Source: Stenotrophomonas indicatrix
Lineage (GTDB): Bacteria > Pseudomonadota > Gammaproteobacteria > Xanthomonadales > Xanthomonadaceae
Reading direction: 5' to 3'
Length of the DNA stretch: 64,000 nucleotides
NCBI GenBank assembly: GCA_041545745.1
Contig: CP168152.1
Location: forward strand, 3,408,001 to 3,472,000
A model generated the notes under the pieces. That model was not told where the DNA came from. It did no database searches and was given only the letters and a program-made list of their open reading frames with translations. Below, in pieces: positions 1 through 64,000 of the stretch (its first letter is position 1; every line of letters starts with the position of its first letter). Made by a program: the position numbers and the translations under genes.

Positions 1-411
1 GCGCCGTCGCAACTGCAGGACACCTTCACCGACGCACGCAGCGAAGGCCGTGTGCACGACGCCATCGACATCATGGCCGCTGCCGGCACGCCGGTGCTGG
101 CCGTGGCCGATGGCCATGTCGAGAAACTGTTCGACAGCAAACGCGGTGGCCTGACGATCTACCAGTTCGAACCCAGCGGCCGCTGGTGCTACTACTACGC
201 ACACCTGCAGCGCTACGCCGACGGCCTGGCCGAGAAGCAGACCATCAAGCACGGCGACGTGATCGGCTACGTCGGCAGCACCGGCAATGCCAACCCCGAA
301 GCTCCCCATCTGCATTTCGAAGTGCACACATTGGGGCCAGAGAAGCAGTGGTGGAAGGGCGAGTCGATCAATCCCTATCCGCTGCTGAAAAAAGGGGACG
401 GAGGGGATTAA
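1..411 (+). CDS. M23 family metallopeptidase (C-terminal part, 5' end outside window)
   Basis: The reading frame is open from base 1, so only the last 136 residues are seen and the true start lies upstream. The part visible is one LytM/M23 zinc peptidase domain: the ligand motif HDAID is at window residues 19-23 and the second ligand motif PHLHFEVH near residue 103. Between them are the usual GxV(x)AVADGHV strand and the YAHL motif. M23 enzymes cut peptide cross-links in peptidoglycan or act as amidase activators; here all metal ligands look intact, so an active enzyme is likely. The signal peptide, if any, cannot be judged. It ends before a convergent minus-strand gene. Confidence 0.9.
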
Positions 412-441
412 GTCGCAACCCACACGGTTTCTGCGGGACGC

Positions 442-1098
442 CTATACAGCGCGCGGGCTCTGCCTGCGCAGCGCGATGGTGAAGATCACCAGTGCGATGC
501 CTGGAATCAGCAGCAACAGCGCCGCCAGTTTCCAGAAGAAGAACGGCCACAGCCAGATGTAGTCCAGGTCGGTCAGTTTCAGAAGATCCAGCGGCGGTTG
601 CAGCTCGATGGTTGCCGGCCTGCCGAGCAGCGCCGGCTCCACCTCCAGCACGGTCACCCGCAGCCAGGAACGGCCACGGGGCAATGCGTCACCGCGGCCA
701 TAGCCGAAGTACGCGGCGGCGAAACCCGCCGTTTCAACGGTTTCCACCCTGCGCACGACATCCGTTGCGGGCGGGCCTGATCGCACGCTCGCGCGGAAGT
801 CCGCATGCTCGTTGGGGGTTTCGACGCGCAGCAGCACGTCGGGGTCGAGGGCCGGGTCGGCAGCGTTGGGCGGATAGCGCAGCCGCAACCGCAGGCGATC
901 GTCAATGAAGCGGTAGACCGTGATCTCCGCGCTCGCACCCGGGCTCAGCTCCAGCGGCAGGGTCTGGGTGCGTGAGGCCAGGTGGTTGGCCACAGCGCCC
1001 ACCGCCAGCACCACACAAGCGGCTGCCCACAGGCCCCAGAACACCCACAGGGTGATCCGCAGCACCTTCGTCCCTTTCACGCTGACATCGCCGGGCAT
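442..1098 (-). CDS. Uncharacterised protein with N- and C-terminal membrane segments
   Basis: About 218 residues, no family recognised. A hydrophobic segment follows the N-terminus (around residues 10-35, VFWGLWAAACVVLAVG) and a second one closes the protein (WPFFFWKLAALLLLIPGIALVIF). The region between is polar, carries no cysteine pair or obvious enzyme motif, and would sit in the periplasm if the two segments form a hairpin-like topology. The frame is open further upstream, to about base 1170, but that extension would run through a strong terminator hairpin; the ATG at 1098 has GGGAAG just upstream and is preferred. It lies downstream of purA, separated from it by the terminator, so it is probably transcribed separately. 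Confidence 0.6.
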   Translation of the reverse strand: MPGDVSVKGTKVLRITLWVFWGLWAAACVVLAVGAVANHLASRTQTLPLELSPGASAEITVYRFIDDRLRLRLRYPPNAADPALDPDVLLRVETPNEHADFRASVRSGPPATDVVRRVETVETAGFAAAYFGYGRGDALPRGRSWLRVTVLEVEPALLGRPATIELQPPLDLLKLTDLDYIWLWPFFFWKLAALLLLIPGIALVIFTIALRRQSPRAV

Positions 1099-1136
1099 CG
1101 ATCCGCTTCCCTGCTGGCATTGCGTACACACTAACG

Positions 1137-1164
1137 AAAAAGCCCCGCTTTCGCGGGGCTTTTT
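1137..1164 (-). terminator. Bidirectional-looking intrinsic terminator after purA
   Basis: Perfect 12-bp stem (AAAAAGCCCCGC / GCGGGGCTTTTT) with a TTTC loop, giving a U-tract on either strand. It begins 22 nt after the purA stop codon and separates purA from the membrane protein gene at 442-1098. Confidence 0.9.
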
Positions 1165-1186
1165 CTTCACGCTACCAGGCAGTCAC

Positions 1187-2686
<1,500 letters not shown>

Positions 2687-2724
2687 TCACCAGCCGGTCA
2701 GCCACCCGTCTGGACGTCCGGAAT

Positions 2725-2762
2725 GGGGTCAGATCCCTTTCCTGCGGAAAGGGATCTGCCCC
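2725..2762. repeat. Palindromic intergenic repeat (GGGGTCAGATCCC type)
   Basis: Long inverted repeat: GGGGTCAGATCCCTTTCC pairs with GGAAAGGGATCTGCCCC around a short CTGC loop. It sits directly after the stop of the DUF2065 gene. A shorter relative, GGGGTCAGACCCC, is present at about 33062-33074. Confidence 0.75.
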
Positions 2763-2765
2763 CTG

Positions 2766-2951
2766 CTAATGCCGTACCCACCACAGCAGGCTCAGCCCGG
2801 CCAGCAGGACCAGGCCACCGAAGCTGCGCAGGGCCGGGCTGGGCAGGTCCAGCAGGCGTTCGGCCATGCGCTTCCAGGCCACGGGAGCCGCGAACAGCAA
2901 CAGGCCTTCCAGCACCGCGACCAGGCAGACGGCGGCGAACAGATCTTTCAT
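2766..2951 (-). CDS. DUF2065 (YjeT-like) small membrane protein
   Basis: 61 residues. MKDLFAAVCLVAVLEGL opens a first hydrophobic segment and LRSFGGLVLLAGLSLLWWV forms a second near the C-terminus, so it is a two-pass inner-membrane protein. The size, the KDL...LEGL pattern and the position between hflC and purA match the DUF2065/YjeT family. Its function is unknown; the conserved linkage to HflKC suggests, but does not prove, a link with that complex. A GGAG stands just before the ATG at 2951. A GC-rich hairpin separates it from hflC, which should lower its expression relative to hflKC. Confidence 0.8.
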   Translation of the reverse strand: MKDLFAAVCLVAVLEGLLLFAAPVAWKRMAERLLDLPSPALRSFGGLVLLAGLSLLWWVRH

Positions 2952-2969
2952 GGGGGAACTCCGGAAAAG

Positions 2970-3000
2970 CACGGGGCCCGGCGCATGGCCGGGCCCCGTG
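2970..3000 (-). terminator. Intercistronic hairpin between hflC and DUF2065 gene
   Basis: Perfect 13-bp stem CACGGGGCCCGGC / GCCGGGCCCCGTG with a 5-nt loop, followed on the minus strand by CTTTTCC. It looks like a partial (attenuating) terminator or an mRNA-stabilising 3' end for hflKC. Confidence 0.65.
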
Positions 3001-3018
3001 AAGTACTGCCGTGCGGTC

Positions 3019-3882
3019 TCAGCGATCGTTCTTGAGGTACTGCAGGAACGGGTCGTTCTTGTCCAGCACGATCACGCCGTTGCCGTCGGTCATCGAGCCG
3101 CGATAGGCCTCGAGGCTGCGGTAGAACGCGTAGAACGACGGGTCGGCCGAACCGGCCTTGCCGTAGATGCGCGCGGCCTCGGCATCGCCTTCACCACGCA
3201 TGCGCTGGGCATCGCGCTCGGCTTCTGCGATCAGCACCGTGCTGTCACGGTCGGCCTGGGCACGGATGGTCAGCGACTGCTCCTCGCCTTCGGCGCGCAG
3301 CTTGGCGGCTTCCTGCTTACGCTGGGCGCGCATGCGCTCGTACACGTCATTGATCACCTGGCTGTCGGTGGGCAGGTCCACCTGCTTGATGCGCAGGTCG
3401 ATCATCTGCATGCCCAGCCCGGCAACAGCTTCGTTGATGCCCTTCAGCTGCTCGGCGATCAGCTCGCTGCGGTCGCCGGAGACCAGCTGCTGCAGGGTGC
3501 GCGAGTTGATCTGGTTGCGCAGCGAGTCGGTGATGATCGGTGCCAGGCGGGCGTTGGCGATACGCGGATCGCCGCCGGTGGCACGGAAGTAATCACCCAC
3601 GTTGGAGATGTAACCGATGGCGAAGAAGTCGACGCTGACGTCCTTCTGCTCGGCCGTGAAGTAGCGGGCCGGCGCGGTGTCCAGCACCTGGAAGCGGCGG
3701 TCGAACACCCGCACCGTCTCCACCACCGGCAGCTTGAAGTGCAGGCCCGGCTTGATATCCGAACGCACCACCTTGCCCAGGTTCAGGACCATGGCGGTCT
3801 GGTCCTCGCGGACCACATACACCGAGCCCAGCAGGCCCAGCAGCACCGCTACGACAGCGGCGATCCAAATGGAATTTCTCAT
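3019..3882 (-). CDS. hflC: HflC, membrane protease modulator subunit
   Basis: 287 residues. HflC and HflK form a large SPFH-family cage in the inner membrane that encloses and modulates the AAA protease FtsH. A single N-terminal transmembrane segment (IWIAAVVAVLLGLLGSVYVV) is followed by the SPFH/band-7 domain (REDQTAMVLNLGKVVRSDIKPGLHF onwards) and a charged, helical region rich in Ala/Glu/Arg (about residues 180-245), as expected. Its ATG overlaps the hflK stop codon by four bases (ATGA), so the two are probably translationally coupled. Confidence 0.97.
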   Translation of the reverse strand: MRNSIWIAAVVAVLLGLLGSVYVVREDQTAMVLNLGKVVRSDIKPGLHFKLPVVETVRVFDRRFQVLDTAPARYFTAEQKDVSVDFFAIGYISNVGDYFRATGGDPRIANARLAPIITDSLRNQINSRTLQQLVSGDRSELIAEQLKGINEAVAGLGMQMIDLRIKQVDLPTDSQVINDVYERMRAQRKQEAAKLRAEGEEQSLTIRAQADRDSTVLIAEAERDAQRMRGEGDAEAARIYGKAGSADPSFYAFYRSLEAYRGSMTDGNGVIVLDKNDPFLQYLKNDR

Positions 3883-5015
3883 CGGCTGCCCTCCTCACGG
3901 CCGCTCGAACGCCCGGTCGGGCGGCCTACCGGCCGGCCCGGATCACGGGAAGCTTCAACCGCCGTGGTACCCGGCAGCGACGGCATCACCACGTCCGGGT
4001 TCGGTACCGGCGCCGGTGCCGAGGTGCTGGCACGGGTATCACCGGTCATCGGCACGTAGATCAGCTGGCGGCCATCGCCACCAATGACCTTGCGGTTCTC
4101 GCTCAGCACCTGCTGCACCGTTTCCAGCCACAGGCGCTTGCGGGTGACTTCCGGCGCGTCCTTGTACTGGGCCTGCAGCAGACTGAAGCGCTGACCATCA
4201 CCCTCGGCCTTGGACACCACGGCCTGCTTGTAGCCTTCGGCGGTAGTACGGGCACGCGAGGCCTGGCCACGCGCTTCAGGCACGACCTTGGCCGCATAGG
4301 CCTGGGCTTCGTTGATCAGACGTTCCTTGACCTGCTGGGCACCATTGACCTCGTCGAAGGCCGGCTTGACCTCCTCCGGCGGACGGGCGTCCTGCAGGGT
4401 CAGGCCGGTCACGGTCAGACCGGTCTTGAAGGCCGTCAGCAATGTCTGCAGGCGCTCTTCAGCAGCCACGGCCAGCGGGCCACGGTTGTTCAGTACGGCG
4501 TTGAGGTCGGCGCGGCCGACTTCCTCGCGCACCGCGCTCTGCGCCGACTGTTCCAGCACCTGGTTGGCATCGACAGTGCCGAACAGATACTGCTGCGGGT
4601 CATCGATGCGGTACTGGACGTTCAACGAGACGTTGACGATGTTCTCGTCGCGGGTCAGCACCGGCACCTGGATCGAGAAGGTCTTGATCTCGGTGGCGTT
4701 GACCTTGGTGACCGATTCGATCGGCCAGGGCAACTTGAAGTTCGGGCCTGGGGTCAGGATGCGCGAGAACTGGCCGAAGCGCAGCACGACACCACGCTGC
4801 TGTTCGCCGATCAGCTGGAAGCTGGAGAACAGCACCAGCAGTACCGCTGCCGCCGCCACCCAACGCAGGATGCCGCCATCGAACAGGTCCTTCAGCGGTC
4901 CGGGCAATCCGCCCCAGCCGCCACCATTGCCACCGCCGCGCGACCCGAACGGCCCGCGTCGATTGTCTTCGGGGCCTTGTCCGCCCTTGTTGCCGCCGGG
5001 TGTATTCCAGGCCAT
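3879..5015 (-). CDS. hflK: HflK, membrane protease modulator subunit
   Basis: 378 residues; partner of HflC in the FtsH-regulating SPFH complex. The N-terminus (MAWNTPGGNKGGQGPEDNRR) and the following Gly-rich stretch are typical HflK features, then one transmembrane segment (WVAAAAVLLVLFSSFQL), an SPFH domain, and a Pro-rich, Gly/Arg-rich C-terminal tail. The frame is open 21 codons further upstream, but the MAWNTPGG start is the family's. hflX and hfq, usually upstream in enterobacteria, are absent here: the upstream neighbour is a divergent oxidoreductase gene. A TATGAT box at 5084-5089 (minus) may be the promoter -10 element. Confidence 0.97.
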   Translation of the reverse strand: MAWNTPGGNKGGQGPEDNRRGPFGSRGGGNGGGWGGLPGPLKDLFDGGILRWVAAAAVLLVLFSSFQLIGEQQRGVVLRFGQFSRILTPGPNFKLPWPIESVTKVNATEIKTFSIQVPVLTRDENIVNVSLNVQYRIDDPQQYLFGTVDANQVLEQSAQSAVREEVGRADLNAVLNNRGPLAVAAEERLQTLLTAFKTGLTVTGLTLQDARPPEEVKPAFDEVNGAQQVKERLINEAQAYAAKVVPEARGQASRARTTAEGYKQAVVSKAEGDGQRFSLLQAQYKDAPEVTRKRLWLETVQQVLSENRKVIGGDGRQLIYVPMTGDTRASTSAPAPVPNPDVVMPSLPGTTAVEASRDPGRPVGRPTGRSSGREEGSR

Positions 5016-5167
5016 GCACGCTCCATCAAGATGTGGGCTGCGACGCGGGCCCTTCCCGCAACGCCAGCCATGAACCACTACCGATCATACAAGATGGGGC
5101 TGACCGGCAGGATTGAAAGGGGCTGGAGCGGGTAAGGTGGCGTTTTCCTCGAAGTCAGGCAACGCCG

Positions 5168-6163
5168 ATGGTCCCCACCGCCCCGTTCACCGCCTTCCGC
5201 ATCGAAAAAGACGACGCCGGCTACCGCAGCGGCCTGGTGCCGCTGAGCCTGGACGACCTCAACCCCGGCCAGGTGCTGATCCGTGCGCACTGGTCCTCGG
5301 TCAACTACAAGGATGCCCTGGCCGGCACCGGCAAAGGCCGGATCCTGAGACGCTTCCCGCTGGTAGGCGGCATTGACGTGGCCGGCACGGTGGTCGCCTC
5401 CACCGATCCGGCCTGGCACGAGGGCGATGCGGTGCTGGCCACCGGCTGCGGCCTCAGCGAAACCCGTGATGGCGGCTACAGCCAGTACGTGCGACTGGAA
5501 TCGAGCGCGGTCATCGCCCAGCCGGCAGGCCTGAGCCCGCGCGAGGCGATGGTGCTGGGCACGGCCGGCTTCACCGCCGCGCTGGCGCTGCTGCGCCTGC
5601 AGGACAACCGGCAGACGCCCGAGCTTGGGCCACTGGCGGTCACCGGCGCCAGCGGTGGGGTCGGTGCCCTGGCCGTGGACATCTTCAGCCGCGCCGGCTA
5701 TGCCGTGCACGCGATCAGCGGCAAACCGGAGCAGAGCGACTTCCTGCACGGCATCGGCGCTGCCGAAGTGCTGCCGCGTGATGCCCTTGCCGACACTGGG
5801 CCGCTGCAGTCGGCACGTTTCGGCGGTGGCCTGGACAACGCCGGCGGGCCGATGCTGGCCAGTCTGCTGGCCCAGACCGTGCCTTACGGCAGCGTGGTCA
5901 GTGCGGGCCTGGCCGCCAGCCCGACGCTGGACATGACCGTGATGCCCTTCATCCTGCGCGGTGTCTCGCTGCTCGGCGTTTCGTCGGCCAATGCCCCGCG
6001 CGCGCTGCGCGAAGAAGTGTGGGCACGCCTGGGTGACGCGTGGAAACCGCAGCACCTGGACCGCATCTGCACCGCCGAAGTCGGTCTGGACGGTCTGCCT
6101 GCGGTGTTCGACCGCATGCTGGCGGGCGGCTCGCTTGGCCGCACGGTGGTGCGGATCGACTGA
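5168..6163 (+). CDS. YhdH/AcuI-type quinone oxidoreductase (acrylyl-CoA reductase family)
   Basis: 331 residues, medium-chain dehydrogenase/reductase fold, zinc-independent. The N-terminal catalytic domain has SSVNYKDALAGTGKGRI, typical of the YhdH/YhfP (AcuI) group; the Rossmann domain carries the NADPH-binding TGASGGVGALAVD near residues 160-172. AcuI reduces acrylyl-CoA to propionyl-CoA with NADPH. That activity would fit a genome with a methylcitrate pathway, but the substrate here is inferred from family only. The gene is divergent from hflK and stands alone. Confidence 0.9.
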   Translation: MVPTAPFTAFRIEKDDAGYRSGLVPLSLDDLNPGQVLIRAHWSSVNYKDALAGTGKGRILRRFPLVGGIDVAGTVVASTDPAWHEGDAVLATGCGLSETRDGGYSQYVRLESSAVIAQPAGLSPREAMVLGTAGFTAALALLRLQDNRQTPELGPLAVTGASGGVGALAVDIFSRAGYAVHAISGKPEQSDFLHGIGAAEVLPRDALADTGPLQSARFGGGLDNAGGPMLASLLAQTVPYGSVVSAGLAASPTLDMTVMPFILRGVSLLGVSSANAPRALREEVWARLGDAWKPQHLDRICTAEVGLDGLPAVFDRMLAGGSLGRTVVRID

Positions 6164-6251
6164 ACGTCGCAGGCAGGCGACGGACGGCAGCTGTCGCCCT
6201 CCCGCCAACCGGATGCCGGCACTACACTTCCGGCATCACATGGGGAACAAC

Positions 6252-6623
6252 ATGGCACGCATTCTGATCGTCGACGACTCACCGTCGCAGCTGTTGGGGA
6301 TACAGCGCATCGTCGAGAAGCTCGGGCACCAGATCCTGACCGCCACCGATGGCGCGGCCGGGGTGGAGACCGCCAAGGCCGAGCTGCCCGACCTGGTACT
6401 GATGGACGTGGTGATGCCCAACCTCAATGGCTTCCAGGCCACCCGCACCCTGGCCCGTGATGAAGCGACCCGGCACATTCCGGTGATCCTGGTGACCACC
6501 AAGGACCAGGACACCGACCGTATGTGGGGCATGCGCCAGGGCGCCAAGGCCTACATCACCAAGCCGTTCTCGGAAGACGAACTGTCCGAAGTGCTGGAGC
6601 GGGTGTTCGCCGGCCAGGGCTGA
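6252..6623 (+). CDS. pilH: CheY-like response regulator, PilH-like
   Basis: 123 residues, a single receiver domain with no output domain. MARILIVDDSP holds the acidic pair, LMDVVMPNLNGFQATR carries the phospho-acceptor Asp (about residue 51), and VTTKDQDTD...KAYITKPF supplies the conserved Thr/Lys of the switch. These stretches match the twitching-motility regulator PilH closely (MARILIVDDSP, VTTKDQxTD, GAKAYxTKP). PilH normally works with PilG and the Chp chemosensory kinase in type IV pilus control; here it stands alone, without pilG, pilI or pilJ. An in-frame ATG at 6240 exists, but GGGGA at 6242-6246 favours 6252. The name is by resemblance. Confidence 0.75.
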   Translation: MARILIVDDSPSQLLGIQRIVEKLGHQILTATDGAAGVETAKAELPDLVLMDVVMPNLNGFQATRTLARDEATRHIPVILVTTKDQDTDRMWGMRQGAKAYITKPFSEDELSEVLERVFAGQG

Positions 6624-6638
6624 CACACCGCCCTGATG

Positions 6639-6756
6639 GATGCCAACCTTGGTTGGCACGCCTTTGCTCTGGTAGGTGCCAACCTTGGTTGGCACGCCTT
6701 TGCCGGCCAGCGGCCGGCACCACCGCAATTCGTGCGGACCAAGGTCCGCACCCACC
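6639..6756. repeat. Cluster of four SMAG-type short palindromes
   Basis: Four head-to-tail hairpins: ATGCCAACCTTGGTTGGCA (6639-), GGTAGGTGCCAACCTTGG (6671-6695), TGCCGGCCAGCGGCCGGCA (6701-6719), and TGCGGACCAAGGTCCGCA (6733-). They fill the gap between the convergent response-regulator gene and cbpA. The GTAG tetranucleotide and stem-loop format match the SMAG repeat family of Stenotrophomonas. Confidence 0.85.
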
Positions 6757-6766
6757 GAAGCAGATC

Positions 6767-7663
6767 TCAGATCGTTTCGCCAAACGCCTTGGCCAGATTC
6801 CGATAGGCCTTCTTCTGCGCCTCGTCGGTCGCCGCCGGGGCGACAATCTCCAGCTCGACGATCTGATCGCCCTCCGGGCTGCCCGGCAGGCCACGCCCAC
6901 GCAGGCGCAGCTTGCGACCGGCATCGGAGTCGGCCGGGATCTTCAGTTCCACCGCTCCGCCCAAGGTCGGCACGCTGATGCTGGTGCCCAGCGCCGCCTG
7001 CCACGGGGTGACCGGCAGCGTGTACAGGATGTTGCGGCCATCGACCTCGAACTGCGGATGCGCGGCGTACTCCACTTCCAGCAGCAGGTTGCCGCCGTGA
7101 TTGCCCTGCCCAGCCAGGCGGATCACCTGCCCGGGGCGGATGCCCTTGGGCACGCGCACATCCAGCTGCTTGCCGTTGACGGTGATGCGCAGGCTGTCGC
7201 CGTTGTAGGCCGCCTCCAGTGGTACCGACAGCTTGGCCCGGGTATCACGGTTGGGTGCATGGCCGTGGCTGCTGAAGCCCGGACCGGGGCCTGCGCCCTG
7301 GCCGCCGCGCTGGCGCGCGAACAGGCTCTCGAAGAAGTCGCTGAAGCCACCGTTGGGGCCACCGCCACCACCACCGAATACTTCCTCGAAATTGAAACCG
7401 CCGCCGCCGTAGTTCGGCGGCACGTTGAACTCCTCGCCCGGGCGATAGCCCTGCGCGCGCAGCTGATCATAGGCCGCGCGCTTCTCAGGATCGCGCAGCG
7501 CCTCGTAGGCTTCGTTGATGGCCTTGAACTTGTCTTCGGCCCCGGCCTCCTTGCTGACGTCCGGGTGGTACTTTCGTGCCAGCCGACGATAGGCGGTCTT
7601 GATTTCCGCGTCGCCCGCGCTCGGTTCCACCCCCAGGGTGGCGTAATAATCCTTGAATTCCAT
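6767..7663 (-). CDS. cbpA: CbpA-type DnaJ (Hsp40) co-chaperone
   Basis: 298 residues. An N-terminal J domain (residues 1-70) with the DnaK-stimulating HPD at 33-35 is followed by a Gly/Phe-rich linker (about 80-125, GGGGFNFEEVFGGGGGG) and two beta-rich C-terminal substrate-binding domains. There is no CxxCxGxG zinc finger, which makes it a class II J-protein such as CbpA rather than DnaJ. CbpA binds curved DNA and co-chaperones DnaK. No cbpM-like gene is next to it; instead the upstream side is a 257-nt gap, then a divergent peroxiredoxin gene. Confidence 0.93.
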   Translation of the reverse strand: MEFKDYYATLGVEPSAGDAEIKTAYRRLARKYHPDVSKEAGAEDKFKAINEAYEALRDPEKRAAYDQLRAQGYRPGEEFNVPPNYGGGGFNFEEVFGGGGGGPNGGFSDFFESLFARQRGGQGAGPGPGFSSHGHAPNRDTRAKLSVPLEAAYNGDSLRITVNGKQLDVRVPKGIRPGQVIRLAGQGNHGGNLLLEVEYAAHPQFEVDGRNILYTLPVTPWQAALGTSISVPTLGGAVELKIPADSDAGRKLRLRGRGLPGSPEGDQIVELEIVAPAATDEAQKKAYRNLAKAFGETI

Positions 7664-7920
7664 CCAGCTACCTCGATTCGCTTCGGCGGCGCCGGTGGCG
7701 CTGCCCCGGGTTCATTCTACGCGCCGGCGATGCTACGCCGCCGGTCGTGCGGCAACGGTGAGGCCGACTGATCCAGCGCAATGCACCAGCCATCGCCCTG
7801 CCCCATGCTGTGGCTGACAGCCCCCGCGGACGACAGAGATGGGGTGTATACGTGGGTTTTCCAATGTCTTGACGCGCCCGTCCCCTCCTGGCCCCTACCC
7901 TCACCCAGCAAGGAGTTCCC

Positions 7921-8403
7921 ATGACCATCCATGTCGGCGACCGCATCCCGGAAGTCACCCTCAAGCGCATCCGCGAAGGTATCGAGACCCTTGATACCCA
8001 CGCCCTGTTCGATGGGCGCAAGGTGGTGCTGTTTGCCGTGCCCGGTGCGTTCACCCCCACGTGCTCGACCCGCCACCTGCCCGGGTACGTGGAAAAGTTC
8101 GAGGCGTTCCGCCATCGCGGCATCGATGTCTACTGCGTGGCGGTCAACGACCCTTTCGTGATGAAAGCCTGGGCCACCGACCAGCACGTGCCCGACGGTC
8201 TGCTGATGTTGTCCGACGGCAACGCCGAACTGACCCGCGCGCTTGGCCTGGAGCTCGATGCCAGTGCGTCGGGCATGGGCATCCGTTCGCGCCGCTTTGC
8301 CCTGTACGTGGTGGACGGCACGGTACGCGCAGCCTGGATCGAGGAACCCGGACAGTTCGAGGTGTCTTCGGCCGAGCATGTGCTGGAGCACCTTCCTACC
8401 TGA
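7921..8403 (+). CDS. Peroxiredoxin (Prx5/AhpE-like, redoxin family)
   Basis: 160 residues. The peroxidatic cysteine is C48 within PGAFTPTCS, the Prx5-subfamily motif; a second cysteine is C72 (DVYCVAVND), the position that is often conserved but not necessarily resolving. There is no fused glutaredoxin domain, so it depends on a separate reductant. It reduces H2O2 or organic peroxides in the cytoplasm. AAGGAG stands 7 nt before the ATG. A ferritin-like gene follows 30 nt later in the same direction, so the two are probably co-transcribed as an oxidative-stress/iron unit. Confidence 0.93.
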   Translation: MTIHVGDRIPEVTLKRIREGIETLDTHALFDGRKVVLFAVPGAFTPTCSTRHLPGYVEKFEAFRHRGIDVYCVAVNDPFVMKAWATDQHVPDGLLMLSDGNAELTRALGLELDASASGMGIRSRRFALYVVDGTVRAAWIEEPGQFEVSSAEHVLEHLPT

Positions 8404-8433
8404 AACCCTGACTGCACAGGAAACCGGCCAGCC

Positions 8434-9015
8434 ATGTCCAACAAGCCAGCCAAAGCCAGCAACACCTCTCCGTCCGCCAGGATCGAAGGCATCAGCGATC
8501 GCCAGACCCTGCGCGAGCGGGCACGGAAGAACATCGAGGACGGAGCGATCACCGACAGCTACAGCGCCGACCGCAAGGTGGTGATCAAGCTGCTCAACGA
8601 TGCGCTGGCAACCGAATATGTGTGCGTGCTGCGCTACTACCGGCACTATTTCATGGCCAAGGGCATGCTGGCCGATGCGGTGAAGGCCGAGTTCCTGGAA
8701 CACGCGCAGCAGGAGCAGGCGCATGCCGGGAAGTTGGCTGAGCGCATCGTCCAGCTCGGCGGCGAGCCGGACCTCAATCCGGACACGCTGACCGCACGCT
8801 CGCATGCCGAATACAGGGAAGGCAGCGACCTGCGCGACATGGTCCGCGAGAATCTGGTGGCCGAGCGCATCGCCATCGACAGCTACCGCGAGATGATCAA
8901 CTTCATCGGCGACAGCGATACCACCACCAAGCGCATTCTGGAGGAGATCCTGGCGCAGGAGGAGGAGCACGCCGATGAGTTCGCCGACCTGCTGGAGGGG
9001 TGGATCGGGGAGTAG
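8434..9015 (+). CDS. Ferritin-like (bacterioferritin/Dps-superfamily) protein
   Basis: 193 residues. The di-iron four-helix bundle is evident: ATEYVCVLRYYRHYF (helix A), FLEHAQQEQAHAGKLAERI (helix B, E-x-x-H), ENLVAERIAIDSYREM (helix C) and EEILAQEEEHADEFADLL (helix D, E-x-x-H). A polar N-terminal extension of about 35 residues precedes the bundle; typical bacterioferritin (about 156 residues) lacks this. Probably stores iron or detoxifies peroxide with Fe(II), in keeping with the peroxiredoxin gene just upstream. The TAG stop is formed at the GTAG edge of a downstream repeat. Confidence 0.88.
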   Translation: MSNKPAKASNTSPSARIEGISDRQTLRERARKNIEDGAITDSYSADRKVVIKLLNDALATEYVCVLRYYRHYFMAKGMLADAVKAEFLEHAQQEQAHAGKLAERIVQLGGEPDLNPDTLTARSHAEYREGSDLRDMVRENLVAERIAIDSYREMINFIGDSDTTTKRILEEILAQEEEHADEFADLLEGWIGE

Positions 9016-9297
9016 TGCCGGGCCATGCATGCCAGGCGAACGCACTGGTAGTTGCCCACCTTGGTGGGCAGCTTCTGCGCGTGCCAACCAAGGTTGGCAG
9101 CTACCGGGCCATGGTGCATCAGGGGTGCCGAGCCATGCACATCGAACGGGTCCTGATACATCGGTAGCGCCGGGTCATGCCCGGTGAACGCCTTGGTAGT
9201 CGCCCACCTTGGTGGGTGCTTCTGCGCGTGCCAACCAAGGTTGGCACCTACCGGGTCATGGTGCATCGGTAGCGCCGGGGCATGCCCAAGATCGGCA
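9014..9297. repeat. SMAG repeat array with a duplicated 75-nt unit
   Basis: The whole 283-nt gap between two convergent genes is short palindromes. A unit of about 75 nt starting GGTAGTTGCCCACCTTGG at 9047 recurs with few changes at 9194 (GGTAGTCGCCCACCTTGG). Each unit contains an inverted hairpin pair joined by CTTCTGCGCGTG. Between and after them lie GGTAGCGCCGGG-type hairpins (about 9162 and 9267). No gene is seen. Confidence 0.85.
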
Positions 9298-9298
9298 T

Positions 9299-11692
9299 CT
9301 ACCTGAGGACGTTGAACCGTACCTGCGTCCAGGCGCCGTCAGCGGCCAGCGCGGTCAACGTATGAGCCCCCGGATCGGCAAACTCGCGCTGCATCAGCTG
9401 CGCACCGCGCGTCTGCGCGATCCAGCGGCCATCCAGCAGCCAATCCACGGCCTGTTCGCTGCCCAATGCGCGCAGCTGCAGGCGTACACCGTGCTCGGCA
9501 TTCGGCGCACGCGCCAACGTCGCGCCCTCGTTGAGGCCATCGATATGCAGGGCCACACTGGCCTCACGACCATCGTCGCGGCAGTCCGCTGACAGCACGG
9601 GAAGCTGTGAGGCATCGCGCGTGGCCTTGGGCAGCCAGGGTGACAGCAGCGCCGGCCATCGCGCGATTTCACGCGCGACCTCTTCATGCGGTGCGCTGCA
9701 GTCAGCCGATACCCGCAGGCCGGTGCGCGCGTCGGCCAGATAACGTTGACGACCGGGCTGCCAACGCCGCGCGTCGCGCTCCGGGAACGTGGGCGGCGCC
9801 GCGCCGTCCAGCAGGTAGGCCGACAACCGTCGCTGGCAGAGCGCGGTGGGCAACGCTTCGGCCAGTTCACCGGTCGGCCAGCAGATGTCCGCCTGGGTCA
9901 CGCTGGCCGGCATCGGCACGGCCGCCGCATCGCCGCGCTGACGCGGCAGGCTGTCGACCACTTCGAACATCAGCGGCAACGCCGTGACCGCACCGTACTG
10001 GCCCGGCAAGGGCGTGCCATCGGGCCGCCCCACCCACACGCCCACGGTGTAGTGGCGGGTACTGCCGATCGCCCACGCATCGCGGTAGCCATAGCTGGTA
10101 CCGGTCTTCCAGGCCACGCGCGGCCGCCCGCCAACGTCGAACGTGCCAACGCCATAGCCCGGGCGCGGATTCGATTCCAGCATCTCGCGCACGATCCAGC
10201 TGGCACCAGGCGAAGCCAGCCGGCGCTCGATCATCGGTTCGTCATCGGTGTAGCGCACGCGGCCGGCAATGCCGTTGCGGTTGAGCGCAGCGAACGCACC
10301 GACCAGGTCTTCCAGCCGCGCGCCGGTACCGCCGAGGATCAGCGACAGATTGGGCGAACTGCCCGGCGGGAAGCGCAACTGGATGCCGGCGTGCGACAGG
10401 CGTGCGGCGAAGCGTGCCGCACCTACCCGCTGCAGCAGATCGACCGACGGCACGTTCAGCGACAGACGCAGGGCACTGGCGGCGCTGATCGGTCCGTTGA
10501 AGGCCATGTCGAAATTGCCTGGCCGGTAGTTGCCGAAACTCTGCGGTGCATCCACCAGCAGGCTCTCGGAATGGATCAGGCCATCATCGAGTGCCATCGC
10601 GTACAGGAACGGCTTCAGCGTGGAGCCCGGGGAACGCCAGGCCTGCACCATGTCCACGTGACCCAGCCGTTGCCGATCACCGAAAGACAGCGTGCCGACG
10701 TACGCACGCGCCTGCAAGGTCTGGTTGTCGACCACCAGCAGCGCCGCCGAGGTGCGCTCGGGCAGCGTGGAGAAATAGCTGGCGACGCGCTCTTCCAGGG
10801 TGCGCTGCAGGCCGATGTCGATGCTGCTCTGGATCCGTGCCTGCCCCGGATGCGCGGAGTGCAGGCGCTGGGCCAGCAATGCGGCATGCAGTGGCGGACG
10901 CAGCGAGCGTGCAACCACGTTCTCGATGCGCGCATCTTCCACTTCGTCCGGCGTCCACGCGCCGAGCTCGGCCATGCGCGCCAGCACCTTGTCGCGTGCC
11001 TTCTGTGCCGCTTCGGGATGGCGGTCCGGGCGCAGCCGGCTGGGGGCCTGTGGCAGCACCGCCAGCAGTGCGGCCTCGGCATGCGAGAGCTGTGCGGCCG
11101 GTTTGCCCAGATAGGCCCAGCTGGCCGCTTCCACGCCCTCGATGGTGCCACCGTAGGGCGCGCGCTCCAGATACAACGCGAGGATCTCGCGCTTGGACAG
11201 GTGCACTTCCAGCTGCAGTGCACGCAGCATCTGTTTCAGCTTGCCCCAGGGGGTGCGTGTATGCGGATCCAGAATGCGCGCGACCTGCATGGTCAGGGTC
11301 GAGCCCCCGGAGACGATGCGGCCACCGCGCAGCAACTGCCCGCTGGCACGCAGGATCGCCAGCGGATTGATGCCCGGGTGCTGCCAGAACCAGCGATCCT
11401 CGTAGGTCAGCAGCGCCTGCAGGTACAGCGGCGAAACGCTGTCGACCGACGCCGGATAGCGCCACACGCCCTCGGCGTCGGCGAACGCACGCAACGGGCT
11501 GCCGTCAGCGGCAACCACCAGCGTGCTGGTGTCGCGTTGCCTGGGCAACGGCGGCGGGAAGGCGAAATCCAGCACCAGCAGCAGCGCCAGCAAGGCAGCG
11601 GTGCCCCAGCGCAGCCATGGCCACAGCGGTTGCAGCCGCTGCCGCAGGCGCGGCAGCCGCGTTTTCAGCGATCCCACCTTCATCCACGGCAT
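9299..11692 (-). CDS. pbpC: Penicillin-binding protein 1C
   Basis: 797 residues, bifunctional class A PBP of the 1C type, anchored by one N-terminal membrane segment (LLALLLVLDFAF). The glycosyltransferase domain has the catalytic Glu at E98 (YEDRWFWQHPG) and SGGSTLTMQVAR. The transpeptidase domain has the active-site Ser at S357 (SPGSTLKPF), SLN in LRLSLNVPS, and the KTG triad at K529 (WKTGTSYG). A C-terminal BiPBP_C-type beta domain follows. It lies 40 nt downstream of the alpha-2-macroglobulin gene, the same pairing as yfhM-pbpC in E. coli, so both are probably co-transcribed. Its stop codon lies at a GTAG repeat edge. An alternative start, ATG at 11683, is three codons in. Confidence 0.96.
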   Translation of the reverse strand: MPWMKVGSLKTRLPRLRQRLQPLWPWLRWGTAALLALLLVLDFAFPPPLPRQRDTSTLVVAADGSPLRAFADAEGVWRYPASVDSVSPLYLQALLTYEDRWFWQHPGINPLAILRASGQLLRGGRIVSGGSTLTMQVARILDPHTRTPWGKLKQMLRALQLEVHLSKREILALYLERAPYGGTIEGVEAASWAYLGKPAAQLSHAEAALLAVLPQAPSRLRPDRHPEAAQKARDKVLARMAELGAWTPDEVEDARIENVVARSLRPPLHAALLAQRLHSAHPGQARIQSSIDIGLQRTLEERVASYFSTLPERTSAALLVVDNQTLQARAYVGTLSFGDRQRLGHVDMVQAWRSPGSTLKPFLYAMALDDGLIHSESLLVDAPQSFGNYRPGNFDMAFNGPISAASALRLSLNVPSVDLLQRVGAARFAARLSHAGIQLRFPPGSSPNLSLILGGTGARLEDLVGAFAALNRNGIAGRVRYTDDEPMIERRLASPGASWIVREMLESNPRPGYGVGTFDVGGRPRVAWKTGTSYGYRDAWAIGSTRHYTVGVWVGRPDGTPLPGQYGAVTALPLMFEVVDSLPRQRGDAAAVPMPASVTQADICWPTGELAEALPTALCQRRLSAYLLDGAAPPTFPERDARRWQPGRQRYLADARTGLRVSADCSAPHEEVAREIARWPALLSPWLPKATRDASQLPVLSADCRDDGREASVALHIDGLNEGATLARAPNAEHGVRLQLRALGSEQAVDWLLDGRWIAQTRGAQLMQREFADPGAHTLTALAADGAWTQVRFNVLR

Positions 11693-11732
11693 CCAGTGGG
11701 ACGGGCCGCGCCGTCGCGGCCCGTCCGCACGG

Positions 11733-14700
11733 TCACGGCTGTACCACCGTCAACGTGGTCGGGTTGCTGCGGCCGACGCCACGCAGCTGCGGCCGGTACA
11801 TGTCCTCCACCAGCGGCGGCGGCACGGTGTAGGTGCCCGGGGTGACCGCACGCACCAGATAGAACACATTGGCCTTGCTGCCACGCGAGAGCTTCAGCGC
11901 CGCCACGTAGCGGTCATCGCGGAACTCTTCGTGCTTGGTATCGGCCGCTTCGCTGCGGTCGCTGATGGTGATGCCATCCACCACCACATCGGCCCACTGC
12001 TTGGCATCGCCCAGGTTGAGGTTCTCGATCTCCAGGCCCGCCGGCAGCAGATCGGTCAGCAACGCATCGGGCATCTCGCTGTCGGCGGTGACGGTGACGC
12101 GCACGATCAGCGCTTCACCCTCCTTCAGCGGACGCGGCGACCAGGGCTTGCCATCGGTGCCGAAGTAACTGCGCTCCACGCCGATCACGCTGTTGTCCGG
12201 CGCCGGTGCGCTGCGCGGAATGCCGGCCACGTCGATGCTGGCGAACATCGGCGGCTGTCCCTGCGGGGTGAAGCGCACGCCCGCGGCCAGCTGTCCTGCA
12301 TCGAAGTTGCGGCCAAACAGCTTGCGCTCGCCGATGGCTTCGGTGCTGCCACCGATCACCAGTTCGCCGGCCACCAGTGCCTTCTGGTTGGCGGCCAGTG
12401 CCTTGCCGAGGCGGGCGATGGCCACCTGTTCCTGCGTGCTCAGCCACATCCACCCGCTGCTGCGGCGCGCATCCAGGCCACGGCCAAGATCGACCGCGCG
12501 TGCATCCCACGCCGGCTTGGCCAGCTTGTTCTCGTGGGTCAGCGCGATCATCAGCGCATCATCACGTACGGCACTGCCGTAGTCGCCGAAGTACGAGGGG
12601 CGTTCGCTGCTGGACTTGGCGAAGCCGGCCGCAAGAGCGGCCTGGCCACGCTTGGCATCGCCCTGCAGCGACAGCGCCACGCCCAGGTGCACCAGCGAAA
12701 GGCCACCGACGGCCTTGCTGCGTTCGTTGTCGTACAGCGTGCGCAGCGTACCCAGCGGCGCGCGGTTGACGCGGGCCAGCACGTAACCCGAGTACGCCTG
12801 GTTGGCGAACTTCAGGCTCTCGCGTTTTTCCTGGCCATAGAACTGGTTACCACCGGACAGCAGGTCTTCGCTCAGGCGGTTCAGCGCCTTCTGCAGCACG
12901 TTGTCCGGCACCGCGAAACCACCGTCCTTGGCATCGAGCAGGAACTCGGCGATATACGGCGTCAGCCACGGGTTCACGTAGCCGTCGTCACCCCACATCG
13001 AGAAGTTGCCGTTGGCCACCTGCATCGATGCCAGGCGACCGAACGCACCTTCCATGCGCTCGCGACGGGTCTTCGCGTCCAGGCCGTCAGCGCCGAGCAT
13101 GGACGACGTGGCCTGGTCCAGGATCAGCGCGGCGTAGCCCTTGCTGGTGGTCTGTTCGGCACAGCCGTACGGGTAGTTCAGCGCGCCCTGCAGCGCGCTG
13201 GCGAACGGAATCGGCGGCAGCGGGCTGACCAGCAGGCGGGCATTGACCGATTCGGACATCAGCCCATCCATCAGGCTGCCATCCAGGCTTACCGCCGCCA
13301 GCGGATCGAGCGTGCGCACCTGCGAACGCAGCACCTGCGGCCACGCCGCGCGTACCGGCAGATCGTAGCGGCGGTCGGCCTTGAAGCCGTTGCCATCCAC
13401 ACGCACGCGCACCTTGGCCACGCTGTGGCCCTCGCGCGCGGACAACGGGAAACTCAACGTGGTCTTGGCATCAGCATTGAGCTGCACGCTGCGCGTGCCC
13501 TCGCTCAGGCTCAGCGGGCCTTCGCTGTCAACGCGCACATTGAACTGACCCGGCTTGCCGGTGAAGTTCTGCACGTCCAGGGTGACGGTGCTGCGGTCGC
13601 CCGGGGCGAGCACGCGCGGCATGCTGGCCTCGGCCAGGATCGGCGCGCGCACCACGGTTTCCACATCGCGCTTGCCGTACTGGTCATCGCTGTAGACCAG
13701 CGCCGACACACGCAGGGTGCCGTTGAAATCCGGCACCTTCAGGCGGATGCGGGCAATGCCCTTGGCATCGAGCTGCACCGGGCCGGAGAAAAGATCCACG
13801 GTCTGCACGCGCGCGGTCGGCCGCTTGGCCTGCGGCAACGCCTGCAGCGCCATGTCGCCGCCGAACTTCAACTTGCCACTGCTGCCGTCGAAGCTCTCGA
13901 TCACCCGGCTGTAGATGTCATAGGCATCGATGCCAAGGCGGCGTTGGGCAAAGAAGTGTGCGCCGGCATCGGGCACCGGGAAGCGGGTGATGTTGAGAAT
14001 GCCCACGTCCACAGCCGACACCGTGACGTGCGCGGTCTTGCCGGCCAGCTGCGGTGCGCTGACCGTCACCGGCAGGTCCTGCTCCGGTCGCATCTGCTTG
14101 GGTGCGGCCAGGCCGACGGCCACGGTGCGGCCCTTGCGGTCCATCGGCACGTGCACCACGCCTACGGCACGGGCGGGAGTGATCTTGCTCGGCGCACTGC
14201 CACCGCGGAACACCAGCGCGGTGATGTAGACGTCGTGGCGCTCCCAATCGGCGGTGACCGGGATCTTGTAGGTGGCACCGGGCTTGGCGTCGATGTCCTG
14301 CACGTACAGCATGCGGTCGGTCTCGACCATCAGCACGCCCTTGCCGGCGTGCGGCGGGGTCACCGTCACTTCCAGGGTATCGCCGGCCTTGTAGCCGGTC
14401 TTGTCCAGGCCCAGCTTGACCTTGTCCGGGCGGGCATCGAGGCCACGGTTGTCATCGCCCCAGCTCCAGCCGGCGCGGAACGGATAGCGGCTGGTCAGGC
14501 CGGTGGACGGATCGAACACGTCCACCCGGTACTCGCCCCACTCCACCGGGAAGTCGAAGGCCACCGCGCTGCCGCCGGCATCGACGGTACGGGTTTCCTT
14601 GTTTTCGAAGCGGCGGGTGAAATCGTAATCCCAGCGGTTGTCGTTGAAGGTCCAGTGGTAGTCGCGCAGCTCGCGCACCAGGGTGATCTTCAGGCCCTTG

Positions 14701-16655
14701 GCCGGCTGCGGCTTGCCGTCCGCATCCACGCGCATCAGTTCAAAGCGCGCGTTGCCGTTGGAATCAGCACCGTCGTTCGGATTGAACAACGGGCGCACGC
14801 CGACCAGTGCGGCGGCCGGCCACACCACCCGTTTCAGGGTGCGGGTGACCGTGCGGCCACCGGTTTCATACAGGCTGCCGGACAGCACCACCGCGATCGG
14901 CGCCTTCGCTTTGACCGCTTCTTCCGGCAATGACACGTCTTCGCGCAGCTGGCCATTGGCCGGCAGCGTGGTGTCGATCACATCCTTGGCTTCGCGCGGC
15001 AGCTGCAGGGTCGGGTCGCCGAAGAAGTAACCCGGCAAGCCCTCCACCGGCTTCTGTTCGGCGGCCACCGCCATGCGCGCGGTGAAGCGGTTGCCATCGG
15101 CCGGGGCACCGTACAGATAGGCGCCGTTGGCCTGCAGGCGCAGGTCTTCACCCGGCTTCAGGGTCTTCTGCGCGCTGTCCAGGTCCAGCTTCATGCGCTC
15201 GGGCAGGAACTCCTCGATGCGCAGGGTCATGCCCTGGATCGCTTCCTTGCTGGCCGGGTCGGTGCGGAACTCGACCTGCCAGCGCCCGGTCGGCGCCTCG
15301 GCGGGAATGGTCTGCTCGAAGTTGATGTAGCCCTGTTCGCCCGGTTGCACGCGGGTTTCGCGGAAGGTCTTGCCGTCGGGCTGCTTCAGGCGCAGGAACA
15401 CCGGCTGGGCGCTTTTACCAGGCCCGCCGACCGGCTTGCCGTCGTTGTCACGCAGCAGCGCCGACAGGCGCACCGTCTCACCCGGGCGGTACAGGTCGCG
15501 GCCCGACCAGGCGTAGACATCGAACCAGGCGTTGTCACGGCCGGCCACGGCGAACTCGCTCAGGTCCAGCGCGGGCTGGTTGAAGGGCAGGAAGCTGGTG
15601 TCCTTGCCACTGCTGGCCACCAGCACGTGGGTGGCATCCAGGGTGTAGTTCAGCAGCGCATTGCCGTTGCTGTCGGTGCTGCCCTTCAGCACCACCTCGC
15701 CCTTGGCATCGAGCACGCGCAGGTCGATACCCTTCAGCGATGCACCGTCCTTCAGCGCGGCGGTATGGACGAACAGCTTGTCCTTGTACGCGCGGGTGTG
15801 CAGGCCGATGTCGCTGACCGAGAAGAACGCGGTATCGAACTCACCCTCGTAGTCACCGGTGCGCTTGAGCAGGGCGAAATACAGCCCCGGCTCCTGCAGC
15901 TCCTTGATGTCCTGGGTCGGCAGGTAGGTCAGCACCCGCTCGTTCTGCTTGCCACCCAGAATGAAGCGGTTGACGTAGACCGGCTCGGCCAGCTTGTTGA
16001 TCGGGCTGCGCTCGTAGTCGCTGCTCAGCTCCCAGCTGCCACGGCGACCGCCGCGCTGGTACTGGCTGAAGAAGGTCGGCAGGTCCTTTTCGCGCACGCG
16101 CAAGAACTCGACGTCGACTTCCGGCACGTTCACCGACACCACCGGCAGGCCACGGCTGTCCTTGGCCGGCAACACACTGCCCTGCGAGGCGAAACCGGCT
16201 ACCGGCTTCAGCTCGCCGCTGAACACCTTCTGCTTCAGTTCCTTGCCCAGGCGGCTGCCATCGGCGGCCAGCAGGTCCGGCGAGACCACCAGGCTGAATT
16301 CCTTGCCGGCTTCGACGAAGGGGTAGCGCAGGGTCAGGCCGTCGTCGGACAGCGTCCAGCTGCTGTCATCGTTGCCGACTTTCTCTTCGAAGCGCACCAG
16401 CTTGTCGAAGTCCTGGGTGCCGACCAACGGGCGCGAGAACTCCAGCGCCAGCGACAGGCCTTCACTCTTCTGGTCCGGGTAGGCACGCAGCAGGGTGAAC
16501 TCCTTCACCTGCTCGGCCTTGGTGGCGATGGCTTCGCCGCTGGCCTTTGGCAGCTGCCCGCTGTCGTTGCGGCAACCGGCCAGGCCCAGCAACAGGCCTC
16601 CTGCCAGCACTGCTGCCGTCCATCCCCACCGCATCCGCCGTGCCGGACCGCTCAT
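11733..16655 (-). CDS. Bacterial alpha-2-macroglobulin lipoprotein (YfhM type)
   Basis: 1640 residues. The N-terminus ends in the lipobox GLAGC with the lipidated Cys at C28. The body is a chain of MG domains, and the thioester motif GCAEQ has its cysteine at C1165. The thioester traps attacking proteases by covalent linkage; bacterial members guard the periplasm after envelope breach and are associated with PBP1C. This is the thioester-bearing, long form (MagA/YfhM-like), not the thioester-less YfaS form that goes with different genes. The residue after the lipidated Cys is Arg rather than Asp, consistent with outer-membrane sorting by Lol. First gene of a two-gene unit with pbpC. Confidence 0.95.
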   Translation of the reverse strand: MSGPARRMRWGWTAAVLAGGLLLGLAGCRNDSGQLPKASGEAIATKAEQVKEFTLLRAYPDQKSEGLSLALEFSRPLVGTQDFDKLVRFEEKVGNDDSSWTLSDDGLTLRYPFVEAGKEFSLVVSPDLLAADGSRLGKELKQKVFSGELKPVAGFASQGSVLPAKDSRGLPVVSVNVPEVDVEFLRVREKDLPTFFSQYQRGGRRGSWELSSDYERSPINKLAEPVYVNRFILGGKQNERVLTYLPTQDIKELQEPGLYFALLKRTGDYEGEFDTAFFSVSDIGLHTRAYKDKLFVHTAALKDGASLKGIDLRVLDAKGEVVLKGSTDSNGNALLNYTLDATHVLVASSGKDTSFLPFNQPALDLSEFAVAGRDNAWFDVYAWSGRDLYRPGETVRLSALLRDNDGKPVGGPGKSAQPVFLRLKQPDGKTFRETRVQPGEQGYINFEQTIPAEAPTGRWQVEFRTDPASKEAIQGMTLRIEEFLPERMKLDLDSAQKTLKPGEDLRLQANGAYLYGAPADGNRFTARMAVAAEQKPVEGLPGYFFGDPTLQLPREAKDVIDTTLPANGQLREDVSLPEEAVKAKAPIAVVLSGSLYETGGRTVTRTLKRVVWPAAALVGVRPLFNPNDGADSNGNARFELMRVDADGKPQPAKGLKITLVRELRDYHWTFNDNRWDYDFTRRFENKETRTVDAGGSAVAFDFPVEWGEYRVDVFDPSTGLTSRYPFRAGWSWGDDNRGLDARPDKVKLGLDKTGYKAGDTLEVTVTPPHAGKGVLMVETDRMLYVQDIDAKPGATYKIPVTADWERHDVYITALVFRGGSAPSKITPARAVGVVHVPMDRKGRTVAVGLAAPKQMRPEQDLPVTVSAPQLAGKTAHVTVSAVDVGILNITRFPVPDAGAHFFAQRRLGIDAYDIYSRVIESFDGSSGKLKFGGDMALQALPQAKRPTARVQTVDLFSGPVQLDAKGIARIRLKVPDFNGTLRVSALVYSDDQYGKRDVETVVRAPILAEASMPRVLAPGDRSTVTLDVQNFTGKPGQFNVRVDSEGPLSLSEGTRSVQLNADAKTTLSFPLSAREGHSVAKVRVRVDGNGFKADRRYDLPVRAAWPQVLRSQVRTLDPLAAVSLDGSLMDGLMSESVNARLLVSPLPPIPFASALQGALNYPYGCAEQTTSKGYAALILDQATSSMLGADGLDAKTRRERMEGAFGRLASMQVANGNFSMWGDDGYVNPWLTPYIAEFLLDAKDGGFAVPDNVLQKALNRLSEDLLSGGNQFYGQEKRESLKFANQAYSGYVLARVNRAPLGTLRTLYDNERSKAVGGLSLVHLGVALSLQGDAKRGQAALAAGFAKSSSERPSYFGDYGSAVRDDALMIALTHENKLAKPAWDARAVDLGRGLDARRSSGWMWLSTQEQVAIARLGKALAANQKALVAGELVIGGSTEAIGERKLFGRNFDAGQLAAGVRFTPQGQPPMFASIDVAGIPRSAPAPDNSVIGVERSYFGTDGKPWSPRPLKEGEALIVRVTVTADSEMPDALLTDLLPAGLEIENLNLGDAKQWADVVVDGITISDRSEAADTKHEEFRDDRYVAALKLSRGSKANVFYLVRAVTPGTYTVPPPLVEDMYRPQLRGVGRSNPTTLTVVQP

Positions 16656-16736
16656 GTCGTCACTCCTTGATCGAGGTGCCCATTATAGGGCCGCCGCGTC
16701 AAGGCGTTGACGCCGGGCACCCGGTACCGGAAACCC

Positions 16737-16814
16737 GGTAGGTGCCAACCTTGGTTGGCGCTGTGCGTCACGCATCCGCTGCCGGCGCTGTGCCAACCAA
16801 GGTTGGCATCTACC
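16737..16814. repeat. Inverted pair of SMAG palindromes
   Basis: GGTAGGTGCCAACCTTGG (from 16737) and, in opposite orientation, GCCAACCAAGGTTGGC ending in ATCTACC at 16814. The pair can fold on itself as one long hairpin, and lies between prpD and the macroglobulin gene. Confidence 0.85.
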
Positions 16815-16864
16815 AGGGCAGGTCCAGCGCGGGTGCCCGGTGGAGCATCGGAACGGGCCCCGCC

Positions 16865-18325
16865 CTACCCCGGCAGGTACAGGTCCACGTAGTCGGTCAC
16901 CGGCATCGCCGCCAGCGCCACCGGGTCCAGCGAGGCGGCCAGGATGCGCTGCTGCTGGGCGGTGGGGAAGCGGTGCGCCAGGTGCCGGCGGAACTTGTCC
17001 ATCAGCAGCGGGATACCCTCTTCGCGCCGGCGCGCGTGGCCCAGCGGGTACTCCACCAGCACCTCCGGCAGCGCGCTGCCGTCGTCGAAACGCACCTTCA
17101 GGCCGTTGGCGATGCTGCGCTTGTCCGGGTCCAGGTAGTCGGCACTGAGCTGCGGGTCTTCATGGCAGGCCATCTTCGCGCGCAGCGTGTCGATGCGCGG
17201 ATCGGCCGCCATGTCGTCCTCGTAGTCCTCGGCCACCAGCCGTCCATGCAGCAACGCGATGGCCACCATGTACTGCACGCAGTGGTCGCGGTCGGCGGGA
17301 TTATGCAACGGGCCCTGCTTGTCGATGATGCGGATGCAGGCTTCCTGGGTACGGATCGCGATGTGTTCGATGTCATTGGCCGTTCGCCCCTGCGCGCGCA
17401 GCTGCTGGTGCAGGATGATCGCCGCCTCCACCGCCGTCTGCCCGTGGAATTCGGCCGGGAAACTGATCTTGAACAGCACGTTCTCCATCACGTAGCTGCC
17501 GAAGGGGCGGCCGAGGGTCAGCGCCCGGCCATGCATCGATACCGCCTCGAAGCCCCAGGTCGGTGCACTGAGCACGCTGGGGTAGCCCATCTCGCCGGTG
17601 GCGGCCATCAGCGCCAGGCGCACGCCACGGCTGGTCGCATCACCGGCTGCCCAGCTCTTGCGCGAGCCGGTGTTGGGCGCATGCCGGTAGGTGCGCAGCG
17701 CCTGCCCGTCCACCCAGGCCAGCGACACCGCATTGAGCATGCGCTCGCGGTCCAACCCGAGCATCTGCGCGACAACGGCGGTGGTGGCCACCTTGACCAG
17801 CAGCACGTGGTCCAGACCAACGCGGTTGAAGGAGTTCTCCAGCGCCAACACGCCCTGGATCTCGTGCGCCTTGATCATCGCCAGCAGCACGTCGTGCACG
17901 GTCGGCGGTGGGCGCCGCAGCGCGGCTGCATTGCGGCCGAGCCAGTCGGCTACGGCGAGGATGCCACCGAGGTTGTCCGAAGGGTGACCCCATTCGGCGG
18001 CCAGCCAGGTGTCGTTGAAATCCAGCCAGCGCACCATCGCGCCGATGTTGAAAGCCGCCTGCACCGGATCCAGCACGAAGTTGGTGCCTGGCACGCGCGC
18101 GCCATTGGCCACGCTGATGCCCGGCACCAGCGGACCCAGCAGCTTGCTGCAGGCGGGGAAGGACAGCGCCTCCAGCCCGCAGCCAAGCGTGTCGAGCAGG
18201 CAGTGATGCGCAGTCTGGAACGCCAGCGGCGAATCGATGCGGGTGTCACGCACGTAGTCGACGATGTCCACCAGCAGCGCATCCCAGGCTGCATGCGCGT
18301 TGGATGGGGGGTGGCTGTTGGACAT
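16865..18325 (-). CDS. prpD: 2-methylcitrate dehydratase PrpD
   Basis: 486 residues, MmgE/PrpD family, iron-sulfur independent. It dehydrates 2-methylcitrate to 2-methyl-cis-aconitate in the propionate-degrading methylcitrate cycle. Family blocks seen include [52 protein letters not shown] and [14 protein letters not shown]. An upstream TTG in frame (18373) is less likely than the ATG used, which has GAGGAGA-like purines ahead of it. It is the last gene of the prp operon. The operon also has acnD-prpF, which does the same step, so PrpD is apparently redundant. Confidence 0.96.
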
Positions 18326-18368
18326 CGTTCGGTCTCCTCGTTGGGGTGCACGGTTGCCCGTGCACCAT

Positions 18369-18444
18369 GCCAACCAAGGTTGGCATCTACCAAAGCAATC
18401 GGTCTCCGCGGCCCGGCAGTCGCCAACCTTGGTTGGCGTTTACC
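18369..18444. repeat. SMAG palindromes between prpF and prpD
   Basis: GCCAACCAAGGTTGGCATCTACC near 18370-18392 and GCCAACCTTGGTTGGCGTTTACC near 18421-18443. They are inside the prp transcription unit, so they would appear in the mRNA as hairpins separating prpD from the upstream genes. Confidence 0.8.
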
Positions 18445-18450
18445 AGAGCA

Positions 18451-19629
18451 TCACTCGGCTGGCACCCGCACCTTGCCTTCCATCAGTACGCGGGCGCTGC
18501 GGCTCATGATGGCCTTGGCCACCGTCCACTGACCGTCAACGAGGGCTGCCTGCGCTCCCACGCGCAACGTGCCTGACGGGTGCCCGAAGGTAACGGCCTC
18601 ACGCTCGCCGCCACCGGCCGCACGATTGACCAGCGTGCCGGGGATGGCCGCAGCGGTACCGATCGCCACTGCAGCGGTACCCATCATCGCGTGGTGCAGC
18701 TTGCCCATCGACAGCGCGCGTGCATGCAGATCGATGTCCGCAGCCGAAATCGCCTTGCCGCTGGACGACACATAGTCCTGCGCGGGAGCGACGAAAGCCA
18801 CCTTCGGCGTGTGCTGGCGGGTCGCCGCATCTTCCAGCGTCCGGATCAGGCCCATGCGCAATGCACCATGGGCACGAATCTTCTCGAAGCGCTCCAGCGC
18901 CGCCTTGTCTTCGTTGATCGCCGGCTGCAGTTCGGTGCCGGTGTAACCGAGGTCGGCAGCGTTGAGAAAGATGGTGGGGATGCCGGCGGTGATCATCGTC
19001 ACCTCGAAAGTGCCCACGCCCGGCACGTCCAGCGTATCGACCAGGTTGCCGGTGGGGAACATCGCGCCAGCATCGCCATCGTCGGACGGGTCGATGAATT
19101 CCAGCTGGATCTCGGCCGCTGGGAAGGTCACGCCATCCAGTTCGAAATCGCCGTTCTCCTGCACTTGCCCATCGCGCATCGGCACGTGGGCGATGATGGT
19201 CTTGCCGATGTTGGCCTGCCAGATGCGCACGGTGCACAGGCCATCGCGCGGCACCCGCGCTGGATCGATCAGGCCGTTGGCGATGGCGAACGGGCCGACG
19301 GCGGTGCTGAGATTGCCGCAGTTGCCGCTCCAGTCGACGAATGCCGTGTCGATCGAGACCTGACCGTACAGATAGTCGACGTCGTGATCCGGCACGGAAG
19401 CCGTGGAGATGATCACGCACTTGCTGGTGCTGGAGGTGGCGCCGCCCATGCCGTCGGTCTGCTTGCCGTACGGGTCGGGCGAACCGATCACACGCATCAG
19501 CAGGGCATCGCGCGCGGCGCCCGGCACCTGTGCGGCTTCGGGTAGGTCCTGCAGGCGGAAGAACACGCCCTTGCTGGTGCCGCCGCGCATGTAGGTGGCG
19601 GGAATACGGAGTTGCGGGAGAAATGCCAT
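18451..19629 (-). CDS. prpF: PrpF, AcnD-associated isomerase
   Basis: 392 residues. Family signature PATYMRGGTSKGVFFR at the N-terminus, then GGATSSTSKCVIIS and DWSGNCGNLSTAVGPFAI. PrpF has a diaminopimelate-epimerase-like fold and isomerises the product of AcnD (trans- to cis-2-methylaconitate), so that AcnD can replace PrpD. It directly follows acnD in the operon with a 51-nt gap that holds a hairpin. Confidence 0.95.
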   Translation of the reverse strand: MAFLPQLRIPATYMRGGTSKGVFFRLQDLPEAAQVPGAARDALLMRVIGSPDPYGKQTDGMGGATSSTSKCVIISTASVPDHDVDYLYGQVSIDTAFVDWSGNCGNLSTAVGPFAIANGLIDPARVPRDGLCTVRIWQANIGKTIIAHVPMRDGQVQENGDFELDGVTFPAAEIQLEFIDPSDDGDAGAMFPTGNLVDTLDVPGVGTFEVTMITAGIPTIFLNAADLGYTGTELQPAINEDKAALERFEKIRAHGALRMGLIRTLEDAATRQHTPKVAFVAPAQDYVSSSGKAISAADIDLHARALSMGKLHHAMMGTAAVAIGTAAAIPGTLVNRAAGGGEREAVTFGHPSGTLRVGAQAALVDGQWTVAKAIMSRSARVLMEGKVRVPAE

Positions 19630-19651
19630 GGATCGGTTCCTTGCAATGAAA

Positions 19652-19673
19652 GACGGCCCGTTGCCGGGCCGTC
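19652..19673 (-). terminator. Intercistronic hairpin between acnD and prpF
   Basis: GACGGCCCG pairs with CGGGCCGTC around a TTGC loop and is followed on the minus strand by CTTTC. It is terminator-like but weak, and probably tunes expression or stabilises the upstream mRNA inside the prp operon. Confidence 0.55.
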
Positions 19674-19680
19674 GGATGTC

Positions 19681-22299
19681 TCACGCCACCTTGGCGCCTT
19701 CCAGGAAGTCCTGGGCGAAGCGCTGCAGCACGCCGCCTGCTTCGTAGATCGCCACTTCCTCGTCGCTGTCCAGACGGCAGGTCACCGGCACGATCACGTC
19801 CTGTCCATCACGACGATGGATCACCACGCTCAGCTCCGCGCGGGGCGTACGCTCACCAATCACGTCGAAGGTCTCGGTGCCGTCGATGCCCAGGGTCAGG
19901 CGGGTGGTGCCCGGCTTGAACTCCAGTGGCAGCACGCCCATGCCGATCAGGTTGGTACGGTGGATGCGTTCGAAGCCTTCGGCCACGATCGCCTCCACGC
20001 CGGCCAGGCGCACGCCCTTGGCGGCCCAGTCACGCGAACTGCCCTGGCCGTAGTCGGCACCGGCGATGATGATCAGCGGCTGCTTGCGCTCCATGTAGGT
20101 CTCGATGGCTTCCCACATGCGCATGACCTTGCCTTCCGGCTCGACGCGCGCCAGCGAACCCTGTTTCACGCTGCCATCTTCATTACGCACCATCTCGTTG
20201 AACAGCTTCGGGTTGGCGAAGGTGGCCCGCTGCGCGGTCAGGTGGTCACCGCGATGGGTGGCGTAGGAATTGAAGTCCTCTTCCGGCAGGCCCATTTTCG
20301 CCAGGTATTCGCCCGCAGCGCTCGAGGCGAGGATCGCGTTGGACGGCGACAGGTGGTCGGTCGTGATGTTGTCGGGCAACACCGCCAGCGCACGCATGCC
20401 GGCCAGCGAGCGCTCACCGGCCAGTGCGCCCTCCCAGTACGGCGGGCGGCGGATGTAGGTGCTCTGCGCGCGCCAGTCGTACAGCGGACTGACCTTTGCA
20501 GCGTGCTCCACGCGTACGTTGAACATCGGGTTGTAGACGCTGCGGAACTGCTCCGGCTTCACCGCCGCCTTCACCACCGCATCGATCTCGGCGTCACTCG
20601 GCCAGATGTCCTTCAGGCGCACTTCGTTGCCGTCGGTGTCCACGCCCAGCACATCCTTTTCGATGTCGAAACGGATGGTGCCGGCAATGGCGTAGGCGAT
20701 CACCAGTGGCGGCGAGGCGAGGAAGGCCTGCTTCGCGTACGGATGGATGCGGCCATCAAAGTTGCGGTTGCCCGACAGCACAGCGGTGGCGTACAGGTCG
20801 CGATCGATGATTTCCTGCTGGATCTCTGGATCCAGCGCGCCGCTCATGCCATTGCAGGTGGTGCAGGCGAAGGCGACGATGCCGAAGCCCAGCTTCTCCA
20901 GGTCCGGCAGCAGGCCGGCCTCTTCCAGGTACAGCTGCACCGCCTTCGAGCCCGGCGCCAGCGACGACTTCACCCATGGCTTGCGCAGCAGGCCGCGCTC
21001 GTTGGCCTTGCGTGCCAGCAGCGCCGCAGCGATCACGTTGCGCGGGTTGGAGGTGTTGGTGCAGCTGGTGATGGCGGCGATGATCACCGCACCGTCCGGC
21101 ATCAGGCCCTGCGCCTGTTCGGCCTTGCCGGCCTCCAGCTTGGCGGCATCGGCGATGCCACGCTCGACCAGTTCCGATACCGGCAGTCGACGATGCGGAT
21201 TGCTCGGGCCGGCCATGTTGCGCACCACCGTCGACAGATCGAAGCGCAGCACGCGCTCGTACTGTGCGGTGGCCAGGTCATCGGCCCACAGGCCGGTGCT
21301 GCGCGCGTAGTTTTCGACCAGTGCGACCTGCTTTTCCTCGCGACCGGTCAGGCGCAGGTAGTCAAGCGTTTGCCCGTCGATGTAGAACATCGCGGCGGTG
21401 GCGCCGTATTCGGGGCACATGTTGGAGATGGTGGCGCGATCACCGATGGTCAGTGCAGCGGCACCCTCACCGAAGAACTCAAGCCAGGCGCCGACCACGC
21501 GTTCCTTGCGCAGGAACTCGGTCAGGGCCAGCACCACGTCGGTGGCAGTGATGTCCGGCTGCGGCTTGCCGGTCAGCTCGACGCCGATGATGTCCGGCAG
21601 GCGCATCCACGACGCGCGGCCCAGCATCACGTTCTCCGCTTCCAGGCCGCCCACGCCGATGGCGATCACGCCCAGCGCATCCACATGCGGGGTATGGCTG
21701 TCGGTGCCCACGCAGGTATCGGGGAAGGCCACACCGTCCTGCACGTAGATCACCGGCGACATCTTCTCCAGGTTGATCTGATGCATGATGCCGTTGCCCG
21801 GCGGAATCACGTCCACGTTCTCGAAGGCCAGCTTGGTCCAGTCGATGAAGTGGAAGCGATCTTCATTGCGGCGATCCTCGATGGCGCGGTTCTTCTCGAA
21901 CGCCTGCGGATCGAAACCACCGCACTCCACCGCCAGCGAGTGATCGACGATCAGCTGCACCGGTACCACCGGATTGACCTTGGCCGGGTCACCGCCCTTG
22001 TCGGCGATCGCATCACGCAGGCCAGCGAGGTCGACCAGCGCGGTCTGGCCGAGGATGTCATGGCACACCACGCGCGCCGGGAACCACGGGAAGTCCAGGT
22101 CGCGACGGCGCTCGATCAGCTGCTTCAGCGAGTCGGTCAACGTGGCCGGGTCGCAGCGACGCACCAGGTTTTCGGCCAGCACGCGCGAAACGTACGGCAG
22201 CGTGGCATAGGCACCGGGCTGGATGGCATCGACCGCGGCGCGCGCGTCGAAGTAGTCCAGCGAGGCGCCGGGGAGGTTCTTGCGATAGTCGATATTCAT
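19681..22299 (-). CDS. acnD: Fe/S-dependent 2-methylisocitrate dehydratase AcnD
   Basis: 872 residues, aconitase superfamily. It dehydrates 2-methylcitrate with a [4Fe-4S] cluster. Blocks seen: VDHSLAVE, PPGNGIMHQINLE, VGTDSHTPH, SCTNTSNPRNVIAAALLA (cluster Cys), AFACTTCNGMSG (cluster Cys pair), and in the C-terminal swivel domain GADYGQGSSRDWAAKG. The frame is open 35 codons further upstream but the MNIDYRKNLPG start is the family's. The pairing with prpF and location in a prp operon distinguish it from housekeeping AcnA. Confidence 0.96.
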   Translation of the reverse strand: MNIDYRKNLPGASLDYFDARAAVDAIQPGAYATLPYVSRVLAENLVRRCDPATLTDSLKQLIERRRDLDFPWFPARVVCHDILGQTALVDLAGLRDAIADKGGDPAKVNPVVPVQLIVDHSLAVECGGFDPQAFEKNRAIEDRRNEDRFHFIDWTKLAFENVDVIPPGNGIMHQINLEKMSPVIYVQDGVAFPDTCVGTDSHTPHVDALGVIAIGVGGLEAENVMLGRASWMRLPDIIGVELTGKPQPDITATDVVLALTEFLRKERVVGAWLEFFGEGAAALTIGDRATISNMCPEYGATAAMFYIDGQTLDYLRLTGREEKQVALVENYARSTGLWADDLATAQYERVLRFDLSTVVRNMAGPSNPHRRLPVSELVERGIADAAKLEAGKAEQAQGLMPDGAVIIAAITSCTNTSNPRNVIAAALLARKANERGLLRKPWVKSSLAPGSKAVQLYLEEAGLLPDLEKLGFGIVAFACTTCNGMSGALDPEIQQEIIDRDLYATAVLSGNRNFDGRIHPYAKQAFLASPPLVIAYAIAGTIRFDIEKDVLGVDTDGNEVRLKDIWPSDAEIDAVVKAAVKPEQFRSVYNPMFNVRVEHAAKVSPLYDWRAQSTYIRRPPYWEGALAGERSLAGMRALAVLPDNITTDHLSPSNAILASSAAGEYLAKMGLPEEDFNSYATHRGDHLTAQRATFANPKLFNEMVRNEDGSVKQGSLARVEPEGKVMRMWEAIETYMERKQPLIIIAGADYGQGSSRDWAAKGVRLAGVEAIVAEGFERIHRTNLIGMGVLPLEFKPGTTRLTLGIDGTETFDVIGERTPRAELSVVIHRRDGQDVIVPVTCRLDSDEEVAIYEAGGVLQRFAQDFLEGAKVA

Positions 22300-22352
22300 G
22301 GGCTGGCGGAATGCTTGAGGCGGGCCGGGTGCCGGCGATGCGGCGGCGAAAA

Positions 22353-22381
22353 CATCCGGCCGGCACGGGGCCGGCCGGATG
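22353..22381 (-). terminator. Intercistronic hairpin between prpC and acnD
   Basis: Perfect 12-bp stem CATCCGGCCGGC / GCCGGCCGGATG with a 5-nt loop, then TTTTCGCC on the minus strand, in a 117-nt gap within the prp operon. Likely partial terminator or mRNA processing/stability element. Confidence 0.6.
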
Positions 22382-22416
22382 CATGCAGCAGTGCAACAGT
22401 GCAACAGTGGCGATGA

Positions 22417-23574
22417 TCAGGAACGCTTGTCGATGGCCACGAACTCACGATCTTCCGGGCCGATGTAGTTGGCGCTCGGACGGATGATCTTGCCGTCGAT
22501 GCGCTGCTCGACGATGTGCGCGCTCCAGCCGGCGGTGCGGGCGATCACGAACAACGGGGTGAACATTGCGGTCGGCACGCCCATCATGTGGTAGCTGACA
22601 GCGCTGAACCAGTCCAGATTCGGGAACATCTTCTTGATGTCCCACATCACCGTTTCCAGGCGCTCGGCGATGTCGTACATCTTCAGGCTCGACTGTTCTT
22701 CGGACAGTTCGCGGGCGACGTCCTTGATCACCTTGTTGCGCGGATCGGACACGGTGTAGACCGGGTGGCCGAAACCGATCACCACTTCCTTGCGCTCGAC
22801 GCGGGCCTTGATGTCTTCCTCGGCTTCGTCCGGGTTGTCATAGCGCTTCTGTACTTCGAACGCCACTTCGTTGGCGCCACCGTGCTTGGGACCGCGCAGC
22901 GCACCGATGCCACCGCAGATCGCGCTGTACATGTCGCTGCCGGTGCCGGCAATGACGCGGCAGGCGAAGGTCGAGGCGTTGAACTCGTGTTCGGCGTACA
23001 GGATCAGCGAAGTGTGCATCGCCTTCACCCACGAATCCTGCGGCTTCTCGCCGTGCAGCAGATGCAGGAAGTGGCCACCGATGGAGTCATCGTCGGTTTC
23101 CACGTCGATCGCGCGGCCGTTGTGGCTCCAGTGGTACCAGTACAGCAGCATCGAGCCCAGGCAGGCCATCAGCTTGTCGGCGATGTCACGTGCGCCCGGA
23201 TGGTTGTGGTCGTCCTTCTCCGGCGACACGCAGCCGAGTACGGACACGCCGGTGCGCATCACATCCATCGGGTGCGCCGACGGCGGCAGCTCTTCCAGCG
23301 CAGCCTTCACCGCAGCCGGAATGCCACGCAGCGACTTCAGTTTGGCCTTGTACGAAACCAGCTCGGCGCGGGTCGGCAGCTTGCCGTGCACCAGCAGGTA
23401 GGCGATTTCCTCGAACTCGCTGGTGTTGGCCAGGTCCAGGATGTCGTAGCCGCGGTAATGCAGGTCGTTGCCACTGCGGCCGACGCTGCACAGCGCGGTG
23501 TTGCCGGCGGCGGTGCCGGACAGGGCGACGGACTTTTTCGGCTTGAAGGTCGGGGTTGCGGTCGTATCGTTCAT
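22417..23574 (-). CDS. prpC: 2-methylcitrate synthase
   Basis: 385 residues, citrate-synthase fold. It condenses propionyl-CoA with oxaloacetate. Conserved blocks: [29 protein letters not shown], active-site regions [16 protein letters not shown] and [15 protein letters not shown], then [15 protein letters not shown] and [20 protein letters not shown]. The length and these blocks fit PrpC rather than GltA (about 430 residues). It lies 35 nt after prpB in the operon. Confidence 0.96.
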
Positions 23575-23609
23575 GTTTCCCTCCGAAACTTGATGGTGCA
23601 GGGTACTGC

Positions 23610-24503
23610 TTATTTCTTGGCGGCGAACAGCGCATCGAGCTGCTGCTCGAAGGCGTGGTAGCCGATACGGTCATACAGCTCCTCGCGGGTCTGCATGCTG
23701 TCGATCAGGTTGCGCTGGTGGCCTTCGCGGCGGACCGTCTGGTAGACATTCTCGGCAGCCTTGTTGGCGGCGCGGAACGCCGACAGCGGGAACAGCTGGA
23801 TGGCCACGCCGGCCGAGGCCAGCTCGTCGCGGCTGAACAGCGGGGTCGCGCCGAATTCAGTGATGTTGGCCAGCACCGGCACCTTCACCGCGTCAACGAA
23901 GCGGCGGTAGGTATCCAGGTCGTAGGCGGCCTCGGCGAAGATGCCGTCGGCACCCGCTTCGACGCAGGCGATGGCACGTTCGATGGCCTTGTCCACGCCG
24001 TCCACCTGGATGGCGTCGGTGCGCGAGATCAGGAAGAAGTCCGGATCGGTCTTGGCGTCGGCAGCAGCCTTCACGCGGTCGACCATTTCGCCCTGCGAGA
24101 CGATCTCCTTGCCCGGGCGATGACCGCAGCGCTTGGCGCCGACCTGGTCTTCGATATGGCAGGCGGCCGCGCCGGCCTTGATCAGCGACTTCACCGTGCG
24201 CGCGATGTTGAACGCGCTCGGGCCGAAGCCGGTGTCGATGTCGACCATCAGCGGCAGGTCGCAGACATCGGTGATGCGGCGCACGTCCACCAGCACGTCT
24301 TCGAGGGTGTTGATGCCCAGGTCCGGCAGGCCCAGCGAGCCGGCCGCAACGCCGCCGCCGGACAGGTAGATGGCACGGAAACCCGCGCGCTTGGCCAGCA
24401 GCGCATGGTTGGCGTTGATCGCGCCGATCACCTGCAGCGGCGATTCGGCAGCCAGCGCCTCGCGGAAGCGGGCACCAGCGGAGAAGGGGGTGGAAGCGGT
24501 CAT
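23610..24503 (-). CDS. prpB: 2-methylisocitrate lyase
   Basis: 297 residues. It splits 2-methylisocitrate into pyruvate and succinate, the final step of the methylcitrate cycle. The isocitrate-lyase-superfamily motif KRCGHRPGK is present with the catalytic Cys; VDIDTGFG binds Mg2+. The ATG at 24503 ([14 protein letters not shown]) is chosen over an upstream in-frame start because that extension would cross the sigma-54 promoter. It is the first gene of the operon prpB-prpC-acnD-prpF-prpD. Confidence 0.97.
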
Positions 24504-24537
24504 GCGGCGATCCAGGTTGAAGGACAGAGGGGTAAGC

Positions 24538-24553
24538 GCAAGCACCGTGCCAA
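24538..24553 (-). promoter_or_regulatory. Sigma-54 (-24/-12) promoter of the prp operon
   Basis: The minus strand reads TTGGCACGGTGCTTGC, matching the RpoN consensus TGGCACG-N4-TTGC at all invariant positions. It is 35 nt from the prpB start codon, giving a predicted start of transcription about 12 nt after the GC. The adjacent divergent gene encodes a PrpR with a GAFTGA loop, as required to activate such a promoter. Confidence 0.92.
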
Positions 24554-24596
24554 CCTGCAAGCGCTTGATTTCACGGGAATGACCAGCCAACCGCAG

Positions 24597-24637
24597 TGAA
24601 ACATATGAAACATTGAAACAGATGTATCATGAAACAT
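24597..24637. promoter_or_regulatory. Clustered PrpR operator candidates (TGAAACA repeats)
   Basis: TGAAACAT occurs at 24597, 24606 and 24630; a further TGAAACA at 24614 pairs with TGTATCA at 24623-24629 as a near-palindrome. The cluster lies 44-84 nt upstream of the -24 element, a usual place for an enhancer, and ends 22 nt before the prpR start, so it could also control prpR itself. Confidence 0.7.
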
Positions 24638-24659
24638 CGCCACACCTGACCCCCGCGCC

Positions 24660-26243
24660 ATGTACCTGCCCCGCTCGCCCCTGCGCCACGCCGATGCCGA
24701 CCCCGGCCGCCCGGTGATCTGGACCGTCAGCGTTTCGCGCCTGACCGGTCTGCTTGGCGATGTCATTCCCGAATTCGACCGCCGCGCACGCATCGAGCAG
24801 ATCAACCTGGGCTTCGAGGAAGCAGTGGCGGTGATCGGCCAGCGCCTGCGCCGCGAGCACTGCGACGTGGTGATCGCCGGCGGCTCCAACGCGGCTTGGC
24901 TGCGCGGCCGCCTGGACCTGCCGCTGGTGCCGATCCAGGCCAACGGTTTCGATCTGATGGAAGCGCTGGCGCGGGCGCGCCGCATCGCCCCACGCATCGG
25001 GCTGGTCACCCACGCCAGTGACGTGCCGGTATTCAGCAGCTTCCAGCAGAGCTTCGGCCTGGACATCGAGCATCGCCGTTTCGTCACCCGCGAAGACGCC
25101 CGCGACTGCATCGCCGACCTGCGCGCCAACGGCATCGAAGTGATCGTCGGTACCGGCATGGCCATCGACCATGCCGAACAGGCAGGCCTGCCGGGCGTGC
25201 TGCTGTACTCGGCCGATTCGGTGCGGCAGGCTTTTGAGCATGCGCTGGAACTGACCCAGACCCTGGCACGCTCGGCGGACGCGCGCCCAGCCGCACGCCG
25301 AAGGACCGCACCGCGCGCCGATGCGCATGCGCTGCTCGGCGACAGCAACGCGATGGCCGACGTGCGCGCACAGATCGCGCTGTACGCCCCGCACGACAGC
25401 ACCGTACTGGTTACCGGCGAGACCGGCACCGGCAAGGAACTGGTTGCACGCCAGCTGCACGCCGCCAGCGGTCGTCGCGGTCGTTTCGTTGCGCTGAACT
25501 GCGGCGCGATCAGCGAATCGCTGCTGGAGGCCGAGCTGTTCGGCTACAGCGATGGCGCCTTCACTGGTGCACGGCGCGGTGGTCGCGTCGGCCTGGTCGA
25601 GGCCGCCGATGGCGGCACCCTGTTCCTGGATGAGATCGGTGAACTGCCGCTGCCGTTGCAGACCCGCCTGCTGCGCGTATTGGAAGAACGCGAAGTGCTG
25701 CGCGTGGGAGCGACCGAGCCCACGCCGGTGGACCTGCGCGTGGTCGCCGCCACCCTGCAATCGCTGGAGCAGCGCGCGGCAGCTGGCAGCTTCCGTCGCG
25801 ATCTGTATTACCGGCTGGCGGCGCTGCGCATCGCGCTGCCCACCCTGCGTGCGCGTCGCGGCGATATCCCGCTGCTGACCACGCACTTCTTCCGCGAGCT
25901 GCGCGGCATCGATGCACCACTGGACGCAGAGGCGATGACCCTGCTCAGCGCTGCCGATTGGCCGGGCAATGTGCGTGAACTGCGCAACCTGGTGGATAGG
26001 CTGCGCATCCACTGGCAGCCCGGTGAAGGACTGATCGATGCAGCACGCCTGTTGCAGCTGGCGCCGGAGCTGGTGAGCGAAGGCGCCGCCACACTGCCGC
26101 TGGAAAGCAACGGCAAGCGCCCACCGCGTGCGCAGTTGGAGGCGCTGCTGCAGGAACACCGCAATGACCGCGAGGGCATGGCACAGGCGCTGGGCGTCTC
26201 ACGCACCACGCTGTGGCGGTGGCTGCGCGCGGAAGGGTTGTAA
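24660..26243 (+). CDS. prpR: PrpR, sigma-54-dependent activator of propionate catabolism
   Basis: 527 residues. An N-terminal PrpR_N sensor domain (about 1-190; presumed to sense 2-methylcitrate) precedes a sigma-54 AAA+ domain with Walker A GETGTGKE near residue 253, the sigma-54-contacting GAFTGA at 299-304, the Walker B stretch [14 protein letters not shown], and [11 protein letters not shown] Fis-type helix-turn-helix closes the protein ([21 protein letters not shown]). It is divergent from prpB with 156 nt between them, containing the sigma-54 promoter and the TGAAACA cluster. Confidence 0.96.
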
Positions 26244-26280
26244 CCACCTATTGCCTGGTGGGTGCGAACCGATGCCTATG

Positions 26281-26345
26281 GGTGCGAACCTTGGTTCGCA
26301 CCGCTCTTCTGTCAAGCATCTCATCCACGCATGGCGTGGATCTAC
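26281..26345. repeat. Two SMAG-like palindromes
   Basis: GGTGCGAACCTTGGTTCGCACC at 26281-26302 (preceded by a partial copy at 26260) and ATCCACGCATGGCGTGGATCTAC at 26323-26345, between the convergent prpR and pdxH. Confidence 0.75.
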
Positions 26346-26393
26346 TGGCATCACGGGGCACTACAAGTGCCACACGCGCCTCATCACGGCGCC

Positions 26394-26993
26394 TTACGGG
26401 TACAGCAGACGCTTGCTCCAGCGCCCTTCGGCACCGGCCTCATAGCACCAGCGCTCGTGCAGGCGGAACTGCGCGCCGTACCAGAATTCGATACGGTCAG
26501 GCACCACCCGCAGACCACTCCAGCCGTCCGGACGCGGCACGTCCTTGCCGTCGAAACGTGCCTCGACCTCCGCCACGCGTGCGTCGAACTCCTCGCGCGT
26601 GCTCAACGTCTTCGACTGCAGCGACGCCCATGCGCCGATCTGGCTCATGCGCGGACGGCTGGCGAAATAGGCATCTGCCTCGGCGTCGGCCACCTGCTCC
26701 ACGCGCCCCTCGATACGCACCTGGATTCCGGCCTCGCGCAGGCTGCGCCACAGGAACAGCAGCGCCGCCTGCGGATTGGCCTGCAACTCGGTGCCCTTGT
26801 GGCTGTCCAGGTGGGTGTAGAACACAAAGCCGCGCTCGTCGAACGCCTTCAGCAGCACGGTGCGCGCCGATGGCCGGCCCTGCGTATCGGCAGTGGCTAC
26901 GGTCATCGCATTGGGCTCGACTTCGCGGCTCTGTTTCGCTTCTTCAAACAGGGCGGCAAAGGTCGACAGGGCTTCGGCGTACAGGTCGCTCAT
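26394..26993 (-). CDS. pdxH: Pyridoxine/pyridoxamine 5'-phosphate oxidase
   Basis: 199 residues, FMN-dependent. It oxidises pyridoxine or pyridoxamine phosphate to pyridoxal 5'-phosphate in the cytoplasm. Family blocks: [34 protein letters not shown] (FMN and substrate contacts), [40 protein letters not shown], and the C-terminal dimer block [21 protein letters not shown]. Normal length, apparently intact. Divergent from the P-loop kinase with a 40-nt gap. Confidence 0.96.
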
Positions 26994-27033
26994 GACAGCA
27001 TTCTTCTCACACGGTTTGGGCTATTGTGGCGGC

Positions 27034-27861
27034 ATGGTCGCTGCTGCGTACATGCCCCAGGTGAAAGGATTCCTCGAAACAGTGGTCGAGCAGGCGCTGG
27101 ATGACGCGCTGGGCAGCAGTACAGCCGTTCCAGTATTGGCGATCAGCGGCCTGCAGGGGAGCGGCAAATCGACGCTGGCTGCGCAGGTGGTCGCCCGTGC
27201 CCAGGCCCGTGGCCTGAACGCCGCAACGCTCTCCATCGACGATGTCTACCTCACCCGCGCGCAGCGCCAGCGCCTGGCACGTCAGGTGCATCCCTTGTTG
27301 ATCACCCGTGGCCCGCCGGGCACCCATGACCTGTCGCTGGCGCATGCGGTGCTGGATGCAGTGGCCGCACGACAGCCCCTGGCCCTGCCCCGCTTCGACA
27401 AACTGGCCGACGAGCGCCTGCCCGAAGCGCAGTGGCCGCAACTCGAAAAACCGCTGGACCTGCTGGTGTTCGAGGGCTGGTTCCTCGGCACTCCGGCGCA
27501 GGACGCCTCCGAACTGGATACTCCTCTGAACGCTCTGGAGCGCGAGGCCGATGCCGATGGCTGCTGGCGGCGCTGGTGCAACCAGGCGCTGGCCCGCGAC
27601 TATCCGGCGCTGTGGCAGCGCTGCGACCGTCTGTGGTTCCTGCAGCCCCCGGATTTCTCGGTGGTACCGCGTTGGCGCTGGCAGCAGGAGCAGAACCTGC
27701 AGGCGGGCCAGCCGGGCCGGCACGGCATGAGCCGGCCGCAGCTGGAGCGCTTCGTGCAGTACTACGAGCGGGTCAGCCGGCAGGCATTGCGTGCGCTGCC
27801 GGCCATTGCCGACCGGATGGTAGTGCTGGATGCGCAGCGCCAGGTGCAGGCGCTGCGCTGA
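27034..27861 (+). CDS. P-loop kinase, D-glycerate 3-kinase-like
   Basis: 275 residues. Walker A motif GLQGSGKS near residues 39-46, then LSIDDVYLTRAQR (catalytic Asp region), PRFDKLADERLPEAQW and FEGWFLGTP. This set of blocks is typical of the glycerate-kinase/Tda10 group of phosphoribulokinase-like proteins; the substrate cannot be read from sequence. Two starts are possible: ATG at 27034 (used) or at 27052. Neither has a strong ribosome-binding site, and both are before the conserved domain. Divergent from pdxH. Confidence 0.82.
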   Translation: MVAAAYMPQVKGFLETVVEQALDDALGSSTAVPVLAISGLQGSGKSTLAAQVVARAQARGLNAATLSIDDVYLTRAQRQRLARQVHPLLITRGPPGTHDLSLAHAVLDAVAARQPLALPRFDKLADERLPEAQWPQLEKPLDLLVFEGWFLGTPAQDASELDTPLNALEREADADGCWRRWCNQALARDYPALWQRCDRLWFLQPPDFSVVPRWRWQQEQNLQAGQPGRHGMSRPQLERFVQYYERVSRQALRALPAIADRMVVLDAQRQVQALR

Positions 27862-27867
27862 GCAGGT

Positions 27868-28071
27868 TCATTCGACCAGGAAGGTGATCCGCAGGTTCAC
27901 CCGCCATTCGGTGATCTCACCGTTGCCGTCGGTGACCACCTTGGTCTCGTTGATCCAAGCGCCCTGAATGCCCTTGACCGTCCCGGACACCTTCTTCAAT
28001 CCGCTGCGCACCGCGTCCTCCACGCTCTTGGGCGAGGACGCATTGATTTCGATGACCTTGGCAACCGACAT
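27868..28071 (-). CDS. Dodecin
   Basis: 67 residues. Starts MSVAKVIEINASSPKS and contains VSGTVKGIQGAWINETK and the flavin-stacking Trp in the dodecin family pattern. Dodecins form hollow dodecamers that bind FMN/riboflavin or CoA as a buffer. The frame is open 30 codons upstream, but only the inner ATG fits the family. It converges with the kinase gene, with 6 nt between their stop codons. Confidence 0.93.
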   Translation of the reverse strand: MSVAKVIEINASSPKSVEDAVRSGLKKVSGTVKGIQGAWINETKVVTDGNGEITEWRVNLRITFLVE

Positions 28072-28169
28072 GGCAGGTACTCCGTCAGGCGCGGGAAACC
28101 CCGCAGGAACCCCCAGCCTGACGTGAAGAACGTAAAGGCCAAGGCACGGAGGTGTTAGCATCAGAGGGC

Positions 28170-28712
28170 ATGAATCCCGCTCCGAACCTGATCCTGATCG
28201 GCCCCATGGGTGCCGGTAAAACCTGCATCGGCCGTCGCCTCGCCGAGCGCTTCACGCTGGACTTCGTCGACGTCGACCAGGCCATCGTCGATGCGACCGG
28301 GGCCAGCATCCCCACGATCTTTGAACATTCCGGCGAGGCTGGCTTCCGCGCCCATGAGCGCCAGGCACTGGCACAGGTGCTGGCCGGCCGTGGCCAGCTG
28401 GTGTCCACCGGCGGTGGTGCCGTACTCGATCCCGACAATCGTGCCCTTATTGCCCGGCGAGGCTTTGTCGTCTACCTGCGGGTCAGCGTCGCAGCCCAGC
28501 TGGAGCGCCTGTCACGCGACAAGGCGCGCCCCCTGCTGCAGCGGCCGGACCGCGAACAGGTGCTGCATGATCTGGCGGCGCATCGCGACCCGCTGTATCG
28601 CGAGCTGGCCGATGTCACCCTTGATACCGACCCGTTTACCGCTGCCGATGCGACCGCCCAGCTTGTGCTCAAGCTGGCCACGCACTGGCAGCGACAGGAC
28701 CCCACTGCATGA
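28170..28712 (+). CDS. aroK: Shikimate kinase
   Basis: 180 residues. Phosphorylates shikimate at the 3-OH with ATP in the chorismate pathway. Walker [16 protein letters not shown] near residues 9-23, shikimate-binding DVDQ and the FRAHERQAL block, [14 protein letters not shown] and a lid with RPLLQ. The start [11 protein letters not shown] fits. A TTAGCAT box only 10 nt upstream of the ATG could be the -10 of a very short-leader transcript. Overlaps aroB by four bases (ATGA). Confidence 0.96.
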
Positions 28713-29821
28713 CTTCCCCTGCCCTGCTGCAGGTCGCCGTTGGCGGCGACCGCCCCTATTCCATCACCATTGGCGCCGGCGCCCAGACCGAAGGTTCCGC
28801 ATTGGCCAGCCATGTGCGTGGTCGTCATGTGCTGCTGGTCAGCGACAGTGAGGTTGCACCGCGCTATCTGGATGCCGTCAGGCAGACCCTGCTGGACGCA
28901 CGCCCGGAGCTGATCGTGGCTGAGCATGTGCTGGCTGCCGGCGAAGCCTCCAAGACCCTGGCCGAGTTCGGCTCGGTCATCGAGGCACTGGCTGCGCTCG
29001 GTGCGACCCGCGATGCCTGCGTGTTCGCCCTCGGCGGCGGTGTGGTCGGCGACCTTGCCGGCTTTGCCGCAGCCTGCTGGATGCGCGGCGTCGACTGCGT
29101 GCAGCTGCCGACCACGCTGCTGGCGATGGTCGACTCCTCGGTGGGCGGAAAAACGGCCGTGGATATCCCGGCCGGCAAGAATCTGGTCGGCGCGTTCCAT
29201 CCGCCGCGTGCGGTGATCGCCGATACCCGCGTGCTGGCCACCCTGCCGCCGCGTGAACTGCGCGCCGGCCTGGCCGAAGTGGTGAAGTACGGTGCGCTGG
29301 GTGATGCCGTGTTCTTCGAATGGCTGCAGCAGCATGCCAACGCACTGGTGGCCGGCGAAGATGCCGTGATCGCCGAGGCCATCGCCCGCAGCTGCCGGCA
29401 CAAGGCGGCGATTGTCGAGCGCGATCCGTTCGAGAAGGGCGAACGCGCCCTGCTCAACCTCGGCCACACCTTCGGCCACGCCATCGAAACCGAACAGGGC
29501 TACTCCGCACCGGGGCGCAATGCGCTCAACCACGGTGAAGCCGTGGCGGTGGGCATGGTGCTGGCGGCCCGCCTCTCCACTCAGCTGGGCCTGGCCGACG
29601 ACGCCGACCGGGTGCGCCTGCAGGCCCTGTTGGAGCAGTTGGGCCTGCCGGTGGCAATCCCCGTCGGACTGGACCCGCAGGCCCTGCTCGGCCGCATGCG
29701 CCTGGACAAGAAGAACGTGGCCGGCCGCCTGCGCCTGGTGCTGTGGCGCGGCATGGGTCGTGCCGAAGTGGTGCCGGATGTGGATGAAGCGGCGGTACTG
29801 AAGGTACTGGGCGAAGGCTGA
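28709..29821 (+). CDS. aroB: 3-dehydroquinate synthase
   Basis: 370 residues. NAD+- and metal-dependent second step of the shikimate pathway, from DAHP to 3-dehydroquinate. Conserved blocks: [63 protein letters not shown], and metal-binding histidines in [12 protein letters not shown] and [10 protein letters not shown]. Translationally coupled to aroK by overlap. The pair aroK-aroB is a common operon. Confidence 0.97.
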
Positions 29822-29834
29822 CCGCTTCCGCATT

Positions 29835-29900
29835 CGCCGGGCATGGCCCGGCGCTACCGGGGAGGTTTCATGAGGTTGCCGGCCAGCGGCCGGCACTACC
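29835..29900. repeat. Two SMAG palindromes after aroB
   Basis: CGCCGGGCATGGCCCGGCGCTACC (29835-29858) and TGCCGGCCAGCGGCCGGCACTACC (29877-29900), both with the GTAG tip on the minus strand. Confidence 0.85.
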
Positions 29901-29936
29901 GGATCAGCGTTGCGGCAGGGGTCACACCACCCCCGC

Positions 29937-29942
29937 TACAAT
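29937..29942 (+). promoter_or_regulatory. Candidate -10 element for the WGR-protein gene
   Basis: TACAAT ends 7 nt before the ATG at 29950, so transcription from it would begin at or beside the start codon (leaderless). No clear -35 at 17 nt; TTGCGG lies 21 nt upstream. Confidence 0.45.
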
Positions 29943-29949
29943 CGACGCC

Positions 29950-30189
29950 ATGCACGTCCACCTGCAACAACCCGCCGACGGTGCCCAGGCACCGCGCTTC
30001 CTGCGCCTGACCCTGGTCCCGGACCTGTTCGGCGGCTGGGAGCTGCTGCGCGAATCCGGCCGCGTCGGCGCCCGCTCGCAGCTGCGGCGCGAGCTGTACC
30101 TCAAGGCCGACGAAGCCCGCCACGCCTACGAGAAGGCCCGCGATGCCGAACTGCATCGGGGCTTCCAGATTCTTTCGCACGGCGACTGA
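29950..30189 (+). CDS. Small WGR-domain protein
   Basis: 79 residues. The body [21 protein letters not shown], then [20 protein letters not shown] and HRGFQI, follows the WGR-domain pattern (the family name comes from a Trp-Gly-Arg core; here GW and GRVG). WGR domains occur alone or fused to PARPs and MolR-like proteins and are thought to bind nucleic acid. No other domain is present. The role is unknown. It precedes hemE by 37 nt in the same direction and may be co-transcribed. Confidence 0.75.
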
Positions 30190-30226
30190 CTGCGCCGCTG
30201 CCCTTTTTGCCCAAGGAATGCCCACT

Positions 30227-31300
30227 GTGACCAGCCCTCTCCGCAACGATCGCCTGCTGCGCGCCCTGCGCCGCGAACCGGTGGACTGCACCCCCGTCTG
30301 GCTGATGCGCCAGGCCGGCCGCTACCTGCCGGAATATCGCGCCACCCGGGCCAAGGCCGGCAGCTTCCTGGCCATGGCCAAGAACCCGGAGATCGCCTGC
30401 GAAGTCACCCTGCAGCCGCTGCGCCGCTTCCCGCTGGACGCGGCCATCCTGTTCTCGGACATCCTCACCATTCCCGATGCAATGGGCCTGGAGCTGTACT
30501 TCGTCGAAGGCGAAGGCCCCAAGTTCCGCCACCCGGTGCGCGATGAAGCGGCCATCGCCAGGTTGGCGGTGCCGGACATGGAACAGGACCTGGGCTACGT
30601 GACGGACGCGGTGCGCCTGATCCGCCGCGAGCTGGACGGCCAGGTGCCGCTGATCGGTTTTTCCGGCAGCCCGTGGACACTCGCCTGTTACATGGTCGAA
30701 GGCGGCGGCAGCAAGGATTTCGCGCGCATCAAGGCGATGGCGCTGAATCATCCGCAGGCCCTGCACCGCCTGCTGGAAGTAACCACCGACGCGGTGATCG
30801 CCTACCTTGGCGCGCAGCGCGCCGCCGGTGCGCAGGCCCTGCAGGTGTTCGACACCTGGGGCGGCGTGCTGTCGCCGGCGATGTACCGTGAGTTCTCGCT
30901 GCGCTATCTGCAGCGCATCGCCGAAGGCCTGGAGCGCGGCGAAGGCAGCGAGCGCACGCCGCTGATCCTGTTCGGCAAGGGCACCGGCCTGCACCTGGAA
31001 GCGCTGTCGCAGACCGGCGCCGATGCGCTCGGCCTGGACTGGACGCTGGACCTGGATGAAGCGCTGCGCCGCACCGGTGGCCGCGTTGCCCTGCAGGGCA
31101 ACCTGGATCCGACCACGCTGTATGCCTCGCCCGATGCGATCGCCGCCGCGGCCGCACGCGTGCTCGATACCTATGCCGCCGGCAATGGCGGTTCGCGCGA
31201 GGGCCATGTGTTCAACCTCGGCCACGGCATGTCGCCGGACATGGACCCGGCCCATGTACAGGTGCTGGTCGACGCGGTGCACGCACACAGCCAACGCTGA
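30227..31300 (+). CDS. hemE: Uroporphyrinogen decarboxylase
   Basis: 357 residues. Decarboxylates the four acetate side chains of uroporphyrinogen III to give coproporphyrinogen III in haem synthesis. N-terminal signature [16 protein letters not shown], then [43 protein letters not shown] and FNLGHGM. I chose GTG at 30227 because AAGGA (30213-30217) is then at 9 nt; the ATG at 30218 would leave only one base between. The next ATG in frame would remove conserved sequence. Confidence 0.96.
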
Positions 31301-31392
31301 GCATCCCGCATGCAGTCACGGCGCGATGTTGATCGCGTCGTGACCCGCAGTGCGCGATCATGGCGCCCCCCACGTTGCACCGGCCACGTCCC

Positions 31393-32802
31393 ATGTCCAC
31401 AGCGCCATCGACCTACACCCGCCAGCGCCCCCTGCTGTGGCTGGTTTCGCTGGCGATCTTCATGCAGATGCTGGACTCGACCATCGTCAACACGGCCTTG
31501 CCGGCGATGGCGGCGAGCCTCGGCGAGAGCCCCCTGCAGATGCAGTCGGTGGTCTTCAGCTACGCGCTGGCGGTGGCCACCTTCATTCCCGCCTCCGGCT
31601 GGATCGCCGACCGCTACGGCACCCGTCGCACCTTCCTGGTGGCGATCATCCTGTTCACCCTCGGCTCGCTGGCCTGCGCGATGGCACAGCAGCTGCATCA
31701 GCTGGTGGCCGCGCGCGTACTGCAGGGCATCGGTGGCGCGATGCTGCTGCCGGTCGGGCGCCTGGCGGTGATGCGCTCGGTGCCACGCGAGGACTTCCTG
31801 CGTGCGATGAGCTTCATCGCCATCCCCGCATTGGTCGGTCCGCTGATCGGCCCCACCCTGGGCGGTTGGCTGGTCGAGATCGCATCGTGGCACTGGGTGT
31901 TCCTGATCAACCTGCCGATCGGTGTCATCGGCTTCATCGCGGCGATGAAGATCATGCCCGACCACTACGCCAGCCATCGCACCCGTTTCGACCTGCGCGG
32001 CTACGCCATGCTGGCCTTCGCGATGGTGGTGCTGTCGCTGGCGCTGGATGGCATTTCCGGACTCGGCACACCGCACGCGCTGGTGATGCTGATGACCGTG
32101 GCCGGCCTGGCTGCACTGGTCGGCTACTGGCTGCACGCGGCAAATTCAACGGCACCGCTGTTTTCGCTGGCGCTGTTCCGCGTGCCCAGCTATCGCATCG
32201 GCATTCTCGGCAACCTGTTCTCGCGCATCGGCAGCAGTGCCATGCCGATGTTGATTCCGCTGCTGCTGCAGGTCGGCCTTGGCCTGGGGCCGATGAACGC
32301 CGGCCTGATGATGGTGCCGGTGGCGGCCGCGGGCATGGTGTCGAAGAAGCTGGCGGTGAAGCTGGTCGAGCGCTACGGCTATCGCCGCGTACTGATGACC
32401 AACACCGTGCTGGTCGGCCTGGCGATGGCCAGCTTCATCCTGATGACTCCAGGCCAGCACCTGAGCGTGCGCCTGCTGCAGCTGGCCTTCTTCGGCGCGG
32501 TCAATTCGCTGCAGTTCACCGTGATGAACACCGTGACCCTGCGCGACCTCGATCGCGAGTTCGCCAGTTCCGGCAACAGCCTGCTGTCGATGGTGATGAT
32601 GCTCGCCGCCGGCTTCGGTGCGGCGGCTGCAGGCAGCCTGCTGGCCGCGTTCGGCACGCAGCTGGAAGGCCACGGCGCGACGGCTGCGCTGCACGCTACC
32701 TTCCTGTGCGTGGGCGCGATCACCCTGACCTCGACGCTGATCTTCTGGCAGCTGCCCGATACCAGGCCCGAACCGCGCGAGGTCGAGCACGTAGCGGAGT
32801 AG
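31393..32802 (+). CDS. mdtD: MdtD-like multidrug MFS transporter (DHA2 family)
   Basis: 469 residues with about 14 hydrophobic segments, inner membrane. It follows E. coli MdtD along its length: FMQMLDSTIVNTALPAMAASLGESPLQ at the first helix, ASGWIADRYGTRR (motif A loop), ARVLQGIGGAMLLPVGRLAVM, GPTLGGWLVE (motif C region), and ASSGNSLLSMVMM near the end. It is a proton-driven drug exporter by family; the substrate is unknown. Unlike E. coli, there is no mdtABC or baeSR beside it. Its start ATG is at 31393; a frame extension to 31360 is less likely. Confidence 0.9.
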   Translation: MSTAPSTYTRQRPLLWLVSLAIFMQMLDSTIVNTALPAMAASLGESPLQMQSVVFSYALAVATFIPASGWIADRYGTRRTFLVAIILFTLGSLACAMAQQLHQLVAARVLQGIGGAMLLPVGRLAVMRSVPREDFLRAMSFIAIPALVGPLIGPTLGGWLVEIASWHWVFLINLPIGVIGFIAAMKIMPDHYASHRTRFDLRGYAMLAFAMVVLSLALDGISGLGTPHALVMLMTVAGLAALVGYWLHAANSTAPLFSLALFRVPSYRIGILGNLFSRIGSSAMPMLIPLLLQVGLGLGPMNAGLMMVPVAAAGMVSKKLAVKLVERYGYRRVLMTNTVLVGLAMASFILMTPGQHLSVRLLQLAFFGAVNSLQFTVMNTVTLRDLDREFASSGNSLLSMVMMLAAGFGAAAAGSLLAAFGTQLEGHGATAALHATFLCVGAITLTSTLIFWQLPDTRPEPREVEHVAE

Positions 32803-32888
32803 TGGGTTCGGCAGGGCTGCGCCCTGCACCTGCAGAGGCCAGAGCAACGGCAACAGCCGAAGCAAAAGCTGGCATTCCGTAGGATGGC

Positions 32889-32984
32889 GGGGCGGTGTCG
32901 GAGTGCGGGGACGCCGTAAATCCGTCCATGGAGGCTTGGCAGCCGCATCCATGCGGCTGACACCCCGCAATCCGACACCGCCCC
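32889..32984 (+). repeat. Composite hairpin element, copy A
   Basis: Outer arms at 32889-32910 and 32963-32984 (22 nt, one mismatch; GGGGCGGTGTCGGA...). Between them: core ACGCCGTAAATCCGTCCATGG, then GAGGCTTGG, then an inner hairpin AGCCGCAT-CC-ATGCGGCT (32941-32958). Right flank CTTCGACAG-ATTTCCG. Confidence 0.88.
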
Positions 32985-33158
32985 ACCTTCGACAGATTTC
33001 CGGTGGCTGATGGATCCACGCCATGCGTGGATGAATCTCTGTCAGATATCGAAATAATTCTGGGGTCAGACCCCATGCCATTCCGGTGTCGACCAAAGTC
33101 GACATCCACCAACAGCAACACAGAACGCCGTTCCGACAGATTGCGGAAAACTGTCGAA

Positions 33159-33260
33159 GGCGGGGTGGGTCCGGTTGCGGGGGTGTCCGCGGCATGGATG
33201 CCGCGGCCAAGCTTACAGGGACGTACTTGCAGCGTCCCCCGCAATCGGACCCACCCCGCC
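33159..33260 (-). repeat. Composite hairpin element, copy B
   Basis: Inverted relative to copy A. Outer arms at 33159-33183 and 33236-33260 (25 nt, one mismatch). On the minus strand the core reads GACGCTGCAAGTACGTCCCTG, then TAAGCTTGG and an inner hairpin CCGCGGCAT-CC-ATGCCGCGG. The flank CTTCGACAGTTTTCCG is shared with copy A. Confidence 0.85.
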
Positions 33261-33348
33261 ATCCCACGGATAGCCAGCTGTTGCTGTTGCTTCGGCCGTT
33301 GCCGTTGCTCTGGCCTCGGCAGGTGCAGGGCGCAGCCCTGCCGCCCCC

Positions 33349-36915
<3,567 letters not shown>

Positions 36916-36975
36916 GCCGTGGGCGTCGGCATGGTAAACCGAAAGTTGCGCGATTCACGCCGCTAGATGCCGTGC

Positions 36976-39900
36976 TCAGCTGATGATCTGGCGTTTGCTG
37001 CGTGCCTGGGCAATGGCCGCCACCAGCAGATCACCGGTCACCGGCTTGCGCAGGAAACCATCGAATCCGGCCGCAAGCACCTGGGTCTCGGCATAGGCAT
37101 CCGAGCGCGCGGTAACCGCCACCAACGGCAACTCGTAGCCCATCGCGCGCAGCTGGCGGGCGATGGCGGTGCCGTCGAGTGCCGGCAGGTCGAGGTCGAG
37201 CAGACCGACATCAAACCCCTCGGTGGATATCTCCGACAGCGCTCCCAGTCCATGCAGCACGTGCACCACCTCATGGCCACGGCTGCGCAGCAGGCCGGCA
37301 ATGACCTCGGCAACGGTTGCATCATCCTCGACCAGCAGGATGCGCAGTGCAGGCAGCGTTGGCGACACTGCCTCGCCAGGGCTGGAGGTCTGCTGCCGGC
37401 TCCATGGCAGCGGCAGCCGCACGGCGAAACGTGCGCCACGCCCCGGCTGGCTGTCGACATCGATGCGGCCACCCATCGCCACCGCCAGTTCCTGGCAGAT
37501 CGCCAGGCCCAGCCCGCTGCCACCATAGCGCGAGGCGGTACGCGGGCCATCGGCCTGTTCGAAGCGATGGAACAGGCGCTGCTGCTGCTGGGTATTGATG
37601 CCCGGCCCGCTGTCGCTGACCTCGAAGGTCACCGCGCCGCCGTTGTCGTCCAGGCGCGCCGCCAGACCGACATGGCCGCGCTCGGTGAACTTGATCGCGT
37701 TGCCCAGCAGGTTCAGCAGGATCTGGCGGACACGCATCTCATCGCCACTGACGCAGATCGGGCCTGGCAGTGCATCCCCGCGCTGGAACGCCAGCCTGCG
37801 CTGTTGTGCCATCGGCTGCATCAGCGCCTGCACCTGGTCCAGCAGCCCGCCGAGGTCAAACGGCCGGATGTCCAGCTCAAGTCGTCCGGCCTCGATCCGT
37901 GCCAGGTCCAACGCGTCGTTGACCAGCCGCAGCAGATGACTTCCGGCCTGCTGGATCGAGCCGGCATAGCTGCGCTGCACCGGGTCCAGTTCGGTGGCCA
38001 GCAGCAGCTCGCTCATGCCCAGTACGCCGGTCATCGGCGTGCGCACTTCGTGGCCCAGGGTCGCCAGGAAGCGGCTCTTGGCCTGCGACGCCTGCTCGGC
38101 GATCTGCTGCTTGTGCACCGTCAACTGCCACTGCTGGCGCCGCCGCAGCCGCCTGCGGATCGACCACAGCAGTGCCAACAGCAACAGCGAGCCCAGCATC
38201 ACATAGCCGAAGATCGCCATGCCGCTGCGCCACCAGGGCGGCAATACCTTGATGTGCAACTGCTGCGAGGGCGTCCACGGGCCACTGGCCGATGCGGCCT
38301 GCACCTCGATCAAATAAGCCCCGGGCGGCAGCCGCGACAACGTGCGCTGGCCATCCCCGCCCTGTTCCACCCAGTTCTGGTCGTAGCCCTCCACGCGGAA
38401 CCGGTAGCGGTTGCCCTGCGGGTTGGCGTAGGACAGCAACCGCGCATCGATCTGCAGGTCGCGGTCATCAGGCCCCAGCAACAGCAGGCCGGAGGTCGGC
38501 AAGGGCTGCCAGCCGCGCGCATCATCGCGACGGACGCGTACCTGCGCGATCACCAGCTGCGACGGCGGCAGTTCGGTGTCGGCGGCATTCGGATCGAAGC
38601 CCACCATGCCGGTCTGGGTGACGGCCAGCACCCGGCCATCGGCATCGATCGCCGGCGGGCGTCCGGTGAACTCGGCATCGAGCAGACCGTCACGCTCATT
38701 GAAGATCTGCAGGCGACGCTGTTTCGGATCCCAGCGCAGCAGGCCGCGGGGTGTCGTTGCCCACAACTGGCCGTTCCGGGCCAGAGCCAGCCCCCCCATA
38801 CTGACCGGCGGCACGCCGGCACTGGCATCGACGCGCTGGATCAAGCGCAGGCTGAGGCCATCCCACTGGTAGCGTTCAAATGCGCCCTGGCGTGCGACCC
38901 ACATCTGCCGGGGATCAATCCATACCAGATCGTAGATCGGGCCGCTGGAAACCCCCGGCACCGCTTCGAAGCGATCACCCTGCTCGCGCAGAATGCCAGT
39001 TTCCCCCATCACCCAGGCCCGCCCCGTGGCATCGAAGCGGATCTGTTCGACCGGTGCATCGGTGTCACCACGCAGCGTAGCGCCATCGAAACTGCGCAAC
39101 AGGCGGCCCTCGGCACTGCGCTGCTGCAAGCCCAGATTCATCACCGACACCCAGACCGTGCCATCAGGCGCCTGTCGCATCAGATCGATGCGCTGCCGCA
39201 GGTCGGAGCCGCCGCCGATGCGCCAGTCGCGCAGCGCACGGGTGGCCGGGTCGTAGACGCTGATGCGTCCCGCGCGGCCCAGCCACAGCCGCCCATCGGG
39301 ACGTGGCAGCACCGACCACACTGCGCCGCCGCCCAGCTCGCGGTCACTGGCCAGCAGGCTCAACGTCCCCTGTGCATCGATCTGGTAGACACCGTGGGCA
39401 GAACCGACGTAGTAGCTGCGACCGTCGCTGGCAGCACTCAGCAGGTACTGGCTGTCCAGCGGCTTGCCATCGGCCTGGTACCAGGTCGAAAAGCGCCGCC
39501 AGTCTGGTGGAAGGTAGGCCAGGCCCTGGGTCAACAGTGCTACCCAGAGCCCTCCCTCATGATCCTGCAGCAGGTCCAGCACGCCGCTATGGCCGGTCAG
39601 GAAGCCACTGCCACGGTCGCCTTCCAGCTTGCGCAGCACCTGGCCGTCACCGCGCAGCAGGCCGTCGGAGGTTCCCGCCCAATAGCCTCCGTGGCTGTCG
39701 GCCAGGACCAGTGCCGAGCGCAGGCGGGCACTGTCGGCCCAGGCCGGTCGCGTCACCCGATCCTGCGCATCGATGCGATACAGGCCGTCGTTCTGCGTGC
39801 CGACCCATATTGCGCCATCGGCATCGCGGCTCAGCCGCAACACACTGACCGCCCCTAGTTCGCGCGGTGCCACGGCTTCGAAGGACTGGCCGTTCCAGCG

Positions 39901-40521
39901 CGCCACACCGGCTTCGGTTCCCACCCACAGCCGGCCCTGCGCATCAACCAGACTGCTGAAGACGGTGTCGCTCGGCAGACCGCCAGGCTGCGCCGGATCA
40001 TGCTGGAAATGGCGTAACGAGCCATCTTCGCCGAAGCGGCAGACCCCATGGCTGCTGCTGCCGACCCATAGCGCATCCTCGGCATAGGCCAGGGTCCAGA
40101 ACTGTCCCTGGCATCCTTCGGTGACGGACTCGAAGGTCTTGAAGCGTTCGCGGTCGGCATCCAGGCGGGCCAGTCCCTTGCCGTTGATGCCGACCCATAC
40201 CCGGTCGAGCGGGTCGACCAGCAGGGTTTCGATCTCGTTGCCGGGCAGCGAATCCGGTTGTGCCGGGTCGTGCTGCCACACCCGCAGTTCACCACCGTCA
40301 TAGCGGGCCAAGCCGCCGTCGGTGGCCGCCCACACACGGCCCTGGCGGTCTTCGGCCAGCGCGACCACCATGCGCGAGGGCAAGCCCTCGGCCGCGCCGA
40401 AACGGCGCAGGCGCGGTGTTTCACCGGCCATGTCCAAGGTCGCGGCTGCAGCGGAAAGCGCCAACAGCACCAGACCTGCTCCTGCAATGCCTTGGCACCA
40501 CCGGCGCCAGCCGCTCGTCAT
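36976..40521 (-). CDS. Hybrid sensor histidine kinase with periplasmic beta-propeller (second of tandem pair)
   Basis: 1181 residues and the same order of domains as the gene at 33349-36915: signal peptide ([12 protein letters not shown]), propeller repeats, Y_Y_Y domain ([16 protein letters not shown]), membrane segment ([17 protein letters not shown]), HisKA with H824 ([15 protein letters not shown]), HATPase_c, and receiver with D1109 ([11 protein letters not shown]). No HTH domain. The kinase and receiver parts are very alike in the two proteins while the propellers differ more, as expected for a tandem duplication with diverged ligand recognition. Its stop is 60 nt before the start of the first gene's reading frame, same strand, so they probably share a transcript. 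Confidence 0.93.
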
Positions 40522-40686
40522 CCTGAACCCCCTGTCCTGTGCCGATTGTCACACAGGGCTGCAGCCATCGCTGCAACAGCTTGTTTCCGGCCACATCGGC
40601 ACCACGAACTGTTGCAGCCGTGCACACAGCGTTGCGCAAGGGCTATGGGTATGATCGAACAGTCATTTTCCCCGAGTCCACCGCCG

Positions 40687-41331
40687 ATGCGCCTCCGCCT
40701 GGCCCTGCTGCCGATGCTGCTTGCCGTCGCCCCCGCCTGGGCAGGCAACGATGCCTACCGCATCGATCCGGTGCACACCCGGGTGCTGTTCGCGATCGAC
40801 CATGCCGGCTACTCGCAGGCGCTGGGTACGATCTCCGGAAGCCAGGGCCAACTGCAGTTCGATAGCGACAACTGGCGCGATGCGACACTGGACGTCGAGA
40901 TTCCGGTGTCGCGATTGGACCTTGGTGATGCCAAGTGGAACCAGGCAACCCTGGCGCGCAGCCTGCTCGATGGCGAACGCTTCCCCACCGCCCGCTTCGT
41001 CTCCCGCCATGTCGAACCGATCGACGCCACACATGCCCATGTGACCGGCACGCTGACCCTGCGCGGGGTCAGCCAGGAGGTCACGCTGGAAGTGACCTTG
41101 AACCAGATCAAGCGCTATCCGCTGCCGCCCTTCCGGCGTACGGCCGGCTTCTCCGCCACCACCACGCTGAGCCGGCGTGCCTTCGGCATCACCGCCTGGC
41201 CGGGCGTGATCGGTGATGCGGTGCAGGTGCGGATCGAGGCTGAAGCCACGCTCGACCGCAGCGACCGTGCGGGAACTCCCACGCCCCAACCCCACTCCGA
41301 CAGCCAGACGGCCACCAAGGACCCTTCATGA
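40687..41331 (+). CDS. YceI family periplasmic protein (first copy)
   Basis: 214 residues. Signal peptide LALLPMLLAVAPAWA precedes a YceI lipocalin-like barrel: YRIDPVHTRVLFAIDHAGYS, the dipole VEIPVSRLDLGD, TARFVSRHVEPID and GTLTLRGVSQEVTLEV. YceI proteins bind long isoprenoid lipids such as polyprenyl pyrophosphate or ubiquinone analogues. An ATG at 40651 is in frame but the start at 40687 gives the proper signal peptide. The stop overlaps the start of the cytochrome gene (ATGA). First gene of a three-gene operon. Confidence 0.92.
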   Translation: MRLRLALLPMLLAVAPAWAGNDAYRIDPVHTRVLFAIDHAGYSQALGTISGSQGQLQFDSDNWRDATLDVEIPVSRLDLGDAKWNQATLARSLLDGERFPTARFVSRHVEPIDATHAHVTGTLTLRGVSQEVTLEVTLNQIKRYPLPPFRRTAGFSATTTLSRRAFGITAWPGVIGDAVQVRIEAEATLDRSDRAGTPTPQPHSDSQTATKDPS

Positions 41332-41900
41332 CCGCCAAGAACACCCCTGCCGCCTGGGGGAGTGTCAGCCAGACCCTGCACTGGCTGATCGCACTGCTGA
41401 TTCTCGCCCTGGGCATCGTTGGCCTGACCATGGGCGAGCTGCCGAAGACGCCCAAGTACTTCTGGGTCTATACCGCGCACAAGTCGATCGGCATCACCGT
41501 GCTGGCACTGGTGGTGCTGCGCCTGGGTTGGCGCCTGTATGCCGGTGCCCCCAAGCCGGTACCGGGCGTGCCGGGCTGGCAGGAACGCATCGCCAGCGCC
41601 ACCCATGTGCTGCTGTATGTGCTGATGTTCGCCATCCCGTTGTCGGGCTGGCTGTACGACTCGGCCAGCGGCCTGCGTCCGTTCCGCTGGTTCGGTCTGG
41701 CCGATGTGCCCAAGCTGAGCGGGCCGGACCCGCAGGTCGTGGCGGTTTCCCATGCGTTGCACGAATACGGCTTCTGGCTGCTGATCGCGGTAGTGCTGGC
41801 CCATGCCGGCGCTGCCTTCTACCACCACCTGTTCCAGCGCGATGCCACCCTGTCCCGGATGTTGCCGCGTGGCTGGCTCGCCTCTCCCCAGAAGGACTGA
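41328..41900 (+). CDS. Cytochrome b561 family di-haem membrane protein
   Basis: 190 residues with four membrane helices. Haem-ligand histidines are in QTLHWLIALL, TAHKSIGI, SATHVLLYV and LAHAGAAFYHH. The family transfers electrons from ubiquinol or superoxide at the inner membrane (CybB type). It is placed between two yceI genes, overlapping the first by four bases and 3 nt before the second; cybB-yceI pairing is also known in E. coli. Confidence 0.93.
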   Translation: MTAKNTPAAWGSVSQTLHWLIALLILALGIVGLTMGELPKTPKYFWVYTAHKSIGITVLALVVLRLGWRLYAGAPKPVPGVPGWQERIASATHVLLYVLMFAIPLSGWLYDSASGLRPFRWFGLADVPKLSGPDPQVVAVSHALHEYGFWLLIAVVLAHAGAAFYHHLFQRDATLSRMLPRGWLASPQKD

Positions 41901-41903
41901 CCG

Positions 41904-42476
41904 ATGAATCTGAAACTGACCACCCCGGCCGCCGTGGCTGCCGCCCTTGCCGGCATGCTGGCCGCCGCACCGGTGCTCGCCGCCGATTACGCGCAGGCCC
42001 CAGGTGCCGGTTCGTTCCTGGCCTTTGCCACCAAGTACGACGGTGAAGTGTTCACTGGCAACTTCCCGGGCTTTGCCACCAAGCTCAGCTTCGACCCGGC
42101 CAATCCGTCCGCAGGTTCGCTGGACGTGGTGATTCCGTTGGCCGGCGCCAAGAGCGGCAACAGCGACCGCGACTCCACCCTGCAGGGCGCGGACTTCTTC
42201 AACGTCGGCAAGTTCGCTACCGCGCGCTACACCGCCAAGGGTTTCCGCGCGCTCGGCAACGACCAGTTCGCCGCCGATGGCACGCTGGAACTGCGCGGCG
42301 TGAGCAAGCCGGTCACCTTTACTTTCACCTGGAAGCCCGGCGCTCAGCCGGTGCTGACCGGCAAGGCCACGGTCAAGCGCCTGGACTTCGGTGTCGGCGG
42401 CGGCGACTGGGCCGATACCAAGACCATCCCCGACGAAACCGCGATCAGCACGATCGTGAAGTTCGACGCGAAATAA
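41904..42476 (+). CDS. YceI family periplasmic protein (second copy)
   Basis: 190 residues. Signal peptide AAALAGMLAAAPVLAA, then a YceI domain: FLAFATKYDGEVFTGNF, LDVVIPLAGAKSGNSDRDSTLQGADFF, ARYTAKGFRAL and GTLELRGVSKPVTFTF, ending in the typical ETAISTIVKFDAK. It differs substantially from the first copy, so it is not a recent duplication. Co-transcribed with cytochrome b561. Confidence 0.92.
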   Translation: MNLKLTTPAAVAAALAGMLAAAPVLAADYAQAPGAGSFLAFATKYDGEVFTGNFPGFATKLSFDPANPSAGSLDVVIPLAGAKSGNSDRDSTLQGADFFNVGKFATARYTAKGFRALGNDQFAADGTLELRGVSKPVTFTFTWKPGAQPVLTGKATVKRLDFGVGGGDWADTKTIPDETAISTIVKFDAK

Positions 42477-42509
42477 GCAACGTGCCGGGGCACAGCCCCG
42501 GCCATCTCC

Positions 42510-42577
42510 GGTAGTGCCGGCCGCTGGCCGGCAACCACATGGATCCAGGCAACTGCCGGCCAGCGGCCGGCACTACC
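42510..42577. repeat. Inverted pair of SMAG palindromes
   Basis: GGTAGTGCCGGCCGCTGG at 42510 and its inverse, ending CCGGCACTACC at 42577. The right copy runs into the stop codon of the glutaredoxin-like gene. Confidence 0.88.
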
Positions 42578-42803
42578 GACCGGCGGCCAGCCAGGCCTGC
42601 ACCGCAGCCGCATCGAACGGCCAGTCCAGCTCCCGTCCTCCGGCCTCATCACGCAGCACCGGCACCCGCGCCCCATAGCGCGCCTCCAGCGCCGGCTGGT
42701 CATCCAGGAACACCGATTCGAACTCGGGCGCCCGCGCCTTGGCCAGCTCGGCCAGGGCCATGTCACACAGATGGCAGTCGTCACGCTGGAACAGGGTCAA
42801 CAC
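42573..42803 (-). CDS. Glutaredoxin-like (DUF836-type) thiol protein
   Basis: 76 residues. Thioredoxin-fold mini-protein with a CxxC motif at C10-C13 (DDCHLC), then ELAKARAPEFESVFLDDQPAL and a cis-Pro region RVPVLRD. This matches the small glutaredoxin-like family (E. coli YbjN neighbourhood type/DUF836); the partner is unknown. The TAG stop lies in the GTAG end of a SMAG repeat, so the final residues may have been set by repeat insertion. Divergent from sdaA. Confidence 0.85.
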   Translation of the reverse strand: MLTLFQRDDCHLCDMALAELAKARAPEFESVFLDDQPALEARYGARVPVLRDEAGGRELDWPFDAAAVQAWLAAGR

Positions 42804-42860
42804 CGCGGTTTGCTCCCTTGGCGGAAATGCTGCGCCGCAGTCATGGAAGTGCGGCGTGAA

Positions 42861-42875
42861 CCGCTAGAATAGCGG
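42861..42875. promoter_or_regulatory. Palindrome over a candidate sdaA -10 box
   Basis: CCGCTA-GAA-TAGCGG is a perfect inverted repeat that contains TAGAAT (42865-42870), a good -10 element 34 nt upstream of the sdaA start. It could be an operator. Confidence 0.45.
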
Positions 42876-42904
42876 TCTCTCCCGGTACCCGCAGTACGGC
42901 AACC

Positions 42905-44287
42905 ATGGCTGTCAGCACGTTCGACGTTTTCAAGATCGGCATTGGCCCGAGCTCCTCGCACACCGTCGGGCCGATGAGGGCCGCCGAGCGCTTCATCCAT
43001 CGCTGGCTGCTCGACCCGGGCAAGCTTGCGGAGGTTGCGCGCATCCGTGCCGATGTGTACGGCTCGCTGGCACTGACCGGTCGCGGCCACGGCACCGACA
43101 AGGCGATCCTGCTTGGCCTGGAAGGGCAGCGTCCGAACCTGATCGATCCGGACATCATCCCCTCCACGCTGGAGCGCATCCGCGGCAGCAAGCGGATCGT
43201 ACTGATGGGCCAGCACGAGATCGCCTTCGACGAAAAGCGCGACCTCGGCCTGAACAAGCGGCAGAAGCTGCCCTACCACACCAACGGCATGCGCTTCACT
43301 GCGTACAACGCTGATGACGAAGTACTGGCCACCCGCGATTACTACTCGGTCGGTGGTGGCTTTGTGGTCAACCAGGACGATGCGGCCGATGACCGTATCG
43401 TGCCTGACGAAACGCCACTGCCCTACCCGTTCAAGAGCGGCGACGAGCTGCTGGCGCAGACCGCGCGCAGTGGCCTGAGCATCGCCCAGTTGATGTTCGA
43501 GAACGAGAAGTGCTGGCGCAGCGAGGACGAGATCCGCGACAACCTGCGCGAGATCTGGAGCGCGATGCAGGCCTGCGTGGCGCGCGGCATCCGTGAGGAA
43601 GGCGTGCTGCCGGGTGGCCTGAAAGTGGGCCGCCGCGCACCGGCGCTGTACCGCGAACTGTCGTCGAAGCCGGAAGCGGCGATGCGCGATCCGCTGACCA
43701 CGCTGGACTGGGTCAACCTGTATGCGCTGGCCGTGAATGAAGAAAACGCTGCCGGTGGCCGCGTGGTCACCGCGCCCACCAACGGCGCGGCGGGTGTACT
43801 GCCGGCGGTGCTGCATTACTTCGACCGTTTCTGCCCGGGCGCGAACGAACAGCGGGTGTTCGACTTCCTGCTGACCTCGGCGGCGATCGGCATCCTGTAC
43901 AAGGAAAATGCCTCGATCTCCGGCGCCGAAGTGGGCTGCCAGGGTGAGGTCGGCGTTGCGTGTTCGATGGCCGCCGGTGGCCTGGTCGCGGCACTCGGCG
44001 GCAACCCGAGCCAGATCGAGAACGCGGCGGAAATCGGCATGGAGCACAACCTGGGCTTGACCTGCGACCCGATCGGCGGCCTGGTGCAGATTCCGTGCAT
44101 CGAGCGCAACGCGATGGGTGCGGTGAAGGCGATCAATGCCTCGCGCATGGCCATGCGCGGCGACGGCAAGCACAAGGTGTCGCTGGACAAGGTCATCAAG
44201 ACCATGCGCGATACCGGCCGCGACATGCAGGACAAGTACAAGGAAACCAGCCGCGGCGGGCTGGCGGTGAACGTCATCGAGTGCTGA
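42905..44287 (+). CDS. sdaA: L-serine ammonia-lyase (single-chain, iron-sulfur)
   Basis: 460 residues. Converts L-serine to pyruvate and ammonia with a [4Fe-4S] cluster. N-terminal beta-type domain starts [20 protein letters not shown] and GPMRAAERF; the alpha-type domain follows with [35 protein letters not shown] (cluster Cys) and [19 protein letters not shown] (two Cys). Length and Cys pattern are those of the intact single-subunit enzyme. No operon partner on its strand. Confidence 0.97.
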
Positions 44288-44298
44288 TGATTGGCGCA

Positions 44299-44320
44299 GC
44301 CAGGCATGGCCTGGCTCTAC
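44299..44320. repeat. SMAG palindrome after sdaA
   Basis: GCCAGGCATGGCCTGGCTCTAC, GTAG tip on the minus strand; a related imperfect hairpin (GCAGGGCCGGGCATCGCCCTGGC) follows directly. Confidence 0.75.
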
Positions 44321-44424
44321 TGCAGGGCCGGGCATCGCCCTGGCTCTGCAGGGTGTTTCCTTATCGGACAACACCGTCACCGTTTTCCGGTTAGGCTCGG
44401 GCATCCCCTGCCCCGGAATGTCCC

Positions 44425-45420
44425 ATGCGCGTGATCGCCGCCGCCCTGCTTGCCTGCGTTCCGTTGTCCGCTCTCGCTGCGCCAGCCTATGGGCCGCGGC
44501 TGGAGGGGTTCGATTACGGCTATCCGGTGAAGACCTTTGCGCTGGAATCGCAGCGCCAGCCGCTGGAAATGGCCTATCTGGATGTCGCGCCGAAGAAGAG
44601 GCCGATCGGCGTGGTGGTGCTGCTGCATGGCAAGAACTTCTGCGCAGCGACCTGGAAGGAGACGATCAAGCCGCTGGTGGCTGCTGGCTACCGGGTGATC
44701 GCGCCGGACCAGGTGGGCTTCTGCAAATCGAGCAAGCCCGAGCGCTACCAGTATTCCTTCGGGCAGCTTGCCGACAATACCCATGCGCTGCTGCAGCAGC
44801 TGCAGCTGGGTGACGTGCCGGTGCATGTAGTCGGTCATTCGATGGGCGGCATGCTGGCCATCCGCTATGCGCTGATGTATCCGCAGGAGCTGCGCAGTCT
44901 GTCGCTGGTCAATCCGATCGGGCTGGAAGACTGGAAGGCGCTGGGCGTGCCCTGGCGCAGCGTGGACGCGTGGTATGCCGGCGAAATGAACATCAGCTAT
45001 GACAGCATCCGTCGCTACCAGCTGGACGTGTACTACGACGGCAAGTGGAAGCCGGCGTACGAACCGTGGGCGCGCATGCAGTCGGGCATGTACGAGGGCC
45101 CGGGCAAGCAGCAGGTCGCCTGGAGCCAGGCGTTGACCTCGGACATGGTGTTCAACCAACCGGTAGTCCATGAACTGAAGAATCTGCAGGTACCGACCAC
45201 GTTGTTCATCGGCCAGAAGGACCGCACAGCGATCGGTCGTGACCAGGCATCGCCCGAACTGAAGGCAGCGCTGGGCAATTACCCGGTACTGGGCAAGGCG
45301 GCCGCCGCGGCTATTGCAGGCTCGACCCTGGTCGAGTTCGCGGCGCTGGGCCATTCGCCGCAGGTGCAGGATCCGAAGCAGTTCAATACGGCGTTGCTGA
45401 AGTCGCTGAAGGCGCGTTGA
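44425..45420 (+). CDS. Exported alpha/beta hydrolase
   Basis: 331 residues. Signal peptide VIAAALLACVPLSALA, then an alpha/beta-hydrolase fold: oxyanion region LLHGKNFCAATW, nucleophile elbow GHSMGG (Ser about residue 142), acid region FIGQKDRTAIG, and the catalytic His in FAALGHSPQVQDP. Likely a periplasmic or secreted esterase; no substrate can be assigned. Encoded alone, between SMAG repeats. Confidence 0.85.
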   Translation: MRVIAAALLACVPLSALAAPAYGPRLEGFDYGYPVKTFALESQRQPLEMAYLDVAPKKRPIGVVVLLHGKNFCAATWKETIKPLVAAGYRVIAPDQVGFCKSSKPERYQYSFGQLADNTHALLQQLQLGDVPVHVVGHSMGGMLAIRYALMYPQELRSLSLVNPIGLEDWKALGVPWRSVDAWYAGEMNISYDSIRRYQLDVYYDGKWKPAYEPWARMQSGMYEGPGKQQVAWSQALTSDMVFNQPVVHELKNLQVPTTLFIGQKDRTAIGRDQASPELKAALGNYPVLGKAAAAAIAGSTLVEFAALGHSPQVQDPKQFNTALLKSLKAR

Positions 45421-45431
45421 CGTTCCATGAC

Positions 45432-45491
45432 CGCCGGGCATGGCCCGGCGCTACCAGGATCGGTGTGGGTAGCGCCGGGCCATGCCCGGCG
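45432..45491. repeat. Inverted pair of SMAG palindromes
   Basis: CGCCGGGCATGGCCCGGCGCTACC (45432-45455) and GGTAGCGCCGGGCCATGCCC (from 45468) in opposite orientation, between the convergent hydrolase and hom. Confidence 0.9.
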
Positions 45492-45510
45492 AGCGCAGCG
45501 GCGGCTGGGG

Positions 45511-46578
45511 TCAACCCACGATCCGCAACACATCATCCAGCAGTGCCGCTGCGGTCACTTCCGCACCCGCGCCCGGCCCCTGGATCAACAGCGGCTGCGC
45601 GCGGTAGCGATCGCTGTGGATTGCCACGCGATTGTCGGTGCCGGCGCCCTGCGCCAGCGGATGGTCGGCCGCCAGCTCGCGCAGGCCCACCTGCGCACCC
45701 TCGCCATCAACGCGCCCGACAAAACGCAGCACGCGGCCGTTCTCGCGCGCCTGCTGCCAACGCGCCTGCAGCGGTGCATCCAGTTGCTCCAGCGCGTTCA
45801 CTGCATCTTCCAGCGGCAACGCTGCCAGCGTATCCGGCACCAGTGAATCGACCTGCACCTGCGAAGCATCCAGCGCCAATCCGCTGCTGCGCGCCAGGAT
45901 CAACAACTTGCGGCGCACATCCTCGCCGGAAAGATCCAGCCGCGGGTCCGGCTCGGTGTAGCCGGCCGCCAGCGCTTCACGCACCGCCGCCGAGAACGGT
46001 GACTGGCCGTCATAGCGATTGAACAGCCACGCCAGCGAGCCGGAAAGCACGCCTTCGATGGCATGGATGTGGTCGCCACCGGCAACCAGCGCGCGCAGGC
46101 TGCTGAGCAACGGGAGGCCGGCGCCGACGGTGGCACTGTCGCCGTAGCGTGCACCACTGTCGGCGCAACGGTCGGCGATGGCCTGCGCGCGCGACAGGTG
46201 CGCACCACGGCCGAGCTTGTTGGCGGTCACCACGTGCACGCCGCGCGCCAACCACTGCACGTGGCGCGCCGCTACGTCTTCGCTGGCGGTGGCATCGACC
46301 ACCACGTCACCACGCTCCAGCCCTTCGGCACTGGCCCAAGGCGGCGAGCTCTGCCCATCGCGCGGCGCGCGACGTGCCAGTTCCAGCGGCAACGCCAGAT
46401 CACGGTCGATCGCCAGCGCCGTGCGCGAATTGGCCAGCCACTGCACGCTGGGCAACTCCAGCCCACGTGCCTGCAGCGCCTGGTAGCGCTGTACGAAGGC
46501 CGTACCGACGGTGCCGGTTCCGAGCAGCGCCAAGCGGCCGGTACCCAGCAGCGGAATCTCGACAGGCAAAGCGCTCAT
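45511..46578 (-). CDS. hom: Homoserine dehydrogenase (no ACT domain)
   Basis: 355 residues. NAD(P)-binding LALLGTGTVGTAFV at the N-terminus, VVDATASEDVAARHV, VVTANKLGRG, YGDSATVGAGLPLL and the homoserine-dehydrogenase signature region GVLSGSLAWLFNRYDG, plus catalytic block AAGYTEPDPRLDLSGEDVRRKLLILAR. It matches the homoserine-dehydrogenase half of bifunctional ThrA and has no aspartokinase or ACT domain, so feedback by threonine is not expected. It is the third gene of metX-metB-hom, overlapping metB by four bases; it would supply homoserine to methionine synthesis. Confidence 0.93.
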   Translation of the reverse strand: MSALPVEIPLLGTGRLALLGTGTVGTAFVQRYQALQARGLELPSVQWLANSRTALAIDRDLALPLELARRAPRDGQSSPPWASAEGLERGDVVVDATASEDVAARHVQWLARGVHVVTANKLGRGAHLSRAQAIADRCADSGARYGDSATVGAGLPLLSSLRALVAGGDHIHAIEGVLSGSLAWLFNRYDGQSPFSAAVREALAAGYTEPDPRLDLSGEDVRRKLLILARSSGLALDASQVQVDSLVPDTLAALPLEDAVNALEQLDAPLQARWQQARENGRVLRFVGRVDGEGAQVGLRELAADHPLAQGAGTDNRVAIHSDRYRAQPLLIQGPGAGAEVTAAALLDDVLRIVG

Positions 46579-47810
46579 GCGTCTGCTACCTGTTTGCCAC
46601 GCGCCACCGCATCGATCACCGCCTCCGCACGCGCCAGTGCAGCGCCCAGATCCGCCAGCAGGTCACGTTCGCCTTCGATGCCAACCGACAACCGCAGCAG
46701 GCCTTCGCTGATGCCCGCGGCAGTGCGTGCTTCGGCCGTCATCGCCGCGTGGGTCATGGTTGCTGGGTGCGCGATCAGGCTCTCCACCCCACCCAGCGAC
46801 TCGGCCAGCGTGAAGTAGCGCAGGCCATCGACAAACGTGCGCACAGCGGCATGCGGATCGTCACCGGCACAGCTGGCCAGTTCGAAGGACAACATCGCGC
46901 CGAAACCGCTCTGCTGCCGGGCGGCAACGGCGTGGCCGGGATGATCGGCCAGGCCCGGGTAGTAGACCTTGGCCACCGCCGGATGCGCATCAAGCAGTGC
47001 CACGATTGCGGCGGTATTCTCCTGGTGCGCGCGCAGGCGTGCATCCAATGTGCGCAGGCCGCGCAGGGTCAGGAACGCATCGAACGGTGAACCGGTAAGG
47101 CCCAGTGCATTGCCCCACCACACCAGCTGCTCGTGCACGGCGGGATCGCGGGCAATCACCGCACCGCCGACCACGTCGCTGTGGCCGTTGATGTACTTGG
47201 TGGTGGAATGCAGCACCAGGTCCGCACCGAACGACAGCGGTTGCTGCAATGCCGGCGATAGGAATGTGTTGTCCACCACCACCAGCGCACCGGCCTTGTG
47301 CGCAGCATCGATCACGAAGCGCAGGTCGGTGATGCGCAGCAGCGGGTTGGATGGCGTTTCGACCAGCACCAGCTTCGGCTGCGTGGCCAGCGCCTGGGCC
47401 AGCGCGCGCGGGTCGGTCAGGTCGGCGGTAACCAGTTCGAAATGGCCCTTCTTGGCCAACGCGTTGAACAGGCGCCAACTGCCGCCGTAAGCATCGTGTG
47501 GCACCACCAGGGTATCGCCGGGCTGCAGCAGTGCGTTCAGCACCAGGTTGATCGCACCCATGCCGGTGGCAGTGACCACGCCGCCGGCGCCGCCCTCCAG
47601 TTCGGCCAGCGCCTCGCCCAGCAGGTCGCGCGTGGGATTGCCACTGCGGGTGTAGTCGTACTGGCGCTTGTTGCCGAAGCCTTCAAAGCTGAAGTTCGAC
47701 GACAGCACGATCGGCGGCGTGACCGCGCCATGGGCGGTGTCCCGATCGATGCCGGCGCGGACGGCGGCGGTGGTGCGACAACAGGACGGTTCAGCGGCGT
47801 GCAGGCTCAT
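46575..47810 (-). CDS. metB: Cystathionine gamma-synthase / O-acylhomoserine thiol-lyase family
   Basis: 411 residues, PLP-dependent Cys/Met metabolism family. Blocks: YDYTRSGNPTRDLLGEALAELE, GMGAINLVLNALLQPGD, PHDAYGGSWRLF, PSNPLLRITD and the PLP-lysine region DLVLHSTTKYINGHSDVVGG. The C-terminal block GGVESLIAHPATMTHA is typical. It may use cysteine (transsulfuration) or sulfide; the sequence does not settle this. It is between metX and hom, overlapping each by four bases. Confidence 0.93.
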   Translation of the reverse strand: MSLHAAEPSCCRTTAAVRAGIDRDTAHGAVTPPIVLSSNFSFEGFGNKRQYDYTRSGNPTRDLLGEALAELEGGAGGVVTATGMGAINLVLNALLQPGDTLVVPHDAYGGSWRLFNALAKKGHFELVTADLTDPRALAQALATQPKLVLVETPSNPLLRITDLRFVIDAAHKAGALVVVDNTFLSPALQQPLSFGADLVLHSTTKYINGHSDVVGGAVIARDPAVHEQLVWWGNALGLTGSPFDAFLTLRGLRTLDARLRAHQENTAAIVALLDAHPAVAKVYYPGLADHPGHAVAARQQSGFGAMLSFELASCAGDDPHAAVRTFVDGLRYFTLAESLGGVESLIAHPATMTHAAMTAEARTAAGISEGLLRLSVGIEGERDLLADLGAALARAEAVIDAVARGKQVADA

Positions 47811-48838
47811 GCGGACTCTCCAGAAGTGCGGAAGGCGGTGGCGAGGATCGCGTCGATGCGATCGGTTTCTTTCAGGAAGGCGTCGTGACCGTAGGGCGAG
47901 CGCAGCACGCGCAGGCTGCCGCGCGGGCCCAGTCCCTCGACCAGGCCGACCAGGTCGGCAAGCGGAACCAGGCGGTCGCCTTCAACGGCAACCACCACGG
48001 TCGGCGGCAGGATCGCGCTCGGGTCCACGCGGTGCAGGTCGATCGACTCGGACAGGCGCAGGTAGGCGTTGACCGGCGTGCGTGCGACGTACTGCGCGCC
48101 AGCGGCGTCGAGGTAATCTTCGGCGGCAACCCGGACGCGACCATTGACCACTTCCGGTGCTGCGTCGAAGCGCTCGCCGAATTCTTCCGGCGTGCGATAG
48201 CTGAGCATCGCGAACTGACGAGCCAGCGCCAGGCCGTGGTCTTCGCCACACTGCAGCTGGCCCAGCGCCACGGCACGGCGCTGCAGCGCACGCCAGGCGG
48301 CGGCATACGGATGCGGGCGGTGTGCGCCGCTGACCAGCACCAGCTGGCGTACCCGGGCACGGTGGCGGATCGCCAACTGCTGGCCGACCAGTGCACCATA
48401 CGAATAGCCGACGAACGCCTTCAGCGCGCGGATGCCGAGGTGGTCCAGCAGCAATGCCAACGCATCGGCCTGGTCGGCGGTATCGATCGGCACATCCAGC
48501 GCGCCGTCGGCGCCGATGAAATCGAACGCGAGCACACGCAGCTGCTGCGGATCCAGCGCGCGGCCGCTGCCGACCAGGCCTTCGGCCCAGCCCTTCTCGG
48601 TGAACTGCGCATTGGACGCCACATGGCGGTGCGCGGAAATGCCGCCGGCCAGCACCACCACTGGTGCGTTGACCGGACCGACCCACTCGTAGCGCAGGCG
48701 TACCGGGCAAGGACCGGCATGACGCATCGAGAGCACGGCGGCGAACTCGCCGCGCTCGGCGTGCACGCGGTCATCGACCGGCACGCTGACGGGGACAAAG
48801 GATTCGGGGCGAAGCACGGTGCTGGTGGCGAAGCTCAT
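47807..48838 (-). CDS. metX: Homoserine O-acyltransferase (MetX-like alpha/beta hydrolase)
   Basis: 343 residues. Alpha/beta-hydrolase fold acyltransferase activating homoserine with succinyl- or acetyl-CoA: VVLAGGISAHRHVASNAQ, nucleophile elbow GYSYGALVG, acid region VVAVEGDRLVPLADL and catalytic His YGHDAFLKETD. The usual MetX elbow is GGSxGG; GYSYG is a divergent form, so acyl specificity is uncertain. The assignment rests on its place ahead of metB and hom, on the SAM riboswitch leader, and on fold. The ATG at 48838 is chosen over an upstream in-frame start at 48895, which would extend into the leader. Confidence 0.85.
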   Translation of the reverse strand: MSFATSTVLRPESFVPVSVPVDDRVHAERGEFAAVLSMRHAGPCPVRLRYEWVGPVNAPVVVLAGGISAHRHVASNAQFTEKGWAEGLVGSGRALDPQQLRVLAFDFIGADGALDVPIDTADQADALALLLDHLGIRALKAFVGYSYGALVGQQLAIRHRARVRQLVLVSGAHRPHPYAAAWRALQRRAVALGQLQCGEDHGLALARQFAMLSYRTPEEFGERFDAAPEVVNGRVRVAAEDYLDAAGAQYVARTPVNAYLRLSESIDLHRVDPSAILPPTVVVAVEGDRLVPLADLVGLVEGLGPRGSLRVLRSPYGHDAFLKETDRIDAILATAFRTSGESA

Positions 48839-48916
48839 GGCGGGTTCCGGTAGGGAAATCGGCCATCGAGCCTTCGCGGGGCTCGCGTTCGACATGCACG
48901 TTGTGTGCAGGTTCGA

Positions 48917-49031
48917 ACCATCTTTCGGTGGACGCCACGGTCCCCGCAGGATTTGGCACCTACGCAGGCGCTTTCGCGTCTGCGGGCTGCCCCGGCTTCA
49001 AAGGGCCTGTCCCTCTGCCGGTCTCGATGGT
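48917..49031 (-). ncRNA. SAM-I (S-box) riboswitch leading metX-metB-hom
   Basis: The minus-strand leader has the S-box pattern: P1 strand ACCATC, then CAGAGGGAC-AGGCCC-TTTGAAGCC-GGGGCAGCC, a variable hairpin (AGACGCGAAAGCGCCT), then GTAGGTGCCAAATCCTGC and closing P1 strand GATGGT. These are the conserved kink-turn, pseudoknot and SAM-contact stretches. The 78 nt downstream has a hairpin (CGAGCC/GGCTCG) but no U-run, so translational control may apply. Confidence 0.92.
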
Positions 49032-49037
49032 GGAGCC

Positions 49038-49066
49038 ACGATGCCAGTCCTTTCCGGGCATGTCAA
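49038..49066 (-). promoter_or_regulatory. Promoter of the metX leader
   Basis: TTGACA (49061-49066) is separated by 17 nt from CATCGT (49038-49043). The predicted transcription start is about 49031, exactly where riboswitch stem P1 begins. Confidence 0.65.
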
Positions 49067-49171
49067 TCCCTTCATGCGGATAAAGAGATGAATGAGTGCA
49101 GGCGCCCCCACCCTTCCCCCATCCCGACAGCTTGCGTAGAGTCCCGGCGGTCCATGTCGCTGGAGCCGTCG

Positions 49172-50056
49172 ATGCGCCGCTTGCCCCTGCCCTGCCTGCT
49201 GCTGCCCCTGTTGGCGAGCGCCTCCGCGAACGCCGCCGACTGGCGCCAGGCCTGGGGACTGGTACCGAAGACACCAGCCGTGCCCACGTCCGACGCCGCG
49301 CCGCAAGCGGCGCCGATGGCCCGCCTGCGGCTGCAGCAGATCGGCGACCAGTGGCAGGCACGGATCGACAACCCGCTGTCCGGCCCGGTGCAGATCGAGC
49401 TGCGCGCCGCCCCCGGCACGCAGGTGGAGGGCCTGCCGCTGCAGTCACTGGTGCAGGCCACCGGCAGTCTGGTGGTGGGCCACCTTCCCTCCCCTCCCAG
49501 CGGCAAGGCAGTGGACCTTCGCCTGCAGTCGGTGCCGGGCAATCCGGTCGCGCGCGCCGAAGACGTCGCCTATCGCCTGCCCTTCGAGGCTGTCCAGCTG
49601 CGTGTGGACCAAGCCCCGCAGGGCCGGTTCAGCCACGATGACGAGGAGAACCGCGACGCCATCGACTTTGCCCTGCCCGAAGCTACGCAGGTCCTGGCCG
49701 CCCGCGAGGGTACGGTGATGCAGGTACAGGACGGTTTCCGCGGCAATGGCCTGGATCGTGAACGCGATGCCGGACGCGCCAACTTCGTTCGTATCCTGCA
49801 CAGCGACGGCAGCATGGCGATGTACGCCCACCTGCAGGCTGGCGGCATGCGGGTCCGTCCCGGCCAGGCCGTGCAGGCTGGCCAGCCGATCGGCCTGTCC
49901 GGCAACAGTGGCTACAGCACCGCCCCGCACCTGCACTTCGTGGTGCAGCTCAACCGGGGCATGGGCCTGCGTTCGGTGCCGGTACGCATCCTCGCGCCAC
50001 AGGGCGAATTGCACTTCGCCCGCGAGGGCCGCGGCGACGCCAGCGCCGGGCGCTGA
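49172..50056 (+). CDS. M23 family metallopeptidase
   Basis: 294 residues. Signal peptide LPLPCLLLPLLASASANA, a beta-rich N-terminal domain of about 150 residues, then a LytM/M23 domain with the zinc ligand motif HDDEENRDAID and the second motif APHLHFVVQ; YAHLQAGG lies between. All ligands are present, so it is probably an active periplasmic peptidoglycan endopeptidase. The start is ATG 49172, with GGAG at 49162-49165; ATG 49154 is the alternative. Divergent from the metX riboswitch leader. Confidence 0.9.
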   Translation: MRRLPLPCLLLPLLASASANAADWRQAWGLVPKTPAVPTSDAAPQAAPMARLRLQQIGDQWQARIDNPLSGPVQIELRAAPGTQVEGLPLQSLVQATGSLVVGHLPSPPSGKAVDLRLQSVPGNPVARAEDVAYRLPFEAVQLRVDQAPQGRFSHDDEENRDAIDFALPEATQVLAAREGTVMQVQDGFRGNGLDRERDAGRANFVRILHSDGSMAMYAHLQAGGMRVRPGQAVQAGQPIGLSGNSGYSTAPHLHFVVQLNRGMGLRSVPVRILAPQGELHFAREGRGDASAGR

Positions 50057-50078
50057 CCCGCCGACGCCGGCAGGCCGG

Positions 50079-50084
50079 TATAAT
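50079..50084 (+). promoter_or_regulatory. Candidate -10 element of prfC
   Basis: TATAAT, a perfect -10 hexamer, 46 nt before the prfC ATG. A CTGACC at 50053-50058 overlapping the peptidase stop codon is a possible -35 but with a long 20-nt spacer. Confidence 0.6.
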
Positions 50085-50130
50085 CGGGCGCTTATCTCTT
50101 TGAAAAGCGCCCCGTGCGGGCGCCACTGCC

Positions 50131-51735
50131 ATGTCCGAAGTCGCCACCGAAGCGTCGCGTCGCCGCACGTTCGCCATCATTTCCCACCCTGACGCCGGCA
50201 AGACCACGCTGACCGAAAAGCTGCTGTTGTTCGGAGGCGCGATCCAGATGGCCGGCTCGGTGAAGGGCCGCAAGGCTGCCCGCCACGCCACCTCGGACTG
50301 GATGGCGCTGGAAAAGGAGCGCGGCATCTCCGTCACCTCCTCGGTGATGCAGTTCCCGTACGAAGGCAAGATCATCAATCTGCTCGATACCCCGGGCCAC
50401 GCCGACTTCGGCGAGGACACCTACCGCGTGCTGACCGCGGTGGACTCGGCGCTGATGGTGATCGACGTGGCCAAGGGCGTGGAGGAGCGCACCATCAAGC
50501 TGATGGAAGTGTGCCGCCTGCGCGACACCCCGATCATGACCTTCATCAACAAGCTCGATCGCGAGGGCAAGGAGCCGATCGACCTGCTGGATGAGGTTGA
50601 AAGCGTGCTCGGCATCCAGTGCGCACCGGTCACCTGGCCGATCGGCATGGGCCAACGCCTGAAGGGCGTGGTCCACCTGATCACCGGCGAAGTGCACCTG
50701 TACGAACAGGGCCGCAACTTCACCCGTCAGGATTCGACCATCTTCCCGTCGATCGATTCGCCCGGGCTGGCCGAGAAGATCGGCGAACGGATGTTGGCCG
50801 ATCTGCGCGACGAACTGGAACTGGTGCAGGGTGCCAGCCACCCGTTCGATCTGCAGGCCTACCGCGCCGGCAAGCAGACCCCGGTGTTCTTCGGCTCGGG
50901 CGTGAACAACTTCGGTGTGCAGCCGCTGCTGGACTTCTTCGTCGAGCACGCGCCGTCGCCGCAGGCGCGCTCCACCACCGGCCGCGAAGTCGCCCCGCAG
51001 GAGCAGAAACTGACCGGCTTCGTGTTCAAGATCCAGGCCAACATGGATCCGTTGCACCGTGACCGCGTGGCCTTCATGCGCGTCTGCTCGGGCCGGTTCA
51101 CTGCCGGCATGAAGACCCTGCACGTGCGCACCGGCAAGGACATGAAGCTGGCCAACGCGCTGACCTTCATGGCCAGCGACCGTGAAATCGCCGCCGAGGC
51201 GTGGCCGGGCGATGTGATCGGCATCCACAACCACGGCACCATTTCCATCGGTGACACATTCACCGAGGGTGAAGCGATCACCTTCACCGGCATCCCCAAC
51301 TTCGCCCCGGAACTGTTCCGTCGCGCCCGCCTGCGCGATCCGCTCAAGCTCAAGCAGCTGCAGAAGGGCCTGGCACAGTTGTCCGAGGAAGGCGCGACCC
51401 AGTTCTTCCGTCCGTTGACCAGCAACGACCTGATCCTGGGTGCGGTGGGCGTGCTGCAGTTCGATGTGGCTGCCTACCGCCTGAAGGACGAATACGGCGT
51501 GGAAGCCACCTTCGAGCAGGTCAGCGTGACCACGGCGCGCTGGGTCCACTGCAGCAACGAGAAGAAGCTGGAGGAGTTCCGCGAGAAGAACGCGCTGAAC
51601 TTGGCCCTCGACGCCGCCGGCCACCTGGTCTACCTGGCGCCGACCCGGGTCAACCTCCAGCTGGCGCAGGAACGCGCGCCGGATGTGCGTTTCTCGGCAA
51701 CCCGTGAAGCCGCGCATACGGTCACCGGCAACTGA
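50131..51735 (+). CDS. prfC: Peptide chain release factor 3
   Basis: 534 residues. GTPase that removes RF1/RF2 from the ribosome after termination. G1 loop [15 protein letters not shown], switch [14 protein letters not shown]4 NKLDREG, then the RF3 C-terminal domains with [19 protein letters not shown]. Normal length. Confidence 0.97.
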
Positions 51736-51831
51736 TCGCAGCAACCATACGGTGGCGGGGGTGCACGCGCCCGCCATCGCGGCGATGATAGGGGGGTGCG
51801 GGTCCCCCTCCCTGCAGACGATGCTCATGCC

Positions 51832-52470
51832 ATGTCCACGACTTCTGTTGCTTCGATCCGTGAAGAAATCGCCAGCGCCCTGACCCACGGGCTGGGTGCG
51901 GTGCTTGCCCTGGCCGCCAGTGCGGTACTGATCACCCTGGCCGCGATCTACGGCGATGGCTGGCAGCTGGCCAGCGCGATCGTGTTCGGCATCGCCCTGC
52001 TGCTGCTGTACACCGCCTCCACGCTGTACCACGCCATCCAGCACCCGCAGGCCAAGGGCCGCCTGAAGGTGTTCGACCATTGCGCGATCTATGTACTGAT
52101 CGCCGGCACCTATACCCCGTTCACCCTGATCGGCCTGCGCGGTCCCTGGGGCTGGAGCATGTTCACCGCGATCTGGGCGCTGGCCCTGGGCGGTGTGGTG
52201 TTCAAGCTGTTCTACACCGGCCGCTTCAAGCTGCTGTCCACGGTGATCTACATTGCCATGGGCTGGCTGGTGGTGGTGGCGATCAAGCCGATGTGGGCCT
52301 CGATCGATGGCGGCACCCTGGCCTGGCTGTTTGGCGGTGGCCTGTCCTACACGCTGGGCACGTACTTCTATCACCGCGAATCCATCTCCTATTCGCATGC
52401 CATCTGGCATCTGTTCGTGATCGGCGGCAGCGTCTGCCACTTCGTCGCAGTGACCCGACAGGTGCTGTGA
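51832..52470 (+). CDS. trhA: Hemolysin III / TrhA family membrane protein
   Basis: 212 residues, seven hydrophobic helices. Family hallmarks: SALTHGLGAVLALAAS at helix 1, STLYHAIQHP, LKVFDHCAIYVLIAGTYTPF, and SHAIWHLFVIGGSVCHF in the last helix, giving the Ser/His/Asp metal site of the PAQR/HlyIII superfamily. TrhA has been linked to membrane energetics homeostasis. Haemolysin activity should not be assumed. Confidence 0.92.
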   Translation: MSTTSVASIREEIASALTHGLGAVLALAASAVLITLAAIYGDGWQLASAIVFGIALLLLYTASTLYHAIQHPQAKGRLKVFDHCAIYVLIAGTYTPFTLIGLRGPWGWSMFTAIWALALGGVVFKLFYTGRFKLLSTVIYIAMGWLVVVAIKPMWASIDGGTLAWLFGGGLSYTLGTYFYHRESISYSHAIWHLFVIGGSVCHFVAVTRQVL

Positions 52471-52482
52471 CCCTCGATCAGC

Positions 52483-52506
52483 GGTAGCGCCAGGCCCTGC
52501 CTGGCA
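52483..52506. repeat. SMAG palindrome
   Basis: GGTAGCGCCAGGCCCTGCCTGGCA, 12 nt after the trhA stop codon. Confidence 0.8.
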
Positions 52507-52582
52507 AGCAAGCGTTCGCTCTGCACGCCATGCACATGAACGCTTCGCGCCCCGTCCACCCCGACGGGGCAACCATGGCAGC

Positions 52583-54556
52583 GTGAATGCTGCCTCTGCT
52601 CCTGCTGCTCCCAAGGCGTCGCGCTGGCGCCTGCGTCGTCCCGGTCCGCGCGGGCAGCGTTGGCTCGCCGTGCTGGTGTTCCTGTTCGCGGCGATCCTGG
52701 TCCTCCTTGCCCTGTGGGACTGGAACTGGTTCAAGGGCCCGGTCGAACGTGCGGTGCAGGCCCGTACCGGGCGCGCCCTGCACATCGGCAACCTGGATGT
52801 CGACCTCGGCCGCACCACCACCGTGCGTGCCGATACCCTCACCTTCGCCAATGCGCCCTGGGCCAAACAGCCGAACATGGCCAGTGCCGACCGGGTCGAG
52901 ATCGACGTTCGGGTGTGGCCACTGCTGCGCGGCAACGTGCAGCTTCCCGAAATCCGCCTGACCCGCCCTGACGTACTGCTGGAGACGGCACCGCGCAAAG
53001 GTGACCCGGGCAACTGGAACTTCCTCGGCGACAGCAAGGGCGGCACCACGCCGCAGCTCAAGCGCCTGCGCATCGACGATGGTCGCCTGCAGTTCCTTGA
53101 CGCCCCAGGCCGCACCGACATCCTGGTGAACGTGCGCAGCGGGCAACCCAAACAGGCCGACGCTGCACCACCGTTGCTGGTGGCCGGCAAAGGCCGCTGG
53201 CGGGGCAACCCCTTCATCCTGAGCGGCGGCACCGAGTCGCCGCTGGAGCTGACCGACAGCGGCCATCCCTTCCGCATCCACCTCGATGGCCGCGCCGGCG
53301 CCACCCATGCCGTCGCCAGCGGCACCTTGACCAACCCGTTCCAGCTGCAGGTGTTCGACCTGCAGTTCGCGCTGAGCGGCAAAGACCTGGCAGACCTGTA
53401 TCCACTGCTGGGCATCGCCATTCCACCCTCCCCGCCTTACGCATTGGACGGCCGCCTGAAGCGCGATCACCAGATCTGGCGCTACGAGCGCTTCACCGGC
53501 AAAGTCGGCGACAGCGATCTGGCGGGCGCTGTGCAGTTCGATGTCTCCGGGGAACGCCCACGGATGGCCGCGAACCTGGTGTCGCGCCGCCTAGATTTCG
53601 ATGATCTTGCAGGTTTCGTCGGCGCCCCTCCGAAGGCCAACGGCGGTGAAACCGCCAATGCCGGACAGAAGACTGAAGCTGCGCGCAAGGCCGCCAGCGC
53701 AAAGGTGCTGCCGGCCACGCCGTACAACCTGGGCAAGCTGCGTGCGATGGATGCCGATGTGCGCTGGAAGGCACAGCACATCAACGCGCCGAAGCTGCCG
53801 CTGGACGACATGGATGCGCATCTGCTGCTGGATGATGGTGTGCTTCGGCTGGACCCGTTGAACTTCGGCGTTGCCGGCGGTGACATCCGCAGCACGATCC
53901 GGATGGACGCACGTCGCCCACAGATCGCAACCACGTTCAAGGCCAGCGTGCGTGGCGTGCAGCTGAGCCAGTTGTTCCCCGACGCCAAGCTGGCCGAGCA
54001 GGCCAAGGGGGGTATCAGCGGCGCCATTGATCTGACCGGCAACGGCAACTCGATCGCGGCGATGCTCGGCAGCAGCAGCGGCGACGTGGCGTTGGGCATG
54101 GGCCGCGGTCATGTCGGCAACCTGCTGATGGAAGTGGCGGGGCTGGACATCACCGAATCGCTGAAATTCCTGTTCACCGGCGACAAACAGATTCCGCTGC
54201 GCTGCGCCTTCGCCGATTTCGGCGTGCGCGAGGGCCTGATGCATACCAGGTCGATGGCGGTGGACACCACCGATACGATCATCGTCGGTGAAGGTGATGT
54301 CAGCCTGCGCGATGAAACACTGGACCTGCTGCTGAGGCCACGGCCGAAGGACAGGAGCATCCTGGTCCTGCGCTCGCCGCTACGCATCGGCGGCACCTTC
54401 AAGGACCCGTCATTCCGCCCGGACTTCAAGGCGCTGGGCATTCGTGGTGCGGTCGCGTTGACGCTGGGCAGCATCGCGCCGCCGGCGGCACTGCTGGCCA
54501 CCATCGAACTGGGCCCGGGCAAGGATGCCGACTGCGGTGGGCACTACGCGAAATAG
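52583..54556 (+). CDS. AsmA family protein
   Basis: 657 residues. One N-terminal membrane anchor (WLAVLVFLFAAILVLLALW) precedes a long AsmA repeat region in the periplasm: VQARTGRALHIGNLDVDLG, RVWPLLRGNVQLPEIRLTRPDVLLE, and the C-terminal AsmA_2 block ending with LLLRPRPKDRSILVLRSPLRIGGTFKDPSFRPD. AsmA-like proteins are thought to carry phospholipids between membranes. The start is GTG at 52583; the nearby ATG at 52575 is out of frame and closes at once. Confidence 0.9.
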   Translation: MNAASAPAAPKASRWRLRRPGPRGQRWLAVLVFLFAAILVLLALWDWNWFKGPVERAVQARTGRALHIGNLDVDLGRTTTVRADTLTFANAPWAKQPNMASADRVEIDVRVWPLLRGNVQLPEIRLTRPDVLLETAPRKGDPGNWNFLGDSKGGTTPQLKRLRIDDGRLQFLDAPGRTDILVNVRSGQPKQADAAPPLLVAGKGRWRGNPFILSGGTESPLELTDSGHPFRIHLDGRAGATHAVASGTLTNPFQLQVFDLQFALSGKDLADLYPLLGIAIPPSPPYALDGRLKRDHQIWRYERFTGKVGDSDLAGAVQFDVSGERPRMAANLVSRRLDFDDLAGFVGAPPKANGGETANAGQKTEAARKAASAKVLPATPYNLGKLRAMDADVRWKAQHINAPKLPLDDMDAHLLLDDGVLRLDPLNFGVAGGDIRSTIRMDARRPQIATTFKASVRGVQLSQLFPDAKLAEQAKGGISGAIDLTGNGNSIAAMLGSSSGDVALGMGRGHVGNLLMEVAGLDITESLKFLFTGDKQIPLRCAFADFGVREGLMHTRSMAVDTTDTIIVGEGDVSLRDETLDLLLRPRPKDRSILVLRSPLRIGGTFKDPSFRPDFKALGIRGAVALTLGSIAPPAALLATIELGPGKDADCGGHYAK

Positions 54557-54590
54557 AGCGGGCGTTCGGCGCCTTGATTCCCATGCGGAG

Positions 54591-54694
54591 AGCCGGAGCA
54601 AGGCAACAGGCAGGACACGCCGTAAACCCGTCCATGGGGGCTCGGTCGGCGCATCCATGCGCCTCACGGTCCTGCCTGCCGCCTTGCTCCGGCT
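54591..54694 (+). repeat. Composite hairpin element, copy C
   Basis: Outer arms 54591-54616 and 54669-54694 (26 nt, two mismatches; AGCCGGAGCAAGGC...). Core ACGCCGTAAACCCGTCCATGG, then GGGCTCGG, then inner hairpin GGCGCAT-CC-ATGCGCC (54648-54663). Right flank CGGACAGTTTCC resembles the flank of copies A and B. Confidence 0.88.
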
Positions 54695-54773
54695 TCGGAC
54701 AGTTTCCTGCGCGCGCGGAACGAGAGCGGAAATTCAAAATCAAGAGAAAAAGCAAAAAGCAAAGTCAAAAGCT

Positions 54774-54799
54774 GTGCCAACCGAGGTTGGCATCTACCC
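54774..54799. repeat. SMAG palindrome between composite elements
   Basis: GTGCCAACCGAGGTTGGCAT then CTACCC; GTAG tip on the minus strand. Confidence 0.8.
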
Positions 54800-54841
54800 A
54801 AAGCGGGGGCCCTACGCACCGCGCTCGCAGGGACGTGTCCT

Positions 54842-54946
54842 GAGGCGGAGGGCATGGCCGTGCAGGACCGTTGGCGCCATGGATGGCGCCATCGAGCCCC
54901 ATGGATGGGTTTACGGCGTGTCCTGCACGGCCATGCCCTCCGCCTC
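54842..54946 (-). repeat. Composite hairpin element, copy D
   Basis: Outer arms 54842-54868 and 54920-54946 are perfectly complementary over 27 nt. On the minus strand the core reads ACGCCGTAAACCCATCCATG, then GGGCTCGAT and an inner hairpin GGCGCCAT-CC-ATGGCGCC. Confidence 0.88.
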
Positions 54947-55043
54947 CCCGCACATCAGGAAGGCGCTGCTTTGGCTTTGGCTTTGGCTTTAGCAGTTGCT
55001 TGAAAAAGCGGGCCGGCGGGCCGCAGGCCCGCCAGCGACACAC

Positions 55044-55475
55044 TCACCCCGCCACGATGTACTGCTGCAGCTGATCCAGCTCGCGCCGCTGCGCATCGAT
55101 CACCGACTTCACCAGGTCACCAATGGAAATCACCCCCAGTACCTGCCCGCCCTCGACCACCGGCAGATGGCGGATGCGGTAATCGGTCACCAGCTGCAGG
55201 CAGTGTTCCACCTGCTCGCCCGGCGTCACTGTCACCACTTTGCCGGTCATGATCTCCGACACCGCCGTATCGCGGGACGAACGATCATGCAGCACGATCT
55301 TGCGTGCGTAATCGCGCTCGGACAGGATCCCGACCAGTCGCGGTCCATCCATCACCAGCACCGCGCCGACGCCCTTCTGTGCCATCAGCCGGATCGCATC
55401 GATCACCGCCGCATCAGGCGCGACCGCATGCACTTCAGGGGATTTGCCGTCCAACAGTTGCCGTACCGACGTCAT
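55044..55475 (-). CDS. Protein with two CBS domains
   Basis: 143 residues, only a CBS pair: first repeat VIDAIRLMAQKGVGAVLVMDGPRLVGILSERDYARK, second repeat VEHCLQLVTDYRIRHLPVVEGGQVLGVISIGDLVK. Such stand-alone CBS pairs bind adenine nucleotides and can modulate enzymes. The first 41 bases of the gene overlap the 3' end of the glycosyltransferase gene in another frame, so both are on one transcript. Confidence 0.9.
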   Translation of the reverse strand: MTSVRQLLDGKSPEVHAVAPDAAVIDAIRLMAQKGVGAVLVMDGPRLVGILSERDYARKIVLHDRSSRDTAVSEIMTGKVVTVTPGEQVEHCLQLVTDYRIRHLPVVEGGQVLGVISIGDLVKSVIDAQRRELDQLQQYIVAG

Positions 55476-56454
55476 CTGCCTGCCCTCCCAGGGTGGGTTG
55501 CGGCTCCGAGTCTGCCACGGAAGGCGTCAGCCACGCGTCAACCAGGTACAACGGCCGCTGCTTGGTCTCTTCATACAACCGCCCCAGGTACTCGCCGATC
55601 AAGCCCAGCGCGATCAACTGCACACCGCCCAGGAACAGGATCACCGCCATCATGGTCGGCCACCCCGCCACACGGTCGCCATACAGCGCCGCCTTGGCGA
55701 TCACCCAGATGGCAAATACAAAGGACACGCCCGCGGTGGCCAGCCCCATGTAGGTTGCCGCCCGCAGTGGGACCGTCGAGAAGCCGGTGATGCCTTCCAG
55801 TGCGAAGTTCCACAGCCGCCACAGGCTGAACTTGCTGCTGCCGGCCAAACGGGCATGCCGGTGATACGGCACCGCCACGCGGCGGAAGCCGACCCAGCTG
55901 AAGAGCCCCTTCATGAACCGGTGACGTTCGCGCATCTCGCGCAGTGCGCTCAGCGCGCGCGGCGACAACAAACGGAAATCGCCGGTATCGGCCGGAATGG
56001 GCGTGCGCGAAAGGCGCCCTATCACCCGGTAGAACATCGACGCGGTCGCACGCTTGCTCCAGCTCTCACCGTCGCGCACCAGGCGGGTGCCGTAGACGTT
56101 GTCGTAGCCCTCGCGCCAACGTTCAACGAACTGAGGCACCAGTTCCGGCGGGTCCTGGCCATCGGCGTCGAGGATCATCGCCGCACCTTCGCGCACCTGG
56201 TCCAGACCGGCGGTCAGCGCGGCCTCCTTGCCGAAGTTGCGCGACAGCTTCAGCGCCGATATCCGCGGGTCATTCTGGGCCAGCGACGTGATCAACGACC
56301 AGGTCGTGTCACTGCTGCCATCATCCACGTACAGGATGTGTCCGTCGATTCCGGCCAGGCCGTCCAGTACCGCGCACAATCGCGGATGCAGCTGGGGTAG
56401 AACCAGCTCTTCATTGTGCGCGGCGATGACGAAGGTAAGACGCTCACGAGTCAT
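55435..56454 (-). CDS. Family 2 glycosyltransferase, polyprenyl-phosphate type
   Basis: 339 residues. N-terminal GT-A domain with VIAAHNEE, YVDDGSSDTTW, SRNFGKEAALTAGL and the metal-binding DADGQDPPE; two C-terminal membrane helices (ATYMGLATAGVSFVFAIWV and MMAVILFLGGVQLIALGLIGEYLGR). This is the DPM1/GtrB/ArnC-like layout: a sugar is moved from a nucleotide sugar to a lipid phosphate carrier. Substrate unknown. The frame is open 15 codons upstream of the ATG used. Confidence 0.9.
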   Translation of the reverse strand: MTRERLTFVIAAHNEELVLPQLHPRLCAVLDGLAGIDGHILYVDDGSSDTTWSLITSLAQNDPRISALKLSRNFGKEAALTAGLDQVREGAAMILDADGQDPPELVPQFVERWREGYDNVYGTRLVRDGESWSKRATASMFYRVIGRLSRTPIPADTGDFRLLSPRALSALREMRERHRFMKGLFSWVGFRRVAVPYHRHARLAGSSKFSLWRLWNFALEGITGFSTVPLRAATYMGLATAGVSFVFAIWVIAKAALYGDRVAGWPTMMAVILFLGGVQLIALGLIGEYLGRLYEETKQRPLYLVDAWLTPSVADSEPQPTLGGQADDVGTATVGRQIP

Positions 56455-56565
56455 CGCAGGATTGTACGTGGTTGACGGGCATGCAGCCCGCCAGTCCACC
56501 GTTCAAGCCACCCGCTTCCGGCACCAGAAGCAAAGGCACCACGGACGCCGCTGCTGTCGGCGCCC

Positions 56566-57315
56566 TCAGTCCTCGGCCAGATACCCCGCTCCACCCAGCT
56601 GCCGTGCCTGCCGCTGGATCCACGCCGCGCGCCGCTGCACGTAGGGGCCTGGCTTGGCCGCGTTGTAGCGACGCGGCGCCGGCAGCACTGCCGCCAGACG
56701 TGCGCTCTCCGCAGGGCTCAGCCGCGCGGCGTCCTTGCCCCAGAATGTCTGCGCCGCCGCTTGGGCGCCGTACACGCCGTCGCCGAATTCGGCGATGTTG
56801 GCGTACATCTCCAGGATCCGCTGCTTCGGCCAGAAGGCTTCGATCAGCACCGTGTACCAGACCTCCAGGCCCTTGCGGATCCAGCTGCGGCCCTGCCACA
56901 GGAACAGGTTCTTGGCCACCTGCTGGCTGATCGTGCTGGCCCCGCGCAGGCGCCCACCGCGCGCGTTGTGGTCGCGCGCCTTTTCAATGGCCTGCAGGTC
57001 GAACCCACTATGGTCGGGGAAGCGCTGGTCCTCTGCGGCCACCAGCGAAATGGGCAGGCTCGGCGCCATCTGGTCCAGGTCCCGCCACTGGTAGTGCAGC
57101 CGGTAGGACCAGTCGCCTTCACCCAGGGCTTCGCCGAAACGCCAGACCATCACCGTGGACAGCGGCGGATCGATGAAACGCAGCACCAGCACCTGCAGGC
57201 AGCTGAAGGCCACGAACAGTACCGGCAGCCACAGCAGCCGCTTCCAGCGCCAGCGCCGACGCGGCACCGTGTCGGCGCTGGCCACTACCTTGTCCTGCTC
57301 TCCCCCTGCCCCCAT
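56566..57315 (-). CDS. mtgA: Monofunctional peptidoglycan glycosyltransferase
   Basis: 249 residues. One membrane anchor ([21 protein letters not shown]), then a GT51 domain with catalytic Glu in [14 protein letters not shown], and [17 protein letters not shown] and [22 protein letters not shown]. No transpeptidase domain. It extends glycan strands from lipid II. The start at 57315 (MGAGGEQDK) has AAGGA upstream; the longer frame to 57363 would overlap the divergent hslO control region. Confidence 0.95.
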
Positions 57316-57392
57316 TACTGGTGCATCCTTCTTATGCCTGGTTGTCGGCGCATTATCCGGCAACCATCCCCGTTTCCGCGCGATGTGAGCCG

Positions 57393-58286
57393 ATGACCGC
57401 CCAATCCGATTCCCTTATCCGTTTCCTGCTCCCCGACGCCGGTGTCCGTGGCGTCCACGTGCGCCTGCAGGCCACCTGGCAGGACATCCAGTCCCACGGC
57501 GAGTATCCGGACAGTGCCACCGAACTGCTGGGCGAGGCCTGCGTGGCCTCGGCGCTGTTCACCGGCCACACCAAGGTGGACGGCCGCCTGTCGATCCAGC
57601 TGCGCAGCAACACGGCCCTGCGCACGCTGTTCGCCGAATGCACTGCCGCCGGCACCCTGCGCGGCATCGTCCAGCTGGCCGAAGGCGGTGATGCCCCCCG
57701 CGACCTGACCGACCTGGGCCAGGACTCGCTGCTGGCCATCACCATCGAGAACCCGGGCCTGGATCCGCGCGAACCGCAGCGCTACCAGAGCCTGGTCGCA
57801 CTGACCGCGCCGGAACTGGATGAAGCGTTCGAGGACTACTTCCGTCAGTCCGAGCAGTTGCCGACGCGGCTGCTGCTGGCCGCCGGCCGCGACGGCGCTG
57901 CCGGCCTGCTGCTGCAGAAGCTGCCGGGCGACGAGGGCGACGACGACGGCTGGGCCCGCGCCAGCGCGCTGTTCGACACCCTGGGCAAGGCGGAGCTGCT
58001 GGCCACCCCGGCCGAGGAACTGCTGCACCGGTTGTTCCACGAGGAGAAGGCAGAGCTGGTGGGTGATAAGGCCCTGTCCTTCGCCTGTTCCTGCTCGCGT
58101 GAACGGGTCGCCTCCATGCTGTTCTCACTGGGCGAGGAAGAGGCCCGTGCGGCTGCCGAAGACACCGGCGCAGTGGACGTGCGTTGCGAATTCTGCGGAC
58201 AGGAGTATCACTTTCCGTTGACGGAGTTCGGCATACTGTTCCACGGTGCCCAGGGGGCTGTACCGGCACCTGAACGTCTTCAGTAA
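57393..58286 (+). CDS. hslO: Hsp33, redox-regulated holdase chaperone
   Basis: 297 residues. Four C-terminal zinc-binding cysteines are present as CSCS (FACSCSRE) and CEFC ([10 protein letters not shown]), the redox switch by which Hsp33 is activated by oxidants. The upstream in-frame extension to 57321 overlaps the mtgA start on the other strand and is not favoured. Confidence 0.96.
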
Positions 58287-58406
58287 AAACGAATGAGTCT
58301 TGTATCTGGGGAGGAACAAGGCTTGTTAAGAATTCATAAACACCCTAGGATCGAGTCCCCGCCCCAGCGGGAACTTTCACTGTCCGCCCCTGTCTGAACT
58401 GGTCCG

Positions 58407-59261
58407 ATGCGTACCTTCCTGCGTCTACCGCTGGCCCTGCTGATCGCCCTTGGCGCGATCACGGGCGTGCATGCGCAGAGCAAGGACATCCGTACCGTGA
58501 TTCCGGTCTGGAACAAGGGCAGTGGCAAGGTCGAGGCCCTGCTGTATCTGGAGCCGACCGGTGAACAGGCCGTCGGCGCACGCTGGCATTTCGGCCGCAA
58601 TTCGCTTGATGCTGCGTTCGGCCTGTCCTCGGGCGACTCGCTTGGTTTGCTGTGCAACAGCAGCAGCGGTTCGAGCATCAGCGGTCTGGCCAGCCATTGC
58701 ATGCTGGCCAGCCTGGGCGACGACGATGACGCCATCGGTTCCAACCGGCGCCTGACCGGCACCGCCGCGCTCAACCGTGGCACCGGCCGCCTGGGAATCA
58801 CTGCCGGCACCGGCCGCGAGACCCTGCCCGCTTGGCTGGCGACGCCCAGCAAGACCCCGTCGTTGCGCGCCGAACAGAATGACCTGACCGTGTTCGCGCA
58901 GAAGAACATCGGTCGCGAAGGCTTTGTCTCCATCGCCGGCACGTATGCCAAGGCACGCCTGGTACCACTGGCTGACGCCTCACCGGCGATCGTTGACCGC
59001 TGGGACAGCAAGAGCCTGAGCCTGGGCGCCGGCTACGGCAATTTCAGCGGCAGCATCATCGGCCGCGTGGTGGACGTTCCGGGCAAGCCCGGCAAGTGGG
59101 AAGGCCTGGGCATCGGCCTGACCTGGCGTACCCCGTGGTCAGGCCAGCTTACAGTCGGCGCGGAAAATGTGATCAGCCGCGGCAAGAACCCGTTCTCCCC
59201 GCGCAACGAAAGCAACGATGACGGCACCGTGCCGTACGTCCGCTACGAGCAGGATCTGTAG
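58407..59261 (+). CDS. Exported protein of unknown function, probable beta-barrel
   Basis: 284 residues. Signal peptide LPLALLIALGAITGVHA ends in AQS. The rest shows alternating hydrophobic strands with turns (ALLYLEPTGEQAVGARWHF, RLGITAGTGRE, KSLSLGAGYGNFSGSIIGRVV, GQLTVGAENVISRG), as in small outer-membrane barrels, and two Cys near residues 75-95 that could form a disulfide. I do not recognise a family. It lies ahead of the TonB-dependent receptor in the same direction, but a terminator separates them. Confidence 0.75.
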   Translation: MRTFLRLPLALLIALGAITGVHAQSKDIRTVIPVWNKGSGKVEALLYLEPTGEQAVGARWHFGRNSLDAAFGLSSGDSLGLLCNSSSGSSISGLASHCMLASLGDDDDAIGSNRRLTGTAALNRGTGRLGITAGTGRETLPAWLATPSKTPSLRAEQNDLTVFAQKNIGREGFVSIAGTYAKARLVPLADASPAIVDRWDSKSLSLGAGYGNFSGSIIGRVVDVPGKPGKWEGLGIGLTWRTPWSGQLTVGAENVISRGKNPFSPRNESNDDGTVPYVRYEQDL

Positions 59262-59637
59262 TCGCTCATCGACTGGTAACAAGCTGTGTTCAACATCGGG
59301 CGCCCTGGGGCGCCCGAATTGTTTCCGGACACTTCTGTCAAGTGCGAAAAGCACTCATCCGTTACAAACGGATACATCACGACATGCATCAACTGAAACT
59401 TTTTTGTGCTCCGAAGGCGGGTAGACGCAGTGACACCCGCCCGCGCACCAGGATAACTCGTTGAAATAAAAGAAATCGAAGCGCATTCATCTGTAACCAC
59501 AGCGTGAATTAACACAGCTTTAATTTTTGGCGAAGGGCCGTTACTATCGATTCAGCCTCGCGATTTTGGAGCCTTCTTTTTTGGGCACCGCCGCGCAGGC
59601 ACTACCCCAGCCAAGATTTCTTGGAGAGAGAGAGCCA
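59262..59637. other. 376-nt interval upstream of the TonB-dependent receptor
   Basis: After the terminator, the stretch from about 59330 to 59560 is clearly more AT-rich than the window average (for example TGAATTAACACAGCTTTAAT). No open frame is convincing. It most likely holds the promoter and a long 5' leader of the receptor gene; I see no riboswitch or Fur box I can name. Confidence 0.6.
59296..59317 (+). terminator. Terminator after the probable barrel gene
   Basis: Stem TCGGGCGCCC / GGGCGCCCGA with a 2-nt loop (unstrained it would be a slightly larger loop), followed by ATTGTTT, 35 nt after the stop codon. Confidence 0.65.
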
Positions 59638-62397
59638 ATGAATTTCCAGTCCAACAAGCTGCGTGACGCTGTCGTCGTCGCGCTGATCGCCGGTGCGGCG
59701 ACGTCCGTAACAGCCCAGGCGCAGGAAGCGACCAACCTGGATCGCATCTCGGTGACCGGTTCGCGCATCAAGAGCACCGACATCGAAACCTCGCAGCCGG
59801 TCCTGAGCCTGACCCGCGCCGACATCGAGAAGCAGGGTGTGACTTCGGTCGCTGACATCCTGCAGCGCGTCGCCGCCAACGGTGCTGCACTGAACCGTAC
59901 GTTCAACAACGGCGGTGATGGCACGTCCGGCATCAGCCTGCGCAACCTGGGTACTGCGCGCACCCTGGTGCTGGTCAATGGCCGCCGCTGGACCACCGGC
60001 CTGGACGGCAGCGTCGACCTGAACACCATCCCGACCGCGATGATCGAGCGCATCGACATCCTGAAGGACGGCGCGTCGACCATCTATGGTTCGGACGCCA
60101 TCGCCGGCGTGGTGAACATCATCACCAAGCAGAACTTCGACGGCGCTGAAGCGAACTTCTACAAGGGCCAGTACAGCGAGGGTGACGGCGAGCGTGAAGC
60201 CGCCGACTTCACAATCGGCACCACCACTGACCGCGCGTCGCTGACCTTGGGCGCTTCCTATGTCAAGGAAGATTCCGTCGGCGCCGGCGACCGCGCGATC
60301 TCAGCCGGTGGCCCTCCTTTCTTCGGAGGCCAGAGCAGCACCGGCCTGCCAGGCTCCTACATCCGCGATGGCAAGCGCTACGTCATCATCAATGGCGTCG
60401 AAACCCTATTCAACAGCCAGATCCACGGCTACAACACCTCGCCGGATAACTACCTGCTGACGCCGCAGGAACGAACCTCGCTGTTCGCCACGGGTTCGTA
60501 CAACATCACCGACAACATCACCTTCAAGACCGAGGCGATGTACAACGAGCGCAAGTCCGAGCAGCTGCTGGCCGCCATGCCGGTGACCGGCATGGAACTG
60601 AGCGCGGACAGCATGTACAACCCGTACGGTCAGAAGCTGACCGGCGTCAATCGACGTTTCAATGAAACCGGCGGTCGCTCGTTCAACCAGAACGTCAAGA
60701 ACTGGCATTTCTACGGCGGCTTCGAAGGCTTCTTCGAATTCGCCGATCGCAACTTCGACTGGGATGTCGGCTACCGCTACGACAAGACCGATGAAAACGT
60801 ACTGACCTACGGCCTGTTCAACCTGGCGAACCTCGAGAACGCCTATGGCCCGTCGGAACTGCGCAACGGTGTTCCGGTGTGCGTCAGCGCACCGGGCGGT
60901 GATGTGATCCCCGGTTGCGTACCGGTGAACCCGCTCGGCCCGGAAGGCTCGATCTCGCAGGGTGCGATCGACTACACCGCCTTCACCGCGCATGACTCGT
61001 CAAGCCTGGTGTCCAAGGGTTACTACGCCAACATCTCCGGTGAGATCGTGCAGCTGCCGGCCGGCGCTCTGGCTTTCGCTGCCGGTTACGAGTACCGCAA
61101 GGAGAGCGGTCAGTTCGATCCCGACGCTTTCATCGCATCGGGCTTGAGCACCGGCAACGGCGCCAAGCCGACCAAGGGCGGCTACGACCTGGATGAGTTC
61201 TTCCTGGAACTGTCGATCCCGGTGCTGGCTGACCTGCCCGGCGCCAAGCTGCTCGACTTCAGCGTGGCGACCCGCTACTCGAAGTACAGCAACTTCGGCA
61301 ACACCACCAACAACAAGTTTGGTTTCCGCTGGAAGCCGATCGACGACCTGATGATCCGCGGCAACTACTCGGAAGGCTTCCGCGCGCCGAGCATCAGCAA
61401 CCTGTACGCAGGCGACGGCGATTCCTTCGAAACCTACGCTGATCCCTGCGCCAAGGCCAACAACCCATCCGGCGGTACGCTTGCCCTGTGCCAGGCCCAG
61501 GGTGTGCCAGACGGCTTCGTGCAGCCCAACAGCGTGGACGCAAGGGGTGACGCGCAGCCGGGTGCTTACCAGACCAACGAGCCGTTCACTTGGACCTCCA
61601 ACCCGAATCTGAAGCCGGAAACCTCGACCAGCAAGACGCTGGGCGTGGTGTTCAGCCCGAGCTTCGTGCAGGGCCTGAACGTGACGCTGGACTGGTGGCA
61701 GATCAAGGTCGAAGACGCAATTACCCGTCCTTCGATCGGCGACATCATGGATCGCTGCTACAAGGGCAACGCTTCCGAGCAGGCGGCGTACTGCGGCCTG
61801 ATCACACGTGACCCAAACTACGGCACCCCGGAAGAAAACTACACCATCACCAACGTCCGCATGCCACTGCAGAATCTGGCGTCGTACAAGGTGGAAGGTT
61901 GGGATCTGGGCGTCTCCTACCGCTTGCCGGAGACGTCCTTCGGCCAGTTCACCATCAGCTGGGACAGCACCTACCTCAGCAAGTGGGAGACCAAGGCGAC
62001 CGAGGATTCGGCTGCTGTAGGCTACCAAGGTCGCTATCTTGACCAGGATCCCTACTGGCGCATCCGTTCCAACCTGTATGTCGACTGGAGCTTCGGCGAC
62101 TTCGGCGTGAACTGGGGCATGCGTTACAAGTCGGGCATCACCGAAGAGTGCGACCTGGGCTCACTGCAGAGCTACTGCTCGGATCCGGACGGCAGCGAAA
62201 ACCGCCTGCCGACCACCGTGTACCACGACGTCCAGGTGCGCTACAACACCCCGTGGAAGGGCACGATCATGCTGGGTCTGAACAACGCGTTCGACAAGCA
62301 GCCGCCGGTCTCCTACCAGGTGTCGTACAACATGTTCGACCCGCAGTACGACCTGCCGGGCCGCTACATGTACATGCAGTACAAGCAGAAGTTCTGA
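59638..62397 (+). CDS. TonB-dependent outer-membrane receptor
   Basis: 919 residues. Signal peptide AVVVALIAGAATSVTAQA, TonB-box-like NLDRISVTGSRI, plug domain (SVADILQRVAANG...LVLVNGRRW...ERIDILKDGASTIYGSDAIAGVVNIITK), then a 22-strand barrel with YSEGFRAPSISNLY and C-terminal Phe. The plug and the paired Cys loops (VCVSAPGGDVIPGCV; DPCAKANN...ALCQAQG) resemble the large Xanthomonadaceae receptors for plant sugars or peptides; the ligand is not evident. GGAGAGAGAGAG ahead of the ATG at 59638 sets the start. Confidence 0.93.
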   Translation: MNFQSNKLRDAVVVALIAGAATSVTAQAQEATNLDRISVTGSRIKSTDIETSQPVLSLTRADIEKQGVTSVADILQRVAANGAALNRTFNNGGDGTSGISLRNLGTARTLVLVNGRRWTTGLDGSVDLNTIPTAMIERIDILKDGASTIYGSDAIAGVVNIITKQNFDGAEANFYKGQYSEGDGEREAADFTIGTTTDRASLTLGASYVKEDSVGAGDRAISAGGPPFFGGQSSTGLPGSYIRDGKRYVIINGVETLFNSQIHGYNTSPDNYLLTPQERTSLFATGSYNITDNITFKTEAMYNERKSEQLLAAMPVTGMELSADSMYNPYGQKLTGVNRRFNETGGRSFNQNVKNWHFYGGFEGFFEFADRNFDWDVGYRYDKTDENVLTYGLFNLANLENAYGPSELRNGVPVCVSAPGGDVIPGCVPVNPLGPEGSISQGAIDYTAFTAHDSSSLVSKGYYANISGEIVQLPAGALAFAAGYEYRKESGQFDPDAFIASGLSTGNGAKPTKGGYDLDEFFLELSIPVLADLPGAKLLDFSVATRYSKYSNFGNTTNNKFGFRWKPIDDLMIRGNYSEGFRAPSISNLYAGDGDSFETYADPCAKANNPSGGTLALCQAQGVPDGFVQPNSVDARGDAQPGAYQTNEPFTWTSNPNLKPETSTSKTLGVVFSPSFVQGLNVTLDWWQIKVEDAITRPSIGDIMDRCYKGNASEQAAYCGLITRDPNYGTPEENYTITNVRMPLQNLASYKVEGWDLGVSYRLPETSFGQFTISWDSTYLSKWETKATEDSAAVGYQGRYLDQDPYWRIRSNLYVDWSFGDFGVNWGMRYKSGITEECDLGSLQSYCSDPDGSENRLPTTVYHDVQVRYNTPWKGTIMLGLNNAFDKQPPVSYQVSYNMFDPQYDLPGRYMYMQYKQKF

Positions 62398-62422
62398 TCG
62401 ATCCCTTGATCAGCTGACGCAG

Positions 62423-62452
62423 CAACGGCCCCGCAAGGGGCCGTTGTTTTTT
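62423..62452 (+). terminator. Strong terminator after the TonB-dependent receptor
   Basis: Stem CAACGGCCCC / GGGGCCGTTG, loop GCAA, then six Ts, 25 nt after the stop codon. Confidence 0.92.
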
Positions 62453-62484
62453 GTACGCTCGTTGCTGGCGTCGACGCCAACGAA

Positions 62485-62511
62485 AAAGGCCGCGGCAGTG
62501 CCGCGGCCTTT
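62485..62511 (-). terminator. Terminator of the TetR gene
   Basis: Stem AAAGGCCGCGGC / GCCGCGGCCTTT with an AGT loop, followed on the minus strand by TTTTTCG, 24 nt after the TetR gene stop codon. Confidence 0.88.
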
Positions 62512-62535
62512 CTGCATCCAGCGATGAAGAACGCC

Positions 62536-63138
62536 TCAGCCGTTCGGAATCAGCGTGTCGATCAGATGTTCGACATACGCTTCGAAATCCTCGCGCGCCT
62601 GCTTGGGCTGCTGCAGCTGCAGCGACAACTGCAGGAAGCCTACATAGGCCGCATAGGCCAGGCGTGCGCGATGGCGTGCATCGGTCGAGCTCAGGCCCGC
62701 CTGGCGGAACGAGGCGATCAGGTAATCGAGCCGTCGCTGCGACACACGGTCGATCACCGGCCGCACCATCGGATGGTCAAGGGCCTTCAGCAGCTCGCTG
62801 TAGATGATGTGCGGCTGCACTTCGTGCGCCACCATCTGGAACAGCTGGCGCAGGCGCACGCGCGGGTCCGGCACGTCTTCCAGGCTGCCGAACACCTGTT
62901 CCTGCTCGAACAATTCCCAGCGTTCCAGTGCGGCCTGCAGCAGCGCATCACGCGAGGGGAAGTGCCAGTAGAAACTGCCTTTGGTCACGCCAAGGCGGCG
63001 CGCCAGCGGCTCCACCGCGACGGCACTCACACCTTGCTCGGCAATCAGATCGAGGGCCGCCTGGGCCCAGTCTTCGGCACTCAGGCGGCTGTTGCGGCCG
63101 GCACGCGGTTCGCCGGCGGAAGCGTCAGGTTGATTCAT
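62536..63138 (-). CDS. TetR family transcriptional regulator
   Basis: 200 residues. N-terminal helix-turn-helix AALDLIAEQGVSAVAVEPLA then RRLGVTKGSFYWHFPSRDALL; the C-terminal ligand domain is not recognisable. It is divergent from an alpha/beta hydrolase gene, and palindromes in the gap are likely operators for both. The ATG at 63138 (MNQPDAS) has no good Shine-Dalgarno sequence; an upstream frame to 63441 would overlap the divergent gene. Confidence 0.9.
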   Translation of the reverse strand: MNQPDASAGEPRAGRNSRLSAEDWAQAALDLIAEQGVSAVAVEPLARRLGVTKGSFYWHFPSRDALLQAALERWELFEQEQVFGSLEDVPDPRVRLRQLFQMVAHEVQPHIIYSELLKALDHPMVRPVIDRVSQRRLDYLIASFRQAGLSSTDARHRARLAYAAYVGFLQLSLQLQQPKQAREDFEAYVEHLIDTLIPNG

Positions 63139-63230
63139 TTGCTGATTTAACCATACGCCGGGGTTCGTTGCAGTACGCGGTTGCGGCCGAAACCGTCGGC
63201 AGCCGGGCCAGAAGGGATTCCCGCAGCGCA

Positions 63231-63284
63231 CCATACCGTGCAGTATTGACTTCCTGCAGGAGCGATCCATACTAGCAAGTATGG
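63231..63284. promoter_or_regulatory. Candidate TetR operators and hydrolase promoter
   Basis: CCATACT-AGCA-AGTATGG (63267-63284) is a perfect inverted repeat; a degenerate copy CCATAC-CGTGCA-GTATTG lies at 63231-63248. A -35 TTGACT (63246-63251) and -10 CATACT (63268-63273, spacer 16) overlap them, so binding would block RNA polymerase. Confidence 0.75.
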
Positions 63285-64000
63285 TTATGTCCCCTACTCC
63301 CGCTGCATTCCATGACCTGCGCCTGGAGGCTGCCCACGGTGCCTCGCTGGCTGCAACTGCCAGCACCTCCGGCCGTCGCGGACGCGTATTGTTCGCACAC
63401 GGCTTTGGCCAGACCCGCCATGCCTGGACGACCACGGCCAAAGCACTGTCGGCCGCTGGCCTGCAGACTCTGGCCTACGACGCCCGCGGTCATGGCGATT
63501 CCGACTGGAATGCGGCCGATCTGGCCTATCACGGCGAGCAGTTCGCCGATGACCTGATCGTGCTGGCCGGCGAGCAGCCGCGACCGCCGGTACTGGTGGC
63601 GGCCTCGATGGGGGGCCTGTTCGGCCTGTTGGCCGAATCACGCTGGCCCGGGCTGTTCTCGGCCATGGTGCTGGTGGACATCACCCCGCGCTGGGACACC
63701 GCTGGCGTCGAGCGCATCCTCGCCTTCATGACCGCGCACCCGGAAGGATTCGCCTCGCTGTCGCAGGCTGCCGATGTGATTTCGGCCTATGTGCCGCACC
63801 GCCCGCGCAAATCCGAGGATTCACTGCGCGCCCTGCTGCGCGAAGACGGCCACGGCCGCTGGCGCTGGCATTGGGACCCGCGCCTGGTGGCCGAACTGGC
63901 CCGCGACAGCGAGCAGCACCAGGATGCACTGGCCGAGGCCGCGCGCCAGGTGAAGTGCCCCCTGCTGCTGGTCAGCGGTGGCCGCAGCGACCTGGTCACC
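63281..64000 (+). CDS. Alpha/beta hydrolase (3' end outside window)
   Basis: 240 codons seen, open to the window end. Fold motifs: oxyanion LFAHGFGQTRHAW, YDARGHGDSDW, nucleophile elbow AASMGGLFG, and VDITPRWD. Most like hydrolases/peroxidases of the AB-hydrolase 1 family. ATG codons at 63281 and 63287 are both possible. The predicted promoter would start transcription at about 63280, making the message leaderless or nearly so. The catalytic Asp/His lie beyond the window. Controlled, probably, by the divergent TetR protein. Confidence 0.85.
   Translation, partial: MVMSPTPAAFHDLRLEAAHGASLAATASTSGRRGRVLFAHGFGQTRHAWTTTAKALSAAGLQTLAYDARGHGDSDWNAADLAYHGEQFADDLIVLAGEQPRPPVLVAASMGGLFGLLAESRWPGLFSAMVLVDITPRWDTAGVERILAFMTAHPEGFASLSQAADVISAYVPHRPRKSEDSLRALLREDGHGRWRWHWDPRLVAELARDSEQHQDALAEAARQVKCPLLLVSGGRSDLVT

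Follow-up and report, generated by a model that had tools for sequence, protein, structure and literature searches.

In the gap that separates an MFS transporter gene from a hybrid sensor-kinase gene of Stenotrophomonas indicatrix, two hairpin elements, A and B, face each other. They probably belong to a dispersed, REP-like family that swaps sequence between its copies and whose members form twin RsmA-binding hairpins, the RNA of one strand being selected; to this reading we assign a probability of roughly 0.57. For the loops, the strand bias, the matches to the Rfam family RF01731, and the dispersal taken together, an RsmA/CsrA-binding RNA repeat is the simplest explanation. Below, R1 denotes the strand on which an earlier, sequence-only reading described the element, and F denotes its complement; F, opposite to the strand first read, appears to be the selected one. 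The window is the whole 64,000-nt stretch of DNA that was analyzed.

The 546-nt gap extends from the stop of the MFS transporter gene (32802) to the sensor-kinase gene (33349-36915, minus strand) (Table 1). That paired repeat elements lie at this junction is an observation of the sequence-only reading, and a covariance model placed A and B there on opposite strands, confirming the inverted pair. The flanks beyond the two hairpins are also alike, each consisting of the stop, a GGCAGGGCTGCGCCCTGC hairpin, and a CAACGG-type run, so that the whole gap is an imperfect inverted repeat, as had been claimed. The core motif TCCATG given for the element holds for A, C, and D (ACGCCGTAAA/TCCATG) but not for B (ACGCTGCAAG/TCCCTG). 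C and D form a second inward-facing pair at 54.6-54.9 kb, and the only further matches to the R1 model in the window, up to an E value of 1, scored 15.7 and 14.1 bits. Each of the four copies folded better than 200 of 200 shuffled sequences on both strands (z, -6.7 to -9.5). SMAG palindromes of the GATCCACGCCATGCGTGGATC type often lie just inside pairs, for example at 33012-33032 of the window and in mid-pair elsewhere. The window's only Rfam match at the cut-off was a SAM riboswitch (RF00162; 48915-49033, minus strand; 74.1 bits).

Table 1. Positions of the elements, their F-strand loops, and neighboring hairpins in the window
Feature	Positions	Strand	Evidence
Convergent intergenic gap, imperfect inverted repeat with copies A and B	32803..33348	.	
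Copy A, 88-nt model match on R1	32893..32980	+	98.8 bits; fold
A loop 1, ATGGAC on F (GTCCAT on +), RsmA/CsrA-type ANGGA	32924..32929	-	Sequence, loop statistics
A loop 2, ATGGAT on F	32947..32952	-	Sequence, loop statistics
Copy B, 88-nt model match on R1; F is the + strand of the window	33166..33253	-	87.3 bits
B loop 1, AGGGAC on F	33217..33222	+	Sequence, loop statistics
B loop 2, ATGGAT on F	33194..33199	+	Sequence, loop statistics
Short GC hairpin 3' of the MFS stop codon, of a type common upstream of copies	32810..32827	+	
Short GC hairpin 3' of the kinase stop codon, mirroring the hairpin at 32810..32827	33325..33342	-	
Copy C on R1; F loops at 54630-54635 and 54653-54658	54599..54686	+	91.2 bits
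Copy D on R1, one base shorter; F loops ATGGAT at 54901-54906 and 54879-54884	54851..54937	-	99.8 bits

A strict core pattern matched 43 times in the 4.66-Mb genome and not once when read backwards. The covariance model of R1 was built from an ungapped alignment (A3) of 36 of these copies, A and C among them and B and D not; three copies interrupted by insertions, two damaged ones (L019 and L040), and two with a one-base gap (L016 and D) had been omitted. It returned at least 150 matches genome-wide (the best 150 of 3905 candidates) and 161 in 80 fetched stretches, outside which the copy number is a lower bound. At least 70 bits was reached by 154 of the 161, and the seven below this score include halves cut by insertion. 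Collecting the genome copies with a covariance model, as the sequence-only reading had proposed, thus revealed a dispersed element. The loop statistics and the longer-arm mismatch counts of the genome refer to 135 distinct 88-nt copies among the 161, and those for other genera refer to 55 of 83 matches in other genomes, after removal of Stenotrophomonas, other lengths, short flanks, and duplicates. Gene calls from our own codon-usage caller underlie the counts of pairs and single copies, of copies lying past a gene, and of junctions here and across gammaproteobacteria, as well as the placement in operon gaps of low-copy genomes.

On R1, the element consists of an outer arm, hairpins 1 and 2, the second arm, and then YTYGACAG-TTTCC. 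The nested arms described earlier are present, but the outer ones pair over approximately 25 to 28 bp rather than the 22 to 25 nt reported. Hairpin 1 has a GCC/GGC foot, a five-base bulge, a three-pair stem, and the loop RTCCNT, while the loop of hairpin 2 is ATCCAT; what had been described as a conserved core contains a second small hairpin (GCC ... YMC-RTCCNT-GKR ... GGC), which also covaries. Among 138 distinct copies, 95.5% of the cells pair, compared with 67.1% after shuffling and at most 48.1% after sliding, and 28 of the 31 pairs, including all 18 in the arms, vary on both sides. In this larger set, the GCC/GGC foot covaries as well (CG102/UA32 and CG134/GC3), although it was uniform among the 36 copies initially aligned. 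Among the matches listed from named loci, outer arms also pair well in 95 of 117 elements, with widely differing sequences. The claim that the stems covary and the fold is kept is therefore strongly supported, also by the unrelated arms found in other genera. Single-strand fold predictions left both GGAs open in 92 of 141 copies. There is no T-run directly 3' of the stem on either strand, the consensus being CTTCGACAGGTTTCC on R1 and CCATCCCACGGAA on F, and an intrinsic terminator was rejected for this reason.

Among transition mismatches in the arms, one kind prevails. On R1, 2482 cells contained 52 A.C against 6 G.T (42 against 6 when only distinct contexts were counted), and with longer arms the ratio in distinct contexts was 58:13 in the same genome, 68:8 in the 55 copies of other genera, and 113:16 in the matches listed from named gammaproteobacterial loci. 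Counted by element, 65 lean toward A.C and 6 toward G.T on R1, and 24 tie. Ten copies of other Stenotrophomonas gave 2:1, a sample too small to tell. Since A.C on R1 is G.U on F, we read the excess as wobble pairing on F. Divided by how the host genes are oriented relative to R1, A.C:G.T was 23:4 for ++, 18:5 for --, and 48:3 for +-, with only 2:1 in the small divergent class (-+). Because every orientation that offers sufficient cells shows the bias, the direction of the host mRNA was rejected as its source. Base pairing in which wobbles are tolerated thus seems to be maintained on F irrespective of the flanking genes. Other sources of such a bias could be a strand-specific single-stranded DNA stage or may be a mutational cause tied to the element.

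Both loops read C-ANGGAN-G on F, with N free. In loop 1, the fixed positions were A in 135, G in 133, G in 135, and A in 135 of the 135 distinct copies, and the free N was T in 60, G in 58, A in 14, and C in 3; loop 2 was CATGGATG in 129 of the 135. The four fixed positions were kept in 52 to 54 (loop 1) and 52 to 55 (loop 2) of the 55 copies of other genera. The pattern behind the R1 model determines most of loop 1, and the one used for the named loci determines loop 1 itself, so that in the latter an unbiased test comes from loop 2: among the matches listed there, it had GGA in 96 and lacked it in 15 of the 111 elements with a hairpin 2, its size varied, and hairpin 2 was absent by our own rule in six further elements. 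ANGGA is the RsmA/CsrA consensus, and the optimal spacing of two sites for one dimer is known; the two GGAs on F are 20 nt apart. GGA in paired hairpin loops is the described form of an RsmA/CsrA site (PMC4333381), and paired GGA loops are what F carries. The genome was shown to encode a canonical RsmA (C1:1705191-1705346), which we aligned by eye with CsrA, including Arg44, a residue of known role in CsrA. CsrA was found in 145 of 149 family genomes, among them genomes without the element, and being nearly universal its presence is uninformative as a predictor of the element.

We then compared the element with known RNA families. The TwoAYGGAY model (RF01731), a candidate RNA described in PMC2864571, found four places in the genome at an E value of 1e-3 or less (within the best 150 of 305 candidates), with 43.6, 41.8, 38.1, and 36.6 bits, the first alone exceeding the cut-off of 43 bits. 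Each of the four is the complement of an R1 match, on F, and the alignment spans both loops, the linker and the CGG after the second hairpin matching as well. The model did not list A or B up to an E value of 10 and missed nearly all other copies of the genome (best 150 of 305 candidates); it matched none of 18 loci of other genera at the cut-off and was not listed in eight gammaproteobacterial loci up to an E value of 0.5. Over the 149 family genomes, it matched 22, five of them over the cut-off, under stricter filters by which the S. indicatrix genome itself was missed. R1 matches occur in six of the 22 as well; in one of these, from another genus (G065), an RF01731 match over the cut-off lies opposite an R1 match, the only one of the six in which the two were seen to coincide. 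Several of the other matches are members of a second dispersed family. This family, found through RF01731 in other Lysobacteraceae (L381-L391 and L394-L398), has a different backbone with two C-AUGGAU-G hairpins on one strand, often with GTTGCT repeats before it and a TTTCTTTTG / CAAAAGAAA hairpin after it.

Like TwoAYGGAY, the element has a pair of hairpins whose AYGGAY-type loops lie on the same strand, ANGGAN loops being present on F in nearly all of the 135 copies; strict AYGGAY holds for part of them, the N of loop 1 often being G or A. Shared, too, is a poorly conserved external stem, all 18 arm pairs varying, and RF01731 belongs to the same Rfam clan (CL00106) as RsmW. For TwoAYGGAY, the available text of PMC4333381 gives a poorly conserved external stem, tandem G.A pairs in one stem, and a proposed binding of CsrA. 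The element differs in being a high-copy repeat with inward pairs at gene ends, of which A and B go undetected by the model. Ysr224 (RF02770), in contrast, aligned with R1. Its scores were below the cut-off of 70 bits for the window copies (29.5 and 27.2 bits) and in four of the eight gammaproteobacterial loci, and over it, exactly at the core, for copies of Yersinia similis and Sodalis (126.5 and 82.9 bits); the model ends inside the second arm. The statement that no named family is recognizable therefore does not hold: copies are detected by RF01731 on F and by RF02770 on R1, but A and B are missed by the former and fall below the cut-off of the latter. Since RF01731 fits F and RF02770 fits R1, a single element appears to lie behind two Rfam families, one on each strand. 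The available portions of the literature on Ysr224 contain no link to RF01731 or CsrA, and those of the open literature neither describe the repeat nor connect RF01731 with RF02770; the original reports of the Yersinia sRNA and of SMAG lay outside this scope. What is added here is the recognition of a dispersed form in high copy number, the assignment of a strand, and a proposed union of the two families; CsrA binding of TwoAYGGAY is itself an earlier proposal.

R1 matches occurred in 38 of the 149 family genomes and 16 of 54 genera, with 1 to 126 matches in each of the 37 rerun genomes other than S. indicatrix, and one genome of the same genus (G029) had none. A scan of named genomes gave at least 119 stretches, and the 80 listed come from many gammaproteobacterial genera. 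In low-copy genomes, the element sits in tight gaps common to several genera, with different arms: the tdh-kbl gap is occupied in L141, L146, L147, and L150 (three genera), and two genera have the element next to lpd (L145 and L151). Its orientation at tdh-kbl varies between genera: an mRNA would contain the F sequence in L141 and L150 but that of R1 in L146 and L147. At the MFS locus within the genus, the element lies 90 to 106 bp past the stop in 17 of 30 loci, with at least four arm types; it is flipped in L367, and four full-length loci have no match. The site of D is occupied in 20 of 30 loci, in four by damaged copies, and five have no match in the stretch. One 18-nt arm is common to 24 copies, while the partners of a pair share arms more rarely than by chance (1 observed, 5.7 expected). 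Between strains, much of the arm variation at one site is whole-element replacement by another type, not stepwise compensation, likely through conversion between copies. Chimeric copies made of two left halves were noticed in L019 (S. indicatrix) and L329, as expected from recombination between inverted partners.

The arrangement of the copies invites a different explanation, in which the long R1 hairpin ends or protects transcripts, stands head to head at convergent junctions, and has an incidental core; we consider this unlikely. It would account for the very stable folds and for the arrangement at 102 sites, which comprise 57 inward pairs (+-), one ++-, 44 single copies, and no outward pair (-+). 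Both copies are full length in 47 pairs, with a median spacing of 192 bp, and some of the other partners are halves cut by insertions. The table of flanking-gene orientation called for earlier shows that convergent junctions are enriched: element junctions are convergent at 40, codirectional at 53, and divergent at 9 of the 102 sites, compared with 24, 96, and 56 among 176 other gaps of at least 80 bp in the same stretches. Moreover, 105 of the 161 copies lie downstream of a gene in sense, mostly 40 to 110 bp past the stop and typically preceded by a short GC hairpin and a CAACGG-type run, and among the gammaproteobacterial matches listed, 29 of 86 are convergent and 5 divergent (97 copies, less 11 overlapping a called gene). 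Against such a role stand the missing T-run and the single 88-nt copies, which show no sense preference (++ 7, -- 13, +- 14, and -+ 7 in the R1 frame), and it does not predict the GGA loops, the free N, or G.U on F in every orientation. The bidirectional stop suggested by the sequence-only reading fares alike, favored by the convergent enrichment and disfavored by the conserved loops and the strand bias. Against the preferred reading, listed codirectional sites across gammaproteobacteria divide into 30 with R1 and 22 with F in sense, so the mRNA direction that would transcribe F is not preferred. RsmA binding and a function of the R1 hairpin at 3' ends may exist side by side. A six-base rhythm (GGCAAC/AGCAAC) lies 5' of most S. 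indicatrix copies on R1, at model positions -54 to -28, and could represent either a simple repeat or unstructured RNA of the Rho type.

Distinctly less probable is a mobile palindrome whose F strand is moved as single-stranded DNA by a transposase in trans, with the hairpins and loops as recognition marks. The copy number (up to about 150), the patchy occurrence over genomes and genera, the same arms at many sites, and presence or absence differing between strains favor it, and G.T is a mild mismatch in DNA also. However, the element was absent within 1.5 kb on either side of all four Y1 transposase genes of the genome. GTAG-type repeats accompany three of these genes; the fourth (L042, C1:1080363) lies between self-complementary 43-nt inverted repeats of another kind. 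Moreover, in low-copy genomes the element recurs in operon gaps that several genera share, although its arms differ. A RAYT or TIR repeat was rejected because the element is missing from the four Y1 loci. The REP/SMAG (GTAG) and TIR repeats of S. maltophilia are likewise high-copy intergenic palindromes, often in inverted pairs (PMC3733652), but the element measures about 110 bp against 20 to 40 bp for REPs (PMC3733652), its foot has the consensus GTGGGATGG instead of GTAG, and no Y1 gene lies beside it here, so that GTAG foot, length, and Y1 partner of REP/SMAG repeats with a RAYT are all lacking. The pattern occurred in two stretches of a viral collection, and a phage-borne element was set aside. 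Loop 1 also serves as an insertion target. Searching with the transposase of an IS3-type element gave 19 places in the genome, five of them identical and 14 divergent relatives. Each of the five identical 1434-bp copies (L046-L050) interrupts a repeat copy within loop 1, always at one position and in one orientation, and four have a three-base repeat. Other sequence abuts the same loop point in four related strains (L354, L357, L365, and L371), and in L355 a short scar containing the beginning of the insert is found there. DNA mobility in the history of the family is likely, although the four Y1 loci yielded no mover. An R1-strand sRNA of the Ysr224 kind that pairs with mRNAs through the TCCATG loops seems very improbable. 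The RF02770 scores speak for it, over the cut-off in Yersinia and Sodalis and below it in the window, as do several Ysr224 copies reported as transcribed in Y. ruckeri (PMC12112432), where Ysr224 is multicopy, and the label temperature-responsive in a review table (PMC9029176); since Ysr224, the one family with a reported RNA, is annotated on R1, this also argues against F as the only transcript. Wobble pairs are nevertheless avoided on R1, and the loop base beside TCC is free, which would be odd for a seed. Scarcely to be expected is a locking of pair partners by loop-loop kissing of TCCA with TGGA: 57 of the 102 sites are inward pairs and the loops of opposite copies are complementary in principle, but the free base of loop 1 was the same in 19 of the 47 full-length pairs (17.8 expected), and this independence between partners disfavors it.

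The reading as an RsmA-binding repeat has parallels on both the RNA and the strand side. Like the element, RsmX/Y/Z, CsrB/C, and RsmU carry several RsmA sites of the GGA-in-loop type on one RNA, and RsmU of Xanthomonas likewise originates in a 3' region (PMC7694677); they are single genes of known expression, whereas the element is repeated up to about 150 times and its binding is predicted. The available text of the same study reports no RsmX/Y/Z homologue in Xanthomonas by BLAST (PMC7694677). The reverse complement of Bacillaceae-1 (RF01690) likewise has CsrA-type loops opposite the annotated strand (PMC4333381), but it belongs to other bacteria, and the likeness is one of description, not of sequence comparison.

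A processed or structured RNA is the best supported of the three roles put forward by the sequence-only reading, though on the strand that it did not read. The F RNA would fold into a long arm of free sequence closing a core with two short C-ANGGAN-G hairpins, and would be a relative of the TwoAYGGAY RNAs. It would presumably arise by antisense transcription or by read-through; where two copies face inward, a transcript entering from either flank would include one of them in the F sense. The twin GGA loops would offer a ready dual site for one RsmA/CsrA dimer, and the copies, if bound, may titrate RsmA or hold it at 3' ends, keeping their sites while exchanging sequence between them. As a more tentative extension, which we think rather doubtful as a whole, the family may be a genome-wide RsmA decoy: the twin clamp of the F RNA would be selected, copies would be homogenized and exchanged between stable 3'-end sites, and copy number (1 to about 150) would set the amount of RsmA held, lineages tuning it by repeat number and not by RsmY/Z genes, with RF01731 and RF02770 as the two strands of one gammaproteobacterial element.

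The comparison of A.C with G.T among arm mismatches is applicable as a strand test to other palindromic repeats. If the preferred reading is true, two Rfam families whose role is unknown would become one dispersed element for which a strand is assigned and a testable protein partner proposed, and the element would be a rare bacterial repeat family showing selection on RNA pairing. It would also provide Stenotrophomonas and its relatives with a large set of candidate RsmA-binding RNAs.
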